NCBI RefSeq assembly: GCF_018362975.1
Contig: NZ_CP074371.1
Location: 2,914,001 to 2,978,000 of the forward strand
Source: Nocardia tengchongensis
Lineage (GTDB): Bacteria > Actinomycetota > Actinomycetes > Mycobacteriales > Mycobacteriaceae
Reading direction: 5' to 3'
DNA: 64,000 nt
Shown: positions 1-64,000 of the stretch, in pieces
Layout: every line of letters begins with the position of its first letter
How positions within the stretch are numbered: position 1 is the stretch's first letter
Notes under the pieces: generated by a model
The model's input: the letters and a program-made list of their open reading frames with translations, nothing else
Told to the model about the DNA's origin: nothing
Database searches by the model: none
Made by a program: the position numbers and the translations under genes

Positions 1-59
1 GGCGGGATCGCCGCGACCAGCTCCCGCACCCGCTCGACCTCGGCATCGGTGGTCGCCAT
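1..59 (-). CDS. MGMT/alkyltransferase-like protein, N-terminal fragment (Rv3204-like)
   Basis: Only the first 19 codons lie in the window, reading off its left edge. The peptide MATTDAEVERVRELVAAIP resembles the start of actinobacterial MGMT-family DNA-binding (alkyltransferase-like) proteins, which recognise O6-alkylguanine. In M. tuberculosis the gene next to lipV is Rv3204 of this family, so position supports the call. It lies 19 bp downstream of the lipV-like gene on the same strand, so the two are probably co-transcribed. The catalytic or wing residues are outside the window, so true alkyltransferase versus alkyltransferase-like cannot be decided. Confidence 0.6.
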   Translation of the reverse strand, partial: MATTDAEVERVRELVAAIP

Positions 60-78
60 GTCACGCCTTCCTCTGGGC

Positions 79-864
79 TCAGAGCAGCCCGCGGACCAGT
101 TCCGCGGTTCGCGCGGGCCGGGCCTGGGGCACCATGTGGTCGCAGTCGAATTCCAGCACCGTGAGCCGGTCGCCCAGGTGCTCGGTGAGCGCCGCCCGGA
201 ACGCGGGGGACACCAGCGGCGGATCCACCTTCATCGCCTGCACCAGCACCGTGGGCAGCGTCGCCGGCGGCAGCACGAAATCGCGGGCGATCTCGCCCCA
301 GAAGGCGATGATCGCGGGCATCGTCACCCGCCACCCCACCCGGCCGTCGGCCGTGGGCACCAGATGCTCGGCCAGCTCGGCCTCGAGCACCGCGGGATCG
401 AGCTCACCCCAGGCGGTCTCGAGCTTGTCGAAGCGAGCCTGCTCGACGTCCGCGTAATCCGGGGACGTCAGCGTCGAACTCGCGATGCTCAGCATCCGGT
501 CGGGGTCGAGGCCCAGCGCCGGATCCAGCAGCACCAGCCCGCGCACCAGCTCCGGCCGCCGCCGCGCCAGGTGCACCCCGATCGCGCCGCCGAACGAATG
601 CCCGACCACCACCACCGGTTCGCTGGTCTCGCACTCCAGCAACGCGGCGAGATCATCGACCAGCGTCTCGAAATCCCACGGCGGCACGCCGGGCGACCTC
701 CCGTGCCCGCGCAGATCCGGTGCGATGATCCGGACGTCGGGGAGATGATCGTCGGCCAGGATCTGCCAGCGCCGGCCGTGGCCCGTCAACCCGTGCAACG
801 CCAGCACGACCGGACCGGTCGGGGGACCGAAACGATGAGTATGAAGCTCCACCACACCGCCCAT
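79..864 (-). CDS. lipV: alpha/beta hydrolase, LipV-like
   Basis: A 261-residue cytoplasmic alpha/beta-hydrolase. The oxyanion-side motif LALHGLTGHG is near residue 25, the nucleophile elbow VVGHSFGGA is near residue 87, and a C-terminal histidine (FDCDHMV) lies near residue 242, so a Ser-Asp-His triad is likely. No signal peptide is seen. The gene is divergent from adnA across 127 bp and precedes an MGMT-like gene, the same order as Rv3204-lipV-Rv3202c in M. tuberculosis. LipV is an esterase/lipase; the substrate here is unknown. The start is the ATG at 864. Confidence 0.85.
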   Translation of the reverse strand: MGGVVELHTHRFGPPTGPVVLALHGLTGHGRRWQILADDHLPDVRIIAPDLRGHGRSPGVPPWDFETLVDDLAALLECETSEPVVVVGHSFGGAIGVHLARRRPELVRGLVLLDPALGLDPDRMLSIASSTLTSPDYADVEQARFDKLETAWGELDPAVLEAELAEHLVPTADGRVGWRVTMPAIIAFWGEIARDFVLPPATLPTVLVQAMKVDPPLVSPAFRAALTEHLGDRLTVLEFDCDHMVPQARPARTAELVRGLL

Positions 865-991
865 TCTGCTGCCTGCGTCGCTAGCGGCGAATCGCGGACC
901 ATGATCATGAACGGCGCATCGAATGTGACCGTCGGCACGGACAACTCATGGCAAACGAAAACTGTCGGGGCGGTCTGTTGAAATAGCCGAC

Positions 992-3900
992 GTGATGCGA
1001 TCGGATAGCTCGGTGCAATTGGTGCGCCGGGCCGAGGCGGAAACGCTCCCCCGGGAGTGGGACCCCGCCCTCCGGCCGCTCTTCGACGAGCTCGGCGCCG
1101 ACCCCGGCTGGGCGCCCTGGCAGGTGCTCGGCGGACCCGGTACCGGGAAGACCGCGCTGCTCGCCGACCTGGCCGCCACCCGCATCCTGGCCGGGGTTCC
1201 GCCGGAATCGGTGCTGGTGCTCACCTACACCAAGCGAGCGGCCACCGACGTGCGCGCCGCCATCACCGCCCGCGTCGCCGCCGCGGCTCCGGCGGCGGCC
1301 TACGGCGCATCCGGCTATTCGGCCGCGGACCGGGCGGCCTTCGATCCAGCCGATGACGGCTCGGTCGTGGACGGCGTGCCCGGCGCGACCCGCGGCCCGC
1401 TGGTGCGGACCCTCCACTCCTACGCGTTCGGCCTGCTGCGTTCGTTCGCGGCCGCCAACGGCAACCCGCCGCCGCGCCTGCTCACCGGATCCGAGCAGGA
1501 CATCGTCATTCGCGAATTGCTGCGCGGCGACGTCGCCGACGGCGCGCTCGGCTGGCCCGAACGGCTGCATCCGGCACTCACCGCGGCCGGGTTCGCCGAA
1601 CAATTGCGGGACCTCATGTTGCGGGCCACCGAACGCGGTCTGGGACCCGAGGATCTGATCGAGCTCGGCCGCCGCCACCGCCATCCCGAATGGGTCGCCG
1701 CCGGCTATTTCGCCGAACGCTACGAGCAGATCATGATGCTGCGCTGGTCGGTCGGCATGGACGTGCCCGAGGCCAGCGCCCCCGCCCTCGACGCCGCCGA
1801 ACTCGTCACCGCCGCGCTCGAGGCCTTCCACGTCGATCCGGAACTCCTTGCCGCCGAACGTGATCGACTGCGCTGCATCCTCGTCGACGACGCCCAGCAC
1901 CTCGATCCCCATGCCGCCCAGCTGATCCGCCTGCTCGGCTCCGGCACCGCCACCACCGTCATCGCCGCCGACCCCGACCAATCCGTCTACACCTTCCGCG
2001 GCGCCGACTCCCGCTTCGCCGCCACCCCCGACGCCCCCGCCGACCGTCGAATCATCCTTCGCCGCAACCACCGTTCCACCCGCGCTGTCCAGGAAGTAGC
2101 CGACCGCATCGCCTCCCGGCTGCCCGGCTCCGCGATCCACCGCGCGCAGCCTTCCGCGCCCGCCGGTGTCGACGAGACCCACTGGGATACTGCGCAACTC
2201 GAGGGTGAGGTGCGGGTGCAGGTGCTCACCACCCCCGCCAAGGAGGCGGCGCTGATCGCCGACCACCTGAGGCGCGCCCACCTCACCCACGGCGTGCGCT
2301 GGTCCCGCATGGCGGTGATCGTCCGGTCGGTGCCGCTGTCACTGGCCCCGCTGCGCCGCGCTCTGCTGGCCGCGGGGGTTCCCGTCCGGCAGCCACCCGC
2401 CGACGTGCCGCTCGCGCGGCGGCGGGGCGCGGCGTGGATGCTGTTGGCGCTGCGGGCCGTAACCGCCGGTGATCCTACTGCGGTGCGGCATCCGCGGCCG
2501 ATCGCCTTCACCGCCGACGACGCGCTCGACCTGCTCGCGGGACCGCTCGGCGGCGCGGACCAGATCAGCCTGCGGCGACTGCGCCGCGGCATCCGGCGCA
2601 CCGTCATGGAGCTGGGCTACCCGGAACCTTCCGTCGCTGAGGCCGACGCGGTCGAAACCGCCGGAGCCCTTGCCGTGGAAACGAATTCGGCTGTTGCGGA
2701 ATCCTTCGACGGCACCGACCGTTTCGCCGACCTCGACCGGTCGTCGGCGGAGATTCTGCGGGACCTGCTGGTGGGTACCGGGAATCGAGTGGTGCTCGAG
2801 AAGCTCACCACGGTGGAGGCCGCGCCTTTGCGGCGGGTGCTCAAGGCGCTGGGGCGGGCCCGGAAGGTGCGGCGCGAAAGCGGTGGGCTCGAGGACGTGA
2901 TGTGGGGGGTGTGGACGGCGTCCACGCTGGAGCGGCGGTGGACGGGCCAGTCCGAGCGCGGGGGCGCGGGCGGGATGCAGGCCGATCGGGACCTGGACGC
3001 GGTGGTCGGTCTGTTCGAGGCGGCCGCGGCGTACGTGGATCGGCTGCCACGGGCCACTATCGAGGGCTTCGTGGAATACCTGGAGCAGCAGGTGATTCCG
3101 CAGGACAACGCGCCGATCACCGATCCCGGTGAAGCTGTGACCATCTGCAGTGCGCACGCGGCGGCCGGGCGGGAATGGGACACCGTGGCGGTGGCGGCGG
3201 TGCAGGAGGGCATCTGGCCGGACCTGCGGTTGCGGGGCACGCTCCTGGGTGTCGAGGAACTGGTGGATCTGCTCGCCGGCGTCGGTGGTGCGGGCGAGAA
3301 GGTGAGCCGTTCCGCGCCGCTGCTGGCCGAGGAACGGCGACTGCTGCTGGTGGCGTGTAGCAGGGCGCGGCGATCGCTGCTGGTGACGGCGGTCGAATCC
3401 GTCACGGGGGATCAGGATCTGGTGCCCTCGCGCTTCCTGGGCGAACTGGACGCGGATGCAGAGGACGGCCGGCCGGGCAAGATCCCACCGCCGGTGGACC
3501 CCGGCCGCGCCCTGGCCATGCACGCGCTGATCGCCGAATTGCGCACCGCCGCCTGCGATCCCGAGACCAATCCGGCCCGCCGGATGCGCGCGGCCCGGCA
3601 GCTGGCGCGGCTGGCGCAGGCCGGGGTGCGCGGCGCCCACCCCGACGACTGGTACGGCACCGCCGAACTCTCCTCCGTGAATCCGCTGTGGGACACCGAA
3701 TCCGGGATGATCTCGCTGTCCCCGTCCACCGTCGACCAGCTCGAGACCTGCCCGCTGCGCTGGGCGCTGGAACGGCACGGCGGCGGCGACGGCGAGAACC
3801 CGCACGCCCTCAAGGGCAATCTCGTGCACACCCTGGTGCAGGCGCTGGCCGGGCAGGTCAACGAAACCCAGGTCAAGCAGGCCCTGGTGAAGGCGTGGAA

Positions 3901-4495
3901 GAAGGTCGACCCCACCGCCCGCGACGGCGAGAACTGGCATTCCCGGGCCGAACTGCGCCGCACCGAGACCATGGTCGACACCTTCCTGGCCTGGCTGCGC
4001 AACACCCGCGACGAGCTCACCGCCATCGGCGTCGAGGTGCCGGTGGACTGCGTGCTGCCCGCACGCGGCCCCGGCGAACTGCCGGTCCGGATCACCGGCC
4101 GGGTGGACCGGGTGGAACGAGATGCCTTGGGCCGCTTCGTCATCGTGGACGTGAAGACCGGCAAGACGCCCATCTCCAAGCAGGCCGCCGAGGAGCACGC
4201 GCAGCTGGCCACCTACCAGGTCGCGGCCGCCGAGGGCGCGCTCGGCGAGGGCGAGCCCGGCGGCGCGCGCCTGGTGTACGTCGCCAAACCCAGTGCCAAG
4301 GAAGGCGCCACCCAGCGCACCCAGCCGCCGCTGGACGCCGCGGGCGTCGACAGCTGGCGCGCCATCGTCCACCACGCCGCCGACGCCTCCAAGGGCCCCA
4401 GCTACCTCGCCATGCGCAATGACGGTTGCCGCCACTGCAAGGTCGCGGGCAGCTGCCCCGTGCAGGACCGCGGCCGCCAGGTGACGGACGAGTGA
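992..4495 (+). CDS. adnA: AdnA, subunit of the AdnAB helicase-nuclease (Rv3202c-like)
   Basis: A 1167-residue UvrD-like motor fused to a RecB-like nuclease. With AdnB it resects DNA double-strand breaks in mycobacteria and relatives. Visible motifs: Walker A GGPGTGKT (about 47-54), a divergent motif II VDDAQHLD (about 298), and motif III DPDQSVYTFRGAD (about 327-339). The C-terminal nuclease has GRVDRVE and IVDVKTGK (about 1035-1055). One cysteine at LETCPLRW (about 919) and three in GCRHCKVAGSC near the C-terminus form the four-cysteine iron-sulfur pattern of AddB/Cas4-type nucleases. The start is GTG 992 or ATG 995. The stop overlaps the adnB GTG by 4 bp (GTGA), indicating translational coupling and an equimolar complex. 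Confidence 0.93.
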   Translation: MMRSDSSVQLVRRAEAETLPREWDPALRPLFDELGADPGWAPWQVLGGPGTGKTALLADLAATRILAGVPPESVLVLTYTKRAATDVRAAITARVAAAAPAAAYGASGYSAADRAAFDPADDGSVVDGVPGATRGPLVRTLHSYAFGLLRSFAAANGNPPPRLLTGSEQDIVIRELLRGDVADGALGWPERLHPALTAAGFAEQLRDLMLRATERGLGPEDLIELGRRHRHPEWVAAGYFAERYEQIMMLRWSVGMDVPEASAPALDAAELVTAALEAFHVDPELLAAERDRLRCILVDDAQHLDPHAAQLIRLLGSGTATTVIAADPDQSVYTFRGADSRFAATPDAPADRRIILRRNHRSTRAVQEVADRIASRLPGSAIHRAQPSAPAGVDETHWDTAQLEGEVRVQVLTTPAKEAALIADHLRRAHLTHGVRWSRMAVIVRSVPLSLAPLRRALLAAGVPVRQPPADVPLARRRGAAWMLLALRAVTAGDPTAVRHPRPIAFTADDALDLLAGPLGGADQISLRRLRRGIRRTVMELGYPEPSVAEADAVETAGALAVETNSAVAESFDGTDRFADLDRSSAEILRDLLVGTGNRVVLEKLTTVEAAPLRRVLKALGRARKVRRESGGLEDVMWGVWTASTLERRWTGQSERGGAGGMQADRDLDAVVGLFEAAAAYVDRLPRATIEGFVEYLEQQVIPQDNAPITDPGEAVTICSAHAAAGREWDTVAVAAVQEGIWPDLRLRGTLLGVEELVDLLAGVGGAGEKVSRSAPLLAEERRLLLVACSRARRSLLVTAVESVTGDQDLVPSRFLGELDADAEDGRPGKIPPPVDPGRALAMHALIAELRTAACDPETNPARRMRAARQLARLAQAGVRGAHPDDWYGTAELSSVNPLWDTESGMISLSPSTVDQLETCPLRWALERHGGGDGENPHALKGNLVHTLVQALAGQVNETQVKQALVKAWKKVDPTARDGENWHSRAELRRTETMVDTFLAWLRNTRDELTAIGVEVPVDCVLPARGPGELPVRITGRVDRVERDALGRFVIVDVKTGKTPISKQAAEEHAQLATYQVAAAEGALGEGEPGGARLVYVAKPSAKEGATQRTQPPLDAAGVDSWRAIVHHAADASKGPSYLAMRNDGCRHCKVAGSCPVQDRGRQVTDE

Positions 4496-7400
4496 GCGCC
4501 CCATCGGATGACGGGTCGATGGCCGGCGGCGGGGCGATCACGCCGCGTCAGCTCGCCGACGCGCTCGGCCTGCCCCGCCCCACCGAGGAACAGGCCGCCG
4601 TCATCGCCGCCCCGCCCGGCCCGACCCTGGTGGTGGCCGGCGCGGGCGCGGGCAAGACCGAGACCATGGCCGCCCGGGTGGTCTGGATGGTGGCCAACGG
4701 TCTGGTGGAACCAGACCAGGTGCTGGGCCTGACCTTCACCCGGAAAGCCGCCCAGCAGCTCACCACTCGCATCCGCACCCGCCTGGCCCGGCTGGCGGGC
4801 GCGCCCGTGGTGCGCGACCTCGACCCCACCGGCCGGCTGCGCGCCCAGCTCACCGCCGCCGAACCCGAGATCAGCACCTACCACTCCTACGCGGGCCGCC
4901 TGCTCACCGAATACGGCCTGCTGCTGCCGGTCGAACCCACCGCCACCCTGCTCACCCAGACCCAGCTGTGGCAGCTCGCCTACCGGGTGGTCTCCACCTG
5001 GGACGGCGACCTGGACACCGACCGCAGCCCGGTCGGCGTCACCGAGGCGGTGCTGGCCCTGTCCGGCCAGCTCGCCGAGCACCTGGTGCACCCGCGCGAA
5101 CTGGCTACGGCCCACCTGGAATTGGAACGCCTCGTCCACACCCTGCCCGCCGGACCCCGCCAGAAGGGCGGCCCCAAACGAGCCCTGCTCGACATCGTCG
5201 AAGCCCAGCAGGAGCGCGTCGCCCTGCTGCCCTTGGTGGATCGCCTCGCCGAGGAACTCCGCCGCCGCGGCGCGCTGGATTTCGGTGCGCAGATGTCCCT
5301 GTCGGCCCGCCTGGCCGCAACCCACCCGGAAGTCGGTGCGGCCGAACGCGACCGCTTCCGTTTGGTCCTGCTCGACGAGTATCAGGACACCGGCCACTCG
5401 CAGCGCATCCTCCTGTCGGCCCTGTTCGGGGCGGCGGTCGAAGAGACCGTCGCGGACATGGAAAGTGCAGCGCCGCACAGGAATACGGCTGCGAACTACG
5501 ACGACGCCGCGGACGTCCCACGACCAGGCGACGGGCAAGCGGCGCGGCCTATCGCCGGTGCGGACGATCCCCGTGTCCAAGGCACCTCCGGTGACTCGGC
5601 CGGCGCACAGGCGCACCGACACCGGCTGGCGGTCACGGCGGTCGGCGATCCGATGCAGTCGATCTACGGCTGGCGTGGGGCGTCGGCGGCCAACCTGCCG
5701 CGCTTCACCACCGACTTCCCCAGTGCGCCAGGGGTTCCCGCGCCCGTGCTGCCGCTGCTCACCAGCTGGCGCAATCCGCCCGAGGCCCTTGACCTGGCCA
5801 ACCTGGTGTCGGATCCGCTGCGGGAGCGCGCGGCGCGGGGCGGGGGAGTGACGGTGGACGCGCTGCGGCCCCGTCCCGACGCCACCGCCGGGCTGGTCGC
5901 GCTGGCGCTGGCGGAAACCGTTGCGGAGGAACGGGACTGGGTGGCCGGGCGGATCGCCGCGGAATGGGCCGAGGCGCGGGAGGCGGAGAACCCGCCACCC
6001 ACCTCCGCGGTCCTGGTGCGGCGCAATGCCGATGCCGCACCGCTCGCCGAAGCCCTGCGCGAACGCGGACTGCCGGTGGAGATTGTGGGCCTGGGCGGGC
6101 TGCTGCACACGCCCGAGGTCGCCGACATCGTCGCCACCCTGCGCCTGATCGCCGATCCCGCGGCCGGCAGTGCGGCGGTACGCATCCTGACCGGCGCGCG
6201 CTGGCGCATCGGCGTCTCCGATATCGCGGCTCTGTCCCGGCGCGCCCGCGAGCTGTCCATCCGCCGCCCCGCCGGGCAGACCGACGCCATCACCGACACC
6301 GCAACCCTCGACGAGGCGCTGCGCGAGGTCGCGCCCGAACCCGCCGAGAAGGCGGGCCTCGGCGACGCCATCGCCGATCCCGGTGACGCGGAACAGTATT
6401 CGGCGCAGGGCTTCGCCCGCATCGTGGCGCTGGGCCGGGAGCTGTCGGCGCTGCGCGAGCGGTCCGGGCAGCCGCTGGCCGAACTGGTCGCCGACGTCGA
6501 ACGCACCATCGGCGTCGGCGTCGAGACCCAGGCCCGCCGCACCCACGCCGCCGCCGGCCGCGAACACCTCGACGCCTTCGCCGAAGTGGTCGCCGGATAC
6601 ACCGCCGACCACCGCTCCTCGCTGACCGGCCTGCTCGACTTCCTCGCCGCCGCCGAGGAGGTCGAGAACGGCTTGGAGCCCGGCGAAGTGGAGGTCGCGC
6701 ACGACCGGGTGCAGGTGCTCACCGTGCACGCCGCCAAGGGCCTGGAATGGGAGGTGGTCGCGGTCCCGCACGTGGTGGACGGCACCTTCCCCTCCGGCAC
6801 CGGCACCGCCACCTGGATGGGCGCGCTCGCCGAACTGCCCACCACGCTGCGCGGCGACCGCGCCCAGGAGGACGCCACCGACGGCGTCCCCGTCCTCGAC
6901 CTGACCGACCTCTACGACCGCGCAGACCTGGAACGCGCCCTCGACGACCACAAGAAGGCCCTCGCCGCCCGCCGCCTCGACGAGGAACGCCGCCTGTTCT
7001 ACGTGGCCCTCACCCGCACCGAGCGCGCCCTGTTCGTCTCCGCCCACCACTGGGCCGAGACCGGCTCGAAACCCAAGGGGCCCTCCGGGTTCCTGCTCGA
7101 ACTGAAGCACGAGACCGAGACGCCCGGCTCGGCGCTGTCCGGCGGCGTCGACATCGACCGCTGGGACGACCCGCCCCTGCCCGGCACCCCCAACCCCTTC
7201 ACCGACAACCCGCAGACCGCGACCTGGCCGCGCGACCCGCTCGGCTCCCGCCGCGAATTCGTGGAAGAAGGCGCGGCCCTGGTCAAGGCGGCGCTGGAGG
7301 TGCTGCGCGAGGAATCGAAGCCCGAGCAGATCGAGCTCGACTTCGGCCCCGGATTCGGCGACGCGGCAACCGATCCCGAATCCGCCGAGGACGATCCCGC

Positions 7401-8453
7401 GGACGACGACCCCGACGGCGAGGACCCCGAGGGCTGGGCCGAGGACGTCGATGCCCTGATCGCCGAGCATCGCGCCGCCGAACAAGCCGTCCGCGAGGTG
7501 GAACTGCCCGGCCAGCTCGCCGCCACCGCCCTGGTCGACCTGCGCGCCGACCCCGCGAAACTGGCTGCGCGCCTGCGCCGTCCGCTCCCGTACCCGCCCA
7601 GCCCCTACACCCGCCGCGGCACCGCCTTCCACGCCTGGCTGCAACGCTGGTTCGCCGGCGCGCGCCTGCTCGGCTTCGAAACGCTGCCCGGCGCGGCCGA
7701 TGTCGCCGACACCGACGCCGACCTGATGCGCCTCCAGGAAGCCTTCCTCGCCTCCCGTGGGCCGACCGCAATGCCGTGGACGTGGAGGTCTCCTTCGAAA
7801 CCACCATCGCGGGCACCGTGATTCGCGGCCGCATGGACGCCGTCTTCCGCCGGCCCGACGGCGCCTGGGTCATCGTGGACTGGAAGACCGGCGCGGAACC
7901 CCGCCGCGGGGAAGAGGATTCGGTCGCCGTGCAGCTGGCCGTCTACCGGCTGGCCTGGGCCCGGCTGGAGTCCGCGCGCAGCGGCCGCGCCGAATCCGAT
8001 GTGCTGGCCGAGACCTTCGCCGCCTTCCACTACGTCCGCTCCGGCCGCACCATCGCGCCCGCGCACCTGCCCGGCCCGGCCGAACTCGCCGCCATCATCA
8101 CCACCGCGGCCCCCCGCCGCCGCGCCCCGGAACCACCACTCTCCGACGAGCCCCCGCTTCCGGACGAACCCGACTTCGATGATCCGGGGCCCGACGAGCC
8201 CGTCGAGGTCGAACTACTGCGCCCCCGGCCGACCGAGCCGCCGGACCCAGAAGTGTCACCCGGCATCAATGCGACATCGGATTTCGCGGTGCCGCTCGTT
8301 CCCGAGACGCCACCGGATCACGTGCCGCTGCCCTCGAAGGAGGCGTGGGCGTCCACGGGTTCGTGGCGGGATGCCGTGTCCGACTTCGACTTCCCGCCGG
8401 AATTCGAACCGCCGCCGGACCCGGAATCGCTGCCGCCGGATCCGTCGGCCTGA
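4492..8453 (+). CDS. adnB: AdnB, motor subunit of the AdnAB helicase-nuclease, with suspected single-base frameshift
   Basis: UvrD-like helicase plus RecB-like nuclease, partner of AdnA. Starts at GTG 4492 inside the adnA stop. Walker A GAGAGKTET is about residues 50-58, the Walker B DEYQDT about 295, motif III AVGDPMQSIYGWRGA about 380. The nuclease motifs GRMDAVF and VIVDWKTG lie after nucleotide 7830, in a different frame: frame 1 runs to about 7757, and the protein continues in the next frame from TGG 7758, as if one base were missing in CGnTGG. The joined protein is about 1320 residues and ends in an acidic, proline-rich tail of about 100 residues. About 65 residues (312-378) between motifs II and III look like an insertion. 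Loss of the nuclease would disable resection, so a sequencing error is the simpler reading. Confidence 0.88.
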
Positions 8454-8632
8454 TCGGCCACGGCCACCCTCGGTCGCTCGGGCTGCACGACGGGCCCGGT
8501 GATTTCGGGCCGGTCGGCCCCCGCATCGCGACGCGCCCCCGGTCGAACCGTGGTGCGCGGCGGTTCGCCCGGTACGCTCCGGACCTGTGCCGCTGCCAGA
8601 AGTGTCGACGTGTCGATCTCGAGAATTGAACG

Positions 8633-9703
8633 GTGATTCGCGTGATCGGTGATTCCTCGTCGCGTGGATTGGCCGGGCTGACCGAACGGCCCGACTTCGC
8701 GCTCGTCGGGGTGCTGCGCATCCCGTCCGCACAGTCCAGTCCGTGGTTTTCGCTGGTGCGGCGGGTGGGCCTGGCCGTGCTGCTGCTGGCCGCGTCGACC
8801 CTGGTGGTCTACGTCGGCCGCGACGGCTACCACGACAATGCCCGCGAGCACATGAGCCTGCTCGATTGCGCGTACTACGCGACCGTGTCCCTGTCGACCA
8901 CCGGCTACGGCGACATCACTCCTGTCACCCCCAGCGCGCGGCTGATCAATATCCTCGTGGTCACCCCGCTGCGGATCATGTTCCTCATCGTCTTGGTCGG
9001 CACGACCCTGGCCGTGCTCACCGAACGATCCCGGCAGGCGTTCAAGATTCAGCGATGGAGGCGCACCGTGCGTAATCACACCGTGGTAGTCGGCTACGGC
9101 ACCAAGGGCCGCACCGCCGTGGACGCCATGCTCGCCGACGGCGCGCAGCCGGGCGACATCGTGGTGGTGGACACCGATCCGCAGGTGCTCGAATTCGCCG
9201 CCAACGCCGGGCTGGTCACCGTGCAGGGCTCGGCCACCAAGTCGGATGTGTTGCGGCTGGCCGGAGTTCAGCACGCCGCGGCCGTGGTGGTCGCCGCCAA
9301 CCGCGACGACACCGCCGTGCTGGTCACCCTGTCCGCCCGCGAGATCAACCCCAAGGCAAGGATTTCCGCGGCGGTCCGGGAAGCCGAGAACACCCACGTG
9401 CTGCGGCAGTCCGGCGCGGATTCGGTGGTGGTGTCCTCGGAGACCGCCGGCCGCCTGCTCGGCATCGCCACCACCAAGCCCACCGTGGTCGACATGATCG
9501 AAGACCTGCTCACCCCCGACGCCGGCTTCGCCATCGCCGAACGCGACGTGGAATCCGAGGAGGTCGGCGGATCCCCGCGCCACCTGCGCGACATCGTGCT
9601 CGGCGTGGTCCGCGAGGGCCGGCTGATCCGGGTCGGCGACCCCGAGACCGACGCCCTCGAGGCCCGCGACAAGCTGCTGTATCTGCGGCGAGTCCACGCC
9701 TGA
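8633..9703 (+). CDS. potassium channel family protein with TrkA-N/RCK domain (Rv3200c-like)
   Basis: 356 residues. One transmembrane helix near 38-55 is followed by a pore helix with selectivity filter STTGYGD (about 85) and a second helix near 110-130, the two-helix layout of prokaryotic K+ channels. The remainder is a cytoplasmic RCK/TrkA-N domain starting VVVGYGTKGR (about 150), with a Rossmann fold that gates on nucleotide or cations. It occupies the position of the cation channel gene Rv3200c between adnB and nudC. A GTG start at 8633 is used; about 180 bp separate it from adnB. The function as a K+ channel is inferred from the filter. Confidence 0.9.
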   Translation: MIRVIGDSSSRGLAGLTERPDFALVGVLRIPSAQSSPWFSLVRRVGLAVLLLAASTLVVYVGRDGYHDNAREHMSLLDCAYYATVSLSTTGYGDITPVTPSARLINILVVTPLRIMFLIVLVGTTLAVLTERSRQAFKIQRWRRTVRNHTVVVGYGTKGRTAVDAMLADGAQPGDIVVVDTDPQVLEFAANAGLVTVQGSATKSDVLRLAGVQHAAAVVVAANRDDTAVLVTLSAREINPKARISAAVREAENTHVLRQSGADSVVVSSETAGRLLGIATTKPTVVDMIEDLLTPDAGFAIAERDVESEEVGGSPRHLRDIVLGVVREGRLIRVGDPETDALEARDKLLYLRRVHA

Positions 9704-9729
9704 GTGACGCCCCCGTCTAGTCTCGGGGG

Positions 9730-10650
9730 GTGTCAGGTTTTGAGCTCACTGCGGTTCCGGTGCTGTCGCGTACCTCGCTCGACCGCGCGGAACACCTCCG
9801 CTCCGACGAACAGGCTCTGAAAGAGGGCTGGCCGCAGGCCAAACTCCTCCGGATGAACAAGCGCGGCCAGGTCCGCATCGAGCAGGGCGGCGTGGTGCTC
9901 GACGCCGCGCTCACCCTCGCCCCCGAACGCGCCCCCGAGGCGGTCTTCCTCGGCGTCGACGGCGACACCCACCTGTGGGCGGTGCGCGACAACGCCATCG
10001 AGGGCGAACTGGCCGACCTGCGCGCCTTCGGCGCCACCCTCGACCTCGACGACTTCGGCACCGGCCTGCTGGCCACCGCCATCGCCGTGCTGAACTGGCA
10101 CGACAAGGCCGCCTTCAGCGCGGTCGACGGCAGCCCCACCACGTCCGCCAACGGCGGCTGGTCGCGGATCAGCGCGGCCGGGCACGAGGACTTCCCGCGC
10201 ACCGATCCGGCCGTCATCTGCCTCATCCACGACGGCGGCGACCGTGTCCTGCTGGCCCGCCAGCACACCTGGCCGGCCGGATTGTTCTCGCTGCTGGCCG
10301 GTTTCGTGGAAGCGGGGGAGTCGCTGGAGCGCTGCGTCGAGCGCGAGATCAAGGAGGAGGTCGGCGTCGACGTCCGCGAGATCCGCTACCTGGGCAGCCA
10401 GCCGTGGCCGTTCCCGCGCTCGCTCATGCTGGGCTTCGCCGCCGTCGGCGACCCGGACCAGCCGCTGGCCTTCCACGACGGCGAGATCGCCGAGGCGTTC
10501 TGGTTCACCAAGGCCGAGGTGCGGGAGGCCCTGGCCGCGGGCGCGTGGGGCTCGCCCACCGGAGCCACCGGCGGCGCGGCGAAACTGCTGCTGCCGGGGT
10601 CGATTTCGATCGCGCGGACCATCGTCGAATCCTGGGCCGCCGAAAACTGA
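9730..10650 (+). CDS. nudC: NAD(H) pyrophosphatase NudC (Rv3199c-like)
   Basis: A 306-residue Nudix hydrolase that splits NAD(H) into NMN(H) and AMP and can remove NAD caps from RNA. A full Nudix box begins GFVEAGESLERCVE at about 196 and ends REIKEEVGV. It is followed by the NudC signature SQPWPFPRS (about 222), which confers specificity for NAD(H) within the superfamily. The zinc-ribbon cysteines of E. coli NudC are absent: the region reads FSAVDGSPTTSANGGWS, as in mycobacterial NudC. GTG start at 9730, 26 bp after the channel gene and probably in the same transcript. It ends at a strong bidirectional hairpin. Confidence 0.95.
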   Translation: MSGFELTAVPVLSRTSLDRAEHLRSDEQALKEGWPQAKLLRMNKRGQVRIEQGGVVLDAALTLAPERAPEAVFLGVDGDTHLWAVRDNAIEGELADLRAFGATLDLDDFGTGLLATAIAVLNWHDKAAFSAVDGSPTTSANGGWSRISAAGHEDFPRTDPAVICLIHDGGDRVLLARQHTWPAGLFSLLAGFVEAGESLERCVEREIKEEVGVDVREIRYLGSQPWPFPRSLMLGFAAVGDPDQPLAFHDGEIAEAFWFTKAEVREALAAGAWGSPTGATGGAAKLLLPGSISIARTIVESWAAEN

Positions 10651-10663
10651 GCTCGGACAACGG

Positions 10664-10694
10664 GAAGCCGCACACCTGACGGGTGTGCGGCTTC
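10664..10694. terminator. bidirectional terminator hairpin between nudC and mycoredoxin
   Basis: GAAGCCGCACACC pairs with GGTGTGCGGCTTC across a 5-nt loop, a perfect 13-bp stem. It lies between the convergent nudC and mycoredoxin genes, so it can serve both. The T-rich tail is short (TTCTTCGGT). Confidence 0.75.
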
Positions 10695-10710
10695 TTCGGT
10701 ATGTGGGGCC

Positions 10711-10961
10711 TCAGCCGATGGCGGCGAGGGCTTCCTTGACCTGAACCAGGGTCGGGTTGGTGGCGGTCGAGCCGTCCCGGTACTTCACGGTCGGCACAAC
10801 GTGATTGCCGTTGTTGACGCTGCCGACGAATTCGGCGGCCTCCGGTGGTCTTCGATGTCGATCACCTCGTAGGTGATCCCGGCCTCGTCGAGCTGGGTCT
10901 TGAGGCGGCGGCAGTAGCCGCACCAGGTCGTCGAGTACATGGTCAGATCGGTAGCAGTCAC
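10711..10961 (-). CDS. mrx1: mycoredoxin/glutaredoxin-like protein with suspected single-base frameshift (Rv3198A-like)
   Basis: Starting at GTG 10961 the minus strand reads MTATDLTMYSTTWCGYCRRL, a glutaredoxin fold with the WCGYC active site of mycoredoxin-1, which reduces mycothiol mixed disulfides. Near 10845 the frame shifts by one missing base. The next frame continues PEAAEFVGSVNNGNHVVP, matching the second half of mycoredoxin (cis-proline VP, GSVNNGN), to a stop at 10711. The intact protein would be about 83 residues, the normal family length. The break lies in CACCGGAGG where CACCCGGAGG would restore the frame. It keeps its conserved place between nudC and uvrD2. Confidence 0.85.
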
Positions 10962-11055
10962 GGTCGGTGCAACATACTCGCCGTCGATCGTGTTCCTGTC
11001 GCGGGGTCGGGTGTGAGCGGATCGACCCTGTTCGGAACCGATCGGAGATCAGGGG

Positions 11056-11086
11056 TTGACGGATAAATAGTAAGCGCGCATACTAA
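11056..11086 (+). promoter_or_regulatory. promoter with MarR-type palindromic operator
   Basis: TTGACG (11056-11061) is a good -35; CATACT (11079-11084) is a plausible -10 at 17 bp. TAGTAAGCGCGCATACTA (11068-11085) is an 18-bp palindrome with one mismatched pair that covers the spacer and the -10. The ATG of the first gene is 5 bp further on. Binding by the MarR protein of the same operon (11932-12399) would block polymerase; this is inferred, not shown. Confidence 0.65.
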
Positions 11087-11090
11087 TTGC

Positions 11091-11513
11091 ATGACGTTCA
11101 TCGCTGAAGCCTCCGCCACCTCGACCGCCGCTCCCGCCGCCTTCTTCGCCAAGTGGGCCGACATGGCCACCTGGCCCGAATGGAACCAGGACACCGAGTG
11201 GGTCACCCTCGAAGGCCCCTTCGTCCAGGGCGCGACCGGCGTCCTCAAGCCCAAGGGCGGACCCAAGACCAAGTTCGTGGTCACCAAGCTCACCGACACC
11301 GAGTTCATCGACTCGTCCAAGCTGATCGGCGCGCGGCTGATCTTCGCCCACGAGATCGCCACCATCGCTGGCTGCACCACCGTCACCGTCCGCGTCACCA
11401 TGGAAGGTCCGCTGCGCGGGCTCTGGAACAAGATCATGGGCGGCGGGTTGCGCGACTCGCTGCAGCGCGATGTCGACGCCCTGGTCGAGGCCGCCGAGGC
11501 GGTGCGGGTATGA
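11091..11513 (+). CDS. SRPBCC (START-like) family protein
   Basis: A 140-residue START/SRPBCC fold protein. The start MTFIAEASATSTAAPAAFFAKWADMATWPEW has the usual beta1-alpha1 pattern with a W-P-x-W element near residue 28. A conserved C-terminal helix (GGGLRDSLQRDVDALVEAA) closes the hydrophobic cavity. Such proteins bind or modify small hydrophobic ligands; no catalytic residue is recognisable. It is the first gene of a three-gene operon (SRPBCC, EVE, MarR) joined by 4-bp overlaps. The promoter carries a palindrome likely bound by the MarR protein. Confidence 0.82.
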   Translation: MTFIAEASATSTAAPAAFFAKWADMATWPEWNQDTEWVTLEGPFVQGATGVLKPKGGPKTKFVVTKLTDTEFIDSSKLIGARLIFAHEIATIAGCTTVTVRVTMEGPLRGLWNKIMGGGLRDSLQRDVDALVEAAEAVRV

Positions 11514-11935
11514 GCACCCGGTACTGGCTGGCCGTGGTCTCCCGCGACCACGTCCGGCGCGGCGTGGAACTCGGCTTCGCACAAGCCAATCACGGCAAAC
11601 GCGCCGCGGTCGAACGGATGAGCGCCGGCGACGGACTCGTCTACTACTCGCCCCGCACCGGCATGCGCGAGGGCGAACCGATCAAATCCTTCACCGCCCT
11701 CGGCACCATCGCCGAGGGCCCGGCCTGGCAGGTCGAGGAACAGGGGGGCTGCTTCCGCCCCTGGCGGCGCGCGGTCGACTACGACCGCGACGCCCGTCAG
11801 GTCCCCATCGACGACCTGCGCACCGAACTGGACCTGACCAGCGTCCCCAACTGGGGCATCGTGTTGCGGCGCGGCCTGGTCGAACTCACCGCACACGACT
11901 TCGAACTCATCTCCCGCGCTATGGTCGGCCAGTGA
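11510..11935 (+). CDS. EVE domain protein (UPF0310 family)
   Basis: A 141-residue single-domain protein. RYWLAVVSRDHVRRGVELGF at the N-terminus, GDGLVYYSPRTG near residue 40 and the WGIVLRRGLVEL stretch near 118 match UPF0310/EVE proteins. These have a PUA-like fold that in studied cases reads modified bases in nucleic acids. No nuclease or other partner is fused, unlike EVE proteins in restriction systems. ATG 11510 overlaps the previous stop (ATGA) and its stop overlaps the MarR GTG, so all three are coupled. A role for a modified-base reader with SRPBCC and MarR proteins is not obvious. Confidence 0.85.
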   Translation: MSTRYWLAVVSRDHVRRGVELGFAQANHGKRAAVERMSAGDGLVYYSPRTGMREGEPIKSFTALGTIAEGPAWQVEEQGGCFRPWRRAVDYDRDARQVPIDDLRTELDLTSVPNWGIVLRRGLVELTAHDFELISRAMVGQ

Positions 11936-12399
11936 CGAATGGCGGACTACACACGGAGTTCGACGACGCCGACGAAAGCCCCGGTCTCTTGCTCTGGCAG
12001 GTGACCAATCGCTGGCAGGCCGCGCAACGCGCGGCCCTCGCCCCCTTCGACCTGACCCACGTCCAATTCGTGCTGCTCGCCGCCCTGACCTGGCTCACCG
12101 GCCGGTCCGGCGGCGACCCCGTCACCCAGCGCGACGTCGCCGACCAGGCCGCCACCGACCCCATGATGACCTCCCAGGTGCTGCGCACCCTGGAACAGAA
12201 GGGCCTGCTCGAACGCCACGACCACCCGACCGACAAGCGCGCCAAATCCCTGCTCCCCACCGAAGCCGGAGCCGCCCTGGTCAATCGCGCCATCGGAGCC
12301 GTCGAAGGCTGCGACCGCGAATTCTTCGAACCCCTGGGCGACCAGACCCCCCGCTTCACCGCCGCCCTGCGCCGCCTACGCGACCGCGACTCCGACTGA
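11932..12399 (+). CDS. MarR family transcriptional regulator
   Basis: A 155-residue winged-helix regulator. LTHVQFVLLAALTWL (about 41-55) leads into the wHTH: VTQRDVADQAATDPMMTSQVLRTLEQKGLLERHDHPTDKR. The TDPMMTSQVLRTLE recognition helix and DKRAK wing are typical. GTG 11932 overlaps the EVE stop by 4 bp. As the last gene of an operon whose promoter carries an 18-bp palindrome, it is likely an autorepressor released by a small ligand, possibly one the SRPBCC protein also binds. It ends 41 bp before the convergent ltrA-like gene. Confidence 0.9.
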   Translation: MTNGGLHTEFDDADESPGLLLWQVTNRWQAAQRAALAPFDLTHVQFVLLAALTWLTGRSGGDPVTQRDVADQAATDPMMTSQVLRTLEQKGLLERHDHPTDKRAKSLLPTEAGAALVNRAIGAVEGCDREFFEPLGDQTPRFTAALRRLRDRDSD

Positions 12400-12440
12400 G
12401 CCCGAACGGTTGTGGTGTGAGTGATCCGAGTGGCCGGACG

Positions 12441-13265
12441 TCAGGCCGCTGATCCTCGCGGGACCCGGCGCGGGCGGTCGGGGCCGGAGCTGTTGCCCCA
12501 CTTGCCCGCCGCCCAGGTCTCCCACAGCAGCGGCCAGACCACCAGTACCGCCACGGCGCCGACCAGGGGCAACGCTGTCAGATGCGGGGCGAAGAAGCCG
12601 AGCAGGACGGCCAGCACCGCGCCCGGCAGCGGCCAGACCAGCGTCCAGCGCCAACCGGCGCCACTGCGCACGCCGCTCAGGCCGATCACCGCGAAATAGC
12701 ATGCGGCGCCGCCGCACAACGCCCAGCCGACACCTGTACTCAGGTGCCCGTGCGCGTGGTCCAGCGCCAGGCCCAAGCCCGCCGCGAGCGTGGCCAGGCC
12801 GCCGGTGATGCCGCAGTGGGTGAGCATGATGCGCTGCCAGGGCTCGTCGGCGCCGGCGGCGGCCTCGGTCATCAAGCGGGGCACGAAACCGAACAGCAGG
12901 GTCAGCGCCCAGAGCCCGGCCAGGATCACGAACGCCGCGAAGGCCAGGCCCAGCACGGCCGCGGTCCACGCCTGCCCGCCCAGCCCCAGCATCGCGGCCA
13001 GCATCAACGCCACCCGGGTCTGGTCGCGGGCGATATTGCCGTACAGGGTGATACAGGCCCAGACCATCCAGAACGCCAGGTAGAGCACCACGTACAGGCC
13101 CACGTCACCCAGCGACGGCCCCCGATGCAGCAGGTGCGTCAGCTGACCGATGCCCGCCACCGCGACCAGGTCGAAGAACAACTCCATCCAGCTCGCGTGG
13201 CGCTCGTGCGTCCCCGATGTCTCGGCGCTCCCGGCATCGGGCGTCTCAGGCGTCTCATCGACCAC
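12441..13265 (-). CDS. short LtrA-like membrane protein
   Basis: 274 residues with about seven hydrophobic segments. The N-terminal [22 protein letters not shown] is the LtrA signature (low temperature requirement protein A; usual form LELFFDLVFV). LtrA proteins are normally near 390 residues, so this is a shortened member. The helix ending [14 protein letters not shown] (about 145) runs straight into [21 protein letters not shown], consistent with missing central helices. Function of the family is unknown. GTG start at 13265; convergent with the MarR gene and divergent from uvrD2. Confidence 0.75.
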
Positions 13266-13376
13266 GTCCGCACGCTAACGCACCATTCGCCGCATCGGCC
13301 CGATCCTGTGTCGCCACGACGGTGCCGTTTCCCGCCACCGCGCGGATGGCCGCCGACTGTGTCGGAGTGCGCTGTC

Positions 13377-15535
13377 ATGATGGAGCGCGTGACTGCCGCG
13401 ACCACCCAGGCCCAGCTCCGGCTCGACGACCTCGATGCCGAGCAGGCGGCGGCCGTGCGCGCACCCCGGGGACCGGTCTGCGTGCTGGCCGGCGCGGGCA
13501 CCGGCAAGACCCGCACCATCACCCATCGCATCGCGCACCTGGTGTCGGCCGGGCACGTGCGGGCCGATCAGGTGCTGTCGGTGACCTTCACCGCCCGCGC
13601 GGCGGGGGAGCTGCGGAACCGGTTGCGGGCGCTGGGGTTGAGCGGGGAGGCCGGGCAGGTGCAGGCGCGCACCTTCCACGCGGCCGCGCTGCGGCAGCTC
13701 AAATACTTCTGGCCGCAGGTCGTCGGTGACGTGCCGTGGCGGCTGATCGACGGCAAGTTCCCGATCGTGGCCCAGGCCGCGGGCCGGGCGGGCCTGCCCA
13801 CCGACACCGACAGCCTGCGCGATCTGATCAGCGAGATCGAATGGGCCAAGGGCTCGCTCATCGCGCCCGAGGACTACGCCGGCGAGGTCGGCCGCCGCCA
13901 CCGCGACGTGCCCTACGAGGCCAAGAAGGTCTCGGCGGTCTACACCTACTACGAGGCGCTGAAGAACACCCCCGACGGTCTGCTGCTCGATTTCGACGAT
14001 CTGCTGCTGCACACCGCCGCCGCGTTGGAGGACTACTCCTCGGTGGCCGAGGAGTTCCGCGGCCGCTACCGGTGTTTCGTGGTGGACGAATACCAGGACG
14101 TCACCCCGCTGCAGCAGCGGGTGCTCGACGCCTGGCTCGGCGATCGCGACGATCTGACCGTGGTCGGTGACGCCAACCAGACCATCTACTCCTTCACCGG
14201 CGCCAGTCCGTCCTTCCTGCTGGACTTCTCGCGGCGCTTCCGGAGGCCGCGGTGGTCCGCCTGGAACGCGACTACCGCTCCACCCCGCAGGTGGTGTCGC
14301 TGGCCAACCGGGTGATCGGCGCGGCCCGCGGCCGCATCGCGGGCACCAGGCTGCAGCTCATCGGCCAGCGCCCCGACGGCCCGGAACCGGCCTTCGCCGA
14401 ATACGACGACGAACCCGCCGAGGCCGCCGCGGTCGCCAAGGCGGTCGCCAAGCTCCTCGGAAACGGTGTTCCCGCAGCGGAAATCGCCATCCTGTACCGC
14501 ATCAACGCGCAGTCGGAGGGCTACGAGCAGGCGCTCACCGAGGCGGGCATCCCGTATCAGGTGCGCGGCGGCGAGGGCTTCTTCCAGCGTCCCGAGGTGC
14601 GGCAGGCGGTGTCCGCGCTGCGCACCGCCGCCAATCGCGACGACCTGCCCGACGCGCGTGGCGCGAAGCTGGTCACCCTGGTGCGCGCGGCCCTGGCCGG
14701 GGTCGGGCTCACCAAGGAGGAACCGGTCGGCGTGCAGGCTCGCGAGAAGTGGGCCTCGCTGGTGGCGCTGGTGGCGCTCACCGAGGAACTCGCCGAGGCC
14801 GAACCCGAGCTCGACCTGAGCGGGCTGCTGCGCGAGCTGGCCGCCCGCGCCGAGGCCCGGCACCCACCGACCGTGCAGGGCGTCACGCTGGCCTCGCTGC
14901 ACGCGGCCAAGGGCCTGGAGTGGGACGCGGTCTTCCTGGTCGGTCTGGCCGACGGCACCATGCCCATTCAGCATGTGCTCGGCCCGGATTCGACGGTGTC
15001 CGACGAGGCCGCGCTGGAGGAGGAGCGCCGGCTGCTCTACGTCGGCGTCACCCGCGCGCGCGAGCACCTCCAATTGTCCTGGGCGCTGGCCCGATCCGCG
15101 GGCGGGCGCAAGGTGCGCCGCCGCTCCCGGTTCCTGATCGGCCTGGTCCCCGACGACTCCCCGGCCTCGCGCATCGCCACCCACACCACCGAACGCCCCA
15201 GCGGGCCCAAACGGGTCCACCCGACCTGCCGGATCTGCGGCCGCCCGCTGCTGAACACCCAGGCCACCATGCTCGGCCGCTGTTCGCGCTGCCCGGCCGA
15301 CGTGGACACCGGACTGCTCGAAGCGCTCAAGGAGTGGCGCAAGGAGAAGGCCGACGAGCTGAAGGTGCCCCATTTCGTGGTATTCAGCGATACGACCTTG
15401 ACAGCCATCGCCGAACAACGCCCGGCCGACGATCGTGCCCTGGTCGCGATACCCGGGATCGGCGCGAAGAAGCTGCAGACCTACGGCGCGGACGTGCTCG
15501 CCGTTGTGAGGTCGAAAACCGCAGGTCAAAAATAG
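13377..15535 (+). CDS. uvrD2: ATP-dependent DNA helicase UvrD2 with suspected single-base frameshift
   Basis: Superfamily 1 helicase of about 719 residues, close to mycobacterial UvrD2 (Rv3198c). Walker A GAGTGKT is at 39-45, motif [10 protein letters not shown] near 238, motif [18 protein letters not shown] near 262. At the C-terminus a CRIC...CSRC tetracysteine module (about 615-640) and an HRDC domain ([17 protein letters not shown]) are diagnostic for UvrD2. The frame breaks near 14240: SRRF is followed in the next frame by [16 protein letters not shown]; one C added to TTCCGGAGG restores it. Starts at ATG 13377 or 13380, or GTG 13389. The 3' end overlaps the whiB7 promoter. Confidence 0.9.
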
Positions 15536-15565
15536 GTTGTGTGTATCTGTATGGATACCTAATGT
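15526..15565 (+). promoter_or_regulatory. whiB7 promoter with AT-rich upstream element
   Basis: TTGTGT (15537-15542) and TAATGT (15560-15565) form a -35/-10 pair with a 17-bp spacer. The A/T run CAAAAATA lies just upstream of the -35. WhiB7-activated promoters carry such an AT-rich patch near the -35, bound by the AT-hook, so this fits positive autoregulation. It overlaps the last codons of uvrD2. Confidence 0.7.
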
Positions 15566-15640
15566 GGTTCAGGTGCACAGGGGAAGACCCCGCGCGCACC
15601 AAGCACTGATCGCAAACGAGTGAAGGAGGGAGGCAGACCA

Positions 15641-16018
15641 ATGAACAACAACGCATGCATCGCATCGACCGGCATCAGTGCCGGCCGCGTCAGCATGACG
15701 TCCGTCATGTCCGTTGCGCCCGTCTCCCTGGGGATCCTCGCTTCGCAGGGGATTCGTCTGTCCGGCATGGGTGGCGATCTTGGTCTTCAGGTCTTTGCAA
15801 GCAAAGCCCAAGCGGATCAGCAGATCGTGATCAAGCAGGACAAGCCCAAGGGCTACTGGTTCCCGGCAGCGGCAGTCGTTGACAACAACGCCGTCGCCGT
15901 CGAAACCGTCACAGGCGCAACCGGATCCGAGCGACCGGTGCATCTGCTGGCAGCCCGCCCCAACACCACCGACCCAGCGTCCGTGAACAGGAGTCGACAC
16001 CGAAGTCGACTCAGGTAG
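15641..16018 (+). CDS. upstream ORF in the whiB7 leader
   Basis: A 125-codon ORF beginning MNNNACIASTGISAGR, preceded by an excellent Shine-Dalgarno (AAGGAGGGAGG at 15623-15633). It ends 20 nt before the leader terminator. Mycobacterial and related whiB7 leaders contain a translated uORF whose slow translation under ribosome stress prevents premature termination. Position, strong ribosome site and the following terminator support this role. The peptide has no recognised domain; the second half is rich in Ala, Val and Lys (IVIKQDKPKGYWFP). It could alternatively be an ordinary small protein. Much of the 3' part may be translated only for its regulatory effect. Confidence 0.6.
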   Translation: MNNNACIASTGISAGRVSMTSVMSVAPVSLGILASQGIRLSGMGGDLGLQVFASKAQADQQIVIKQDKPKGYWFPAAAVVDNNAVAVETVTGATGSERPVHLLAARPNTTDPASVNRSRHRSRLR

Positions 16019-16038
16019 GGATTCAGTCTCAGACCTCC

Positions 16039-16082
16039 TGGCCACGGATCGCGACAGACGCGAAACCGTGGCCATTGTTTTA
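16039..16082 (+). terminator. attenuator terminator in the whiB7 leader
   Basis: TGGCCACGG (16039-16047) pairs perfectly with CCGTGGCCA (16066-16074), followed by TTGTTTTAT: a Rho-independent terminator upstream of whiB7. Loop bases 16059-16068 (CGCGAAACCG) are also exactly complementary to 16103-16112, so an alternative fold is possible in read-through RNA. Termination here unless uORF translation is perturbed is the known logic of whiB7 leaders. Confidence 0.75.
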
Positions 16083-16153
16083 TCGGCCTCCAGCCACGGC
16101 ACCGGTTTCGCGAAACCTACGAACGACCGATGCACGAGCTGAAGGAGAACGAC

Positions 16154-16471
16154 GTGTCCACCACGGTCATCCGTGAACGAGTGACATGCCGCAACACCGT
16201 GGCCAACACGACCGCCCGCACCCGCCGGACGGTTACGATCAGCGTCCCTTGCCGCGCCGGCAACCCGGACCTCTGGTTCGCCGAGTCCCCGGCCCAGCTG
16301 GAAGAGGCGAAGGCGCTGTGCGCCAGCTGCCCGATTCGTCAGGGCTGCTTGTCCGCCGCGCTGGATCGCGCCGAGCCGTGGGGTGTCTGGGGCGGTGAGA
16401 TCTTCGACCAGGGTGTCGTGATCGCCCGCAAGCGCCCGCGTGGCCGCCCGCGCAAGGTCGCGGTGGCATGA
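16154..16471 (+). CDS. whiB7: WhiB7 transcriptional regulator of intrinsic antibiotic resistance
   Basis: 105 residues from GTG 16154, chosen because GAAGGAGAA lies 4-12 bp upstream; ATG 16130 is in frame but has no ribosome site. Four cysteines that ligate a [4Fe-4S] cluster are visible: one in VPCRAGNPDLWF and three in CASCPIRQGC. GVWGGE is the WhiB turn that contacts the primary sigma factor. The C-terminal RGRPRK is the AT-hook unique to WhiB7. It activates resistance genes (ABC-F, methyltransferases, efflux) when ribosomes are inhibited. The ABC-F gene at 31625 is a possible target, although its promoter lacks a clear AT-rich patch. Confidence 0.97.
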   Translation: MSTTVIRERVTCRNTVANTTARTRRTVTISVPCRAGNPDLWFAESPAQLEEAKALCASCPIRQGCLSAALDRAEPWGVWGGEIFDQGVVIARKRPRGRPRKVAVA

Positions 16472-16503
16472 CCGCCCCGGCTTCCGGGGGACTAGTACGC
16501 ATA

Positions 16504-16537
16504 CGGCCCGCTTACCTGAAGGTAGGCGGGCCGTTTT
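16504..16537. terminator. terminator after whiB7
   Basis: CGGCCCGCTTACC pairs with GGTAGGCGGGCCG around a TGAA loop (one mismatch), followed by TTTT. It separates whiB7 from the convergent Rv3197-like gene and can act in both directions. Confidence 0.8.
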
Positions 16538-16562
16538 GCGTCGCAACGACTTTCGAGCGGCG

Positions 16563-17996
16563 CTAGCCGACGGCGCGGCGGGTTTCGGCGTAGCCGGGGA
16601 CCCAGTCGTTCATCAGTTTCATGAAGGGGACTTCGGCGTCGAGCTGGGCGCAGATGCCGACCGAGCCGCCCAGGACCCGGAAGATCATCACGTGTTCGGC
16701 CGGAAGTTGCAGGGAGCGGGCCGTTTTCATCATCTCGGCATTGGAGATGTCGGTGGCCTTGCCCGCCACGCGCTGCATCCAGCGCCGGGTGAAGTGGAAG
16801 GTCTCGGTCCGGATGGGGTCGGTGAAGGGGCGGAGATAATCCTGAATCTCCTGGATGCTCACCGTCTTTCCAGGGATGACCCAGCCGTGGTCGTGCAGCA
16901 GCGCCACCACTTCGTCATAGCGCTCCTCGACCTCGAGCGCCACCAGTTCGCCCAGCACCTTGGGGAAGCCATTGGGCAGCGGCGCGCACGCGCCGTAGTC
17001 GATGACCGCGAGCCGGCCGTCCTCGAGCATCATGAAGTTGCCCGGATGCGGATCGGCGTGCAGCAGGCCCGCGATGGCCGGTGAGCTGAAATGGAATTCG
17101 CCCATCAGCGCCGCGACCCGATTGCGCAGCTCGACGGTGCCCTCCGGATCGGCCATGCCGCGCTGAATGATCTGCGAGACCGGGGTGGCGTTGTCGAGCC
17201 ACTCGGTGACGATCACCTTCGGGGCGCTGGCCACCACCTTCGGCACCACGAAGCGCGGATGCCCGTTGAAGGCCTTGGCGAACTGCCGCTGGTGCCCGGC
17301 CTCGATGCGATAGTCGAGCTCTTCCTCGGTGCGCTCGCTGATCTCGGCGAGAATCGGCTTGATCTCCGCGCCCGGGATCAGCGCGCTCATCATGCCGGCC
17401 ATCCGGTTCAGTGTCTTGAGATCGGCGCGCAGCGCCTCGTCGGCGCCCGGGTACTGCACCTTCACAGCGACCACCCGGCCGTCGGACCAGACCGCCTTGT
17501 GCACCTGGCCGATGCTCGCCGACGCGGTGGGCTGGTCGTCGAATTCCCGGAAGCGTTGCCGCCAGCCGGTTCCCAGCTGCTGATCGAGCTGCCGGTGCAC
17601 GGCCGCCACCGGCATGGGCGGCGCGGCCGCCTGCAGTTTGGTGAGCGCCTCGCGGTAGTGCTCGCCGAACTCCTCGGGGACGGCGGCTTCCATCACCGAG
17701 AGCGCCTGGCCGAACTTCATGGCCCCGCCCTTGAGCTCACCGAGCACCGCGAAGAGCTGTTCGGCGGCCTTCTGGTTCAGCTCGGCGTTGATCTCCTGCT
17801 TGTCGCCCCCGGCAAGTTTGCGGCCGAATCCGACAGCCGCCCGCCCCGCGATGCCGAGCGGAATCTTGGCCAGCTTGGCGTTGCGGGAAGAGCGCTTGCT
17901 CACAATCTCTGACACGTTCCCATCATGCCGATGTCCCAGACGGTTCGCCATGGGATTCGGGTGTTCTGCCGGGTAGCGGGCCGGAGTGGTTTCCAT
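16563..17996 (-). CDS. UbiB/ADCK-type atypical kinase family protein (Rv3197-like)
   Basis: About 477 residues of the ABC1/ADCK (UbiB) family. KGGAMKFGQALS (about 90) resembles the family KxGQ motif; SASIGQVHKAVW (about 150) is the Ala/Ser-rich nucleotide loop; VVAVKVQYPG carries the lysine; LLHADPHPGNFMM is the catalytic-loop equivalent and VIDYGACAP the DFG equivalent. Related proteins act as ATPases in isoprenoid-quinone pathways. In M. tuberculosis this gene (Rv3197) adjoins whiB7 and has been discussed in macrolide tolerance. The ATG at 17996 overlaps the upstream stop (TGATG); an internal ATG at 17951 is the alternative start. Confidence 0.88.
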   Translation of the reverse strand: METTPARYPAEHPNPMANRLGHRHDGNVSEIVSKRSSRNAKLAKIPLGIAGRAAVGFGRKLAGGDKQEINAELNQKAAEQLFAVLGELKGGAMKFGQALSVMEAAVPEEFGEHYREALTKLQAAAPPMPVAAVHRQLDQQLGTGWRQRFREFDDQPTASASIGQVHKAVWSDGRVVAVKVQYPGADEALRADLKTLNRMAGMMSALIPGAEIKPILAEISERTEEELDYRIEAGHQRQFAKAFNGHPRFVVPKVVASAPKVIVTEWLDNATPVSQIIQRGMADPEGTVELRNRVAALMGEFHFSSPAIAGLLHADPHPGNFMMLEDGRLAVIDYGACAPLPNGFPKVLGELVALEVEERYDEVVALLHDHGWVIPGKTVSIQEIQDYLRPFTDPIRTETFHFTRRWMQRVAGKATDISNAEMMKTARSLQLPAEHVMIFRVLGGSVGICAQLDAEVPFMKLMNDWVPGYAETRRAVG

Positions 17997-18826
17997 CACA
18001 CCACCGCGCTCGCGCCGCAACCGCAGTCCGGGTGCGCCGACCACGGCCGCCGATCCAGGTGCGGGGTCTCCGGATCCCACTCCAGGGTGGCGTTCAAACT
18101 CGCAGGTGGCCGCTCCGCGGGGCCGCGGGACACGGTCTCGATCTCGCGCAGCGCCAGGGCCGCGGTCAGGGCGATCACCGCGGGGGAGGCGCAACCGACC
18201 CGGCCCAGCAGCTGCGCGGCCAACTGCGGCCAGGCCGGTTCGGCGGCGGTGCGGTACAGATCCGCGCAACGCAGGCAACCGGTTTCGCCCGGCAGCACCA
18301 GCGGGCCGACGATGCCGCGACCGTCCCGGAGGCGTACCTGCAGATGCGGGATGCGGCGGCGCATGAGGTCGGCGACCAGGCCCGGATCGGGCACCAGGGT
18401 GTCGGACAGCACCAGCAGATCCGGGCGTTCCGCCTCGCTCCCGCCCCGGCCCGGGGCGCTCGGATGCCCGTGGGAGTGCTTGGCCCGCAGCCCAATTCGG
18501 TGCAGCCCGTCGAGCAATGCGTCGGCGCACGGGCCGCGCCCGTGCACGCGCACCACCCGCAGCCGGGCCCGCGGTTCCGGGGCCGCCAGCAGATCGGCGG
18601 CCGCCAGCTCCCGCAGGAGCGTGCGCGTGTGCTCGATCTCGAAGCCCAGCTCCCGTGCCCGCCAGAGGATCTCGGACTCTGCGCGGGAACCGTCCAGCAG
18701 CCGCAGCAGGGCGGGCACCGCGTCAACGGGACCGGGCGGGCGCAGAAAGACCGCGTGCTCCGGGCTCCAACCCAACTGCACCACGCCATTCGGGCGCACC
18801 AGCACGGTGATGCGGGGATGCAGCAT
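17996..18826 (-). CDS. ThiF/cyclodehydratase-related zinc protein (Rv3196-like)
   Basis: About 276 residues from ATG 18826, which has CGGAG eight bases upstream. The core resembles the E1-like/leader-binding part of RiPP cyclodehydratases: a beta-rich N-terminal region (ITVLVRPNGVVQLGW), a degenerate Rossmann segment (RVVRVHGRGPCADALL), then GETGCLRCADLYR and C-terminal HPDCGCG, which together supply four zinc-ligating cysteines. The adenylation Gly-rich loop is not intact, so catalysis is doubtful. The frame stays open upstream to ATG 19060, adding a Thr/Ala/Pro-rich stretch of about 78 residues that is more likely untranslated or dispensable. Stop overlaps the next start (TGATG). Confidence 0.75.
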   Translation of the reverse strand: MLHPRITVLVRPNGVVQLGWSPEHAVFLRPPGPVDAVPALLRLLDGSRAESEILWRARELGFEIEHTRTLLRELAAADLLAAPEPRARLRVVRVHGRGPCADALLDGLHRIGLRAKHSHGHPSAPGRGGSEAERPDLLVLSDTLVPDPGLVADLMRRRIPHLQVRLRDGRGIVGPLVLPGETGCLRCADLYRTAAEPAWPQLAAQLLGRVGCASPAVIALTAALALREIETVSRGPAERPPASLNATLEWDPETPHLDRRPWSAHPDCGCGASAVV

Positions 18827-18899
18827 CGGGCTCCGGTCGACCGTCGCCGCGGCACGGTCGGATGCCGCTGTCGTTCGAGTGGAAGCCGCGCTGGTCCCT

Positions 18900-19060
18900 G
18901 CGGCGTCAGCGCTGATGCGTGGGGGAGCTGTGCTGGCGCGTGGCGGAGTTGTGCTGGCGCGTTCGGGAGCCGCGCCGGTCCGTGGCGTGCGTGGGGGAGT
19001 TGCGCTGGTCTGCGCAGGAGTCGCGCTGGTGCGTGGGGAGGTCGCTGCCGTCATGTACAC
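18900..19060. repeat. low-complexity tandem-like repeat upstream of the Rv3196-like gene
   Basis: Imperfect units built on GAGTTGTGCTGGCGCGT and GGGAGCCGCGCCGGTC recur about six times. On the minus strand they would encode Thr-Ser-Ala-Thr-Pro-Pro-Arg units. This may be a length-variable N-terminal extension or simply repeat DNA. Confidence 0.5.
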
Positions 19061-19137
19061 AGCCTGCGCGCCCCCGGAAACGCGGAAACCCGCGAAAACG
19101 CTTGTTCATCAGCGCTTTCGCGGGTTATCCACAACTT

Positions 19138-20558
19138 CTACTTCGGGTCTTCCCCGTCCGATTCGTCGGTCTTGGCCTCGGTTTCCGCGGCCTTGGCATC
19201 CTTCTCGGCCCGCTCCCGCGCCTCCGTCTCCGCCAGCTGCGCCAGCGGATCGTCGAACACGGTCGAACCGCCGCCCAGCATCGAGTCGATGAAGCCGGCG
19301 GGCGAGTCCAGATCGGAGGAGTCGGGCAGCAGGTCCGGGTGCGCCCAGACGCCGTCCCGCTTCTCCAGCCCGGTGTCGGCGGTCAGCCGCCGCCACAGCG
19401 CCGCGGCCTCGCGCACCTTGCGCGGCCGCAGTTCCAGGCCGACCAGGGTGGCGAAGGTCTGTTCGGCCGGGCCGCCGGTGGCGCGCGGCGGCGCAGCGTC
19501 TCGGCCAGCGCGCCGGCGCCGGGCAGCCGATCGCCCACGGCGTCGGTGACCACGGTCTCCACCCAGCCCTCGATCAGGGCCAGCAGGGTTTCCAGCCGCT
19601 CCAGCGCCGCCTTCTGCTCGGGCGTGGTCTGCGGTTCGAAAGTGCCCTGGGACAGCAGCTCTTCCAGCTTCGACGGATCCTGGGCCAGGGTCATCGGGTC
19701 CAGGCCCGCGGCGGCCTGTTCGATGGCGGAGAAGTCCATCTTGATGCCGCGCGCGTAGTCCTCGACCGCGCCCAGCACCTGCTGGCGCAGCCACGGCACG
19801 TGCGCGAACAGCCGCTGGTGGGCGGCCTCGCGGGCGGCCAGGTAGACCAGGATCTCGCTTTCGGGCTGTTCGAGCCCGGCGCTGAATTCGGAGATGGCCG
19901 CGGGCAGCAGCGCCGAGATGCCGTCGGGGCCCAGCGGCAGCCCGATGTCGGTGGAGGTCAGCACTTCCTTGGCGAGCTGGCCCAGGGCCTGGCCCAGCTG
20001 CGAACCGAAGGCGAGCCCGCCCATCTGGCCCAGCATGCCCATCATCGGCCCCGCGAATTCGCGGGCCTCGGCGGGCAGCGTCGCGGTCCACATGCCCGAA
20101 ACCTGTTCGGCCACCGGATCACACAGCCGCTTCCAGGTGGGCAGCGTCTCCTCGATCCAGTCGTTGGCGGTCCAGGCGACGGTCTTGGTCGCGCCCGCCG
20201 GGAAGGTGGTCGCGGCGTCGAGCCACAGTTCCGCCAGGTGGGTGGCGTCGTTCACGGCGCTCTGCGTGGTCGCGGACACGGGCGTGACGGACGCGCCGAG
20301 CTGCTGGCGGGCCAGCCGTTTGGCGATGTCGTAATTGACCGGTCCGGCCTGCGCCGAGCCCGGCTGTCCCATGCTGGAGAACATGGCACCCAGCTGCGAG
20401 AGCATCTGACCGAGTTGCGAGGGATCGAATCCGCCACCGCCCGGGCCGCCCCTGCCGAACCCGAACGGGTTGTTCGCACCAGAACCGCTGGACTCGTCAC
20501 CGGGCTTGCGCTCCGGATCGTCGTCGCGATTCGAGAATCCGAACGGCATATCACTCAT
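19138..20558 (-). CDS. zinc-dependent metalloprotease-like protein (Rv3195/Zincin_2 family) with suspected frameshift
   Basis: About 473 residues once joined. It begins MSDMPFGFSNRDDD at ATG 20558, followed by a Gly-rich linker and the conserved VNYDIAKRLARQQL. The segment EILVYLAAREAAHQRLF carries the family zincin-like helix (E-x-x-H instead of HExxH). These proteins are annotated as metalloproteases by fold; activity is unproven. Near 19488 the frame breaks after AETLRRR and resumes as RATGGPAEQTFATLVG in the next frame; one base added to the CGCCGCCGCGCG run restores it. The C-terminal tail is acidic (TDESDGEDPK). It is divergent from the PDZ/Lon gene. Confidence 0.82.
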
Positions 20559-20643
20559 ACCCACTACGGTACTGGAGCCGCGGATCACGCGAACCGCCGA
20601 GCGGAGCGCGGCAATGGCCTCGATGACCAGTACCCTTGGCCGC

Positions 20644-21669
20644 GTGAACCGTCGGATATTCACCCTGCTCGCCGCTCTGATCCCGATTCTGACGCTGGGC
20701 ATCGTAGGCAGTGTCGTCACCGTGCCCTTTGTGGCGCTCGGACCTGGGCCGACCTTCAATACGCTGGGCGAATTCGACGGCAAACAGGTGGTTGACGTGC
20801 AGGGTGCGGAGCTGAAATCGGCTTCCGGCAATCTGAATATGACGACTGTCTCAGTTCGCGATCAGCTGAATATCTTCGACGCGTTCCGGCTGTGGATCGA
20901 CGGTGAACACGGATTGGTGCCGCGCGCGGAGGTGTATCCCCCCGGACAGACGCGTGACGATGTGGACAAATCCAATCAGCAGCAGTTCAAGGATTCCGAG
21001 GACTCCGCCGAATTGGCGGCTTTCAACTATCTGAAGCTGCCGACCGCGGTGCAGCTCGCGAATGTCTCCGACGACGGCCCCGCCAAGGACGTGCTGCGCA
21101 AGGGCGACGAACTGGTGACCGTCGACGGCAAGCACATCGTCACCGCCAAAGACGTTGTGGCCGCCGTGTCCTCGGTGAAGCCCGGCACCACCATCGGCGT
21201 GGTCTTCCGTCGTGACGGCGTCGAGCAGACCGCCGAGATCACCCTGGCCCCGCGCCCGGACGACTCCGGCAAGGGCTACCTCGGCATCACCCCCGACGAG
21301 ATCTCCAAGGGCCCGGTCAAGGTGGCGTTCAACCTCGGCGAGATCGGCGGCCCCTCGGCCGGACTCATGTTCACCCTGGCCGTGATCGACAAGCTGACCA
21401 CCGGTGACCTGTCCGGCGGCAAGTTCATCGCCGGCACCGGCACCATCGACCCGGACGGCAAGGTCGGCCCGATCGGCGGCATCCAGTACAAGATGATCGC
21501 CGCCCGCGAGAAGGGCGCCGAGACTTTCCTGGTCCCGGCCGCCAACTGCAACGAGGCCGCGCAGCGCACCCCCGCGGGCCTGCGCCTGGTGAAGGTCGAG
21601 AACCTCACCGGCGCAGTCCAGTCCCTGGAGGACATCAACGCCGGCAAGGACGTTCCGAGCTGCGGCTGA
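20644..21669 (+). CDS. PDZ and Lon-type serine protease, membrane-anchored (Rv3194c/YlbL-like)
   Basis: 341 residues from GTG 20644 (MNRRIFTLLAALIPILTLG); an ATG at 20614 is possible but the family starts at MNRR. The N-terminal hydrophobic helix (about 5-30) anchors it outside the membrane. A PDZ domain covers about 120-205 (KGDELVTVDGKHIV). The Lon-like proteolytic domain has the catalytic serine in GGPSAGLMF and the lysine in GGIQYKMIAAREKGA. Homologues of YlbL family are secreted-side proteases of unknown substrate. It is divergent from the Rv3195-like gene, keeping mycobacterial synteny. Confidence 0.92.
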   Translation: MNRRIFTLLAALIPILTLGIVGSVVTVPFVALGPGPTFNTLGEFDGKQVVDVQGAELKSASGNLNMTTVSVRDQLNIFDAFRLWIDGEHGLVPRAEVYPPGQTRDDVDKSNQQQFKDSEDSAELAAFNYLKLPTAVQLANVSDDGPAKDVLRKGDELVTVDGKHIVTAKDVVAAVSSVKPGTTIGVVFRRDGVEQTAEITLAPRPDDSGKGYLGITPDEISKGPVKVAFNLGEIGGPSAGLMFTLAVIDKLTTGDLSGGKFIAGTGTIDPDGKVGPIGGIQYKMIAAREKGAETFLVPAANCNEAAQRTPAGLRLVKVENLTGAVQSLEDINAGKDVPSCG

Positions 21670-21673
21670 CCGC

Positions 21674-22285
21674 CTAGGCGAACTCGTCGGGGTCGTTCTC
21701 GAGGGTGTGCCGCAGCGCCTCGACCAGGTTCGGGGCCAGGTTCGGCGCGGTGCGCAGTTCCAGATCGCCGAAGGGGTCCTCTTCGTCCTCGCCGGGGCGC
21801 ACCTGCAGCAGCGACAGCGAGGTGCCGTCCCGCAGCACGCCCACGAACAGCCGGGCGTCGCGGCGTTCGGCGTGGGTCAGCGCCGCCTGGCGTCCGGCCT
21901 GGTCGGCGGCGTCGCGGTCGGCGAGCAGCGGGGCGATGGCCTCGTCGAGGCTCTGTTCGGCGGTGGGCGGCAGCACCACGATCTGCTGCACCAGCACACA
22001 GCCCTCGACCGAGGCGGGCCAGCTGGTGGTGCCGAGGAATTCGTCGAGCGCCATGGCGTCCGCCTCGCCCATGATGTCCTCGGGGAAGGGTTCCTGCGCA
22101 ATCGGAGTCAGCGCGTCCTTTTCGTCCAGCTGATCCAGCAGCGCGGGCTCGGCGGCGACCAGGTCCGCGGTCGGGACCAGCGCGAACATCTGCGGCGGCC
22201 GATCCCAGCCCTCGCCGTCGACATACTCCGCTACTTCCCGAATACACCGGTACAGGGCCGAGGCCGCCCACTGCTCTGGATTCAC
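21674..22285 (-). CDS. PPA1309 family protein
   Basis: 203 residues from GTG 22285 (MNPEQWAASALYRCIREV). It matches the conserved actinobacterial PPA1309 family: DRPPQMFALVPT near residue 30, the acidic LDEFLGTTSWP segment, and the C-terminal PNLVEALRHTLENDPDEFA. No catalytic motif is known. It lies convergent with the PDZ/Lon gene (4 bp apart) and divergent from the UPF0182 gene. The family is cytoplasmic by appearance and its role is unknown. Confidence 0.82.
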   Translation of the reverse strand: MNPEQWAASALYRCIREVAEYVDGEGWDRPPQMFALVPTADLVAAEPALLDQLDEKDALTPIAQEPFPEDIMGEADAMALDEFLGTTSWPASVEGCVLVQQIVVLPPTAEQSLDEAIAPLLADRDAADQAGRQAALTHAERRDARLFVGVLRDGTSLSLLQVRPGEDEEDPFGDLELRTAPNLAPNLVEALRHTLENDPDEFA

Positions 22286-22463
22286 CCGGCCATCCTCGCA
22301 TCCCGTGAATACCGGTCCCACCCGGCACGTGTTGGGCCGCGCGGCGGGCGTTTTACGTAGAGTGGGGCGCGAACGGTCCCCTGGGACCGACTCGCATCAT
22401 CGGACTCGACGTCCGGCGCCGGTTTCCCGGTTCGGACGTCGCCGGACCCTGGGAGAGTGGCAC

Positions 22464-25451
22464 GTGGGCATGCGCCCCCCGACCGGCTTACCCTCGCTGT
22501 CGCGACGCAGCCGCATTCTGCTCGTCACGGCCCTGGTGCTGGCGGCCCTGTTACTGGTCGGCCCCCGGCTCACCGACGCCTATACCAACTGGTTGTGGTT
22601 CGGGGAGGTGGGATTCCGCAACGTCTACCACACCGTGCTGCTCACCCGGGTGCTGTTGTTCCTGGTGGTCGCGGTGGTCGTGGGGGCGATCATCTGGCTG
22701 GCGCTGCTGCTGGCCTACCGCACCCGTCCGGTGTTCGTGCCGGTCAGCGGGCCCGGTGATCCGATCGCGCGGTACCGCACCACGGTGATGAGCCGGCTGC
22801 GCCTGTTCGGGCTGGGCATTCCGCTGCTGATCGGCGTGCTGTCGGGTCTGGTGGCGCAGTCGAGCTGGGTGACGGTGCAGCTGTTCCTGCACGGCGGCGA
22901 CTTCGGCGTCCAGGACCCGCAGTTCCATCTCGATGTCGGCTTCTACGCCTTCGACCTGCCGTTCTACCGGATGGTCCTGAACTGGCTGTTCGTGGCGGTG
23001 GTCATCGCGTTCTTCGCGAACCTGGTGGCGCACTACGTGTTCGGCGGGCTGCGGCTGTCGGGGCGCGAGGGCACGCTGAGCAATTCGGCGCGGGTGCAAC
23101 TGGCCATTCTGGCCGGAATCTTCGTGGCGCTCAAGGCCGTCGCGTACTGGTTCGACCGCTACGCGCTGTTGTCGAGCACCCGCAAGGAGCCGACCTTCAC
23201 CGGCGGTTCCTACACCGATATCAACGCGGTGCTGCCGGCCAAGCTGATCCTGCTGTCCATCGCGGTCATCTGCGCCATCGCGTTCTTCGCCGGAGTCGTG
23301 CTGCGCGACTTGCGGATTCCGGCCATGGCGGCGGCGCTGCTGGTGCTGTCCTCGGTGCTGGTGGGCGCGGTGTGGCCGCTGCTGGTGGAGCAGTTCTCGG
23401 TGCGCCCGAACGCGGCCACCAAGGAGCGCACCTACATCGAGCGCAATATCGAAGCCACCCGCGCCGCGTACGGGCTCACCCCGGACAAGGTCGAATACGT
23501 CAACTACAAGGGTGTCGCGACCAACGAACAGGTCTCCTCGCCCGCGGATCAGCAGACGATCAAGAACATCCGCCTGCTGGATCCGAACCTGCTGACCCAG
23601 ACGTTCATTCAGCGCAACCAGCAGCTGCAGAACTTCTACGGCTTCCCCGACCCGCTCGACATCGACCGCTACACCGTCAACGGTGAACTGGGCGACTACG
23701 TGGTGGCGGCGCGTGAACTGCAGCCGCAGAACCTGTCGGAGAACCAGACCAACTGGCTCAACAAGCACACCGTGTACACCCACGGCAACGGTTTCGTGGC
23801 CTCGCCCGCCAACAAGGTGAACGCGGCCCCGCCCAAGGAATCCCAGCAGGCCGGGCAGAGCGCGGGCAGTGATTCCAACGGCGGCTACGGCTACCCGGTG
23901 TTCACCGTCGGCGACATGTCCACGGTCAGCGACCTGATCACCAAGAAGGCCGGGCTCAAGGAGGCCATTCCGGTCGATCAGCCGCGCATCTACTACGGCG
24001 AGCTGATCTCCAAGAGCGACGCCGACTACGCCATCGTCGGCGCCAACGGCCAGACCCCGCGCGAATACGACACTCCCACCGACCAGTTCACCTACAACGG
24101 TGCGGGCGGCGTGAAGATCGGCAACTGGTTCAACCGAGTGGCCTTCGCGGCCAAGTACGCCGAGCGCAACATCCTGTTCTCGGGCGCCATCGGCTCGGAT
24201 TCGAAGATCATCTTCAATCGCAATCCGCGCGAACGGGTCACCAAGGTCGCGCCGTGGCTGACCGCCGACGGCAATGCGTACCCGGCCGTGGTGAAGGGCC
24301 GCATCGTCTGGATCGTGGACGCCTACACCAGCCTCGACAACTACCCGTACGCGCAGAAGACGCCGCTGGACGGTGCGGTCGAGGACAGCATCGATCAAGC
24401 TACGGGGCGTCTACTACCGCGCAAGGAAGTCTCCTACATCCGCAACTCGGTGAAGGCCACGGTCGACGCCTACGACGGCACCGTCTCCCTCTACGAGGTG
24501 GACAAGACCGACCCGGTGCTGAAGGCCTGGGAGGGCGTGTTCCCGAACTCGGTGAAGCCGGAGAGCGAGATCTCCGACGAACTGCGTTCGCACTTCCGCT
24601 ATCCCGAGGACCTGTTCAAGGTGCAGCGCGAGATGCTCGCCAAGTACCACGTGGACGATCCGGTGGAGTTCTTCAACGGCAACGCCTTCTGGTCGGTCCC
24701 CAATGATCCGACCCAGGAGGGTGCGGCCAGCAGTGCGCATCAGCCGCCGTACTACGTGTTGCTCGGCGACCCGAAAACCGGTAAGCCGCAGTTCAATCTG
24801 ACCAGCGCCATCGTGGGCTACAAGCGGAACTACATGTCCGCCTACCTGCAGGCGAATTCGGATCCGCAGAACTACGGCAAGCTGACGGTGCTCAAGTTGC
24901 CCGCGGATTCGCAGACCCCGGGCCCAGGGCAGACGCAGACGTCCATGACGACGGCCGATCAAGTGTCCAGAGACCGGAACCTGTTGACCGGCGGCAATGT
25001 CAACAAGATCAAGTACGGCAACCTGCTGACCCTGCCGGTCGGTGACGGCGGCATCCTCTACGTCGAACCCTGGTACCTGGAACGCAACACCGGCGGCCCC
25101 AACGCCCCGTCGTTCCCGCAGCTGGTGAAGGTCCTGGCCAGCTACCGCGACAAGGTCGGCTACGGCGCGACGGTCAAGGAAGCCCTCGACCAGATCCTGC
25201 CCGCCGCCGGCAATGCTGCGACCGACCAACCCGGCCAGACGGTCACCCCGCCTGCCCAGGGCGGCGCGACCCCACCGGCCGCCCCGCCCCCGCCCACCGG
25301 ATCCACGGGCAAGGACGCCGCGGTCAAGCAACTCGACGACGCGTTGCGGGCAGTCCAGGACGCCCAGAAGTCCGGCGACTTGGGTGCGCTGGGCAAGGCG
25401 CTGGAGCAGTTGCAGAACGCGGTGAACAACTACCAGAAGGCCGGAGGCTGA
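22464..25451 (+). CDS. UPF0182 family large membrane protein (Rv3193c-like)
   Basis: 995 residues from GTG 22464 (MGMRPPTGLPSL), with GGGAGAG upstream. Seven transmembrane segments occupy about the first 300 residues: for example ILLVTALVLAALLLVGP, VLLFLVVAVVVGAIIWLALLL and LIGVLSGLVAQ. A long extracellular domain follows with many Tyr/Asn/Gly and conserved WLTADGNAYP and YTSLDNYPYA. The C-terminal 80 residues are a Pro-rich linker (PAQGGATPPAAPPPP) and a helix (LDDALRAVQDAQKSGD). The family is widespread in actinobacteria with unknown function. A strong terminator follows. Confidence 0.92.
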   Translation: MGMRPPTGLPSLSRRSRILLVTALVLAALLLVGPRLTDAYTNWLWFGEVGFRNVYHTVLLTRVLLFLVVAVVVGAIIWLALLLAYRTRPVFVPVSGPGDPIARYRTTVMSRLRLFGLGIPLLIGVLSGLVAQSSWVTVQLFLHGGDFGVQDPQFHLDVGFYAFDLPFYRMVLNWLFVAVVIAFFANLVAHYVFGGLRLSGREGTLSNSARVQLAILAGIFVALKAVAYWFDRYALLSSTRKEPTFTGGSYTDINAVLPAKLILLSIAVICAIAFFAGVVLRDLRIPAMAAALLVLSSVLVGAVWPLLVEQFSVRPNAATKERTYIERNIEATRAAYGLTPDKVEYVNYKGVATNEQVSSPADQQTIKNIRLLDPNLLTQTFIQRNQQLQNFYGFPDPLDIDRYTVNGELGDYVVAARELQPQNLSENQTNWLNKHTVYTHGNGFVASPANKVNAAPPKESQQAGQSAGSDSNGGYGYPVFTVGDMSTVSDLITKKAGLKEAIPVDQPRIYYGELISKSDADYAIVGANGQTPREYDTPTDQFTYNGAGGVKIGNWFNRVAFAAKYAERNILFSGAIGSDSKIIFNRNPRERVTKVAPWLTADGNAYPAVVKGRIVWIVDAYTSLDNYPYAQKTPLDGAVEDSIDQATGRLLPRKEVSYIRNSVKATVDAYDGTVSLYEVDKTDPVLKAWEGVFPNSVKPESEISDELRSHFRYPEDLFKVQREMLAKYHVDDPVEFFNGNAFWSVPNDPTQEGAASSAHQPPYYVLLGDPKTGKPQFNLTSAIVGYKRNYMSAYLQANSDPQNYGKLTVLKLPADSQTPGPGQTQTSMTTADQVSRDRNLLTGGNVNKIKYGNLLTLPVGDGGILYVEPWYLERNTGGPNAPSFPQLVKVLASYRDKVGYGATVKEALDQILPAAGNAATDQPGQTVTPPAQGGATPPAAPPPPTGSTGKDAAVKQLDDALRAVQDAQKSGDLGALGKALEQLQNAVNNYQKAGG

Positions 25452-25468
25452 CCCTGGCCGGCTGACCT

Positions 25469-25508
25469 GAAAGGCGCTGACATCCCCTGGATGTCAGCGC
25501 CTTTCGCT
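25469..25508 (+). terminator. strong terminator after the UPF0182 gene
   Basis: A 17-bp perfect stem (GAAAGGCGCTGACATCC with GGATGTCAGCGCCTTTC) closes a 3-nt loop. It sits 18 bp after the stop at 25451 and may also stop the minus-strand remnant at 25522. Confidence 0.85.
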
Positions 25509-25521
25509 TCTCCGCGTGCGG

Positions 25522-25695
25522 TCAGACCCGAACGCCCAGCGGACTCGGCGCTCCGGTCGCCTTCACCGTCGCGAGCACCGGCGTGGTCTCGAGCGCATGG
25601 ATGGCGTCGAAGGACCCCAGCCGGTGGGTCAGATACCGGTGCAGCGCCGCCGGATCCGGGCACAGGGCCTCGGCGATCAGATTGGTGCGGCCCGT
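25522..25695 (-). pseudogene. 3' remnant of an Lrp/AsnC-family regulator
   Basis: The minus strand encodes the last 57 residues of an AsnC/Lrp ligand-binding domain: TGRTNLIAEALCPDPAALHR, then RYLTHRLGSFDAIHALETTP and VLATVKATG before the stop at 25522. The HTH half is missing; upstream sequence belongs to another gene on the other strand. No start codon or ribosome site is seen at the 5' edge. It is best explained as the left half of a deletion scar. Confidence 0.65.
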
Positions 25696-26062
25696 CGTCG
25701 ATCCCCGCGACATCGCCGCCGTCGCGGTCGCGGCGCTGGCCGAGCCGGGGCATGCCGGACAGGTCTGCACGGTGACCGGTCCCGCGGCGTTGACGGCGGC
25801 GGAGCAGACCGCCGTGCTCGCCGAAATCCTGGGCCGCCCACTGCGATTCGAGGAGATCACGCCGGAGCGGGCGCGCGCCGATCTGGAGCAATTCGGTGTC
25901 GAGCCCGAGCTGGCCGCGGCCATCATGGCCTTGCGGGCGACGGCGCTGGAGTCGTTCACCTTGGTGGTGCATCCGACGGTCGCGGGGGTGACGGGCCGGT
26001 CACCGCGAAGCTTCCAAGAATGGGCTTTCGAATATCGCGCGGAATTTACTGCCGCACAATAA
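25694..26062 (+). pseudogene. 3' remnant of an NmrA-like NAD(P)-binding protein
   Basis: From VVDPRDIAAVAVAALAEPGH through VTGPAALTAAEQTAVLAEIL and the C-terminal SFQEWAFEYRAEF this reads as the last 120 residues of an NmrA/SDR-type NAD(P)-binding protein. The N-terminal Rossmann fold with its GxxGxxG motif is absent. It abuts an AsnC remnant on the other strand. Expression is unlikely since no start or promoter remains. Confidence 0.65.
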
Positions 26063-26083
26063 GAATTGTTGCCCTGATATAGC

Positions 26084-26119
26084 GAATGGTGCCGCATCGC
26101 CATTGATGCAGCACCATTC
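26084..26119. terminator. bidirectional hairpin between NmrA remnant and rpf-like gene
   Basis: GAATGGTGCCGCATC (26084-26098) pairs with GATGCAGCACCATTC (26105-26119), one mismatch in 15 bp. It lies 33 bp after the rpf-like stop on the minus strand and can terminate it. Confidence 0.65.
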
Positions 26120-26151
26120 CATAACTTCCGGAAAGGAAGGAGATGCGGGGG

Positions 26152-27296
<1,145 letters not shown>

Positions 27297-27302
27297 CAAA
27301 TG

Positions 27303-27336
27303 AAGCGGCCCGGAACCATTGGTTCCGGGCCGCTTT
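27303..27336 (+). terminator. terminator after tRNA copy 1
   Basis: AAGCGGCCCGGAACC and GGTTCCGGGCCGCTT form a perfect 15-bp stem with a 3-nt loop, 6 bp after the tRNA. The same CGGCCCGG-type hairpin recurs at 39803, 50130 and 58245. Confidence 0.85.
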
Positions 27337-27470
27337 GCTTTGCCTCCAGCAGGCCCGTGCGGCGAGACGTACGTCGATGTCGGCGTCATCTGACGGATGT
27401 GCCGCCCGGCCCCCGATGGCGACAGTGGAATCGCACAATCCGAATCCACTCACTGAGGGGTAGAAATCCC

Positions 27471-28319
27471 ATGGTCGCCAATGGATATGGCCGTAAGCGC
27501 CGCGCAGCCCGGGTCGCCGCCGCAGTCGTGGCCGGTGTCGCGGCCGCCGGCCTCGCCGTCGCCTGCACCGCGAACACCGTCACGCACGCCGGTCCCGACG
27601 AGGATGCGCCGCGACCGACCATCGTGCTGGAGCACGGCGCGTTCGCCGACGGATCGAGCTGGAACGATGTGATCGCGAAGCTGAGCAAGGACCGGTATCC
27701 GGTGGTGGCGGCGGCCAACCCGCTGCGCGGTCCCGCGAGTGACGCCGCCGCGCTGCGCAGCGTGATCAGCCACATCGACGGGCCCGTCATTCTGGTCGGG
27801 CATTCCTACGGGGGCTCGGTCATCAGCGCCGCGGCGGCCGGGAACGACAAGGTCAAGGGGCTCGTCTATGTGGCCGCGTTTCTGCCCGCGCCCGGTGAGA
27901 CCGCCCTCGAGCTGACCGGCAAGTACCCCGGTTCCACGCTGCCCGGCGCCTTGAACCCGGTGCCGTTCACCAACGTCGACGGCAGCGCCGGCACCGATCT
28001 GTTCATCCAGCAGGACAAGTTCCGCGCCCAGTTCGCGGCCGATGTGCCCGAGGATCGCGCCGCCCTGGCCGCCGCGGCGCAGCGGCCGATCGCCCAGTCC
28101 GCGCTCGAGGAGAAGGCCACGGTCGCGGGCTGGAACGAGAAGCCCAGCTGGGACATCGTCACCACCAAGGACCTGAGCATCCCGGTCGAAGCGCAGCGGT
28201 TCATGGCCGAGCGCGCCCACGCCGAGGTCACCGAGGTCGATGCCTCGCATTCGGTCGCCGTCTCGCATCCGGATGTGGTCGCCAGAGTGATCGAACAGGC
28301 CGCGGCGGCCGCACACTGA
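27471..28319 (+). CDS. exported alpha/beta hydrolase (paralogue of 60237-61088)
   Basis: 282 residues from ATG 27471. A basic N-terminus (GRKRRAARV) and hydrophobic run ending AGLAVAC indicate export; the cysteine has a weak lipobox (residue -3 is Ala). The hydrolase fold shows IVLEHGAFADGSSW (about 45), the nucleophile elbow VGHSYGGS (about 105), and the catalytic His in VDASHSVAVSHPD near the C-terminus. Substrate unknown; relatives include esterase-like and salicylate-esterase-type enzymes. It is followed 41 bp later by a flavin oxidoreductase. A close paralogue lies beyond the third tRNA copy on the other strand. Confidence 0.85.
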   Translation: MVANGYGRKRRAARVAAAVVAGVAAAGLAVACTANTVTHAGPDEDAPRPTIVLEHGAFADGSSWNDVIAKLSKDRYPVVAAANPLRGPASDAAALRSVISHIDGPVILVGHSYGGSVISAAAAGNDKVKGLVYVAAFLPAPGETALELTGKYPGSTLPGALNPVPFTNVDGSAGTDLFIQQDKFRAQFAADVPEDRAALAAAAQRPIAQSALEEKATVAGWNEKPSWDIVTTKDLSIPVEAQRFMAERAHAEVTEVDASHSVAVSHPDVVARVIEQAAAAAH

Positions 28320-28360
28320 CGCCGATCCCCGACCACCACCGGAGAACACGAAAGCAGATC

Positions 28361-29812
28361 ATGTCTGACGAGAACATCCAGGTCTACGACGTCATCGTGC
28401 TGGGGGCCGGGCCGGTCGGCGAGAATGTCGCCGACCGCACCAGCGCCGCCGGACTCAGTACCGTCGTCATCGAATCCGAACTGGTCGGCGGTGAATGCTC
28501 CTATTGGGCATGCGAACCCAGCAAGGCGCTGCTGCGTCCCGCCCTGCTGTACGGCGCGGCCGCACGGTTCCCCGGCGTCGCGGGCGCGATGACCGGCCCG
28601 CTCGATGCCCGCGCCGTCCTGAAGCACCGCGACCGCATGGTCGCCGACTGGAACGACCAGGGCCAGGTCGAATGGCTCGACTCCGCCGGTATCGCGCTGA
28701 TTCGCGGCCACGGGCGACTCGACGGCGTCCGGCAGGTCACCGTCGAGACCCCCGACGGCGGCACCGTGCGCTTGCGCGCCCGGCACGCGGTCGCGGTCTG
28801 CACCGGCACGCGCGCGGCGCTGCCACCGGGTCTGAACGCGGTGCGGCCGTGGACCAGTCGCGAGGCCACCAGCGCCACGGAGGTGCCGCGCCGGCTCGCC
28901 ATCCTGGGCGCCGGGGTGGTCGCGGTCGAGATGGCCACGGCCTGGCGGGCTCTCGGCTCCGAGGTCGTGCTGATCGCCCGGGAGCCGCGACTGCTGTCCC
29001 GCGTCGAACCGTTCGCCGCGGATCTGGTGGCCGAGCGGCTCCGGTCGGCGGGCGTCGAGCTGCGCTTCGGATCGGGCATCGCGACCGCCGAACGCGCCGG
29101 CGGACCCGATGACGGCATACACCTGAGCCTGCTCGACGGCACCCGGATCGTGGTCGATGAACTGCTGCTCGCCACCGGGCGCGCACCCCGCACCGACGAC
29201 ATCGGTTTGGACACGGTCGGGTTGGCGTCGGGGGAGTGGCTGGGCACCGACGACACCTTCACCGTGACCGCGGTCGAGGGCGAATGGCTCTATGCCGTAG
29301 GCGATGTCAACCGCCGGGCTCTGCTCACCCATCAGGGCAAGTATCAGGCGCGTATCGCGGGCGCCGTCATCGCAGATCGGGCGTCCGGTAGAGAGCTCGA
29401 CACGTCCCCGTGGGGCCGGCACACCGGAACCGCCGATCTGGTCGCCGTGCCGCAGGTCGTGTTCACCGATCCCGAGATCGCGGCTGTCGGCCTCACCACC
29501 GAGGACGCGGCGCGAGCGGGCCGCACGGTCGATGTCGTCGACTACGACATCGCCCGGGTCGCCGGTGCGCTCCAGCACGATCCGGACTATCGCGGGCGGG
29601 CCCGCATCCTCATCGATCCCGACCGCCGGGTAATCCTGGGAGCCACTTTCGCCGGACCGGGCGTAGCCGAACTCCTCCATTCGGCCACCATCGCCATCAC
29701 CGGCGAGATCACCCTGGACCGGCTCTGGCACGCGGTCCCCTCGTTCCCGACCATCAGCGAGGTGTGGTTGCGGCTGCTCGAGGCGTATCGGGATCAGCGC
29801 GTGAAGTCCTGA
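28361..29812 (+). CDS. FAD/NAD(P)-dependent disulfide oxidoreductase
   Basis: 483 residues of the pyridine nucleotide-disulfide oxidoreductase class I family (lipoamide dehydrogenase/mercuric reductase-like). FAD-binding VIVLGAGPVGENVA is at 11-24; the redox-active pair is GGECSYWACEPSK, a Cys-x4-Cys typical of the class. The NAD(P) motif LAILGAGVVAVEMA is near 180; the second FAD motif YAVGDVN near 310. The dimer interface His-Glu motif of true lipoamide dehydrogenases is not seen at the C-terminus, so the substrate is not dihydrolipoamide with certainty. It follows the hydrolase by 41 bp in a probable operon. Confidence 0.88.
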   Translation: MSDENIQVYDVIVLGAGPVGENVADRTSAAGLSTVVIESELVGGECSYWACEPSKALLRPALLYGAAARFPGVAGAMTGPLDARAVLKHRDRMVADWNDQGQVEWLDSAGIALIRGHGRLDGVRQVTVETPDGGTVRLRARHAVAVCTGTRAALPPGLNAVRPWTSREATSATEVPRRLAILGAGVVAVEMATAWRALGSEVVLIAREPRLLSRVEPFAADLVAERLRSAGVELRFGSGIATAERAGGPDDGIHLSLLDGTRIVVDELLLATGRAPRTDDIGLDTVGLASGEWLGTDDTFTVTAVEGEWLYAVGDVNRRALLTHQGKYQARIAGAVIADRASGRELDTSPWGRHTGTADLVAVPQVVFTDPEIAAVGLTTEDAARAGRTVDVVDYDIARVAGALQHDPDYRGRARILIDPDRRVILGATFAGPGVAELLHSATIAITGEITLDRLWHAVPSFPTISEVWLRLLEAYRDQRVKS

Positions 29813-29838
29813 TCGGCTCGCGCGGACGAGCGTCGTGT

Positions 29839-29868
29839 GAGCGTCGGAGGTTACGTCATCCGACGCTC
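29839..29868 (+). promoter_or_regulatory. inverted repeat containing the shared TTACGTCATC motif
   Basis: GAGCGTCGGA (29839-29848) and TCCGACGCTC (29859-29868) form perfect 10-bp arms around GGTTACGTCA. TTACGTCATCCGACGC (29851-29866) is repeated exactly on the other strand at 34351-34366. It lies 36 bp upstream of the small ORF/aldehyde dehydrogenase pair. Confidence 0.55.
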
Positions 29869-29903
29869 GCGGCCCGCGCACGGCGGCTCTTAGCGTCGAA
29901 CTC

Positions 29904-29987
29904 ATGACGACCACCTTTCAGCTCGGAGCCGAGCTCCGGCGAGCGCCCACCCGGCTCGCGGCCATCGCGGCGGGAGCGGGCGCATGA
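29904..29987 (+). CDS. 27-codon small ORF coupled to the aldehyde dehydrogenase
   Basis: ATG 29904 opens a 27-residue ORF (MTTTFQLGAELRRAPTRL then Ala/Gly-rich) whose stop overlaps the dehydrogenase start as ATGA. The peptide resembles no family I know. Because it sits between the putative operator and the gene and shares the 4-bp overlap seen at other coupled genes, it may be a translated leader. No clear Shine-Dalgarno precedes it. Confidence 0.4.
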   Translation: MTTTFQLGAELRRAPTRLAAIAAGAGA

Positions 29988-31426
29988 TCACCTACGACCG
30001 GCTCTACATCGGCGGTGCGTGGACCGAACCCAGCGAACCGGCGCTGCTGGAAATCCTTTCGCCGCACGATCGATCGCTCATCGGGCAGGCCGCGCAGGCG
30101 CAACCCGCGGACGTGGATCGCGCGGTGGCGGCGGCGCACACGGCCTTCGAAAGCCGCGTGTGGCGCGACACCGAACCCGCCGAGCGAATCGCGATGCTGC
30201 GCAGGTTCAATGAGCTGCGCGAGGAGCAGGCGCACCGGATCGCCGAGCTCATCACCGCCGAGAACGGTTCGGCCGCCTGGTTCACCGAAGCCGGCCAAGC
30301 CGGTCTGACCCGGCAGGCCCATGCCTACTTCACGGCCGCCGAGAATTTCGACTGGGAGCGCACCCTCACCCCGTCGGACCCGAATGCGCGGGTGCGCAGT
30401 GTGGTTCGGCGCGAACCGGTGGGTGTGGTGGCGGCGGTGATCCCGTGGAATTCGCCGTTCTCGTCCGCGACCTCGAAGATCCTGCCCGCCCTGCTCACCG
30501 GAAATTCGGTGGTGCTGAAGGTGTCTCCGGAGAATTCGCTGAGCATGGGCCTGCTGGCGGAGCTGGTGGATCGGATCGGCCTGCCGGACGGGGTGATCAG
30601 TGTGCTGCCCGCGGAGCGGGAGACGAGCGAGTATCTGATCTCGCATCCGCTGGTGGACAAGATCGCGTTCACCGGCTCGACGGGGGCCGGTCGCCGCATC
30701 GCCGCGCTCGCGGGCGAGCAACTCAAACGGGTCGGCCTGGAGCTGGGCGGCAAGTCGGCGGCGGTGATCCTGCCCGATGCCGATCTGACCGCGGTGATGA
30801 ACGGATTGAAGTTCGGATCGCTACTGAACAATGGCGAATCCTGTATCGCCCAGACCCGGATCCTCGCCCCGAAATCCCGGTACGAGGAGGTCGTCGAAGC
30901 CTTGACAGCCTTGGTCGAATCCCTGCCGGTGGGTGATCCACGTGACCCGGACACCTTCATCGGGCCCATGGTTCGCGGTGATCAGCAACAGCGAGTCCGC
31001 GACTACATCGAGGTCGGCATCGCCGAAGGCGCGCGCCTGGCCTGCGGCGGACCGCAGCTGCCGCCCGGCCTGCGGGACGGCTTCTATGTCACGCCAACAG
31101 TTTTCGCCGACGTGACGCCGGACATGCGCATCGCGCGAGAGGAGATCTTCGGCCCGGTCCTGGTCGTCCTCGCCTACGACGACCTCGACGATGCGATCCG
31201 CATCGCCAACGACTCCGAGTACGGGCTCTCGGGCGGTGTGTGGTCGGCGGACGAGGCCGCGGCGATGGCCGTGGCCCGCCGCATCCGGACCGGTACGGTC
31301 ACCGTCAACGGCGCGCCGGTCGGATTCGACGGCCCCTTCGGCGGCTTCAAGGCCAGCGGGATCGGCCGCGAATACGGGGCCGTCGGCCTGGGTCAGTACA
31401 CCGAATACCAGACGATCACCGTCTGA
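29984..31426 (+). CDS. NAD(P)-dependent aldehyde dehydrogenase
   Basis: 480 residues of the ALDH superfamily. Nucleotide binding is seen in VIPWNSPFSS (about 150) and FTGSTGAGRRIA (about 228). The general base glutamate is in LELGGKSAAV (about 251) and the catalytic cysteine in NNGESCIAQTRIL (about 285). GPVLVVLAYDDLDDAIRIAND and the C-terminal FGGFKASGIGREYG are standard. Substrate unknown. The ATG at 29984 overlaps a 27-codon ORF. An upstream inverted repeat shared with other promoters near the LAL regulator suggests co-regulation. Confidence 0.93.
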   Translation: MITYDRLYIGGAWTEPSEPALLEILSPHDRSLIGQAAQAQPADVDRAVAAAHTAFESRVWRDTEPAERIAMLRRFNELREEQAHRIAELITAENGSAAWFTEAGQAGLTRQAHAYFTAAENFDWERTLTPSDPNARVRSVVRREPVGVVAAVIPWNSPFSSATSKILPALLTGNSVVLKVSPENSLSMGLLAELVDRIGLPDGVISVLPAERETSEYLISHPLVDKIAFTGSTGAGRRIAALAGEQLKRVGLELGGKSAAVILPDADLTAVMNGLKFGSLLNNGESCIAQTRILAPKSRYEEVVEALTALVESLPVGDPRDPDTFIGPMVRGDQQQRVRDYIEVGIAEGARLACGGPQLPPGLRDGFYVTPTVFADVTPDMRIAREEIFGPVLVVLAYDDLDDAIRIANDSEYGLSGGVWSADEAAAMAVARRIRTGTVTVNGAPVGFDGPFGGFKASGIGREYGAVGLGQYTEYQTITV

Positions 31427-31435
31427 CGCCGCTGG

Positions 31436-31497
31436 TAGGGTGGTCACGTGCTCATGGAGGAAGTCGACAGAATCTAGCCGCCCAGTCGAAGGCGGCG
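31436..31497 (+). promoter_or_regulatory. leaderless nine-codon uORF and hairpin before the ABC-F gene
   Basis: TAGGGT (31436-31441) fits an actinobacterial -10, and GTG 31448 is 6 nt downstream, the spacing of leaderless transcripts. GTG CTC ATG ... encodes VLMEEVDRI and stops at 31477. The stop lies on the 5' arm of a hairpin (GCCGCC 31477-31482, GGCGGC 31491-31496). The main gene starts 148 nt later. This resembles ribosome-controlled leaders of resistance ABC-F genes. Confidence 0.45.
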
Positions 31498-31624
31498 CTT
31501 TCTCACCTCCGCTCGGTGCCTTGAATCGTTCACGGCCCGGGACTTTTCGCCTTCGTCTGGCTCCGCGACGTTCCCCGATCACGTGCGGCCCGCTCGTTCA
31601 CGAGCAGGAAAGAGTCGACGATCC

Positions 31625-33220
31625 ATGTCCACATCCATGTCCGCTGCCATCACCTTGCAGAATCTGTCCTTCGAATGGCCCGACGGCACCGTCGCGCTGT
31701 CCGGGCTCAACGGCGCGTTGAGCACCGGGCGCACCGGTCTGGTCGGCCGCAACGGCGCCGGGAAATCGACGCTGTTGCGGCTGATCGCCGGACTGCTGAC
31801 ACCGACGTCCGGGCGCATCGAGACCACCGGTCCGGTGGGTTATCTCCCGCAGACGCTCACCCTCGGCCGCGAGGCCACCATCGCGCGATTGCTCGGTATC
31901 GCAGGCAAACTCGCCGCGCTGCGCGCGATCGAGTCCGGCGAGACCGCCGACGAGCACTTCGAGACGATCGGCGACGACTGGGACATCGAAGCCCGCGCCG
32001 ACGAGGCGCTACACGAAATCGGTTTCGGCGCTGACGATCTGGACCGCCGGGTCGGGGAGATCTCGGGCGGTGAGGCCGTACTCGTCGCGATCACCGGACT
32101 GCGAATCCAGCGCACGCCGATCACCCTGCTCGACGAGCCGACCAACAACCTCGACCGCGAAACCCGCGCCAAGCTGGCCGGATTCGTGGACTCGTGGCCG
32201 GGCGCCCTCGTCGTGGTCAGCCATGACCTCGAACTGCTCGAGCGTATGGATGCCACCGCGGAGCTGCACGGCGCGACGCTGGAGGTGTTCGGCGGTCCCT
32301 ACAGCGCCTGGAAGCAGTACGTCGAGCAGGAACAGGCGGCGGCGGTGCAGGCGGCTCGGACCGCCGAACAGGCGTTGAAGGTCGAGAAACGGCAGCGTAT
32401 CGAGGCCGAGACCAAGCTCGCCCGACGCGAGCGCACCGCTCGCGCCACCCAGCGGGACGGGGGAATCCCACGGATTCTCGCGGGCAACCGGGCCAGTAAG
32501 GCGCAGGGTTCTGCCGGGGCCATGCGTACCACGCTGGATGCGAAAGTCCGGGCGGCCCAGGGCATCCTGGATGCCGCGTCGTCGCGGGTCCGCCGCGACG
32601 AGCATATTCATCTCGACCTACCCGATCCGGAGGTGCCGCGCAGCCGCCGCATCGCGGAATTGGGCGATGGTGACCGGCGCATCGTCATTCAGGGCCCGGA
32701 ACGCGTCGCCCTGATCGGCCCCAACGGCGCGGGTAAGTCGACGCTGATCGAGCACCTGCTCGCGGGCCGTCACCCGGAACGCGGCAGGCTGCTCACCGAT
32801 CGGGTGGGATATCTGCCGCAACGCCTGGACAACCTGGACGAGCGGGCCGGCGCGCTCGACAACGTCCACGCGGTGGCCGCCACCACCGCGCCCGGTGTGA
32901 TCCGGAACCATCTGGCTCGCTTGCTGATTCGCGGCAGCAGCGTGGAGCGTCCGGTCTCGACGCTGTCGGGTGGCGAGCGCTTCCGGGTTTCCCTGGCGCG
33001 CTTGCTGTTCGCCGATCCGCCGGCACAGTTGCTGATTCTCGACGAGCCGACCAACAATCTCGATATCGCCAGTGTGGACCAGCTGGTCGAGGCCCTGGCC
33101 GACTATCGCGGCGCGATACTCGTGGTCAGCCACGACTATCCGTTCCTGCGCAGAATCGGCGTCGACACGGTCGTCGAGCTGGATGCCGGCGGCGGCATGC
33201 GACGCCGCGACTCCCTGTAG
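31625..33220 (+). CDS. ABC-F family ATPase (ribosome protection type)
   Basis: 531 residues with two ABC ATPase domains and no membrane segments. Domain 1: Walker A GRNGAGKST (about 41), signature ISGGEAVL, Walker B ITLLDEPTNNLD. Domain 2: GPNGAGKST (about 364), signature LSGGERF, LLILDEPTNNLD. A charged helical linker of about 70 residues (VQAARTAEQALKVEKRQRIEAE) connects them, as in ABC-F proteins that act on the ribosome. Antibiotic resistance function is plausible, not proven. ATG 31625 or 31637, with CAGGAAAGAG upstream. A short uORF and hairpin lie in the leader. Confidence 0.9.
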   Translation: MSTSMSAAITLQNLSFEWPDGTVALSGLNGALSTGRTGLVGRNGAGKSTLLRLIAGLLTPTSGRIETTGPVGYLPQTLTLGREATIARLLGIAGKLAALRAIESGETADEHFETIGDDWDIEARADEALHEIGFGADDLDRRVGEISGGEAVLVAITGLRIQRTPITLLDEPTNNLDRETRAKLAGFVDSWPGALVVVSHDLELLERMDATAELHGATLEVFGGPYSAWKQYVEQEQAAAVQAARTAEQALKVEKRQRIEAETKLARRERTARATQRDGGIPRILAGNRASKAQGSAGAMRTTLDAKVRAAQGILDAASSRVRRDEHIHLDLPDPEVPRSRRIAELGDGDRRIVIQGPERVALIGPNGAGKSTLIEHLLAGRHPERGRLLTDRVGYLPQRLDNLDERAGALDNVHAVAATTAPGVIRNHLARLLIRGSSVERPVSTLSGGERFRVSLARLLFADPPAQLLILDEPTNNLDIASVDQLVEALADYRGAILVVSHDYPFLRRIGVDTVVELDAGGGMRRRDSL

Positions 33221-33228
33221 ACAGCAGA

Positions 33229-33262
33229 CTGCCGGGCCCGGCTGTATCGCCGGGCCCGGCAG
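33229..33262. terminator. perfect hairpin between ABC-F and hydrolase genes
   Basis: CTGCCGGGCCCGGC pairs with GCCGGGCCCGGCAG over a 6-nt loop, a 14-bp perfect stem without T tract. It separates the convergent ABC-F and lipoprotein hydrolase genes. Confidence 0.7.
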
Positions 33263-33272
33263 CCGGGCACTG

Positions 33273-34313
33273 TCAGAGGTGGTCGGCGTCGATGATCGCC
33301 TGCGCGAACGGGTGCGGCGCCTCCTGCGGGACGTTGTGCCCGATGCCGTCGAGGACGCGGTGCTCGTACTTCCCGGTGAACTTGGCGCGGTAACCCTTCC
33401 CATCCTTGGCCGCTCCGTCGAAGTCGCTGCCGATCGTGATGGCGGGCACCGAGATCGCCGGTCCGGTGGCGAGCTGCTGTTCGTAGGCGTCGTACCGCGG
33501 CTCGCCCGGGGCCAGGCTCAAACGCCACCGGTAGTTGGAGATGACGATGTCGACCTGGTCGGGATTGTCGAAGGCGGCGGCGCTGCGCTCGTAGGTGGCG
33601 TCGTCGAAATTCCAGGCCGGGGAGGCGCGCTTCCAGATCAGCTTGTTGAAGTCGCGCCGATTCCGGTCGTAGCCGAGGCGGCCCCGCTCGGTGGCGAAGT
33701 AGTACTGGTACCACCAGCCGAGTTCGGCTTCGGGCGGCAGTGGCTGCTGCTGGGCGGCCTGCTGGGTGACGATGTACCCGCTCACCGCGACCATCGCCTT
33801 GACGCGCTGCGGCCACAACGCGGCGATGATGTCGACCGTGCGTGCGCCCCAATCGAATCCGCCGAGCACGGCCTTGTCGATGTGCAGGGCGTCCATGAAG
33901 TCGACGATGTCGCGCGCGATGGCGGACTGCTGACCGTTGCGGGGGGTCTGCGCGGACAGGAAGGTGGTCTCGCCGTAGCCGCGCAGGAACGGGACCAGCA
34001 CTCGGTAGCCAGCAGCGGCCAGCAGTGGGCCGACGTCGGCATAGCTGTAGGCGTCGTAGGGCCAGCCGTGCAGCAGGATAACGGGTTGCCCGGTGGCGGG
34101 GCCGAATTCGGCGTAGGCGACCGAGAGGACGCTGGCGTCGATCTTCTTGATGGGGCCGAGGCTGGTGTTGTCTCCCGATCCCGCTCGCAGGGCCGTGCCG
34201 GGCGTGCTGTTCGCGGGCGCGTCGGAGGAGTCCGTGGAGCAGGCGGTGAGGGAAGCCGCGGCGACGCCCGCCGCCAGCACTCCGGCGAACAGTCCTCGTC
34301 GGTTGATGTTCAT
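33273..34313 (-). CDS. lipoprotein alpha/beta hydrolase, epoxide hydrolase-like
   Basis: 346 residues. MNINRRGLFAGVLAAGVAAA then SLTAC forms a lipoprotein signal with a good lipobox (LTAC). The hydrolase domain has HGWPYDAYSY (HGxP oxyanion motif, about 78), the nucleophile aspartate in GGFDWGARTV (about 148), two likely ring-opening tyrosines in the cap (WWYQYYF), and a C-terminal His in GIGHNVPQEAPHP. These features fit epoxide hydrolases or related enzymes acting outside the membrane. The exact motif shared with the ALDH promoter lies 38 bp upstream of its start. Confidence 0.85.
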   Translation of the reverse strand: MNINRRGLFAGVLAAGVAAASLTACSTDSSDAPANSTPGTALRAGSGDNTSLGPIKKIDASVLSVAYAEFGPATGQPVILLHGWPYDAYSYADVGPLLAAAGYRVLVPFLRGYGETTFLSAQTPRNGQQSAIARDIVDFMDALHIDKAVLGGFDWGARTVDIIAALWPQRVKAMVAVSGYIVTQQAAQQQPLPPEAELGWWYQYYFATERGRLGYDRNRRDFNKLIWKRASPAWNFDDATYERSAAAFDNPDQVDIVISNYRWRLSLAPGEPRYDAYEQQLATGPAISVPAITIGSDFDGAAKDGKGYRAKFTGKYEHRVLDGIGHNVPQEAPHPFAQAIIDADHL

Positions 34314-34350
34314 GCCGTCGACGCTAGGCAGCGCACCTGCCGTGCCGCGT

Positions 34351-34366
34351 GCGTCGGATGACGTAA
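34351..34366 (-). promoter_or_regulatory. second copy of the TTACGTCATCCGACGC motif
   Basis: GCGTCGGATGACGTAA on the plus strand is the exact reverse complement of 29851-29866. It lies between the LAL regulator stop (34377) and the hydrolase start (34313), so it most likely controls the hydrolase. Confidence 0.55.
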
Positions 34367-34376
34367 TCGGTGTCGA

Positions 34377-37088
34377 TCAACCGGCCGTTTCTTCGAGCGT
34401 GGGCAGCAGCGCCGCGAGATCCCCGCGCGAGCTGATCCCGAGCTTCGGGAAGATCCGGTGCAGGTGGGTGCTGACGGTCCGGTGCGACAGGTACAGCCGC
34501 TGCCCGATCTCCCGGTTGGTCAGCCCCTGTGCGGCCAGCTGCGCGATGCTCAGCTCGTGCGGGGTGAGCCGTTCGCGCGCGTCCGGGTCGCGATTCGGGC
34601 TGGATTCGCCCGCGCTGCGCAGTTCCAGCCGGGCCCGCTCACTCCACGCCGCGAAGCCGAGCGCATCGAAGATCTCTCGGGCCGTGCGCAGCTGGGTGCG
34701 GGATTCCACGACCCGGCGCTGCCGCCGCAGCCACTCGCCATAGGCCAGATGCAGGCGGCCGCGTTCGGCGGGCCAGCCGGTGAGATCCGCCTGCAGCGCG
34801 AGTGCGAACAGTTCCGCGGCCGTTTCACCGGCGAGAACCGCTCGGGCGTATCGCATTCCGATCTGCAGGGCGGGCGCCGGCGTGGACGCTGCCGCCGGTT
34901 CCAGCTCGCGCAGCAGCTCCGCGGCGGCGTCGGTGCGCCCGGACCGGACCGCCGCCTCCGCGAGTTCGGTGAGGAAACACGCTCGCAGCGACAGTGAATA
35001 CGACGGGTCGCGCGGATCGTGGATCCGGGCCAGATCGGTGAAGGCGTCATCGAATCGGCCCTCACCGAGCGCGATGAGTCCCCGGGCGAGTTGCACCTTG
35101 GCCAGCACGGGTCGCGCACCCGCCGCGAGCGCGGTTCGTTCGGCGTCCATCGCGAGCGTCGCGGCCTGCGGATAATCGCCGCGCAGAGCCGCGATTTCGG
35201 CGTGGGTCGCGGTGGCCGTCGCGTGCATGAAGGGTTGCCCGGTCTCGAGCGCGAAGGCCGCGGACTCGGCCGTGATCGGGGTGGCGGCGGCGAGGTCACC
35301 GAGCCGGGCCAGGCTCGAGGCCTGAATCGCGAGCGCCCGCGTCAGCAGCCCCAGCCGTCCGGCGGAACGGAATCCGGGTGCGGCCGCTCCGGCGAAGTGG
35401 GCCGCGAGGTCGAAAGCGCCGACCTGGTATGCCGCGCTGCTGAGATAGTGATCGACCTCCGGATCGCGCCCCGTGGTCGTGGCGAGCACGCGCAGGTGGG
35501 CGAGGACCTGTTCGCCGCGCTCGAACGGGGCCACGATCGAGTCGATCCCGAGCTTGCGATGGTCACCGGCGGGAATGCCGAAGCCGTCGGCGACGGCGAG
35601 CACCGCGCGCCGGGTGTCGGGCCCGGGTTCGGACCAGAAGCAGCGTGCGGCGGCGCCCCACAGGATCCGCAGCGCGGGATCCGGATACCCGTCGGCGGCG
35701 ACGGAGGCCGCCAGCGCGGCCAGTTCACCGATGTGCGAAGGACTCTCGCGCATGCCGTCCTCGAACCCGCTGAGCACCCACTTCGCGGTGGCCTCCTGCG
35801 CGGTCGTGAGGGGGAGCGTGCGGGCGGCGTCGACCAGGCGTTCGACGGTCTCACGGTGACCGGAGTCGACGGCCAGTTCGGCCGCGCGCAGCAGCCGATC
35901 AGCGCGTCGGCCGGGGGAGACGCTGAGAGCCGCGGCCCGTTCCAGGGCCGTGACCGCTCCACCACGGTGCCGGGACCGCTCGGCGGCGTCCTCGAGCGCC
36001 GCGGCCACGCTCTCGTCGGCGCCCGCCGCGCCCGCCGCGCGATGCCACACCTGGCGATCCGGCAGTTCACGGAGGGTTTCGGCGAGTGCCGAGTGCGCCC
36101 GGCAGCGCTCCTCGGCGGTCGCTGCCGCCGCGAGGGCGGACCGGACCAGCGGATGGCGGAAAGTCACCGTGCCGGAACCGATGTCGATCAGACGGGCCGC
36201 CACGGCCGGCACCAGCACTTCCGGCAGCACCGCGTGCCCCAGCAGAATCCCTGTGGCCGTGATCGTTTCGGTGACCGAGTCGCCGTCGTTGAGGGCTGCG
36301 ACGAGCAAGGCCGACTGGGTCGGCCCGGGCAGGGTGGCGCCGCGCGCCGAGAAGGCCTGTTCGAGACGTTCGGTCAGGGCGACCGGGGCGGTGTCGGTGA
36401 GATCCACGACGGCCGTCGGTAGTTCGGTCAGCGCCAGCGGATTCCCGCGGGACTCGGCGAGCACCCGGTGGCGCAGCGGAGCGGGCAGTTCCGGTGCGAT
36501 GCTGTCGAGCAGTGCCTGCGCGTCGTCATCGGGCAGCGGGCCGAGCCGCATGGCGGCCAATCCGGCGGCGCGCAGCGGTGACGTCGTGGCGCTGCGCACG
36601 GTGGCCAGCACCGTCACGGGTTCGGAGTCGATGCGGCGCGCCACGAAGGCCAGCACCTCGGCGCTGGCCATATCCAGCCAGTGCACGTCCTCGGCGACGA
36701 CCAGCACCGCGCGATCGGCCGCCGAGTCGGCGAGCAGCGTCAGGGCGGCCAAGCCGACCAGGTGGATGCTCGGCTCGTCGGTACCGTCCGACATGCCCAG
36801 AGCGGTTGCCAGCGCCTCGAATTGACGCGACGGCAGGGCATCGAACTCGCGCCGCAGCGGGTACAGGAGTCGATGCAGCCCGGCGAAGACGAGATTGCGC
36901 TCGGCTTCCACCCCGGCGGTTCGCAGCACCCGCAGCCCCGCGGCGGCGGCCGCGGCGGCGGTCTGCTCGACGAGCGTCGACTTGCCGATGCCGGGTTCGC
37001 CCTCGATCAGGATGCCGCTGCGGTCGCCGGGGCCGTCCACGAGCGCGGCCAGGTCTTTCAGCTCGGTGTCGCGTCCGAACAACGGCAT
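34377..37088 (-). CDS. LuxR-family transcriptional regulator with AAA ATPase domain (LAL type)
   Basis: 903 residues. An N-terminal STAND/AAA ATPase (MPLFGRDTELKDLAAL) carries Walker A EGEPGIGKSTLV (about 31) and Walker B VLVVAEDVHWLD (about 128). The middle is a helical repeat region. The C-terminal LuxR-type HTH reads LTPHELSIAQLAAQGLTN, then REIGQRLYLSHRTVSTHLHR. LAL/MalT-like regulators respond to a ligand plus ATP and activate nearby catabolic or secondary metabolite genes. Copies of a TTACGTCATC motif occur on both sides of the gene and before the ALDH gene, and are its likely binding sites. Confidence 0.92.
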   Translation of the reverse strand: MPLFGRDTELKDLAALVDGPGDRSGILIEGEPGIGKSTLVEQTAAAAAAAGLRVLRTAGVEAERNLVFAGLHRLLYPLRREFDALPSRQFEALATALGMSDGTDEPSIHLVGLAALTLLADSAADRAVLVVAEDVHWLDMASAEVLAFVARRIDSEPVTVLATVRSATTSPLRAAGLAAMRLGPLPDDDAQALLDSIAPELPAPLRHRVLAESRGNPLALTELPTAVVDLTDTAPVALTERLEQAFSARGATLPGPTQSALLVAALNDGDSVTETITATGILLGHAVLPEVLVPAVAARLIDIGSGTVTFRHPLVRSALAAAATAEERCRAHSALAETLRELPDRQVWHRAAGAAGADESVAAALEDAAERSRHRGGAVTALERAAALSVSPGRRADRLLRAAELAVDSGHRETVERLVDAARTLPLTTAQEATAKWVLSGFEDGMRESPSHIGELAALAASVAADGYPDPALRILWGAAARCFWSEPGPDTRRAVLAVADGFGIPAGDHRKLGIDSIVAPFERGEQVLAHLRVLATTTGRDPEVDHYLSSAAYQVGAFDLAAHFAGAAAPGFRSAGRLGLLTRALAIQASSLARLGDLAAATPITAESAAFALETGQPFMHATATATHAEIAALRGDYPQAATLAMDAERTALAAGARPVLAKVQLARGLIALGEGRFDDAFTDLARIHDPRDPSYSLSLRACFLTELAEAAVRSGRTDAAAELLRELEPAAASTPAPALQIGMRYARAVLAGETAAELFALALQADLTGWPAERGRLHLAYGEWLRRQRRVVESRTQLRTAREIFDALGFAAWSERARLELRSAGESSPNRDPDARERLTPHELSIAQLAAQGLTNREIGQRLYLSHRTVSTHLHRIFPKLGISSRGDLAALLPTLEETAG

Positions 37089-37156
37089 GGCGCGGAATCC
37101 TCCTCCGGGCCGCGAAACGGTATCCCGGCCCGGTCGTGACCCTACCGAAAACTGGA

Positions 37157-37181
37157 TTACGTCAAGACAACGTCATCTGAC
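37157..37181 (+). promoter_or_regulatory. two partial copies of the TTACGTCATC motif
   Basis: TTACGTCA (37157-37164) and ACGTCATCTGAC (37170-37181) each match parts of the 16-bp motif found at 29851 and 34351. They lie between the divergent LAL regulator (start 37088) and SRPBCC gene (start 37220), so could serve either. Confidence 0.45.
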
Positions 37182-37219
37182 AGATTCGGCGGCCCATCCC
37201 CGGCGGCGAGGGTATTTCC

Positions 37220-37648
37220 ATGACCACCATTCGATTTCACCTGATGTCCACCCTGTCTCCCGCCGAAGTCATGCACGTGCTGACCGACTTCGGACCCACC
37301 CGGCCCGACGCGTGGCCGAGCATCGACGCCGAACACTTCACCGTCCATGCCCGCGGCGAGAACTGGGCCGAGGTCACCGAGGGCACCGCCGCCGCCTGGG
37401 AACGCGCCCGCTACGACTGGGATCCGGCCGGGGACACCGTCACCGTCACCACCCTGGATTCCAAGCTGTTCGGCGCGGGCGGCGGCTGGGTCTTCACGAT
37501 CACGCCCGACCTGCCCGGCTGCCGGGTCGATGTCGAGCTGACCCGGACCCCGGCGGCGTTCAAGGGCAAGCTCCTGGCGGCGCTGCTGCCCCTGGTCGGA
37601 CCGTCCTCGCTGCGAAAGTCCTTCGCCCTCCCGCTGAAAGCGGCGTGA
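37220..37648 (+). CDS. SRPBCC/polyketide cyclase-like protein
   Basis: 142 residues. FHLMSTLSPAEVMHVLTDFG begins the START-like fold, with WAEVTEGTAAAWERARYDWD in the central strands and a basic C-terminal helix (GPSSLRKSFALPLKA). No catalytic residues are recognised. Divergent from the LAL regulator gene with motif copies in between, so probably part of its regulon. A 43-codon ORF follows 69 bp later. Confidence 0.75.
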   Translation: MTTIRFHLMSTLSPAEVMHVLTDFGPTRPDAWPSIDAEHFTVHARGENWAEVTEGTAAAWERARYDWDPAGDTVTVTTLDSKLFGAGGGWVFTITPDLPGCRVDVELTRTPAAFKGKLLAALLPLVGPSSLRKSFALPLKAA

Positions 37649-37717
37649 CGGCGCGGAGCACCCGCTCGAACAATCCCCGCCCTCGCCGGGCGAGGACCTT
37701 ACCGAAAGGACCCTGCG

Positions 37718-37849
37718 ATGCAGCCGCAATCTCCCCAACGACCGGTGCTCGCAGAGCTTTTCGTCTGCGGCCCGATCGCGATGCTGATCTGGTCGGAGAC
37801 CGCTCTCCTGCAGGGTCGCGGACCGTCCGCACACGAGCTCATGGGCTAG
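37718..37849 (+). CDS. small hypothetical protein, 43 residues
   Basis: ATG 37718 preceded by GAAAGGA at about -12. It encodes MQPQSPQRPVLAELF, then VCGPIAMLIWSETALLQGRG and a stop at 37849. A short hydrophobic stretch (LFVCGPIAMLIW) could be a membrane-surface helix. It follows the SRPBCC gene in the same direction and is probably co-transcribed. I do not recognise it. Confidence 0.45.
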   Translation: MQPQSPQRPVLAELFVCGPIAMLIWSETALLQGRGPSAHELMG

Positions 37850-37925
37850 CGCCGCGGCAGCCCTCGGCCGCCGGTCACCCCGCAGGACCGGCGGCTCGCT
37901 CCGGGATGCGGTTCGTCTCGAGCGC

Positions 37926-39083
37926 CTACGCCTCGAGCACGAACCGGTCCAGGAGGGTTCGGGCTGCGAACTCCGGAGCGGGCCGGGCCGCGATCTCGGT
38001 GCGCAGGCGTTCGGCGGCGATACGGTGGGACTTGTCGGTCAGGACGGTGTCGATCGCGGCGTGCACCGCTTCCGGGGTGACCTGATCCGGGGTCAGCACC
38101 TGCGCCGCACCCGCAGCCCGGCAGGCGGCGGCGGTGGGGAACTGGTCGGCGCCGCGGGGCGACAGCACGAGCGGGATCCCATGCGACAGCGCGGCCAGGG
38201 TGGTTCCCGCTCCGGCGTGGCACAGCACGGCATCGCAGCGGGGGAGTAGGGCGGCCAATGAGAGCCATCGGGCCGCAATGACATTGGCAGGAAGCGGGCC
38301 GAGCGCACTCGGGTCGGTCTCGGCGCCGACGGTCACCACGACGTCCGCACCCGAATCCGCCAGCCCAGCCAGTAGTGGCCCGAACTCGCCCGGCTGGTTG
38401 AAGATCGGAACCGTCCCCAGGGATACGTACACCACCGGCCGATCACCCAGGCGGCGAACCGATTCCGGCAGTTCGTCGGTCACACGACCGGATACGGCGG
38501 GCTGGATCGGCTGCGAGATCGCCGCTGCCGCACCGAGATCGGGTTGCAGGGTCGCCGGAACCGGATCCAGATAGCCGTGGCGGTACAGCCCGGCGTACTC
38601 GTCGGGCTCGATGCCGGTCGAATACCACAGCGGGGCAACCCATTCCGCCATGGCCGTGACCAGTTCCGGTTCGAGCATGAGGCCGGTGCCGTAGGTGATC
38701 GACGGTACGCCGAGCCGTGCCGCCAGAATCGGCGCGGCGAGATCCACCGGCGCGTGCAGCACCAGATCCGGCGTGAAGCGCTCGGCGATCGCGAACAGGT
38801 CGGGCAACTTGCGCGGAGCCATCACCTTCGCGAACATCACCGCCCCGATCCGCCAGGGCTGGGTTCCGGCCGCGAACTCCGGCAGGGTCACCGCCTCGGC
38901 GGCCGCGTCCGGCGCGTCCGGGCCCGCCTCCGCCACCGGCAGCCCCGCCGCGCGGACCCGGCGGGCCAGCTGTGGAGCCGTCGTGACCAGTACCTGGTGT
39001 CCCGACGCCTGCAAGGCCGCGGCCAGCGGGGCGACGGGGGCGAACACCCCTTCCATAGGCGTCGTGGCGATAAGAATGCGCAT
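37926..39083 (-). CDS. UDP-glycosyltransferase (MGT/GT1 family)
   Basis: 385 residues from ATG 39083, with GGGAGGGGCGG upstream. The N-terminal acceptor domain begins MRILIATTPMEGVFAPVAPL (GT1 style). The donor-binding domain has VVYVSLGTVP (about 232), then the PSPG-like motif WLSLAALLPRCDAVLCHAGA and GTTLAALSHGIPLVLSPRGADQ with the donor-contacting His and Asp-Gln. Such enzymes glycosylate macrolides, lipids or polyketides; the acceptor is unknown, and macrolide inactivation is possible. It is divergent from a TetR gene across an inverted repeat, a typical regulator-target pair. Confidence 0.9.
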   Translation of the reverse strand: MRILIATTPMEGVFAPVAPLAAALQASGHQVLVTTAPQLARRVRAAGLPVAEAGPDAPDAAAEAVTLPEFAAGTQPWRIGAVMFAKVMAPRKLPDLFAIAERFTPDLVLHAPVDLAAPILAARLGVPSITYGTGLMLEPELVTAMAEWVAPLWYSTGIEPDEYAGLYRHGYLDPVPATLQPDLGAAAAISQPIQPAVSGRVTDELPESVRRLGDRPVVYVSLGTVPIFNQPGEFGPLLAGLADSGADVVVTVGAETDPSALGPLPANVIAARWLSLAALLPRCDAVLCHAGAGTTLAALSHGIPLVLSPRGADQFPTAAACRAAGAAQVLTPDQVTPEAVHAAIDTVLTDKSHRIAAERLRTEIAARPAPEFAARTLLDRFVLEA

Positions 39084-39110
39084 GTTCACCGCCCCTCCCT
39101 CGATGTAGCA

Positions 39111-39132
39111 AACTATATAGTGAACTATAGTT
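39111..39132. promoter_or_regulatory. TetR operator between glycosyltransferase and TetR genes
   Basis: AACTATA (39111-39117) and TATAGTT (39126-39132) are perfect inverted arms 8 bp apart in an AT-rich 22 bp. The right arm ends directly before the TetR ATG at 39133, so binding would repress both genes. Confidence 0.65.
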
Positions 39133-39801
39133 ATGCTCGTGAGCATGTCAACCGCATCCCGTGGCGGCGGTGCCCGCCGCCGCGCGACCCGCCGCCGGGT
39201 CGCCGAAGCCGCCGCCGCGCTGTTCGCCGAACGTGGCTACGCCGCAACGACTCTGCAGGCGATCGCGGACGCCGCCGGGGTGCACGTTCAGACCATCTAC
39301 CAGGCGTTCGGTACCAAAGTGGGGGTGCTCGCGGAGACCGCGGCCGTCCTGGTGGCCGGCCCCGACGAGGACGCCTCGACCCCGCCTCCGGAGCGCGCCT
39401 GGGTCCGCGAACTGTTCGCCGAACCGAACCCGGCCCGCCAGCTGGCCCTCTACGCCGCCCACATGCGCACGGTCTCCGAGCGCTACCTCGGACTCCTCGA
39501 CATCATGCGCGTCACCGCCGCCGTCGACCCCGAAGTAAGCGCCTTCCTCACCGCCGCCGAACAGGGCCGCTACGACGGCCCCCGCCACATCACCCCGCAA
39601 CTCGCCGCCAACGGCGCGCTCAAACCCGGCCTGACCGCCGAGCGCGCCGCCGACATCATGTACGCGCTCACCGCCTACGACGTCTACCGCTCGCTCATGA
39701 TCGACAGAGGCTGGACCGGATCGGAAACCGAACAATTCGTCTCGGAAACCCTTGTGGCGGCGCTGCTTCCGGTGCCGAGTGGGACCTCCCGTCCGTACTG
39801 A
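39133..39801 (+). CDS. TetR family regulator, divergent from the glycosyltransferase
   Basis: 222 residues from ATG 39133 (ATG 39145 is an alternative). The N-terminal HTH reads RRRVAEAAAALFAERGYAAT, then TLQAIADAAGVHVQTIYQAF; the ligand domain is all-helical and ends near VAALLPVPSG. It very likely represses itself and the glycosyltransferase via the AT-rich inverted repeat that abuts its start. The inducer is unknown but may be the glycosyltransferase acceptor. Confidence 0.9.
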   Translation: MLVSMSTASRGGGARRRATRRRVAEAAAALFAERGYAATTLQAIADAAGVHVQTIYQAFGTKVGVLAETAAVLVAGPDEDASTPPPERAWVRELFAEPNPARQLALYAAHMRTVSERYLGLLDIMRVTAAVDPEVSAFLTAAEQGRYDGPRHITPQLAANGALKPGLTAERAADIMYALTAYDVYRSLMIDRGWTGSETEQFVSETLVAALLPVPSGTSRPY

Positions 39802-39802
39802 G

Positions 39803-39836
39803 AAGCGGCCCGGATCCACATGGTTCCGGGCCGCTT
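39803..39836. terminator. terminator after the TetR gene
   Basis: AAGCGGCCCGGATCC with its complement ending TCCGGGCCGCTT forms a 12-bp core stem between convergent TetR and SGNH genes. It belongs to the recurring CGGCCCGG hairpin family. Confidence 0.75.
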
Positions 39837-39860
39837 GCGCGTGGTCTGGGCGCTACCGCC

Positions 39861-40727
39861 TCACAGCGCCTCCGCGATCAGCTTCGCGAACGCCTGTCCG
39901 CCACGGGCATTGGGATGGAACGGCGCGGCCGGGGCCGAGGGCAGCAGCGGCTCGATCCAGCGGTCCTGCGGTGCGGCGCACGCATCGTGTCCGATGCTCG
40001 CCGGGCGCAGATCGACGAAGGTCGCGCCGTGCGCGGCGGCCTGCTCGGCGATGCGGTCGCCGAGGCGGTCGATGGTGGTCTGGAGATAGTCGGCGTCGCG
40101 GGCGGTGATCGGCGTCGCGAGATCCGGGCATCCGCCGGGCCGCAGGTATTCGCCGTAGCTGGTGATCATGATGCGCGCCCGCGGTGCGCGGCGGGCGATC
40201 TCGTCGAGGGTGGCGCCGATGGTCGCCGCGGCCGCGTCCACCTTGTCCGCGAGTTGGTCGCCGCCGTCACCGGTGAAGCGGTCCACGCAGGCGCGAGTGG
40301 TGTTCTGCGGCAACGGGTTCAGGCAACCGATCAGGTCTTGGAACAGCCCGGCGTCGTTCGCGCCGATGGTGAGGGTGACCAGATCGGTGCTCGCGCTCAG
40401 GGCGTCGTACTGCGGTGTCGCGCCGCGTCCCCAGCCGGGACCGGCCTTGTCGAAGTCCTGGGCCTTGGCTCCGGAACAGGTCACGTTCCGGAAGTTTCGG
40501 ATGCCGAGCGTGGCGGCCAGTCGTGCCGGATATCCGTTGTCGACCGACTGCAGGCAACTGGCCGAGTCGCCGTTCTGGGCGGGCACCAGCGGCCCGGCCG
40601 GGAAGGAGTCGCCGAGAGCGACGTACTCGACATAGTCCTGCGGGGCCGCGTCGGCTGCCACGGGTGTCATCAACATGGTTGCGAGGGTCGCCGCCACGGC
40701 GGCGCTGCCGGTCAATGCGGAACGCAT
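39861..40727 (-). CDS. secreted SGNH (GDSL-type) hydrolase
   Basis: 288 residues. A signal peptide (MRSALTGSAAVAATLATML, cleavage after AADAAP) precedes the SGNH domain. The blocks are: LGDSFPAG with the catalytic Ser (about 40), the oxyanion Gly in CSGAKAQDF, GANDAGLF with the Asn, and the Asp-His pair in AAPFHPNARG near the C-terminus. Six cysteines suggest the disulfides of actinobacterial SGNH lipases such as S. coelicolor lipase. A TetR gene lies upstream on the same strand with shared motif copies in front of both genes. Confidence 0.92.
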   Translation of the reverse strand: MRSALTGSAAVAATLATMLMTPVAADAAPQDYVEYVALGDSFPAGPLVPAQNGDSASCLQSVDNGYPARLAATLGIRNFRNVTCSGAKAQDFDKAGPGWGRGATPQYDALSASTDLVTLTIGANDAGLFQDLIGCLNPLPQNTTRACVDRFTGDGGDQLADKVDAAAATIGATLDEIARRAPRARIMITSYGEYLRPGGCPDLATPITARDADYLQTTIDRLGDRIAEQAAAHGATFVDLRPASIGHDACAAPQDRWIEPLLPSAPAAPFHPNARGGQAFAKLIAEAL

Positions 40728-40756
40728 GGGGCCTCATCTCGATCGACTGAAATCTA

Positions 40757-40799
40757 TGCGAATGTACAGATTAGGAGAATCTGTGCGGATGTACAGGTT
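40757..40799 (-). promoter_or_regulatory. direct repeats upstream of the SGNH hydrolase gene
   Basis: TGCGAATGTACAGATT (40757-40772) and TGCGGATGTACAGGTT (40784-40799) are direct repeats with 27-bp periodicity, 30 bp upstream of the SGNH start. A third near-copy lies upstream of the neighbouring TetR gene (41531-41546). Probably operators of that TetR protein. Confidence 0.6.
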
Positions 40800-40839
40800 T
40801 TTCGGGTGAATCGGTGCGTGGCCGGCGGATTCGGGAGAG

Positions 40840-41490
40840 CTAGGGGCCGACGCGTCGCTGCAACAGCTGGTCCGCCGCGTCGCGTTCGGGCCCGGCGAGA
40901 TGTGGCAGCGTCAGTGCGCGCAAGGCGCGATGCAGGGAATCCGCTTCGACCGCGCGGGTGCGTGGCCGGCCGAGGCGATGCAGCAGGAAGCCGTCGATCA
41001 TGGCCACCATCTGCCCCGCCGCCTCGTCGGGGTCGTCGGCCCCGCAGGCGCGTAGCACCCGCGCCGCGAGCGTTTCGAACTGCTCGAGCGCCTGGGTCAC
41101 CGGCCCTTCCAGCTCGGGTCGCCGCCCGGCGTCCAGATACAGCTGGAACTGGGCGATCACCGCGGTGCGCGATCGGGCCGCGGTGGTCGCGATGAGGCGC
41201 AGCAGTTCGTCGAGGGTGGGCCGATCCGCGAGCGCGCGCTCGAGCATCGGGCCGAATTCGGCGATGCGGTCCTGAACCTGCAGCGCGAGCGCCTCGTCGA
41301 TCAGATCCTGCACCGAGGCGAAGAAGTATCCGGTCGTCGCGCCCGGCAGTTCGGCGCGCGCGGCCACGCGCCGATGCGTCACCGCTGCGGGCCCCTGCTC
41401 GGCGATCAACTCCAGGGCGGCGCGGACCAGCGCTTCACGCCGGAGCCGGCTGCGTTCCTGTCGTGGTTGCTCGCGCGCGGGGCTGCCCAT
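40840..41490 (-). CDS. TetR family regulator upstream of the SGNH hydrolase
   Basis: 216 residues from ATG 41490; GTG 41514 would add eight. The N-terminal HTH reads RREALVRAALELIAEQGPAAVTH, then RRVAARAELPGATTGYFFAS. An all-helical ligand domain follows, ending LLQRRVGP. It reads towards the SGNH hydrolase gene 113 bp downstream. Copies of TGCGnATGnnCAGnTT occur before both genes, suggesting autoregulation and control of the hydrolase. Confidence 0.88.
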   Translation of the reverse strand: MGSPAREQPRQERSRLRREALVRAALELIAEQGPAAVTHRRVAARAELPGATTGYFFASVQDLIDEALALQVQDRIAEFGPMLERALADRPTLDELLRLIATTAARSRTAVIAQFQLYLDAGRRPELEGPVTQALEQFETLAARVLRACGADDPDEAAGQMVAMIDGFLLHRLGRPRTRAVEADSLHRALRALTLPHLAGPERDAADQLLQRRVGP

Positions 41491-41530
41491 GCCTCCCAAA
41501 CCTTTTCGGTGCACAGGCCTCCGAATGCTG

Positions 41531-41546
41531 TGCGAATGCCCAGATT
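41531..41546 (-). promoter_or_regulatory. third copy of the TetR motif
   Basis: TGCGAATGCCCAGATT matches 40757-40772 at 14 of 16 positions. It lies just upstream of the TetR start, in the same orientation as the other two copies. Confidence 0.55.
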
Positions 41547-41582
41547 CTAGTGCCTCCGCCTCGCGTCTTCCGATATCGGTTG

Positions 41583-42014
41583 TCAGCCGTAGAGCTGAAC
41601 GAATCGCTCCATCGACCGTTCGATGTCACCGCGCAGGGCGCGGGCGACCGCCGACCCGATGGGACCGAACAGTGGTGCCCCGCCCAGTTCGAAGTCGGCG
41701 GTGACCTTCGACCCCGTGGAACTGGGTGCGACCCGCAGTTCGATGCCGAACTTGGTGCCGCCGAGGCCGGAACCGTTGAGTATCAGGCGGTTCGGCGGTT
41801 CGGCGGTCTTGACCGTCCAGGTGACGCGGTTGCGGAAGCCCTTGACGGTGGCGACGCCGATGAGTCGGGTGCCGGGTTCCAGATTGTCGGGGACCCGGCC
41901 GCGCCAGCCCTCGTGCAGGGTCAGCCACTTGTCCAGTTCGGGCAGGTCGGAGGCATGCGACCACGCCTTCTCGGGCGGGATTGGGACGTCTACGGAAACC
42001 TTCAGCTTGGCCAC
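41583..42014 (-). CDS. SRPBCC protein, Rv0910 toxin family-like
   Basis: 143 residues from GTG 42014 (MAKLKVSVDVPIPPEKAWSH). The sequence closely follows M. tuberculosis Rv0910 (AKLSVSVDVPLPPEQAWQH), including WLTLHEGWRG, LNGSGLGGTKF and the C-terminal GPIGSAVARALRGDIERSME. Rv0910 was described as the toxin of a type II pair with Rv0909, but no antitoxin ORF is found next to this gene, so a lipid or polyketide binding role is at least as likely. Divergent from the FdhF gene. Confidence 0.82.
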   Translation of the reverse strand: MAKLKVSVDVPIPPEKAWSHASDLPELDKWLTLHEGWRGRVPDNLEPGTRLIGVATVKGFRNRVTWTVKTAEPPNRLILNGSGLGGTKFGIELRVAPSSTGSKVTADFELGGAPLFGPIGSAVARALRGDIERSMERFVQLYG

Positions 42015-42150
42015 GTGGCCGATAGTATCTGTTACAGGCTGTAGCGCCTGATGGCGCGTCGGGGACCGGAGACAACCGTGTCCGATCTCCGGGTGAATAC
42101 TGAGCCTGGGAATCGCTTCACGAACGACACCGGATCGTCGAAGGGATCGC

Positions 42151-44427
42151 ATGATGGGCACGGATTCGACCGGGGAACCGTCCTTCCACCCGTATACGCA
42201 CCCCGCGGCCGGGTGGGGCGCTGCCAAGAGCGTCACCGCATTCCTGGCCCGGGAGGGCGAGGGCATCGCGGGGCCGCGCGCGGTCATGAAGATGAACCAC
42301 GAGAACACCGGCTTCGACTGTCCGGGCTGCGCGTGGCCCGATGACATGAAGGGCCTGCACCTCGACATCTGCGAGAACGGCATCAAGCACGTGGCGTGGG
42401 AGATGACCCACAAGCGTGTCGGCCGGGAATTCTTCGCCGCCCACACTGTTACCGAGCTGTCGAACTGGAGCGAGTTCGAGCTGGAGAACCAGGGCCGGCT
42501 GACCGAGCCGATGAGTTACGACCCGGGCACCGACCGCTACCTGCCGATCTCCTGGGCTGATGCTTTCGAGCTGGCGGGCAGGTCCTTACGTGAGCTCGAC
42601 GATCCGAATCAGGCCGCCTTCTACACCTCCGGCCGGCTCGGCAACGAGGCCACCTTCCTGTACCAGCTGCTGGCGCGGGAGCTGGGCACCAATAATCTGC
42701 CGGACTGCTCGAACATGTGCCACGAGGCCAGCGGCCGCGCCCTGCAGGCCTCGCTGGGCACCGGCAAGGGCACCGTCGATCTCGAGGATTGGGAGGCCAC
42801 CGACGCGCTGTTCATCCTCGGCGTCAATGCCGCCTCGAACGCGCCGCGCATGCTGACCTCGCTGGTCGAGGCGCACAAGCGTGGGGCCCAGATCGTGCAC
42901 ATCAATCCGTTGGTCGAGGCCGCGGCCCGCAAGGCGATCATCCCGCACGACTTCCTTCAGATGGCGACGTTCCGGGCCACGCCGACCAGCACGCTGAACC
43001 TGCAGCCGCGCATCGGCGGTGACATGGCGCTGCTGCGCGGGATCGCGAAAGCGGTACTGGAACAGTCGAAGTCGGATCCGAAGGCGATCGACGCCGAGTT
43101 CATCGACCGCTACACCTTCGGGTTCGACGACTACCGCGCGGTGTGCGAGGCGACCTCCTGGGCCGAGATCGAATCCCGGTCCGGCGTTGGTGCGGCGGAC
43201 ATCCGCAAGGCCGCCGACATCTACCGGGTCGCCGACCGCAGCATCGTCAGCTGGTGCCTGGGTGTCACCCAGCACGAGCACGGTGTCGACACGGTGCGCG
43301 AGATCGTGAATCTGCTCCTGCTGCGCGGCAATCTGGGCCGGGAGGGCGCGGGCCCGTCCCCGGTGCGCGGGCACAGCAATGTGCAGGGCAATCGCACCTG
43401 CGGCATCGACCACCGGCCCGCCGCGGCGTTCCTGGACCGGCTCGCCGAGGTGTGCGGCATCTACCCGCCCCGCGAGCACGGCCTGGACACGGTCGCCACC
43501 ATCGAGGCGATGGCGGCGGGACGGGTGCGGATATTCGTCGGTATGGGCGGCAATTTCGCCATCGCGGCCCCCGACACCGCATACACCTTCGAGGCACTGC
43601 GTAACTGCGAGTTGACGATTCAGGTCAGCACCAAACTCAATCGCAGTCACCTGGTGCACGGGCGGCGCGCTCTGATCCTGCCGTGCCTGGGGCGGACCGA
43701 AAAGGACGAGCAGCGCAGCGGGGTTCAGTCCACCTCGGTCGAAGATTCGATGAGCATGGTGCACCTGTCGGTGGGCATGCGGCGGCCCGCCTCACCGCAT
43801 CTGCTCTCGGAGCCGGCCATCGTCGCCGGGATCGCGCAGGCGGCCTTGCCCGGCAGTCGCACCCCGTGGCAGGACTATGTCGCCGATTACGACCGCATTC
43901 GCGACACCATGGCGGCGGTCCTGGACGGTTTCGAGGACTTCAACCGCCGCGTGCGGCTGCCGCTCGGGTTCCGGATCCGCCAGCCTGCAAGGGAACTCGT
44001 CTTCCGGACGCCGTCGGGCCGCGCCGAGTTCTCGGCCGCAGCGTTGCCGGTGACGGACCGCGGCCCCGGGACGCTGACGCTGGCCACGATGCGTTCGCAT
44101 GATCAATGGAACACCACCATCTACTCCGATAACGATCGGTACCGCGGCATCGAGAATCTGCGCACCCTCGTCTTCATGAACGCCGAGGACATGGCCGACC
44201 GGCGGTTGCGCGAGTTCGACGAGGTCGATATCACCAGCATCGCCCGCGACGGCAGCACTCGAACCTTGCAGCGCTACAAGGTGATTCCCTACGACATCCC
44301 CCGTGGCTGCGCGGCCGGCTACATGCCGGAGATGAACGTGCTGTGCGCGCTCGGCGACTTCAGCACCCAGAGCAACCAGCCCATCATGAAGAACCTCACG
44401 GTGCGAGTCGAGCGGTCCGAACCCTGA
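42151..44427 (+). CDS. FdhF/YdeP family molybdopterin oxidoreductase
   Basis: 758 residues of the formate dehydrogenase alpha-like/YdeP family. The N-terminal FDCPGCAWPDD (about 49) replaces the four-cysteine [4Fe-4S] motif of classical FdhF with C-x2-C only. Molybdopterin-binding segments: YTSGRLGNEATFLYQLLARE, NMCHEASGRALQASLGTGKG, and C-terminal NLRTLVFMNAEDMADRRL. YdeP proteins aid acid resistance in E. coli; the substrate is unknown. Start is ATG 42151 or 42154. It ends in a 32-bp tail-to-tail overlap with the FUSC gene. Confidence 0.92.
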   Translation: MMGTDSTGEPSFHPYTHPAAGWGAAKSVTAFLAREGEGIAGPRAVMKMNHENTGFDCPGCAWPDDMKGLHLDICENGIKHVAWEMTHKRVGREFFAAHTVTELSNWSEFELENQGRLTEPMSYDPGTDRYLPISWADAFELAGRSLRELDDPNQAAFYTSGRLGNEATFLYQLLARELGTNNLPDCSNMCHEASGRALQASLGTGKGTVDLEDWEATDALFILGVNAASNAPRMLTSLVEAHKRGAQIVHINPLVEAAARKAIIPHDFLQMATFRATPTSTLNLQPRIGGDMALLRGIAKAVLEQSKSDPKAIDAEFIDRYTFGFDDYRAVCEATSWAEIESRSGVGAADIRKAADIYRVADRSIVSWCLGVTQHEHGVDTVREIVNLLLLRGNLGREGAGPSPVRGHSNVQGNRTCGIDHRPAAAFLDRLAEVCGIYPPREHGLDTVATIEAMAAGRVRIFVGMGGNFAIAAPDTAYTFEALRNCELTIQVSTKLNRSHLVHGRRALILPCLGRTEKDEQRSGVQSTSVEDSMSMVHLSVGMRRPASPHLLSEPAIVAGIAQAALPGSRTPWQDYVADYDRIRDTMAAVLDGFEDFNRRVRLPLGFRIRQPARELVFRTPSGRAEFSAAALPVTDRGPGTLTLATMRSHDQWNTTIYSDNDRYRGIENLRTLVFMNAEDMADRRLREFDEVDITSIARDGSTRTLQRYKVIPYDIPRGCAAGYMPEMNVLCALGDFSTQSNQPIMKNLTVRVERSEP

Positions 44428-45688
44428 ACTGCGCCAACGTATCCGGTGTGCGCGGCCGCGTGAGCACGGCGACCGCCACACCGACGGTGACGCCCAGGAC
44501 GGTGTCGGTACCGCGGTCGAGCAGCAGCCGAACGGGATCGGCGGGCGCCGCCAGCTCGGTCATCACCATGATCAGCGGCGTGAAGAAGCCCAGCGCGAGC
44601 GCGTAATTGCGGGCCATGAACAACTCGGTCGGGAACAGCAGCAACAGCACCGACACGCCCAGCAGCCACGGCGGTGGATGGGGGAGCAGCACCAGCGCGG
44701 ACGCACACAGTCCGATGAAAGTCCCCGCCACCCGCTCCACCCCGCGCAGCACCCGGCCGCGGGAATCGACCGCGGCCAGCGGCACGGCGGCCGCGGCCAT
44801 CGCCCAATTGGCATGAGCCACACCCAAAGCCACGCCACCCGCACCGGCGAGAGCGACCGCGAGCGCGTACCGACCCGCGTGCCACAACTCCTCCCGTGTG
44901 AATACGCGCTGCCCGGTTGATGCGACCGCTGCCCGCTGCGCCCCGCCCGCAGTCGTTGTCTGCTGGGCAGTGTGTCCTGCCAGCTTTTGCTGGGCGGTGC
45001 GAGCGGTTGCTTCCTGCCGCGCCCCGCGTAGGGTCTCCTCCGGCTGCGCAGCGCATGCCACCGCCGGGCCCGCAGGTGGTGCTGTCTGCGTGGACGCGCC
45101 TCCCGAATCCGAGTGCAGCGCTCCGAGCGCCACACACAGTGCGGCAGTGGCCGTATATAAGGACAGTCCCGCCAGCGGTGTGCCGGTGCTCGGGGGAATC
45201 GCCGCCACCGCACCGAGCGCGAACAGCCCGAAGAAGGGTCCGGCGGGGTGCAGCCCGGCCCGGTCTGCGACCAGGGAGGCGAGCGCGGCGAAGACGGTCT
45301 CGACGATGACGAGAGTGAACGGCCGGGCGTGTGTCCGGGCCAATACGCTGCCGATCACCACGCCCGTGCCGAGCACCGTGGCGGCGACCAGTTGCTGCCG
45401 CACCCGCGACCCACGGATGTGCCCGCGGCCGTACATGCCGACGAACGAGCCGAAGGCCGCGAACACCAACATGTCGGTACGCCGCGCCAACACCAGCATC
45501 GCGCCCGGGATCGCCAGTCCCAGGGCTACGCGCAGCGCGTAGTGGTGATCGTCGCCCCGCGGCGCGATGGACAGCAGCTCCCGGACCAATCCCCGCCAGG
45601 GGTGCACGGCGGATCTGTGAAGGTGCACAGCAGGGCTCCGATCGTCGTTCGGGCCGCTCCCGGCAGCTGATGGCAGTGGAAAGCTCAC
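44396..45688 (-). CDS. FUSC family membrane transporter
   Basis: 430 residues. Two blocks of hydrophobic helices flank a polar middle of about 80 residues rich in Gln/Thr/Ala (about 205-280). The N-terminal block has FGSFVGMYGRGHIRGSR and the C-terminal GRVLRGVERVAGTFIGL, the paired FUSC motif seen in aromatic acid and fusaric acid efflux proteins. GTG start at 45688. Overlaps the end of the FdhF gene. A LysR gene lies 130 bp upstream on the same strand and may regulate it. Confidence 0.85.
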   Translation of the reverse strand: MSFPLPSAAGSGPNDDRSPAVHLHRSAVHPWRGLVRELLSIAPRGDDHHYALRVALGLAIPGAMLVLARRTDMLVFAAFGSFVGMYGRGHIRGSRVRQQLVAATVLGTGVVIGSVLARTHARPFTLVIVETVFAALASLVADRAGLHPAGPFFGLFALGAVAAIPPSTGTPLAGLSLYTATAALCVALGALHSDSGGASTQTAPPAGPAVACAAQPEETLRGARQEATARTAQQKLAGHTAQQTTTAGGAQRAAVASTGQRVFTREELWHAGRYALAVALAGAGGVALGVAHANWAMAAAAVPLAAVDSRGRVLRGVERVAGTFIGLCASALVLLPHPPPWLLGVSVLLLLFPTELFMARNYALALGFFTPLIMVMTELAAPADPVRLLLDRGTDTVLGVTVGVAVAVLTRPRTPDTLAQFRVRTARLAP

Positions 45689-45817
45689 CAGCGCAAGGGA
45701 ATACGGTGTGGTTCCCGACGATTCCGGTCGGAGTGAGGATGTTTGCTGTTTCCAGTGTGCGGGATGGCGAATGCCCTGATCAAGCGGTCTTTCGGATCAT
45801 CTGATAGGCCGCGCCGA

Positions 45818-46726
45818 TCACCGCCGGTCGGCGTCCGCGTCGATCGGTGCGGAGCGCGCCGATTCGGTCAGTGCCCGCGTCAGCACCGAAACCGGTTCGC
45901 CGGCCCGGGTGACCATCGCGACCGTCGCCCGGATCGATGGATGCTCGAGCCGCAGGACTCGGGCGTCCGCCGGCGGTCGCATGGTGCGCAGCCAGGTCGA
46001 GGGAATGATGGTCGCCCACCGGCCGGTGGCGACCTGCCCGATCAGGGTGGCCACCGAGTCGGTTTCCAGCTGCGGGTTGGCGGTCAGACCCTGGGCGGCC
46101 AGGGCGTCGTCGATCAGTTGCCGTCCACGCATCCCCGGAGTGAGCAGACACAAGGGCAGTTCCACCACATCGGCCCATTCGAGCGGCCCGGTCCGGCCGG
46201 TCAGCAGGTCGTTGCCCGCGAGCAGCACCTGCTGTTCGCGGTACAGCGGTGTCACAGTCAGTCCCGAGGTGTCCTGACCGTCGGGGTAGATGACCCCCGC
46301 GTCGAGTTCGAATCGTCGCAGCCGATCGACGATATCGGCGGACTTCAGACCGGTCTCGAGGCGCACCTTCACGAGTGGATGTGCGGCGCAGAACGGATCG
46401 GTGAGCAGGGCCACCGTCGCCGCGGCGGCGGGAATGACGCCGAGTCGCAGCTCCCCGGTCAGACCGGTCTGCAATGCGCGCACTTCGTGTTCGAGCGCGT
46501 CGCGGTCGGCCAGGATCCGTCGTGCCCACAGCACCAGCCGCTCGCCTTCGGGCGTGAGTCCTTCGAAGGTGCGTCCCCGCGTCACGAGCGGCACCTTCAG
46601 TTCGCTCTCGAGTTTGCGGATCGCTTCCGACAAGGCCGGTTGTGAGACGTGACAGGCCTCCGCGGCCCGGGCGAAGTGACGCTCGCGCGCGAGTGCGACG
46701 AAGTACTCGAGCTGGCGGAACAGCAT
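45818..46726 (-). CDS. LysR family regulator
   Basis: 302 residues. The N-terminal HTH is MLFRQLEYFVALARERHFAR, then AAEACHVSQPALSEAIRKLE. The effector domain starts LTGELRLGVIPAAAATVALL, typical of the CynR/OxyR-type fold. The gene is followed by the FUSC transporter on the same strand, with FdhF beyond, a layout seen where LysR proteins control efflux. The ligand is unknown. Confidence 0.92.
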   Translation of the reverse strand: MLFRQLEYFVALARERHFARAAEACHVSQPALSEAIRKLESELKVPLVTRGRTFEGLTPEGERLVLWARRILADRDALEHEVRALQTGLTGELRLGVIPAAAATVALLTDPFCAAHPLVKVRLETGLKSADIVDRLRRFELDAGVIYPDGQDTSGLTVTPLYREQQVLLAGNDLLTGRTGPLEWADVVELPLCLLTPGMRGRQLIDDALAAQGLTANPQLETDSVATLIGQVATGRWATIIPSTWLRTMRPPADARVLRLEHPSIRATVAMVTRAGEPVSVLTRALTESARSAPIDADADRR

Positions 46727-46745
46727 GCCCTATTCGACCACGGCC

Positions 46746-46952
46746 CTAGACCTCGTCGTCGATCTCCTCACCGGCGGCGTTGATGCCGAGCATGTCCAGC
46801 AGATACTTGCAGTCCGCGGCGTCGAGGGCGTGACCTGCGACGGTGAGCGCGGCCATGGCGTTCTGCTTCGCGCAGGCGGCCTTCTCGGCGGCGCGTGCCG
46901 CGGTGAATTCGCTCTGTTCGTGGACGAGTGTGGTCTTTCGGGCGTTGGTCAT
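46746..46952 (-). CDS. small acidic protein of unknown function
   Basis: 68 residues, MTNARKTTLVHEQSEFTAAR to the stop at 46746. The C-terminal half contains DAADCKYLLDMLGINAAGEE followed by IDDEV. A D-x-L-LDMLG motif like this occurs in small conserved actinobacterial proteins of unknown role. It begins 200 bp upstream of the phosphatase gene on the other strand and runs into the LysR gene, with a 19-bp gap. Confidence 0.65.
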   Translation of the reverse strand: MTNARKTTLVHEQSEFTAARAAEKAACAKQNAMAALTVAGHALDAADCKYLLDMLGINAAGEEIDDEV

Positions 46953-47151
46953 GTGATCGCTTCCGGTGCCACGCCGGGTTGCCGTAACCGAATGACTCAG
47001 GCCAACTCCGTCTAGGGGTCAGCCTACGGGGTGCGCTCCGATTACTCAGTAAGCCCTCAGGCAATTCGGGAGCGGTGTCCGGGTTTCGCCCGTTGAATGG
47101 GTAATGCTGGTCGACAGCACACTGTGAGACCGAGCCCCAGGAGGTCGGGTC

Positions 47152-47910
47152 GTGCACACCGAAGCCATCGAGGTGGGAGATGCCTGGGCTGCTGACGCCG
47201 AGGCGCGGTTGCGGCTGGATCGGGTGGCCGGGGCCGGGGTGAGCAGGGTGGGCCGGCGCACGGTCAACGCCGACGCGTTCGCCACGTTCAGTGACGCCGC
47301 GCATGGTCGCAGCGCCTTCGTGGTGGCCGACGGGGTCGGGGATCATCTGGCGGCGGCCCGGGCGGCGCGGCTGGCGGCCTCGATCGCGGCCCGCGTCGCG
47401 GTGGAGCGGGGTGCGCGGGCCGGCATTCTGGCGGCGCAGCGCGGTCTGCTGGCGGAGCTACCCGAGTCGACCGCCGACAGTGTGCTGGTGGTCGCGGTGC
47501 TGCCGAGTCAGGGGCAGCCGGACGGTCCGGGCGATATCGCGTGGGTCGGCGACTGCCGGGCGTATCGCTGGAACGGCCGGGTGCTGCATCGCATGACCAC
47601 CGATCACACGGTGGCCGAATATTTCCGCGCACGCGGGCACGACCCGCTGCCGGGCATGCGTCATCTGGTGACCACGTCGGTGCGGACCGTGCGGCCCGGC
47701 GATATCGGGCACACGGCGACGGGGTCGAGTGCGGGTCGGCTGCTGCTGTGCAGTGACGGCGTGGGCAAGAAGCTGGGTATGCCGGTCGTCAAGTCGATCC
47801 TGGCTCAGGGATCCTCGCCGGGTCAGGCGGCGGAAGGCCTGGTCGGTGCGGCTCTGGGGCGGGGTGGCACCGACAATACGACGGCGTTGGTGGTCGACGC
47901 GATCCGCTGA
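47152..47910 (+). CDS. PP2C-like serine/threonine phosphatase
   Basis: 252 residues from GTG 47152, with AGGAGGTC 8 bp upstream. The fold shows motifs VNADAF (metal-binding Asp equivalent), FVVADGVGDHLAAARA (metal Asp), IAWVGDCRAYRW, LLLCSDGVGKKL and GGTDNTTALVV, the metal-ligand aspartates of the PP2C family. No membrane helix or sensor domain is present. Short of the usual N-terminal RxED block (it reads GRRTVNADAF), but the catalytic set looks complete. The target is unknown. Confidence 0.88.
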   Translation: MHTEAIEVGDAWAADAEARLRLDRVAGAGVSRVGRRTVNADAFATFSDAAHGRSAFVVADGVGDHLAAARAARLAASIAARVAVERGARAGILAAQRGLLAELPESTADSVLVVAVLPSQGQPDGPGDIAWVGDCRAYRWNGRVLHRMTTDHTVAEYFRARGHDPLPGMRHLVTTSVRTVRPGDIGHTATGSSAGRLLLCSDGVGKKLGMPVVKSILAQGSSPGQAAEGLVGAALGRGGTDNTTALVVDAIR

Positions 47911-48001
47911 GCGCGAAGGTGTTTCACCGAATTTACATCTACTGGACGAATGACCAGGTAGCTTGGTCCGAAATCGGAACTGGGCAGTATCGGGGTTCGC
48001 C

Positions 48002-49984
48002 GTGGCAGACAGATCGACATCCATCCGCGCTCGTATCGGCGGCGTACTCCGGGCGCGCCGGGCATCGGCGCCCGCACGGGTCCTGATCGTCCTGCTACTG
48101 GTGGTGCCGACGCTCGTCTCGGCCGTCTACATGTGGATCATGTGGGACCCGGAGCTGTACCTGAAGCAGATTCCCGTCGCTGTCGCCAGTGACGATGTCG
48201 GCGGCGTCTCCGACGGCAAGGCCCAGAACATGGGCACCGAGATTCTCGATACCCTGGTGTCGGCCGGCGAGTTGCAGTTCCATCGGGTCAGCAGCGAGGA
48301 AGCGGTGCGCGGCCTGCGGGAGAGCCGGTACGCCTTCTCGGTCGTCATCCCCGCGGACTTCACACGCAACGTGCTGAGCGTGACCGATCCGGTGCCGCAG
48401 CGTGCTCGAATCGCGGTGTGGTACAACGACTTCAACGGTACCCTCGGCCCTGCGGTGGCCAACAGCGTGGTCGCCGACGCCCAGAATCAGATCGCGGCCA
48501 CCATCGGTCGCGGCTATGCCTCCCAGATCCTGGTCGGCGTCAACAGTCTCGGTGCGGGCATCGGCGACGCTTCCAAGGGCGCGACCCAGCTGGCGCAGGG
48601 CACCGCGCAACTCGCCGACGGCTCCGGGCAGCTCTCGACCGGACTCGACCAGGCCGCCACCGGTGCGGCGCAATTGGTCGCGGGAACCGGTGAACTCCAC
48701 ACCGGCACAGTGCAACTCGCCGACGGAACCTCGCAGTTGGTCACCGGAACCGATCAGCTCGGCGCGGGCGCGGTCCAGATCCGCGACGGCGTGGACCAGG
48801 TCGTGACGCCCCTGCTGGACGCCCTCGAACCGGCCGGAAAGTTCGCGACCGATCTGACCCCCTTGCTCGACCAGTTGAGCAAGAACGCCGATCCGGACCT
48901 GGCCGACGCCATCACCCAGCTGAAGGGTCTGATCACCCAGGTCCGTCCCGGCGATCCCGACTCCATCGTCGGCCAGCTCACCCAATTGCGCGATGGCACC
49001 AAGGAATTGGCTCGCCAGCTCACCGACCCCAAGGCCGACTACCGCGCCGGCGTTCTCGCCTTGGCCACCGGTGCCACCCAGTTGCGCGACGGCGCCGGGC
49101 AGTTGGGCGCGGGCGCGACCGAACTGTCCACCGGCTTGCGTCAGCTCGCCGACGGCGGCCACGAACTCCGTGCGGGTGTCGGCCAATTGGGTGACGGCGC
49201 AACCCAACTCGACACCGGCCTGCGCGACGGCGCCGCCGCCGCACCCCACATCACCGACCCCACCACCTCCGCCGACGTCATCGCCCAGCCCGTCACCATG
49301 GACATCCGCAACCAGGAACCGAGCCAGGTGGTCCGCGGCGGCGACCGCAGCCACAAGGATGTCTCCCGCGGCGCGGGCCCCGTCCTGGTGGTGATGGGCT
49401 CCTTCCTGGCCGCGATCGTTCTCTGGATGTTGTTGCGCCCGTGGCGCGGCGCCGAGACCGGCCGCACCCCGTGGCGTCGCCCCGCCGGCCCGCTGCTGCG
49501 CGCGTCCGCGGTCGGTGCTGCCGGTGTCCTCGTCGTCACCGCGCTGGCCGCGCTCTACGGCAGCTCGGTCGGCTGGTCCCCGCAGCAGTGGCCGGCCATG
49601 GCCGCCGTGATCGTGCTCGTCGCCGCGGTCGCCGCTGTGACCACACAACTCTTCATCGTCCTGTTCGGCCGAGTCGCCGGCTCCATCGCCGCCTTCTCCT
49701 TCTACATGTTCCAGATCTTCACCTTCGGTGGCGTATTCCCCGCGGGCACAACGCCCTCCGCGTTCCGCCCCTTCAAGGACATCGCCCCGATGACCTTCGC
49801 CCGCCGAGCCGTCATCCGGGCCGACATCGCCCTGTACGACACGATGTTCTGGACCTCGATCGCCGTCCTGCTCCTCATGCTGGCCGCGGCTTTCGCCCTC
49901 ATGCTCGCCGCCCGCCGCTTCACCGCCACCCCCGCCCCCGATCCCACCCCGCAACCACTGCACCCGATCGCATCGTCAGCCTGA
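48002..49984 (+). CDS. YhgE/Pip-type membrane protein (ABC-2 permease-like)
   Basis: 660 residues from GTG 48002. One N-terminal helix (VLIVLLLVVPTLVSAVYMWI) precedes an extracellular domain. About residues 185-435 contain many repeats of the form GATQLxxGxxQLxDGxxQL, the hallmark of YhgE/Pip proteins. Five C-terminal helices (from VLVVMGSFLAAIVLWMLL) end the protein. Members form phage receptors or export components (type VII related EsaA is kin). Terminates 65 bp before tRNA copy 2. Confidence 0.88.
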   Translation: MADRSTSIRARIGGVLRARRASAPARVLIVLLLVVPTLVSAVYMWIMWDPELYLKQIPVAVASDDVGGVSDGKAQNMGTEILDTLVSAGELQFHRVSSEEAVRGLRESRYAFSVVIPADFTRNVLSVTDPVPQRARIAVWYNDFNGTLGPAVANSVVADAQNQIAATIGRGYASQILVGVNSLGAGIGDASKGATQLAQGTAQLADGSGQLSTGLDQAATGAAQLVAGTGELHTGTVQLADGTSQLVTGTDQLGAGAVQIRDGVDQVVTPLLDALEPAGKFATDLTPLLDQLSKNADPDLADAITQLKGLITQVRPGDPDSIVGQLTQLRDGTKELARQLTDPKADYRAGVLALATGATQLRDGAGQLGAGATELSTGLRQLADGGHELRAGVGQLGDGATQLDTGLRDGAAAAPHITDPTTSADVIAQPVTMDIRNQEPSQVVRGGDRSHKDVSRGAGPVLVVMGSFLAAIVLWMLLRPWRGAETGRTPWRRPAGPLLRASAVGAAGVLVVTALAALYGSSVGWSPQQWPAMAAVIVLVAAVAAVTTQLFIVLFGRVAGSIAAFSFYMFQIFTFGGVFPAGTTPSAFRPFKDIAPMTFARRAVIRADIALYDTMFWTSIAVLLLMLAAAFALMLAARRFTATPAPDPTPQPLHPIASSA

Positions 49985-50048
49985 AAACCACCCCTGATCG
50001 GCCGATTAGGTACATCTCCATCCCCCTGTGTACGGTTGTGTTACCCGA

Positions 50049-50122
50049 CGCGGGGTGGAGCAGCTCGGTAGCTCGCTGGGCTCATAACCCAGAGGTCGCA
50101 GGTTCAAATCCTGTCCCCGCTA
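50049..50122 (+). tRNA. initiator tRNA-fMet(CAT), copy 2
   Basis: Identical in all 74 nt to 27223-27296, with the three G-C anticodon-stem pairs and C1-T72 mismatch. A -10 TACGGT is at 50031-50036; a -35 is not clear. No encoded CCA. Confidence 0.95.
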
Positions 50123-50129
50123 CTACGCG

Positions 50130-50165
50130 AAACGGCCCGGAACCAGTTGGTTTCGGGCCGTTTTT
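50130..50165 (+). terminator. terminator after tRNA copy 2
   Basis: AAACGGCCCGGAACC pairs with GGTTTCGGGCCGTTT around AGTT, followed by a T run. A strong Rho-independent terminator, a copy of the CGGCCCGG family. Confidence 0.88.
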
Positions 50166-50259
50166 GCGATGGTTCGGCAACGCATTCGGCATCGACCGCC
50201 CGGTAGGTGTGAATCCTGTTAATGGATAACCTATTTCGGCCGGAGACCGCGGTTTCCCA

Positions 50260-50310
50260 TTGACACGGCGCCACACCATTCCGTAAGTTCGGAACTAGAA
50301 CTGGTTCTAG
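50260..50310 (+). promoter_or_regulatory. promoter and operator of the prenyltransferase operon
   Basis: TTGACA (50260-50265) and TAAGTT (50284-50289) with 18-bp spacing form a strong promoter. CTAGAACTGGTTCTAG (50295-50310) is a perfect 7-bp inverted repeat placed at the expected start site. The core TAGAAC-nn-GTTCTA equals the KstR (TetR family, sterol catabolism) operator consensus. A leader of about 300 nt follows before the first gene. Confidence 0.65.
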
Positions 50311-50601
50311 GCTGTAGCCAGGCGTATACATGCGGGGAGGCATGTGACATTGAAGGGGAATTACTGCGTCGGGACTTGAATCCCGGAATCATCCAGCTGG
50401 AGGCCGACAGCCTGCAGCTGTATTGCGTTGCCTGACAGCAGCTTTCATGATGTTCGCATCGTGGATGACGTGCTGTCGGTAGCGATCGAAACACTTCTCC
50501 CGGCCCGCGCGGCGTAGCCGTGGATATTTTTCGAATCTTTTGTCATTCGATATGGATATCGTCCGAATGGGGTGACAGGGTTTAGTTAGGAGTGTCCTGT
50601 T
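50311..50601 (+). other. leader region of the prenyltransferase operon, with short ORFs
   Basis: Less GC-rich than its surroundings. An open frame ends IIQLEADSLQLYCVA at 50435 with possible CTG 50364 (behind AAGGGGA) or TTG 50376 starts. Another short ORF, MMFASWMTCCR, covers 50447-50482 without a ribosome site. CGATAT-GG-ATATCG (50548-50561) is a second inverted repeat. No long gene is present. Confidence 0.35.
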
Positions 50602-52818
50602 TTGGACCGTCACAAGATCTTCCGACTGACAGCGCAATCCGATTCGGCGGCTATTGCGGCGCTGGACGCCACCGGCGCGATTTTCACTCGACGCGACGAG
50701 ATCGAGCTCCAACTGGAGAACTTGGCGCGCATCAGAACACCGGAACGAGGCCGATTCGCCGACCGGGCCGATGTGATCGCTGAGATCGTCGGCGACACGC
50801 CGCTGGACCAGTACGGTGTCTGGGTCTATTACCCCTGGTCGGGTCACCTGGTGCACATTCTGGATGAGCCGGAGTTCATCGAGGTTCGCACCGCTGCCAA
50901 CCGGAACAAGATCACTCCACAGGAACAGGCACGGTTCGCGGACAAAACCGTCGGCGTACTGGGCTTGTCGGTAGGAAACTCGATCGCCCTCACCATGGCC
51001 CTGGAACGCACGTTCGGCACCATCAAGCTCGCCGACTTCGACGAACTCGACATCTCGAACCTGAACCGGTTGCGGGCGACCGTCGCGGATCTCGGCGTCA
51101 ACAAGGCCGAACTCGCCGCCCGCCAGATCGCGGAGTTGGATCCCTACCTCACGGTGATGGTCTACGAGGACGGCGTCGACGACCTCAGCATCGACGCATT
51201 CTTCGACGATGCACCCGGTCTCGACCTGCTCGTCGAGGAATGCGACATGCCCTTCGTGAAGATCCTGGCCCGCGAACACGCCAGAACTCGCGGGATTCCG
51301 GTGCTCACCGAGGCCAGCGATCGAGGACTGCTCGAGATCGAGCGCTTCGACCTGGACCCGGCGTACCCGCTGCTGGGCGGCCTACTCGGTGAGCTGAGTA
51401 CCGAACTCCTCGAGGACGCGGATCGCGACATGCAGCTGGCCGCGATGGCGACGATGATCGGCATCGACACCATCTCCGACCGCAGTGCGATCTCCGCGAT
51501 CGAGTTGGACACCACGCTCACCACGTGGCCACAACTGGGTTCGGAGGTGAATCACGGTGGCGCGGTGGTCGCCTCGGCCGCGCGGGCGATTTTCCTCGGC
51601 CACGAAGTACCGTCCGGACGACGGCATGTCGATATCCCCTTCGGCATCGCGATGGCGCCGCTCCCGGACACGCTGCCGACAATCGGCCCGCCCGCTCTGC
51701 GGGGAACCCCCGATCTGACGGCCGTGCCCACCGATATCCGCGAAATTCTCGAACTGGCGATGCGCGCCCCATCGGGTGGGAACACCCAGCCCTGGCGGTT
51801 CGTCCTGACCGGCAGGGTGATCGACGTCGCCTTCGCTCCGGAAACGTTCTCCGTGCCACCATTGTTCAACCGCAAGGGAACCGCCGGCTGGGTCACTCTG
51901 GGCACGGTCACCGAGAGCATCGTGGTAGCCGCGCGTGCCAGAAACCTGTCGGCCACAGTCGAATACGATCCCGAAGGACCTGACAGCCTCGTCTACACGC
52001 GGATCACCGTCGGCGATACCGGGCCGCGGGCCAGTGCACAGGAGCGCGCACTCGGCGCCGCGCTCGGCACCCGGTGCACGCAGCGGACTCGCGAGCAGGG
52101 ACGCCCACTCACCGATGACGAGCGCGCCCTGCTGTGCGGCGTCGTGGAGGACTTCACCACGACGGTCTGGCTCGGTGAGGACGGCAAACTCAAAGAGGCA
52201 TTCGGCGAGGGCGTCGCCGTGGCCAACCGGCTCCGCGTGCTCATCGAGGAGATGAACGAGGAGACGTTCAGCGAGTTCTACTTCCGGCAGGAGGAACCGC
52301 GACGCCGCGACGGTGTTCCGCTCGAGACCCTGAGTATGACCTTGCCGGAGCAGACCATGATGCGGGTGTTGCGCCGTCCCGCGGTGGCACGGGCGCTGCG
52401 CGAGCGCGGCGAGGCGACGGCCTTGCTGGAATACAGCCGAGAGTGGATCGCGAAGTCCTCGGCGGTCGGGGCGATCACCGTGAACACCGAGGCGCGACGT
52501 GAGTTCGTGGAGGCCGGCCGGGCCTTTCTGCGACTCTGGTTGGCGGCCTCGTCGATCGGCGTCGGAGTTCATCCGGTGACGGCGTTGCTCCACGAGACGG
52601 AGATGCTCGCTTTTCCCGAAGGCGGCCTCTTTACCGAGGACGAGCGCGGCACCCTGCAAACCCATACGGGTGCGTTGCGCGACCTGCTGCTCGACGGCAA
52701 TGACGCGCCGCTGGCGGTGACCTTCCGGATCGTCGCGGGTCCCGCGATGCCCGAGGTGGAGCCCGCGCCCCGCAGACCGCTGAGCCAACATCTGGAGATC
52801 GTCGGTGAGCCCGCGTGA
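50602..52818 (+). CDS. ThiF-nitroreductase fusion protein (Rv1355c/MoeY family)
   Basis: 738 residues from TTG 50602, with TAGGAGTG 8 bp upstream. The N-terminal part is ThiF/E1-like: VGVLGLSVGNSIALTMALER (about 115, nucleotide loop), IKLADFDELDISNLNRLRAT with the N-x-NR signature, and ECDMPFVKILARE. The C-terminal part is nitroreductase-like FMN domain: LAMRAPSGGNTQPWRFVLTG (about 390) and ASSIGVGVHPVTALLHE. M. tuberculosis Rv1355c (moeY) has this layout; its reaction is unknown. Here the E1-like and flavin parts may activate and oxidise a substrate for the prenyltransferase pathway. Stop overlaps the GNAT GTG. Confidence 0.88.
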   Translation: MDRHKIFRLTAQSDSAAIAALDATGAIFTRRDEIELQLENLARIRTPERGRFADRADVIAEIVGDTPLDQYGVWVYYPWSGHLVHILDEPEFIEVRTAANRNKITPQEQARFADKTVGVLGLSVGNSIALTMALERTFGTIKLADFDELDISNLNRLRATVADLGVNKAELAARQIAELDPYLTVMVYEDGVDDLSIDAFFDDAPGLDLLVEECDMPFVKILAREHARTRGIPVLTEASDRGLLEIERFDLDPAYPLLGGLLGELSTELLEDADRDMQLAAMATMIGIDTISDRSAISAIELDTTLTTWPQLGSEVNHGGAVVASAARAIFLGHEVPSGRRHVDIPFGIAMAPLPDTLPTIGPPALRGTPDLTAVPTDIREILELAMRAPSGGNTQPWRFVLTGRVIDVAFAPETFSVPPLFNRKGTAGWVTLGTVTESIVVAARARNLSATVEYDPEGPDSLVYTRITVGDTGPRASAQERALGAALGTRCTQRTREQGRPLTDDERALLCGVVEDFTTTVWLGEDGKLKEAFGEGVAVANRLRVLIEEMNEETFSEFYFRQEEPRRRDGVPLETLSMTLPEQTMMRVLRRPAVARALRERGEATALLEYSREWIAKSSAVGAITVNTEARREFVEAGRAFLRLWLAASSIGVGVHPVTALLHETEMLAFPEGGLFTEDERGTLQTHTGALRDLLLDGNDAPLAVTFRIVAGPAMPEVEPAPRRPLSQHLEIVGEPA

Positions 52819-53885
52819 CCCAGACCATGGCGTCGCGCGCGGCAACCGCCGACATCGACATTCGTTTCGCGGAGGCCGATGACGCCGAGCAGATCGCCGA
52901 GCTCTACGACCGCGTCTATGACGGCCGGTTTCCCATCATCGATTGCGTTGACCCACAGCGGATTCGACGGATCATCGGCAGCGGTGAACATATCTGGGTA
53001 ATCGGCCTCGACAAGGGCCGAGTCGTCGGGTCCAGCGTCGGAACAGCCGAACGGGACAACTCGGCGTATGAATTCGGGCGGGCGGCCGTGCTGCCCGAAT
53101 ACAGCGGCAACGGGCACTTCCTGAAAATATTCGCCTACACCGGGACAGCGGCGCGGGAACGGATGGACAGCGATCTCGTCTACGGCTACGCCCGTTCGGA
53201 GCGGGCGCGGATGCTGTACAGCTTCGTCGCCGATCAAATCGGCAATCCCATCGCGTGGGTGGGCACCGACGGTGGCATGCACCCGAACGGCGACATCCGT
53301 GAGGAGCATTTGATCGGCCTGACGTTCATTCGGGAACGCAACGCCATCAGAGTGCTCCCGCCGCGCCCGTTCCTCGATCCGGAATCGGCTCTGGCCCGGC
53401 ACATCACCGAACTGGCCGTGGTCACAACCGAGGGCAGGTACCCGGCCGCGATCGCCGCGGGGCACGGAGCGGAATTCACCCATGTGTCCGCCCATGGGCG
53501 GGTGTCGTATTCGTTGTTCACGCACAGTCGCGCGGCGATCGTCAGTGCGGTGCAGGGTGGCAGCCCCGCCGACGTCCGGCGCGCGCTGTGGGATGTCGTC
53601 GACAGTGCGAATCGACCCGGCCACCCGGCGCGGATTCTGCACCTGACGGTGCATGTGCTGGCCGACAAGACCGATGTGATCGCCGAACTGTGCGCTCCGA
53701 GCCGCGATGGCACGGGGCGCAGGTTCACGGTCAACGGGTATCTGCCGGCGTGGCACCGGGACGGCGATGCCAGATACGACTGCGTCGTACTGACCACCAG
53801 GGTCGACGACCTGCCCCGGGATCTGCTCGGCGCCGAGGAAACCGCGGCCGAGATCTATCTGAGTCTGCCTGCCGATCTACGTTGA
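52815..53885 (+). CDS. GNAT-family acyltransferase-like protein
   Basis: 356 residues from GTG 52815, overlapping the previous stop by 4 bp. Residues about 15-150 form a GNAT domain: FAEADDAEQIAELYDRVYDG, then GKAVLPEYSGN-like AAVLPEYSGNGHFLKIF with the acyl-CoA loop somewhat degenerate (R/Q-x-x-G-x-G/A is not exact). The C-terminal 200 residues are not recognised; a duplicated alpha-beta fold is possible. It may acylate an intermediate or the peptide product. Position in the operon suggests it works with the E1-like fusion. Confidence 0.7.
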   Translation: MTQTMASRAATADIDIRFAEADDAEQIAELYDRVYDGRFPIIDCVDPQRIRRIIGSGEHIWVIGLDKGRVVGSSVGTAERDNSAYEFGRAAVLPEYSGNGHFLKIFAYTGTAARERMDSDLVYGYARSERARMLYSFVADQIGNPIAWVGTDGGMHPNGDIREEHLIGLTFIRERNAIRVLPPRPFLDPESALARHITELAVVTTEGRYPAAIAAGHGAEFTHVSAHGRVSYSLFTHSRAAIVSAVQGGSPADVRRALWDVVDSANRPGHPARILHLTVHVLADKTDVIAELCAPSRDGTGRRFTVNGYLPAWHRDGDARYDCVVLTTRVDDLPRDLLGAEETAAEIYLSLPADLR

Positions 53886-53924
53886 TCCGCGCGGATCATG
53901 AAGCAACACTGAGGAATTAGAGCT

Positions 53925-54263
53925 GTGGATATCACTGGGACCTGGGAAATGACGGTCGAGACACCCGTGGGAACGCAGTACGGGCTGGTCGACATAACTA
54001 CCAAAGCCGATGGCTCACTGGATGCTTTCGCACGCAACGCGACAACCGGCGTCGAAGTCGCGGTCCACGATCTGGTCCTGGCCGGCGACCAGTTGACATG
54101 GCGGCAGATCGTCAAGAAGCCGACCCGGCTCAATATCGGCTTCACCATGACGCTCACCGGCGAGGACGAGATGACGGGGATCGCGAAAGCCCGCATGATG
54201 CCCGGCGTCGGCAAGGTCGTCGGACGTCGGGTCCGCCGGACCGACACCACACCGGAGCACTGA
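53925..54263 (+). CDS. small beta-rich protein of unknown function
   Basis: 112 residues from GTG 53925. Alternating strands (DITGTWEMTVETPVGTQYGL, VDITTKADGSLDAFARNATT, LTWRQIVKKPTRLNIGFTMT) suggest a small lipocalin-like or calycin barrel; it ends VVGRRVRRTDTTPEH. No signal peptide. Similar short barrels accompany biosynthetic genes and may bind substrate or product. Six bp separate it from the MMPL gene. Confidence 0.6.
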   Translation: MDITGTWEMTVETPVGTQYGLVDITTKADGSLDAFARNATTGVEVAVHDLVLAGDQLTWRQIVKKPTRLNIGFTMTLTGEDEMTGIAKARMMPGVGKVVGRRVRRTDTTPEH

Positions 54264-54269
54264 GCGCCG

Positions 54270-56546
54270 ATGCTTTCCAGAGTCGCCCGGTTCGCCACCG
54301 GATCCCCGCGCGTCGTGATCGCGGTGGCCTTGCTGATCATGATCACCTGCGGCGGGTTCGGCGCGAGCGTGCAGTCGCACCTGAAGTTCGGCGGGTTCCT
54401 CACCACGGACGCCGAATCGGCCGCGGCGGGCCGTTTCATCGATGACAATTTTCCCGGCGGGAATCCCAATCTCGTTGTGCTGGTGCACGCTGACGGCGGG
54501 GTCGACGGCGACGCGGCGCGAGCCGCAGGGCGCCGGGTGCTCGACACGCTGAGCCGGCATCGGGAAGTCGTCGGCGTGCAGTCGTACTGGACGCCGGTCA
54601 GCCCGGCCTTCACCGCGAGCTTGCGTAGTAAGGACAGCAAGAGCGCGCTCGTCCTCGGCAACATTCCCGGTGACGAAACCGCCGCGCAAATTGCCGGTGG
54701 CACAATTGAATCGGAGCTCAACGGCACCGACGAAAACGGTGTCACCGTGCATGCGGGCGGCCTGCCGGTGTCGTTCTCCGATATCTACGGCCAGACCATG
54801 CATGACACCACTCGTGCGGAGGCCATCGCGATCCCGGTGTCATTGCTGGTGCTGATCCTGGTGTTCGGCAGCCTCGTCGCGGCGTCGTTGCCACTGGCCA
54901 TCGGACTGTTCGCGATGGCCGCCGCCCTGGGCATCCTACGGACGCTGACGCTGTTCACCGACATCTCGATCTACTCGATGAACATGGTCAGCATGCTCGG
55001 GCTCGCCCTGGCCATCGATTACAGCCTGCTCATCGTCAGCCGCTATCGGGAAGAACTCGGGCACGGCCTGGAGACCAGGTCCGCGATCGTGCGCTCGATT
55101 CGGACCGCGGGCCGCACGGTGGTCTTCTCGGCGTCGACCGTGGCGTGTTCGCTTGCCGCACTGGCGGTTTTCCCGCAGTACTTCCTGCGATCGTTCGCCT
55201 ACGCCGGAGTCGCAGTGGTGATCGCGGCGGCCGCGGGCGCCATCGTCATCCTGCCCGCGTTGTTGATCCTGCTCGGCGATCGGGTCAACTCGCTCGATCT
55301 CCGCGTGTTACTGCTGCGCCGGGTCGGACGCGTTGTCAGCGATCCGGTGCCACCACAACAGAGCCGCTGGTACCGGGTGGTCACCGCGGTCATGAAGCGG
55401 GCGGCTCCCGTCGCCATCGTCGTCACCGCGATCCTGCTGCTGCTCGGGGCCCCGTTCCTGGGTGTACGTTTCGGCTACCCCGATGATCGGACCTTGCCCG
55501 CACAGGCCTCGGCTCGTGTCGTAGGTGACGCGCTGCGCAACGACTTCGATTCCAGGCTCGCCTCCGGCGCGGTGATCGCCGTGCCCGGATATCAAGGAAG
55601 CCAACCGGACATCGGCGCGTACGCGGCGGGACTGTCGCGAACCCCCGGAGTCGCCGCGGTGGCCTCCAGTGCCGGTATCTATGTCAACGGCTCCCAGGCA
55701 TTCGTGGCGCCGCCGGGAATGGCCGGGCCCGCGGGAACTTTCCTGTCCGTGCGAACGAACGTCGACGCCTACTCGAGCGCGGGCGAGGACCAGTTGGCCG
55801 CATTGCGAGCGGTGCCCCCACCCGCACCGGTGCGGTTCGGCGGAAACACCGCGGTCAACCGGGACGCGATGACGGCGATGGGCGACCGGCTGCCGCTGGC
55901 GGGCACGTTCATCGTGCTGACGAGCTTGTTGTTGCTGTTCCTGTTCACCGGAAGCGTGCTGCTGCCGGTGAAGGCGCTGCTGCTCAACATGTTGTCGCTG
56001 ACAGCGACCTTCGGTGCGATGGTGTGGATCTTTCAGGACGGTCACCTCGCCGGAGTGCTCGGCTTCACCCCCACCGGCAGCCTCAACCCGGCGATGCCGA
56101 TCCTGATGTTCTGCTTGGCATTCGGGATGTCCATGGACTACGAGGTGTTCCTGCTTTCCCGGATCCGAGAGGAGTGGCTGGCCTCCGATCGCACTCCGGC
56201 GGCCAACACCCACGCCGTCGCCATGGGTATCGCGAGGACCGGGCGCATCTACACCTCGGCCGCCGGACTGATGGCGCTGGTCATCGGGGCAACAGCGACG
56301 TCGAAGGTGTCGTTCATGATCCTGTTCGGCATCGGCCTGTCGTTGGCCGTGATCATCGACGCGGTCGTCATCCGCACCGCGCTGGGGCCGGCGCTGATGC
56401 GGCTGATGAGCACGTTCAACTGGTGGGCACCCAGGCCCTTGGCGCGTCTGCACCGGCAGTTCGGTCTGGACGAAGCGCCCGGGTCCGACAGTGGCACACC
56501 GGTGGTGGCGCCCGGTGGCATCGTGGCGACGCCTGCCACCTCGTAA
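54270..56546 (+). CDS. MMPL/RND family transporter
   Basis: 758 residues, about 12 transmembrane segments in two repeats. The first helix VIAVALLIMITCGGFGASVQ leads to an external domain, then helices with SMLGLALAIDYSLLIVSRYREE (proton-relay Asp-Tyr). The second repeat has LAFGMSMDYEVFLLSRIREE. Domain order is that of mycobacterial MmpL exporters, which move lipids and siderophores outward. In this operon it is the natural exporter of the prenylated product. Start ATG 54270; 24 bp before the prenyltransferase. Confidence 0.92.
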   Translation: MLSRVARFATGSPRVVIAVALLIMITCGGFGASVQSHLKFGGFLTTDAESAAAGRFIDDNFPGGNPNLVVLVHADGGVDGDAARAAGRRVLDTLSRHREVVGVQSYWTPVSPAFTASLRSKDSKSALVLGNIPGDETAAQIAGGTIESELNGTDENGVTVHAGGLPVSFSDIYGQTMHDTTRAEAIAIPVSLLVLILVFGSLVAASLPLAIGLFAMAAALGILRTLTLFTDISIYSMNMVSMLGLALAIDYSLLIVSRYREELGHGLETRSAIVRSIRTAGRTVVFSASTVACSLAALAVFPQYFLRSFAYAGVAVVIAAAAGAIVILPALLILLGDRVNSLDLRVLLLRRVGRVVSDPVPPQQSRWYRVVTAVMKRAAPVAIVVTAILLLLGAPFLGVRFGYPDDRTLPAQASARVVGDALRNDFDSRLASGAVIAVPGYQGSQPDIGAYAAGLSRTPGVAAVASSAGIYVNGSQAFVAPPGMAGPAGTFLSVRTNVDAYSSAGEDQLAALRAVPPPAPVRFGGNTAVNRDAMTAMGDRLPLAGTFIVLTSLLLLFLFTGSVLLPVKALLLNMLSLTATFGAMVWIFQDGHLAGVLGFTPTGSLNPAMPILMFCLAFGMSMDYEVFLLSRIREEWLASDRTPAANTHAVAMGIARTGRIYTSAAGLMALVIGATATSKVSFMILFGIGLSLAVIIDAVVIRTALGPALMRLMSTFNWWAPRPLARLHRQFGLDEAPGSDSGTPVVAPGGIVATPATS

Positions 56547-56570
56547 GACTGTCTTTACCGGAGGAAACCA

Positions 56571-57653
56571 GTGCTCGACATTTCATTCGCGGATCTTCTG
56601 TGTCAAAAATGGGACACTCTCTGCGCTGAATTCGGCATTCCCGCAACGGAATACACGCCGATAAACAGTCACATCCGGTCCCTGCTCGCCCCGTGGGGCA
56701 GCCGGCTCATCGAGGCGACTCCTCGATATCCGTCCTTCGTCTCGGGGGATGGATTCCCCGCCGAGATCTCGGTCAGCCTCTCCGCCGGCGTACCCGAGTT
56801 TCGGATTCTCTTCGAATCTCTCGGCGCCCCAGCGACATCCATGTCCTGCCGGCAGGCGGGCCTGGACCTGACCGAGCGACTGGCCGACGAACTCGGCGTG
56901 CATGTCGACTCCTTCGACCGGGTGAAGGATCTGTTTCTGCCCCGCGATCGCGACGGGGGACTGATCTGGCACTCGATCGCGTGGCGGCCTGGCAACACAC
57001 CCGAGTACAAGGTGTACCTGGGAACGCAGGCATACGGGCCGGATGGGGCGTATGACGCAGTCGGGAAGGCTATGTCACGCCTGGGAATGTCCTCGGCCTG
57101 GGAAGCGACTCGCGACGGCATCGCGCGGCGCCGAGGATCAGTACCTGAGCTGGACTTCTTCGCGCTCGACCTGACCGAGCAGCCGACCGCGCGCGCCAAA
57201 GTGTATCTGCGGCACCACGGTATAACGGCGGACGACCTGAACAGGCTTGCCGGACTCGCATCCTCGCACCGATCGCCGAGTGCGATCGACGCGTACCGCA
57301 CGATCGTGGGTGATCCGCAGCGGGTCCTGACCGATCATCCGTTGACCTGTCTGGCATTTCGACAAGACAGCGAGCAGGCCGCCGAGGCCACCACCTATCT
57401 TCGCCTCACCGGCGCGGCCGATTCCCACGCCGCAGCCTGCGGACTCGTCGAATCCCTGGTCGATCCCAACATCCTCGACCCGGCCCGATACCGGGCGGCG
57501 ATCACGGCCTTGGCAACGGGTGGTGCACCCGGAGTGCAGGAATTGGTCGGGCTGCGAACGCGACACGATCAGCTGGACGTGACGGTCTACCTTCGCTTCG
57601 ACGTCTACGGCCGCGCCGCGCCGCCTCCCGAAAAATGCTCCTGCGCTCGATGA
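56571..57653 (+). CDS. aromatic (DMATS-type ABBA) prenyltransferase
   Basis: 360 residues. The sequence has the repeated beta strands of the ABBA barrel that hold diphosphate-binding Lys/Arg/Tyr: EYKVYLGTQAYG (about 145), ARAKVYLRHHGIT (about 205) and DVTVYLRFDVYG (about 340). An early SVSLSAGVPEFRILFE supplies the acceptor glutamate in EFRI. This matches fungal/bacterial indole prenyltransferases that transfer DMAPP to tryptophan or tryptophan-containing compounds. No signal peptide. Adjacent idi supplies DMAPP. ATG 56571 follows GGAGG at 56559-56563; it ends CSCAR. Confidence 0.88.
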   Translation: MLDISFADLLCQKWDTLCAEFGIPATEYTPINSHIRSLLAPWGSRLIEATPRYPSFVSGDGFPAEISVSLSAGVPEFRILFESLGAPATSMSCRQAGLDLTERLADELGVHVDSFDRVKDLFLPRDRDGGLIWHSIAWRPGNTPEYKVYLGTQAYGPDGAYDAVGKAMSRLGMSSAWEATRDGIARRRGSVPELDFFALDLTEQPTARAKVYLRHHGITADDLNRLAGLASSHRSPSAIDAYRTIVGDPQRVLTDHPLTCLAFRQDSEQAAEATTYLRLTGAADSHAAACGLVESLVDPNILDPARYRAAITALATGGAPGVQELVGLRTRHDQLDVTVYLRFDVYGRAAPPPEKCSCAR

Positions 57654-57681
57654 ATGACAGATGACGAGGAAGGCGACCGGA

Positions 57682-58220
57682 ATGGTCGAGAATGTTGTGG
57701 TGGATCGCGAGTCCTTGCTGGTCGAGCTGGTCGACGAGACCGGAGTGACGATCGGCTCCTGCCCGGTATCGCGGGCGCATCATCCGCCGGGGCAGCCGCA
57801 CCGCGCCTTCTCGGTGTTGTTGTTCGACACCGCGGGCCGGGTACTGCTCCAACGTCGCGCGGCGGTCAAGACTCGCTTCCCGTCCCGCTGGTCCAACGCC
57901 TGCTGCGGCCACCGGCACCGGAACAAACCGTCGCGCAGGGGGCGGGGATCCGCCTCGTGGACGAGCTCGGCATGCGGGTCGCGCTGAACGAGGTCGGTGT
58001 CTACCGCTATCGCGCCGTGGACCCGGCGACCGACCGCGTCGAAGACGAGTGGGACCACGTCCTCGTCGGAATGGTCACCGACCAGACGGTCCGGCCCAAT
58101 CCGGCGGAAGTATCGGAATTCGCCTGGGTGGAGCTGAACGAGCTGCGTGCCGATCTGGTCGCCGCACCGCACCGGTACACCCCTTGGCTGGGCGGCGTCC
58201 TCTCCACAGCGCGGCCGTGA
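57682..58220 (+). CDS. idi: isopentenyl-diphosphate isomerase type I with suspected frameshift
   Basis: Nudix-fold IPP isomerase, which converts IPP to DMAPP. From ATG 57682 (AGGAAGG upstream; ATG 57661 is an alternative) it reads VLLFDTAGRVLLQRRAAVKT and SNACCGH with the catalytic cysteine. After this the frame breaks near 57909; in the next frame it continues PAPEQTVAQGAGIRLVDELG, then EDEWDHVLVG with the catalytic glutamate. CACCGGCACC would be CACCCGGCACC with one C added. The joined protein is about 180 residues, normal for Idi. It is the last gene of the operon. Confidence 0.87.
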
Positions 58221-58242
58221 ACCGACCGAGGATGATGCGATG

Positions 58243-58275
58243 AACGGCCCGGAGCCTTCGGTTCCGGGCCGCTCT
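58243..58275 (+). terminator. terminator of the prenyltransferase operon
   Basis: CGGCCCGGAGCC and GGTTCCGGGCCG form a 12-bp stem with one mismatch around TTC, 24 bp after idi. A member of the recurring hairpin family. Confidence 0.75.
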
Positions 58276-58460
58276 TGCGTCACCGCGGTTTGTCGGTGGG
58301 TCGCCGTAGAGTTGCCCTCATGAGCGTTTCGATGTTTCGGCGCGCAGGACCCGATGAATTCGGTTGCGCTGCCGGTGGTTCGGATAGCACTGTGTTGGGC
58401 GTAGGTGATGCACGCGCAGGGTCATGGGGAGTGACCCTCCGGGGGGAAGGAAAAGATGTC

Positions 58461-58682
58461 ATGAACCGCAAGACGATTCACGGGGGGCGTCGTGGCCCCA
58501 GGTTCGCGAAGAGCAGTTTCAGCTACGGTGGCGGCGATTGCGTCGAGGTCGCGTACCACGAAGGGCAGATCGCTGTGCGTGACTCCAAGGACCGGCACAG
58601 CCCCACGCTGTGGTTCACGAAGTCGGAGTGGCGAGCGTTCACCTCGGGGGTCCGAGCCGGCGAATTCGACTTCGCCGACTGA
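58461..58682 (+). CDS. DUF397 domain protein
   Basis: 73 residues from ATG 58461 (GGAAGGAAAAG upstream). FAKSSFSYGGGDCVEVAYHE, then IAVRDSKDRHSPTLWFTKSE and WRAFTSGVRAGEFDF are the DUF397 signature (SS-x-x-x-x-C-VEVA, VRDSK). DUF397 proteins pair with XRE-DUF5753 regulators across actinobacteria and are thought to antagonise them. Here the pair is convergent, separated by a perfect 34-bp palindrome. Confidence 0.9.
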   Translation: MNRKTIHGGRRGPRFAKSSFSYGGGDCVEVAYHEGQIAVRDSKDRHSPTLWFTKSEWRAFTSGVRAGEFDFAD

Positions 58683-58688
58683 TGGAAA

Positions 58689-58722
58689 GGTGGTGTCGCA
58701 GCGAATTCGCTGCGACACCACC
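58689..58722. terminator. perfect 34-bp palindrome between DUF397 and XRE genes
   Basis: GGTGGTGTCGCAGCGAA is followed immediately by its complement, 17 bp each side with no loop (EcoRI-type GAATTC centre). In RNA it makes a long hairpin for both convergent genes. No T tract. Confidence 0.65.
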
Positions 58723-58765
58723 ACCCCCACGTGCGGCCGACCCCTCGACGGCCGCTGGAATCAGG

Positions 58766-59689
58766 TCAATGGGTTGCGATGCGGTGGATTTCGTCCCGAA
58801 TCTCGGAGAGAAATCTGCGGGCATCGTTGTCGTGCAAGGCCATTCGACTCAAAGCCACCCAACGGCGGCGATGAGCCTCGACGAGTTCCGGTCCGCGTGT
58901 GACCATGCTTCCCGGGATCGGTTCCGCGGAGGCGAGCGCGTGGTCCTCGTTCTCGTAGATGACGAAGCCGTGCGGGATCGTGGTGCTCGCCTCGACGTCC
59001 TGCGGAATCACTCCGACGGCGACCGTATCGAGGGTCTCGATCGAGATGATCCGGTCCAGCTGGGCGAGCAGCACGCGATGCGGTCCGGGCCGAAAGCGCA
59101 GGGCCGCTTCGGTTATCAGGAACTCGAACCGCTTCGCCGGGTCGTACAGCACCCGCTGGCGATCCAGGCGCGCGGCGAGTGCGGCGGCCAGCGCGTCGGG
59201 CGCATAGGGCGGATCGAAGGTGGCGAACACCCGGCGGGCGTAGTCGGCGGTCTGGAGCAGGCCCGGCACCAGCGCGGGCTGGAAGTTCCGCACGATCTGT
59301 GCGTCCTCCTCGAATGCCCGTACGTCGTCCTGCAAATGCGGCCGCTCCGCCAGTGACGCCGCCCAGTCGTGCACCTCGGGTGTGTGCGCCGCCTCGGTGA
59401 GGGCGCGCAGCGCTTCCTCGCAATCCGCGTCGGCCCCAACCGCTTTCGCCCAGTCGAGCACCTGCGGCAGTGGCGGAACCATCCGCCCGGACTCGATCCG
59501 GGACAGCGTCGACTGGCTGATCCCCACCCGTTTGGCCAACTCCCGCCCCGAGATTCCCGCCATGTCCCGCAACCGGCGCAGCTCCGCAGCCAACTGCTGG
59601 CGCGGGCGTGACTGGCGCACAGCCGAATTCGCGGCCATCGCCACGTTCGGCGCTGTCGCGTCCGCTGCCGGTTGATTCACTGGAAACAT
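58766..59689 (-). CDS. XRE family regulator with DUF5753 domain
   Basis: 307 residues. The HTH reads LAAELRRLRDMAGISGRELA, then KRVGISQSTLSRIESGRMVP (about 33-70). The rest is DUF5753: FQPALVPGLLQTADYARRVF and RQRVLYDPAKRFEFLITEAA, ending FLSEIRDEIHRIATH. Such proteins work with DUF397 proteins to regulate development and secondary metabolism in streptomycetes (BldB/WhiJ-like systems). The convergent DUF397 gene lies 84 bp away. A 19-bp inverted repeat directly upstream of the start indicates autoregulation. Confidence 0.92.
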   Translation of the reverse strand: MFPVNQPAADATAPNVAMAANSAVRQSRPRQQLAAELRRLRDMAGISGRELAKRVGISQSTLSRIESGRMVPPLPQVLDWAKAVGADADCEEALRALTEAAHTPEVHDWAASLAERPHLQDDVRAFEEDAQIVRNFQPALVPGLLQTADYARRVFATFDPPYAPDALAAALAARLDRQRVLYDPAKRFEFLITEAALRFRPGPHRVLLAQLDRIISIETLDTVAVGVIPQDVEASTTIPHGFVIYENEDHALASAEPIPGSMVTRGPELVEAHRRRWVALSRMALHDNDARRFLSEIRDEIHRIATH

Positions 59690-59690
59690 G

Positions 59691-59709
59691 ATGATTCAGA
59701 TCGAATCAT
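59691..59709 (-). promoter_or_regulatory. XRE operator
   Basis: ATGATTC-agatc-GAATCAT is a perfect inverted repeat directly upstream of the XRE start. A third half-site, CGATTCAG, follows at 59712. It is probably the binding site of the XRE protein. Confidence 0.6.
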
Positions 59710-59839
59710 TTCGATTCAGCCGAGTCAAGACTCGGTCAACTGACCGTGACCGCGCCCACAGCCGCTCTGCCTCCGAACTCTGGCCCCGGCCAGCGATTTT
59801 GCCTGCGGACGCCACGTGTGTACTGTTGTGTTCACCCGA

Positions 59840-59913
59840 CGCGGGGTGGAGCAGCTCGGTAGCTCGCTGGGCTCATAACCCAGAGGTCGCAGGTTCAAAT
59901 CCTGTCCCCGCTA
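59840..59913 (+). tRNA. initiator tRNA-fMet(CAT), copy 3
   Basis: Identical to the copies at 27223 and 50049. -10 TACTGT at 59821-59826 with TTTTGC at 59797. No encoded CCA. Confidence 0.95.
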
Positions 59914-59918
59914 CTACG

Positions 59919-59956
59919 AAAGGCGGTCCTGACCAACAAGTGTCAGGACCGCCCTT
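59919..59956 (+). terminator. terminator after tRNA copy 3
   Basis: GGCGGTCCTGAC (59922-59933) pairs with GTCAGGACCGCC (59942-59953). The stem sequence differs from that after the other two tRNA copies. A modest T content follows (CTTCAACTTTT). Confidence 0.8.
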
Positions 59957-60236
59957 CAACTTTTGCCGAGGTTGATGACATCGGTATCGGCATCATGCCG
60001 AAGCCATCATCTCGGTCAGCCTCGGAAGCTCAGTGAAACATATATCTACCAGGTGCTTTCCTGCGGACAATGTGGGACGCACAGGACTGTGATCGTTGGG
60101 TTGCCAGCCCTGTGATCGCACCACCTCGTCAGGGTTGCCTGGGAGTCCACGTTGCCCATTGTCGACCATCGGCGAGAGCGGTTGTGGCGGTTCGAATCTG
60201 GAGGCGGCGCGTACCGCACCTACAACAACGCGCGGA
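59957..60236. other. no gene recognised
   Basis: About 280 bp between the tRNA terminator and a minus-strand hydrolase stop. Short open frames exist but none has family features or a convincing ribosome site. Confidence 0.5.
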
Positions 60237-61088
60237 TCAGTGGGCTGCGCTGCGCGCGGCTTGTTCGATCACGTCAGCGACAAGGTCAGGGTGGGAGACG
60301 GCGACCGCATGGGAAGAATCGACCTCTGTGACCTGTGCGTGTGCGCGCTCGGCCATGAAACGCTGGGCGGCCGCGGGAATGTTGCGGTCTTTGGTAGAAA
60401 TCACATCCCAGCTGGGTTTTTCGGTCCAGGCGGCGGTGGTTGCCCGCTCTTCCAGGGCGGCTTGGGCGATCGGGCGTTGCGATACAGCAGCCAGGGAAGT
60501 CCGGTCGGTGGGGACGTCTGCGGCGAATTGGTCGTGGAATCTGTTCTGGCGGATGTAGAGGTCCGTGCCGATCGTGGCGCCTGAGGAGACGATGGGAACC
60601 GGCGTCAAGGCTTCGGCCAGAGTGGATCCCGGGAACCTGCTGGAGAGTTCGGCCGCGCTTTCGCCTGGGGCGGGCAGAAACGCGGCGAGGTAGACCAACG
60701 CTTTCACCTGGTCGAGTCCTGCCGCGGCGGCACTGATGACCGAGCCGCCGTAAGAGTGGCCGACCAGGACTACGGGGCCGTCGATAGATGTGAGCAGACT
60801 GCGCAGGGCGTCCGCGTCAGAGGCGAGGCCGCGCAATGGGTTTGCGGGCGCGACAACGGCATAGCGGTTCTTGTGCAGGATGTCGATGACGTCGTTCCAG
60901 CTCGATCCATCGGCGAAAGCGCCGTGCACCAACACGATTGTCGGTTGCGCGACGTCCTCGGTCGGTCCGGCCTGGATGCTGGTGGTTGATGCGATGGCGG
61001 CGCTGCCGACGCCAATCGCGATGACGGTTGTGATCGCTGCGCCGGGCCAAGTCGTGCGCGGAAACCGCAAGCGTTGAAAAATAGTCAT
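60237..61088 (-). CDS. exported alpha/beta hydrolase (paralogue of 27471-28319)
   Basis: 283 residues. A signal segment (ITTVIAIGVGSAAIASTTS) precedes the hydrolase domain: IVLVHGAFADGSSWNDVI (about 52), nucleophile elbow VGHSYGGSVIS (about 108), catalytic His near VDSSHAVAVSHPD. It is co-linear with the hydrolase next to tRNA copy 1, from HGAFADGSSWNDVI to the C-terminal AxSAAH-type end, but is oriented the other way. It is the third of three hydrolases on the minus strand, 41 bp after its neighbour. Confidence 0.87.
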   Translation of the reverse strand: MTIFQRLRFPRTTWPGAAITTVIAIGVGSAAIASTTSIQAGPTEDVAQPTIVLVHGAFADGSSWNDVIDILHKNRYAVVAPANPLRGLASDADALRSLLTSIDGPVVLVGHSYGGSVISAAAAGLDQVKALVYLAAFLPAPGESAAELSSRFPGSTLAEALTPVPIVSSGATIGTDLYIRQNRFHDQFAADVPTDRTSLAAVSQRPIAQAALEERATTAAWTEKPSWDVISTKDRNIPAAAQRFMAERAHAQVTEVDSSHAVAVSHPDLVADVIEQAARSAAH

Positions 61089-61129
61089 TTTCAGACTCCT
61101 ATCGATGAAAATTTCTGTGTGGCAGGCTG

Positions 61130-61852
61130 TTACGGTCGAGTAGTCGTTTGCACAGCGGTGAGGATCGAAGCCGTCACAACATCCGGCTGTGAAACGCTGA
61201 GTGCATGCGATGCCCCCGGGACCTCGTGGGTCGCCTTCGCATTGGCGCGGTGGGCCATGAATCGGTGCAAGGCGACCGGGATGTTGAGGTCGGCGTCACC
61301 GAAGACGAACCACGAGGGGATTTCCTGCCATGCGGGAGTGCTGGTGTGTAGACCTGTGGTGAGCGCGATCTCGGTGACCGGTCGCTGGGTCGCTCTCATT
61401 ACGGCCGCCCGGTTCTTGGGTACGTCGGCGGCGAACTGGAGATGGAATGCTTTCGGCCGGATGGCGAATTCGTTGCCGCCCTGGCTAATCGGATAAGCGG
61501 TGAGCGCCTCGCCGAGGGTGCTGCCGGGGAATCGGTTGGCCAGCTCGAGAGCTGACTCCCCAGGCGCTGGCGCGAACCCACAGACGTAGACGAGGCCGGC
61601 GACCTTGTCGTGTCCGGCGGCGGCCGCGGTGATCACCATGCCGCCGTAGGAATGGCCCACGAGGATTACGGGTGTGTCGATCGTCGCCAGGACATCACGC
61701 AGGTAAGCGGCATCGCTCGGCAGGCCGCGCAACGGGTTGGCGAGCGCGACGACCTCGAGATGGCGGTCGTGCAGTCGCTCGATCACGCCGGACCAGCTCG
61801 CGGATTCGGCGAAGGCGCCGTGGACGAGGACGATTGTCGGTTGCTCGGTCAT
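61130..61852 (-). CDS. cytoplasmic alpha/beta hydrolase
   Basis: 240 residues without a signal peptide: MTEQPTIVLVHGAFAESASW, elbow VGHSYGGMVITAA (about 82), His in VPGASHALSVSQPD. It is related to the exported hydrolases at 27471 and 60237 but lacks their N-terminal extension. ATG 61852 overlaps the stop of the lipase-like gene (TGATG), so the two are coupled. Substrate unknown. Confidence 0.87.
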   Translation of the reverse strand: MTEQPTIVLVHGAFAESASWSGVIERLHDRHLEVVALANPLRGLPSDAAYLRDVLATIDTPVILVGHSYGGMVITAAAAGHDKVAGLVYVCGFAPAPGESALELANRFPGSTLGEALTAYPISQGGNEFAIRPKAFHLQFAADVPKNRAAVMRATQRPVTEIALTTGLHTSTPAWQEIPSWFVFGDADLNIPVALHRFMAHRANAKATHEVPGASHALSVSQPDVVTASILTAVQTTTRP

Positions 61853-62820
61853 CAGTGGTTTTCTCCTGTCGAATATCGGTGGAATGCGTTGCGGAGCATT
61901 TGAATTGCCTGATCGATCGCGGCATTGGACGCCGCTGTCCCGCGCACCGGGTTCAGCATCATGAAGTCGTGCAGAGTGCCGTTGTAACGAGTGCTGGTGG
62001 TGTGCACACCGGCGGCGACGAGCTTGCGGGCGTATGCCTCGCCCTCGTCTCGGAGGACGTCGTTCTCGGCGACGAGTAGGAATGTCTCGGGCAGGCCGGT
62101 CAGGTCCTCGAGGTGGGCGCGCAGCGGCGAGGCGGTGATTTCACCGCGCTTGTCCAGTTCAGGTAGATAGGCATCCCAGAACCAGGCCATGGCTTTGGCG
62201 GTGAGGTTCGGGCCTTCGGCGAACAGGTGATAGCTCTCGGTGTCCTGGCCGGCGTCGGTGACCGGGTAGTACAGGGACTGGTGGATGAAGGTCACGTCGC
62301 CACGCTGTTTGGCGAGAATGGTCACGGCGGTAGCCATATTGCCGCCGACTGAGTCTCCGGCCACCGCTAACCGGGATGCGCTCAGGCCGTGCTCGGCACC
62401 GTGCTCGGTAATCCAGCGAGCGGTGGCATACGCCTGCTCGATGGCGATCGGGTAGCGCGCCTCGGGTGAGCGGTCGTATTCGACAAACACGACCGCGGCG
62501 TTTACGCCGATTGCCAACTCGCGGACGAGCCGGTCGTGGGTGTGCGCGTCACCGAGTATCCAGCCGCCGCCATGGATATAAAGAATTGTCGGCAAGGGTT
62601 TTTCAGCACCGATGGGTCTGACGATGCGAACCCGGACCTCGCCCGCTTCGGTGGGAAGAGTGATCCACTGCTCGTCTATCGGCGATTTCTCGATGGGTGC
62701 GGCCTGGATCTTGTCGAGCACTCTCCGTGCGCCGTCGGGGCCGAGTTCGTATAGGAATGGGGGCTGAGCGGCGGCATCGGCGAACTGACGCGCCGCGGGT
62801 TCGAGGATCGGTTCGTTCAT
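61852..62820 (-). CDS. alpha/beta hydrolase of the hormone-sensitive lipase family
   Basis: 322 residues. The HSL family signature ILYIHGGGWILGDAHTHDRL (HGGGW, about 89) and nucleophile elbow AGDSVGGNMATAV (about 157) are intact; the Asp is in AENDVLRDEG and the His in GTLHDFMMLN. Such carboxylesterases act on short to medium acyl esters. First of three hydrolases, 89 bp after the sigma factor gene, in a probable operon under it. Confidence 0.92.
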   Translation of the reverse strand: MNEPILEPAARQFADAAAQPPFLYELGPDGARRVLDKIQAAPIEKSPIDEQWITLPTEAGEVRVRIVRPIGAEKPLPTILYIHGGGWILGDAHTHDRLVRELAIGVNAAVVFVEYDRSPEARYPIAIEQAYATARWITEHGAEHGLSASRLAVAGDSVGGNMATAVTILAKQRGDVTFIHQSLYYPVTDAGQDTESYHLFAEGPNLTAKAMAWFWDAYLPELDKRGEITASPLRAHLEDLTGLPETFLLVAENDVLRDEGEAYARKLVAAGVHTTSTRYNGTLHDFMMLNPVRGTAASNAAIDQAIQMLRNAFHRYSTGENH

Positions 62821-62909
62821 TGCATCGCCTTCTGTGATGGCATGTGATCAAGGACCCGGATGCGGTGTGCATTCGTGACGAGTGCGCTTGAAATAACTTG
62901 TCCCGCTGG

Positions 62910-63632
62910 CTATCCGGTCGATACTGCGGTCTCCGTGTGGGAGACCTTGGTATGTCGTTCACGAATGGACGCCGATTTGGCGTCCTCGGTGAGCAGACGT
63001 TCCAGAGGGACTACCTCTCCGCATCTAGCGGCGGAGAGGAACACCTTCATCAGTTGGTCGCAAGCCACCCGCTGTACCGGTAGCTGCTTCGGCTTTTCCA
63101 GGTGTGCACGAGCTCGTCGCGCCAGTTGCCGGGCGCCGGCTTCGCTGATTCCGAGACGCTCGGCAATCTCGCGAAACGGATAGTCGAAGGCTTCGCGCAG
63201 GACGAAGACCGCGCGTTCGGTCGGCGACAACCGTTGCAGGAGAAGTACAACCGCGCGTTCGAGCTCCGCGGACCGTTCGCTGAGCAGTGAAGGGTCCTCG
63301 GCGGTAACCGCCTGCCCCGGAAGCCAGTGATCGACCGGTATTTCGCGGCGGGCACGAGCCGAGCCAGCGGCGTTCAGGGACACGCGCGTGGTGATCGTCA
63401 CCAGGAAGGCCACCCGGTCCCGGACCTGCGAGCGGTCGGCGCTCTGCCAGCGCAGCCAGACATCCTGTACGACATCCTCGGCGTCGGCCACCCGTCCCAG
63501 CATGCGATAGGCGATGCCGAACAGGCGTGGGCGCAGCCCGTGGAAGTCCGCTGCCGATCCGATGGCTGCACATGCTGGTTCAGGCTGGATGTCAGGTCCG
63601 GGAATGACGGTCGTGATGCTCGTCGGGCGCAT
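62910..63632 (-). CDS. ECF41-like RNA polymerase sigma factor lacking most of the C-terminal SnoaL-like domain
   Basis: 240 residues from ATG 63632 (GAAAGGACG upstream). Region 2 reads FHGLRPRLFGIAYRMLGRVA and DAEDVVQDVWLRW; region 4 LERAVVLLLQRLSPTERAVF and FREIAERLGISEAGARQLAR. This is the ECF41 (SigJ-like) group. Those proteins normally end in a SnoaL-like domain of about 100 residues; here only FLSAARCGEVVPLERLL remains before an unrelated-looking tail. The C-terminal extension is regulatory in ECF41 proteins, so activity may be altered. It probably drives the hydrolase genes. Confidence 0.85.
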   Translation of the reverse strand: MRPTSITTVIPGPDIQPEPACAAIGSAADFHGLRPRLFGIAYRMLGRVADAEDVVQDVWLRWQSADRSQVRDRVAFLVTITTRVSLNAAGSARARREIPVDHWLPGQAVTAEDPSLLSERSAELERAVVLLLQRLSPTERAVFVLREAFDYPFREIAERLGISEAGARQLARRARAHLEKPKQLPVQRVACDQLMKVFLSAARCGEVVPLERLLTEDAKSASIRERHTKVSHTETAVSTG

Positions 63633-64000
63633 GGGATCGTCCTTTCGTGGTGACCTCGATCGCCCCTCTGGTCCGGCGATCGACCGCACGGCTGCTGATA
63701 ACCGTGAATCCACCGTCGCTCGCCGTGACTGCCGATCGCGCCCTTGAGATCCCGGGCGAACCCCCGGGCCGGGGAGGCCAGGGGCACGTGTCTGCGGTGC
63801 CCCCCGGGTCTCCCAGAGGCACGGGGGTACGGACCCTGTGCTGCCCTGGGCCAGTGGTTATGCGCGGACGGTATGCCTACTCGGATGGAGGTCGCCTTGG
63901 GCGGATCGTCGGATCGTCGTCAGGTAGTGGGAAGATGTGCTGGCCCCTTGCGGATTGGGGACTCGACCTTCTTGCGGTGGTGGTGATGTCGGATAGCGAT
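63633..64000. other. no gene recognised at the right edge
   Basis: A GC-rich stretch of 368 bp upstream of the sigma factor gene. GTGATGTCGGATAGCGAT at the very end may begin a plus-strand gene, but too little is visible. Promoters for the sigma factor are expected here; none is clear. Confidence 0.35.

Follow-up and report, generated by a model that had tools for sequence, protein, structure and literature searches.

Within a 64,000-nucleotide stretch of the Nocardia tengchongensis genome (the window), we describe a six-gene operon that, with a probability of roughly 55%, makes and exports a prenylated N-acyl oxazolone derived from tryptophan, that is, a prenylated N-acyl tryptazolone. The gene order, the domains, the active-site motifs, the KstR-type box and the recurrence of the core are the observed part of this explanation, from which we infer the amino acid, the acyl chain, the order of prenylation, export and regulation. 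As an earlier note on this DNA had it, six genes lie on a single strand with overlaps or short spacers (Table 1); intergenic gaps do not exceed 39 bp, and genes 1 and 2 overlap by 4 bp. The families proposed there were recovered by profile match for the ThiF/nitroreductase fusion, the MMPL protein and the prenyltransferase and by structure model for the GNAT and barrel proteins, with the correction that idi is split across two frames. Of its single strong promoter with an operator, the operator stands, as a perfect copy of the KstR box, but our promoter scan called no site there, be it at the TTGACA hexamer or at the box itself; likewise, a terminator-like hairpin does follow the genes, but it has a T-poor tail and is not listed by the terminator scan.

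Table 1. Features of the operon and its flanks, in window coordinates
Feature	Position	Strand	Basis
TTGACA, possible −35 element	50260..50265	+	read in the sequence; no good −10 seen
CTAGAACTGGTTCTAG, predicted KstR operator	50295..50310	.	matches TAGAAC(N2)GTTCTA
Gene 1, ThiF cyclase (about 100-355) fused to FMN oxidase (about 360-738)	50602..52818	+	NF005901 572.8 bits, PF00899, PF00881
Gene 2, GNAT-fold protein, predicted N-acyltransferase	52815..53885	+	structure model; 4-bp overlap with gene 1
Gene 3, 8-stranded beta-barrel, predicted ligand binder	53925..54263	+	model pLDDT 84.7
Gene 4, MMPL (RND) transporter, predicted exporter	54270..56546	+	PF03176 223.2 bits
Gene 5, DMATS-type aromatic prenyltransferase	56571..57653	+	PF11991, TIGR03429; TleC 4yzj E 1.9e-31
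idi, N-terminal half, own frame (possible starts 57661, 57683)	57661..57987	+	NF002995 93.0 bits, model positions 5-77
Frame with idi C-terminal half (from about 57912)	57654..58220	+	NF002995 67.1 bits, model positions 73-165
Terminator-like hairpin, T-poor tail	58245..58271	+	RNA fold −31.9 kcal/mol, z −5.03, 0/200 shuffles as good

In the route that we propose, gene 5 would place a dimethylallyl group on the indole of L-tryptophan, and the GNAT-fold product of gene 2 would transfer an acyl group from an acyl-CoA to the amino nitrogen. In gene 1, the ThiF domain would use ATP to activate the carboxylate and would form the oxazolone ring, after which the FMN domain would desaturate the Cα–Cβ bond with O2. 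The gene 3 barrel may bind the greasy, hydrolysis-prone product, the gene 4 MMPL protein would export it, and KstR would probably hold the operon silent until a steroid metabolite arrives. The earlier suggestion from the sequence, a small molecule that is prenylated, oxidised and acylated and leaves through the MMPL protein, is still the best fit, and between the amino-acid and peptide products then entertained we favor the former. The published reaction of the gene 1 family needs no precursor peptide (PMC12856293).

The core of this operon recurs. Genes 1 to 3 followed by an MMPL gene, in the same order, are found in 7 of 150 Nocardia genomes, and two of these seven add the DMATS prenyltransferase and idi, so that the prenylation step seems to have been added to a core that already functioned. 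The full set of six, for which a search elsewhere had been proposed as a check, is syntenic in N. salmonicida, the one such genome among the other 149 Nocardia genomes searched. DMATS matches themselves occur (own genome included) in 24 of the 394 genomes searched across the class, in 3 of 401 in the family sample and in 6 of 150 within the genus. Five of the 23 other DMATS-bearing genomes of the class were read around the match and showed no gene 1-4 or idi (E 0.01), and the four Nocardia that carry a DMATS gene besides our genome and N. salmonicida have no gene 1-4 within 19-kb stretches.

The chemistry that we assign to gene 1 follows that of its family. The Rv1355c-family members studied produce, together with an N-acyltransferase, N-acyl tryptazolones, the ThiF/flavin fusion acting on N-acyl tryptophan, whose ring it closes at the expense of ATP and which it desaturates with O2; TrzAS denotes Rv1356c-Rv1355c and their homologues in M. 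smegmatis and R. jostii RHA1 (PMC12856293, December 2025). Gene 1 belongs to this family, scoring above the curated cut-off of NF005901, the NCBIfam model named for Rv1355c. Its ThiF-like cyclase (PF00899) carries an ATP-site aspartate, D215, within VEECDMPF (EECD motif), which aligns with the ECDS motif of presumed TrzS rows and would correspond to Asp217 of PMC12856293. The second domain is a flavin oxidase of the nitroreductase superfamily, with PF00881 above its cut-off and NF047509 at 121.1 bits, under its cut-off of 199. Both the APSGGNTQPW loop (FMN loop) and the NRLR arginine motif are retained and align with presumed TrzS proteins; judging from spacing, the NRLR arginine may be equated with M. 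smegmatis Arg540, with Arg540 and Gln651 placed inexactly.

Family membership does not make gene 1 a TrzS. In a ThiF tree in which each distinct domain of at least 240 residues is represented once, shorter and identical domains being left out, the seven module ThiFs form their own clade (100/100), outside a 49-row clade (100/100) that includes an Rv1355c-family gene from elsewhere in the N. tengchongensis genome, which scores 886 bits against 572.8 for gene 1. This 49-row clade is presumed to be TrzS by its score, its breadth over genera and a c-di-GMP neighbour at one locus (L024), in a tree without any named TrzS. Subject to that absence of named sequences, the tree rules against gene 1 as a TrzS orthologue, and we therefore treat it as a separate subtype whose amino acid is deduced. 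As its oxidase domain is, moreover, only 28-31% identical to both presumed TrzS rows compared (L024 and L112), tryptophan specificity is not derivable from ancestry. The same route might accordingly act on another aromatic amino acid, giving a prenylated N-acyl tyrazolone or phenazolone with gene 5 working on tyrosine or a phenol; this would suit the position of gene 1 on the non-TrzS side of the tree, all the more as the tyrosine-type TyzB and OxzB are also set apart from TrzS (PMC12856293). We consider this rather unlikely in view of the prenyltransferase. Among the nine DMATS-family sequences listed from the PDB, five are indole or tryptophan enzymes, namely TleC, MpnD, 6-DMATS (by its name), PriB and CymD; the remaining four carry no substrate name, and none is named as a tyrosine enzyme.

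Gene 5 is assigned to the DMATS family by PF11991 (38.7 bits; cut-off 25), and it reaches 71.3 bits with TIGR03429, under the cut-off of 163.85. TleC is the closest of the nine PDB sequences and MpnD the fourth. The catalytic glutamate and three of the four diphosphate anchors of TleC are retained, with E65, R78, K147 and R208 aligning with Glu106, Arg119, Lys187 and Arg248, and all four residues are kept in the 7 of 7 bacterial rows aligned; the Arg378 column, where the alignment is poor, holds D336 of gene 5. The loss of the indolactam contacts Lys297 and Asn367 of TleC suits a simpler acceptor. The claim that Idi secures DMAPP is weakened, as the idi reading frame, open in N. salmonicida, is split between two frames here, and a second, full-length idi (203.3 bits) lies elsewhere in the genome. 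One could see in this split the sign of a decaying or chance assembly, in which a four-gene oxazolone module, a prenyltransferase and idi share no product and are now degrading, and the company of DMATS and idi in only 2 of 150 genomes would agree with it. This is improbable given the synteny with N. salmonicida, where dN/dS values of 0.12-0.29 indicate purifying selection on each of the six genes; values of 0.13-0.22 within this range also speak for the main reading. Both sides of the split idi still read as constrained (dN/dS 0.29 for the C-terminal half), which points either to a recent break or to an error of assembly.

Gene 2 is predicted from its model to be an amino-acid N-acyltransferase. 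Compared by hhalign with this genome's presumed TrzA, it gave a probability of 0.1, that is, no detectable sequence kinship by a test that is weak. For TyzA, the nearest structures reported are two N-acyltransferases, FeeM and the AHL synthase BjaI (PMC10404671); FeeM and AHL synthases are absent among the matches listed for the gene 2 fold, which does not count against such a kinship. Gene 3 matched no Pfam family, and the fold matches of its model include designed barrels, the Cap15 receptor, avidins and retinoid-binding proteins. Inheritance of the MMPL gene with the module was rejected, because gene 4 is only 32-34% identical to the same-slot MMPL of the five unprenylated modules and up to 60% identical to MMPLs of other Nocardia loci, also in two genomes with unprenylated modules (G068 and G006).

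Known RiPP clusters include ThiF-like enzymes and ABBA prenyltransferases, and the operon could on these grounds make a prenylated RiPP, its ThiF domain behaving as those of peptide-modifying clusters do and a peptide being the acceptor of gene 5. The leader does contain two plus-strand frames (29 and 21 codons, TTG/GTG starts), but by eye neither peptide recurs in the leader frames of N. salmonicida; gaps of at most 39 bp leave no room for a precursor gene inside the operon, gene 3 is a conserved barrel, and the gene 1 family has a demonstrated small-molecule role (PMC12856293), which together make a RiPP very improbable. A structured leader or riboswitch was also discarded, as Rfam gave three tRNAs and nothing else, and the predicted fold of the leader's first 150 nt was no more stable than those of shuffled sequences (z −0.76). 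A leader piece of 46-56 bp (about 50459-50514) has 79-80% identity to places in other Nocardia genomes.

Tryptazolones readily undergo hydrolysis and alcoholysis (PMC12856293). The oxazolone could be transient, opening to an acid or ester and leaving a prenylated N-acyl dehydro-amino acid, much as the kyonggic and thalassotalic acid clusters have ThiF and nitroreductase genes and no oxazolone was observed for them. An adapted extraction did, however, reveal oxazolones in cells of RHA1 and M. smegmatis (PMC12856293), and we regard a ring-opened end product as unlikely.

The palindrome TAGAAC(N2)GTTCTA at 50296-50309, between a tRNA gene and gene 1 and 291 bp from the gene 1 start, is a perfect match to the published KstR motif (PMC1995591) and the sole box in the window with up to two mismatches allowed. 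The 8.0-Mb genome has five such sites (reversed-pattern control, 0), and of the other four, two precede HsaA/KshA steroid genes and two a reductase and a permease. By this operator match, KstR would probably repress the operon, a steroid metabolite lifting the repression. No KstR box was found upstream of the module in any of six relatives, so that conserved KstR control across modules is not supported.

The physiological role of oxazolone lipids, reported from mycolic-acid bacteria only within the last few years, has been called a major unresolved question (PMC12856293). The operon offers three handles on it, namely, a prenyl-tailored version, a transporter with a binding barrel and, through the KstR-type box, a likely inducer. 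If our reading is right, sterol catabolism would be linked to oxazolone lipids, and their function would become testable by comparing cholesterol with another carbon source. We speculate, as a possible but doubtful extension, that the product is a steroid-switched prenylated tryptazolone, the first terpene-bearing oxazolone lipid. Tryptophan and a short acyl-CoA from cholesterol would be its building blocks, the barrel would be its dedicated carrier and a recruited MMPL its exporter, and the cell would make it only on meeting sterols; such a product would report sterol-rich surroundings to neighbouring cells or the host.

As far as the complete set goes, the view that no described cluster has it still stands in the literature searched, although the core of acyltransferase and ThiF/flavin oxidase is of an already described kind. 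The box is a perfect palindrome, as are those in front of both HsaA/KshA gene pairs of the genome, and in this resembles the KstR regulon (PMC1995591); it differs in being unconserved in the six module relatives and 291 bp from the gene start, with regulation predicted. Gene 5 shares with the indolactam V enzymes TleC and MpnD (PMC4786772) the catalytic Glu and three diphosphate anchors, TleC being its closest solved relative, and differs at Lys297 and Asn367 and in that its acceptor is predicted only. TyzACB of M. tuberculosis (PMC10404671), whose tyrazolone genes are flanked by mmpL9, likewise combines an N-acyltransferase (predicted here), a ThiF cyclase, a flavin oxidase and a nearby MMPL gene, but its cyclase and oxidase are separate proteins rather than fused as in gene 1, its substrate is tyrosine/phenylalanine, and no prenyltransferase is among its named flanking genes. 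With TrzAS (PMC12856293), the operon shares the ThiF cyclase-flavin oxidase fusion (NF005901) beside a gene for a (here predicted) N-acyltransferase and the conserved active-site motifs. Unlike TrzAS, it has the synthase gene first, a ThiF domain outside the presumed TrzS clade, a gene 2 product that shows no detectable kinship to the presumed TrzA and a better TrzS candidate elsewhere in the genome, and it adds the barrel, the MMPL protein, the DMATS enzyme, idi and a KstR-type box.

The operon lies in an 8.0-Mb genome represented by a single contig, and its six plus-strand genes are separated by overlaps or gaps of no more than 39 bp, bearing out the tight gene row described in the earlier note.

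Features of the operon, with gene families from family scans
Feature	Position	Strand	Length (aa)	Assignment
Palindrome CTAGAACTGGTTCTAG	50295-50310			Predicted KstR box
Gene 1	50602-52818	+	738	ThiF + nitroreductase
Gene 2	52815-53885	+	356	Weak GNAT signal
Gene 3	53925-54263	+	112	No family match
Gene 4	54270-56546	+	758	MMPL
Gene 5	56571-57653	+	360	Tryptophan dimethylallyltransferase
idi	3' of gene 5	+		NUDIX/IPP isomerase

Within 33 kb, the window carries three tRNA-Met genes of identical sequence (27223-27297, 50049-50123, and 59840-59914), which share 100 to 185 bp of similar surroundings; the operon sits between the second and third. Near the first copy, 27585-28304 is 69 to 73% alike, in inverted orientation, to alpha/beta-hydrolase genes past the third, which we take as a sign of segmental duplication. 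A leader piece of the operon (50459-50514) matches places in several other Nocardia genomes over 46 to 56 bp at 79 to 80% identity.

Gene 1 matches the Rv1355c family (NF005901) with 572.8 bits (cut-off 476). According to PMC12856293, Rv1356c (TrzA) catalyzes N-acylation of L-tryptophan, and TrzS (Rv1355c and its homologues), in which a ThiF cyclase and a flavin oxidase are fused, uses ATP for oxazolone ring closure and O2 for its desaturation. The VEECD motif (D215), APSGGNTQPW loop, and NRLR motif of gene 1 align with proteins that we presume to be TrzS; near residue 657, gene 1 bears HP instead of QP, as do some of these proteins, and its oxidase domain is 28% and 31% identical to two of them (L024 and L112). 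Gene 1 is probably not the TrzS orthologue itself, given a higher match in the same genome and a separate ThiF clade. This better match (886 bits; locus L024, C1:2350000-2368000) adjoins a GGDEF-EAL gene, resembling the c-di-GMP genes that PMC12856293 reports next to trzAS in M. tuberculosis. When 71 ThiF domains, with no named TrzS, TyzB, or OxzB among them, are placed in one tree, the seven module proteins, gene 1 included, form one clade (100/100), and 49 presumed TrzS rows, including the 886-bit gene, form a separate group (100/100); the remaining 15 rows (Bacteroidota and other Nocardia loci) fall on the module's side, with the nearest neighbors of the module clade weakly resolved (88/50). 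Four loci of other Nocardia (L106, L109, L110, and L111) show a different architecture, with an N-terminal stretch of ∼300 residues fused ahead of the ThiF domain; in L106, the one checked, this stretch has a weak GNAT match (E 0.011), and the next gene encodes a ketoacyl-ACP synthase III type enzyme. Such fusions may be self-contained acyl-amino-acid cyclases.

Gene 5 matches nine DMATS-family PDB sequences at an E value of 0.001, the best being TleC (4yzj; E 1.9e-31). With residue roles taken from PMC4786772, TleC Glu106, Arg119, Lys187, and Arg248 align with E65, R78, K147, and R208 of gene 5, all kept in the seven bacterial rows aligned (7/7), and Arg378 falls opposite D336, where the alignment is weak. 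In contrast, the indolactam contacts of TleC, Lys297 and Asn367, are not conserved. The simplest reading of this alignment is that gene 5 encodes an active indole prenyltransferase whose acceptor would be unlike that of TleC. We propose that L-Trp would be the starting substrate, because gene 5 is of the DMATS family and gene 1 matches the Rv1355c family, and that gene 5 would prenylate it first, because it lacks the contacts with which TleC holds its bulky cyclized acceptor. Gene 2 would then carry out N-acylation, possibly with short acyl-CoAs from sterol breakdown, gene 1 would close the ring and desaturate it, gene 3 would bind the product, and gene 4 would export it.

Some match to gene 1 occurs in 146 of 150 Nocardia genomes, and a near full-length match at ≥56% identity in 7, which is followed in every case (7/7) by gene 2, gene 3, and an MMPL gene in unchanged order. 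Any DMATS match is found in 6 of the 150. Co-occurrence of all six genes, as looked for in the earlier note, holds for N. tengchongensis and N. salmonicida (2/7) but not for the five other module genomes, which lack DMATS and idi. Genes flanking the operon differ between these two species, and it therefore occupies different places in the two genomes. MMPL matches are present in 59/59 genomes searched; since gene 4 is only 32 to 34% identical to the same-slot MMPLs of the five unprenylated modules, compared to up to 60% for MMPLs at other Nocardia loci, the prenylated type has a different MMPL, which would fit a different cargo. In another genome (G073), an idi-like gene has a distant DMATS gene (32%) as its immediate neighbor (L020, 8431-10301), with none of genes 1 to 4 nearby; the DMATS-idi pairing thus recurs independently of these genes.

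The operon idi is split over two frames (NF002995 positions 5-77 and 73-165), changing near 57912, whereas that of N. salmonicida is one uninterrupted frame of 199 codons. Because both halves still look constrained (dN/dS against N. salmonicida of 0.12 for the N-half and 0.29 for the C-half; genes 1 to 5, 0.13 to 0.22), the break is either recent or an artifact of assembly. The genome also has an intact, full-length idi at another locus (203.3 bits; cut-off 127), so DMAPP supply need not hinge on the operon copy, which weakens the proposal that Idi secures DMAPP.

The putative operator of the operon matches the KstR motif TAGAAC(N2)GTTCTA, with core TnnAACnnGTTnnA, given in PMC1995591; the strong promoter proposed alongside it was not seen at the box in a promoter scan. 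The form CTAGAACNNGTTCTAG occurs at five genome sites (reversed control, 0). Two of the four other copies lie between HsaA (686.2 and 591.7 bits; cut-off 450) and KshA genes (KshA_C, 281.3 and 286.9 bits), one locus also carrying HsaC (556.1 bits). These separate loci (L075 and L076) have one perfect box each, which points to duplicated genes for steroid ring degradation. The third copy precedes a Fer2/FAD reductase, for which PaaE is the nearest NCBIfam but scores below its cut-off, and the fourth an MlaE-type permease; to call either a steroid gene would be a guess. Against KstR control of the operon stand the lack of a promoter call, the 291 bp that separate the box from gene 1, and the absence of a KstR box ahead of the module in all six other module genomes. 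We read KstR control of the operon, predicted from sequence, as gained in the N. tengchongensis lineage.

In agreement with the earlier note, which knew of no described cluster with this gene set, our searches of the open-access literature turned up no description of an oxazolone cluster with a prenylated product, and a term search of the main text of PMC12856293 returned none of the words prenyl, MmpL, KstR, or isomerase. A related paper, PMC12479983, describes N-acyl tyrosine clusters that contain ThiF and nitroreductase genes. The core of the operon is already known; what is new is the combination of prenyl branch, barrel, exporter, and switch.
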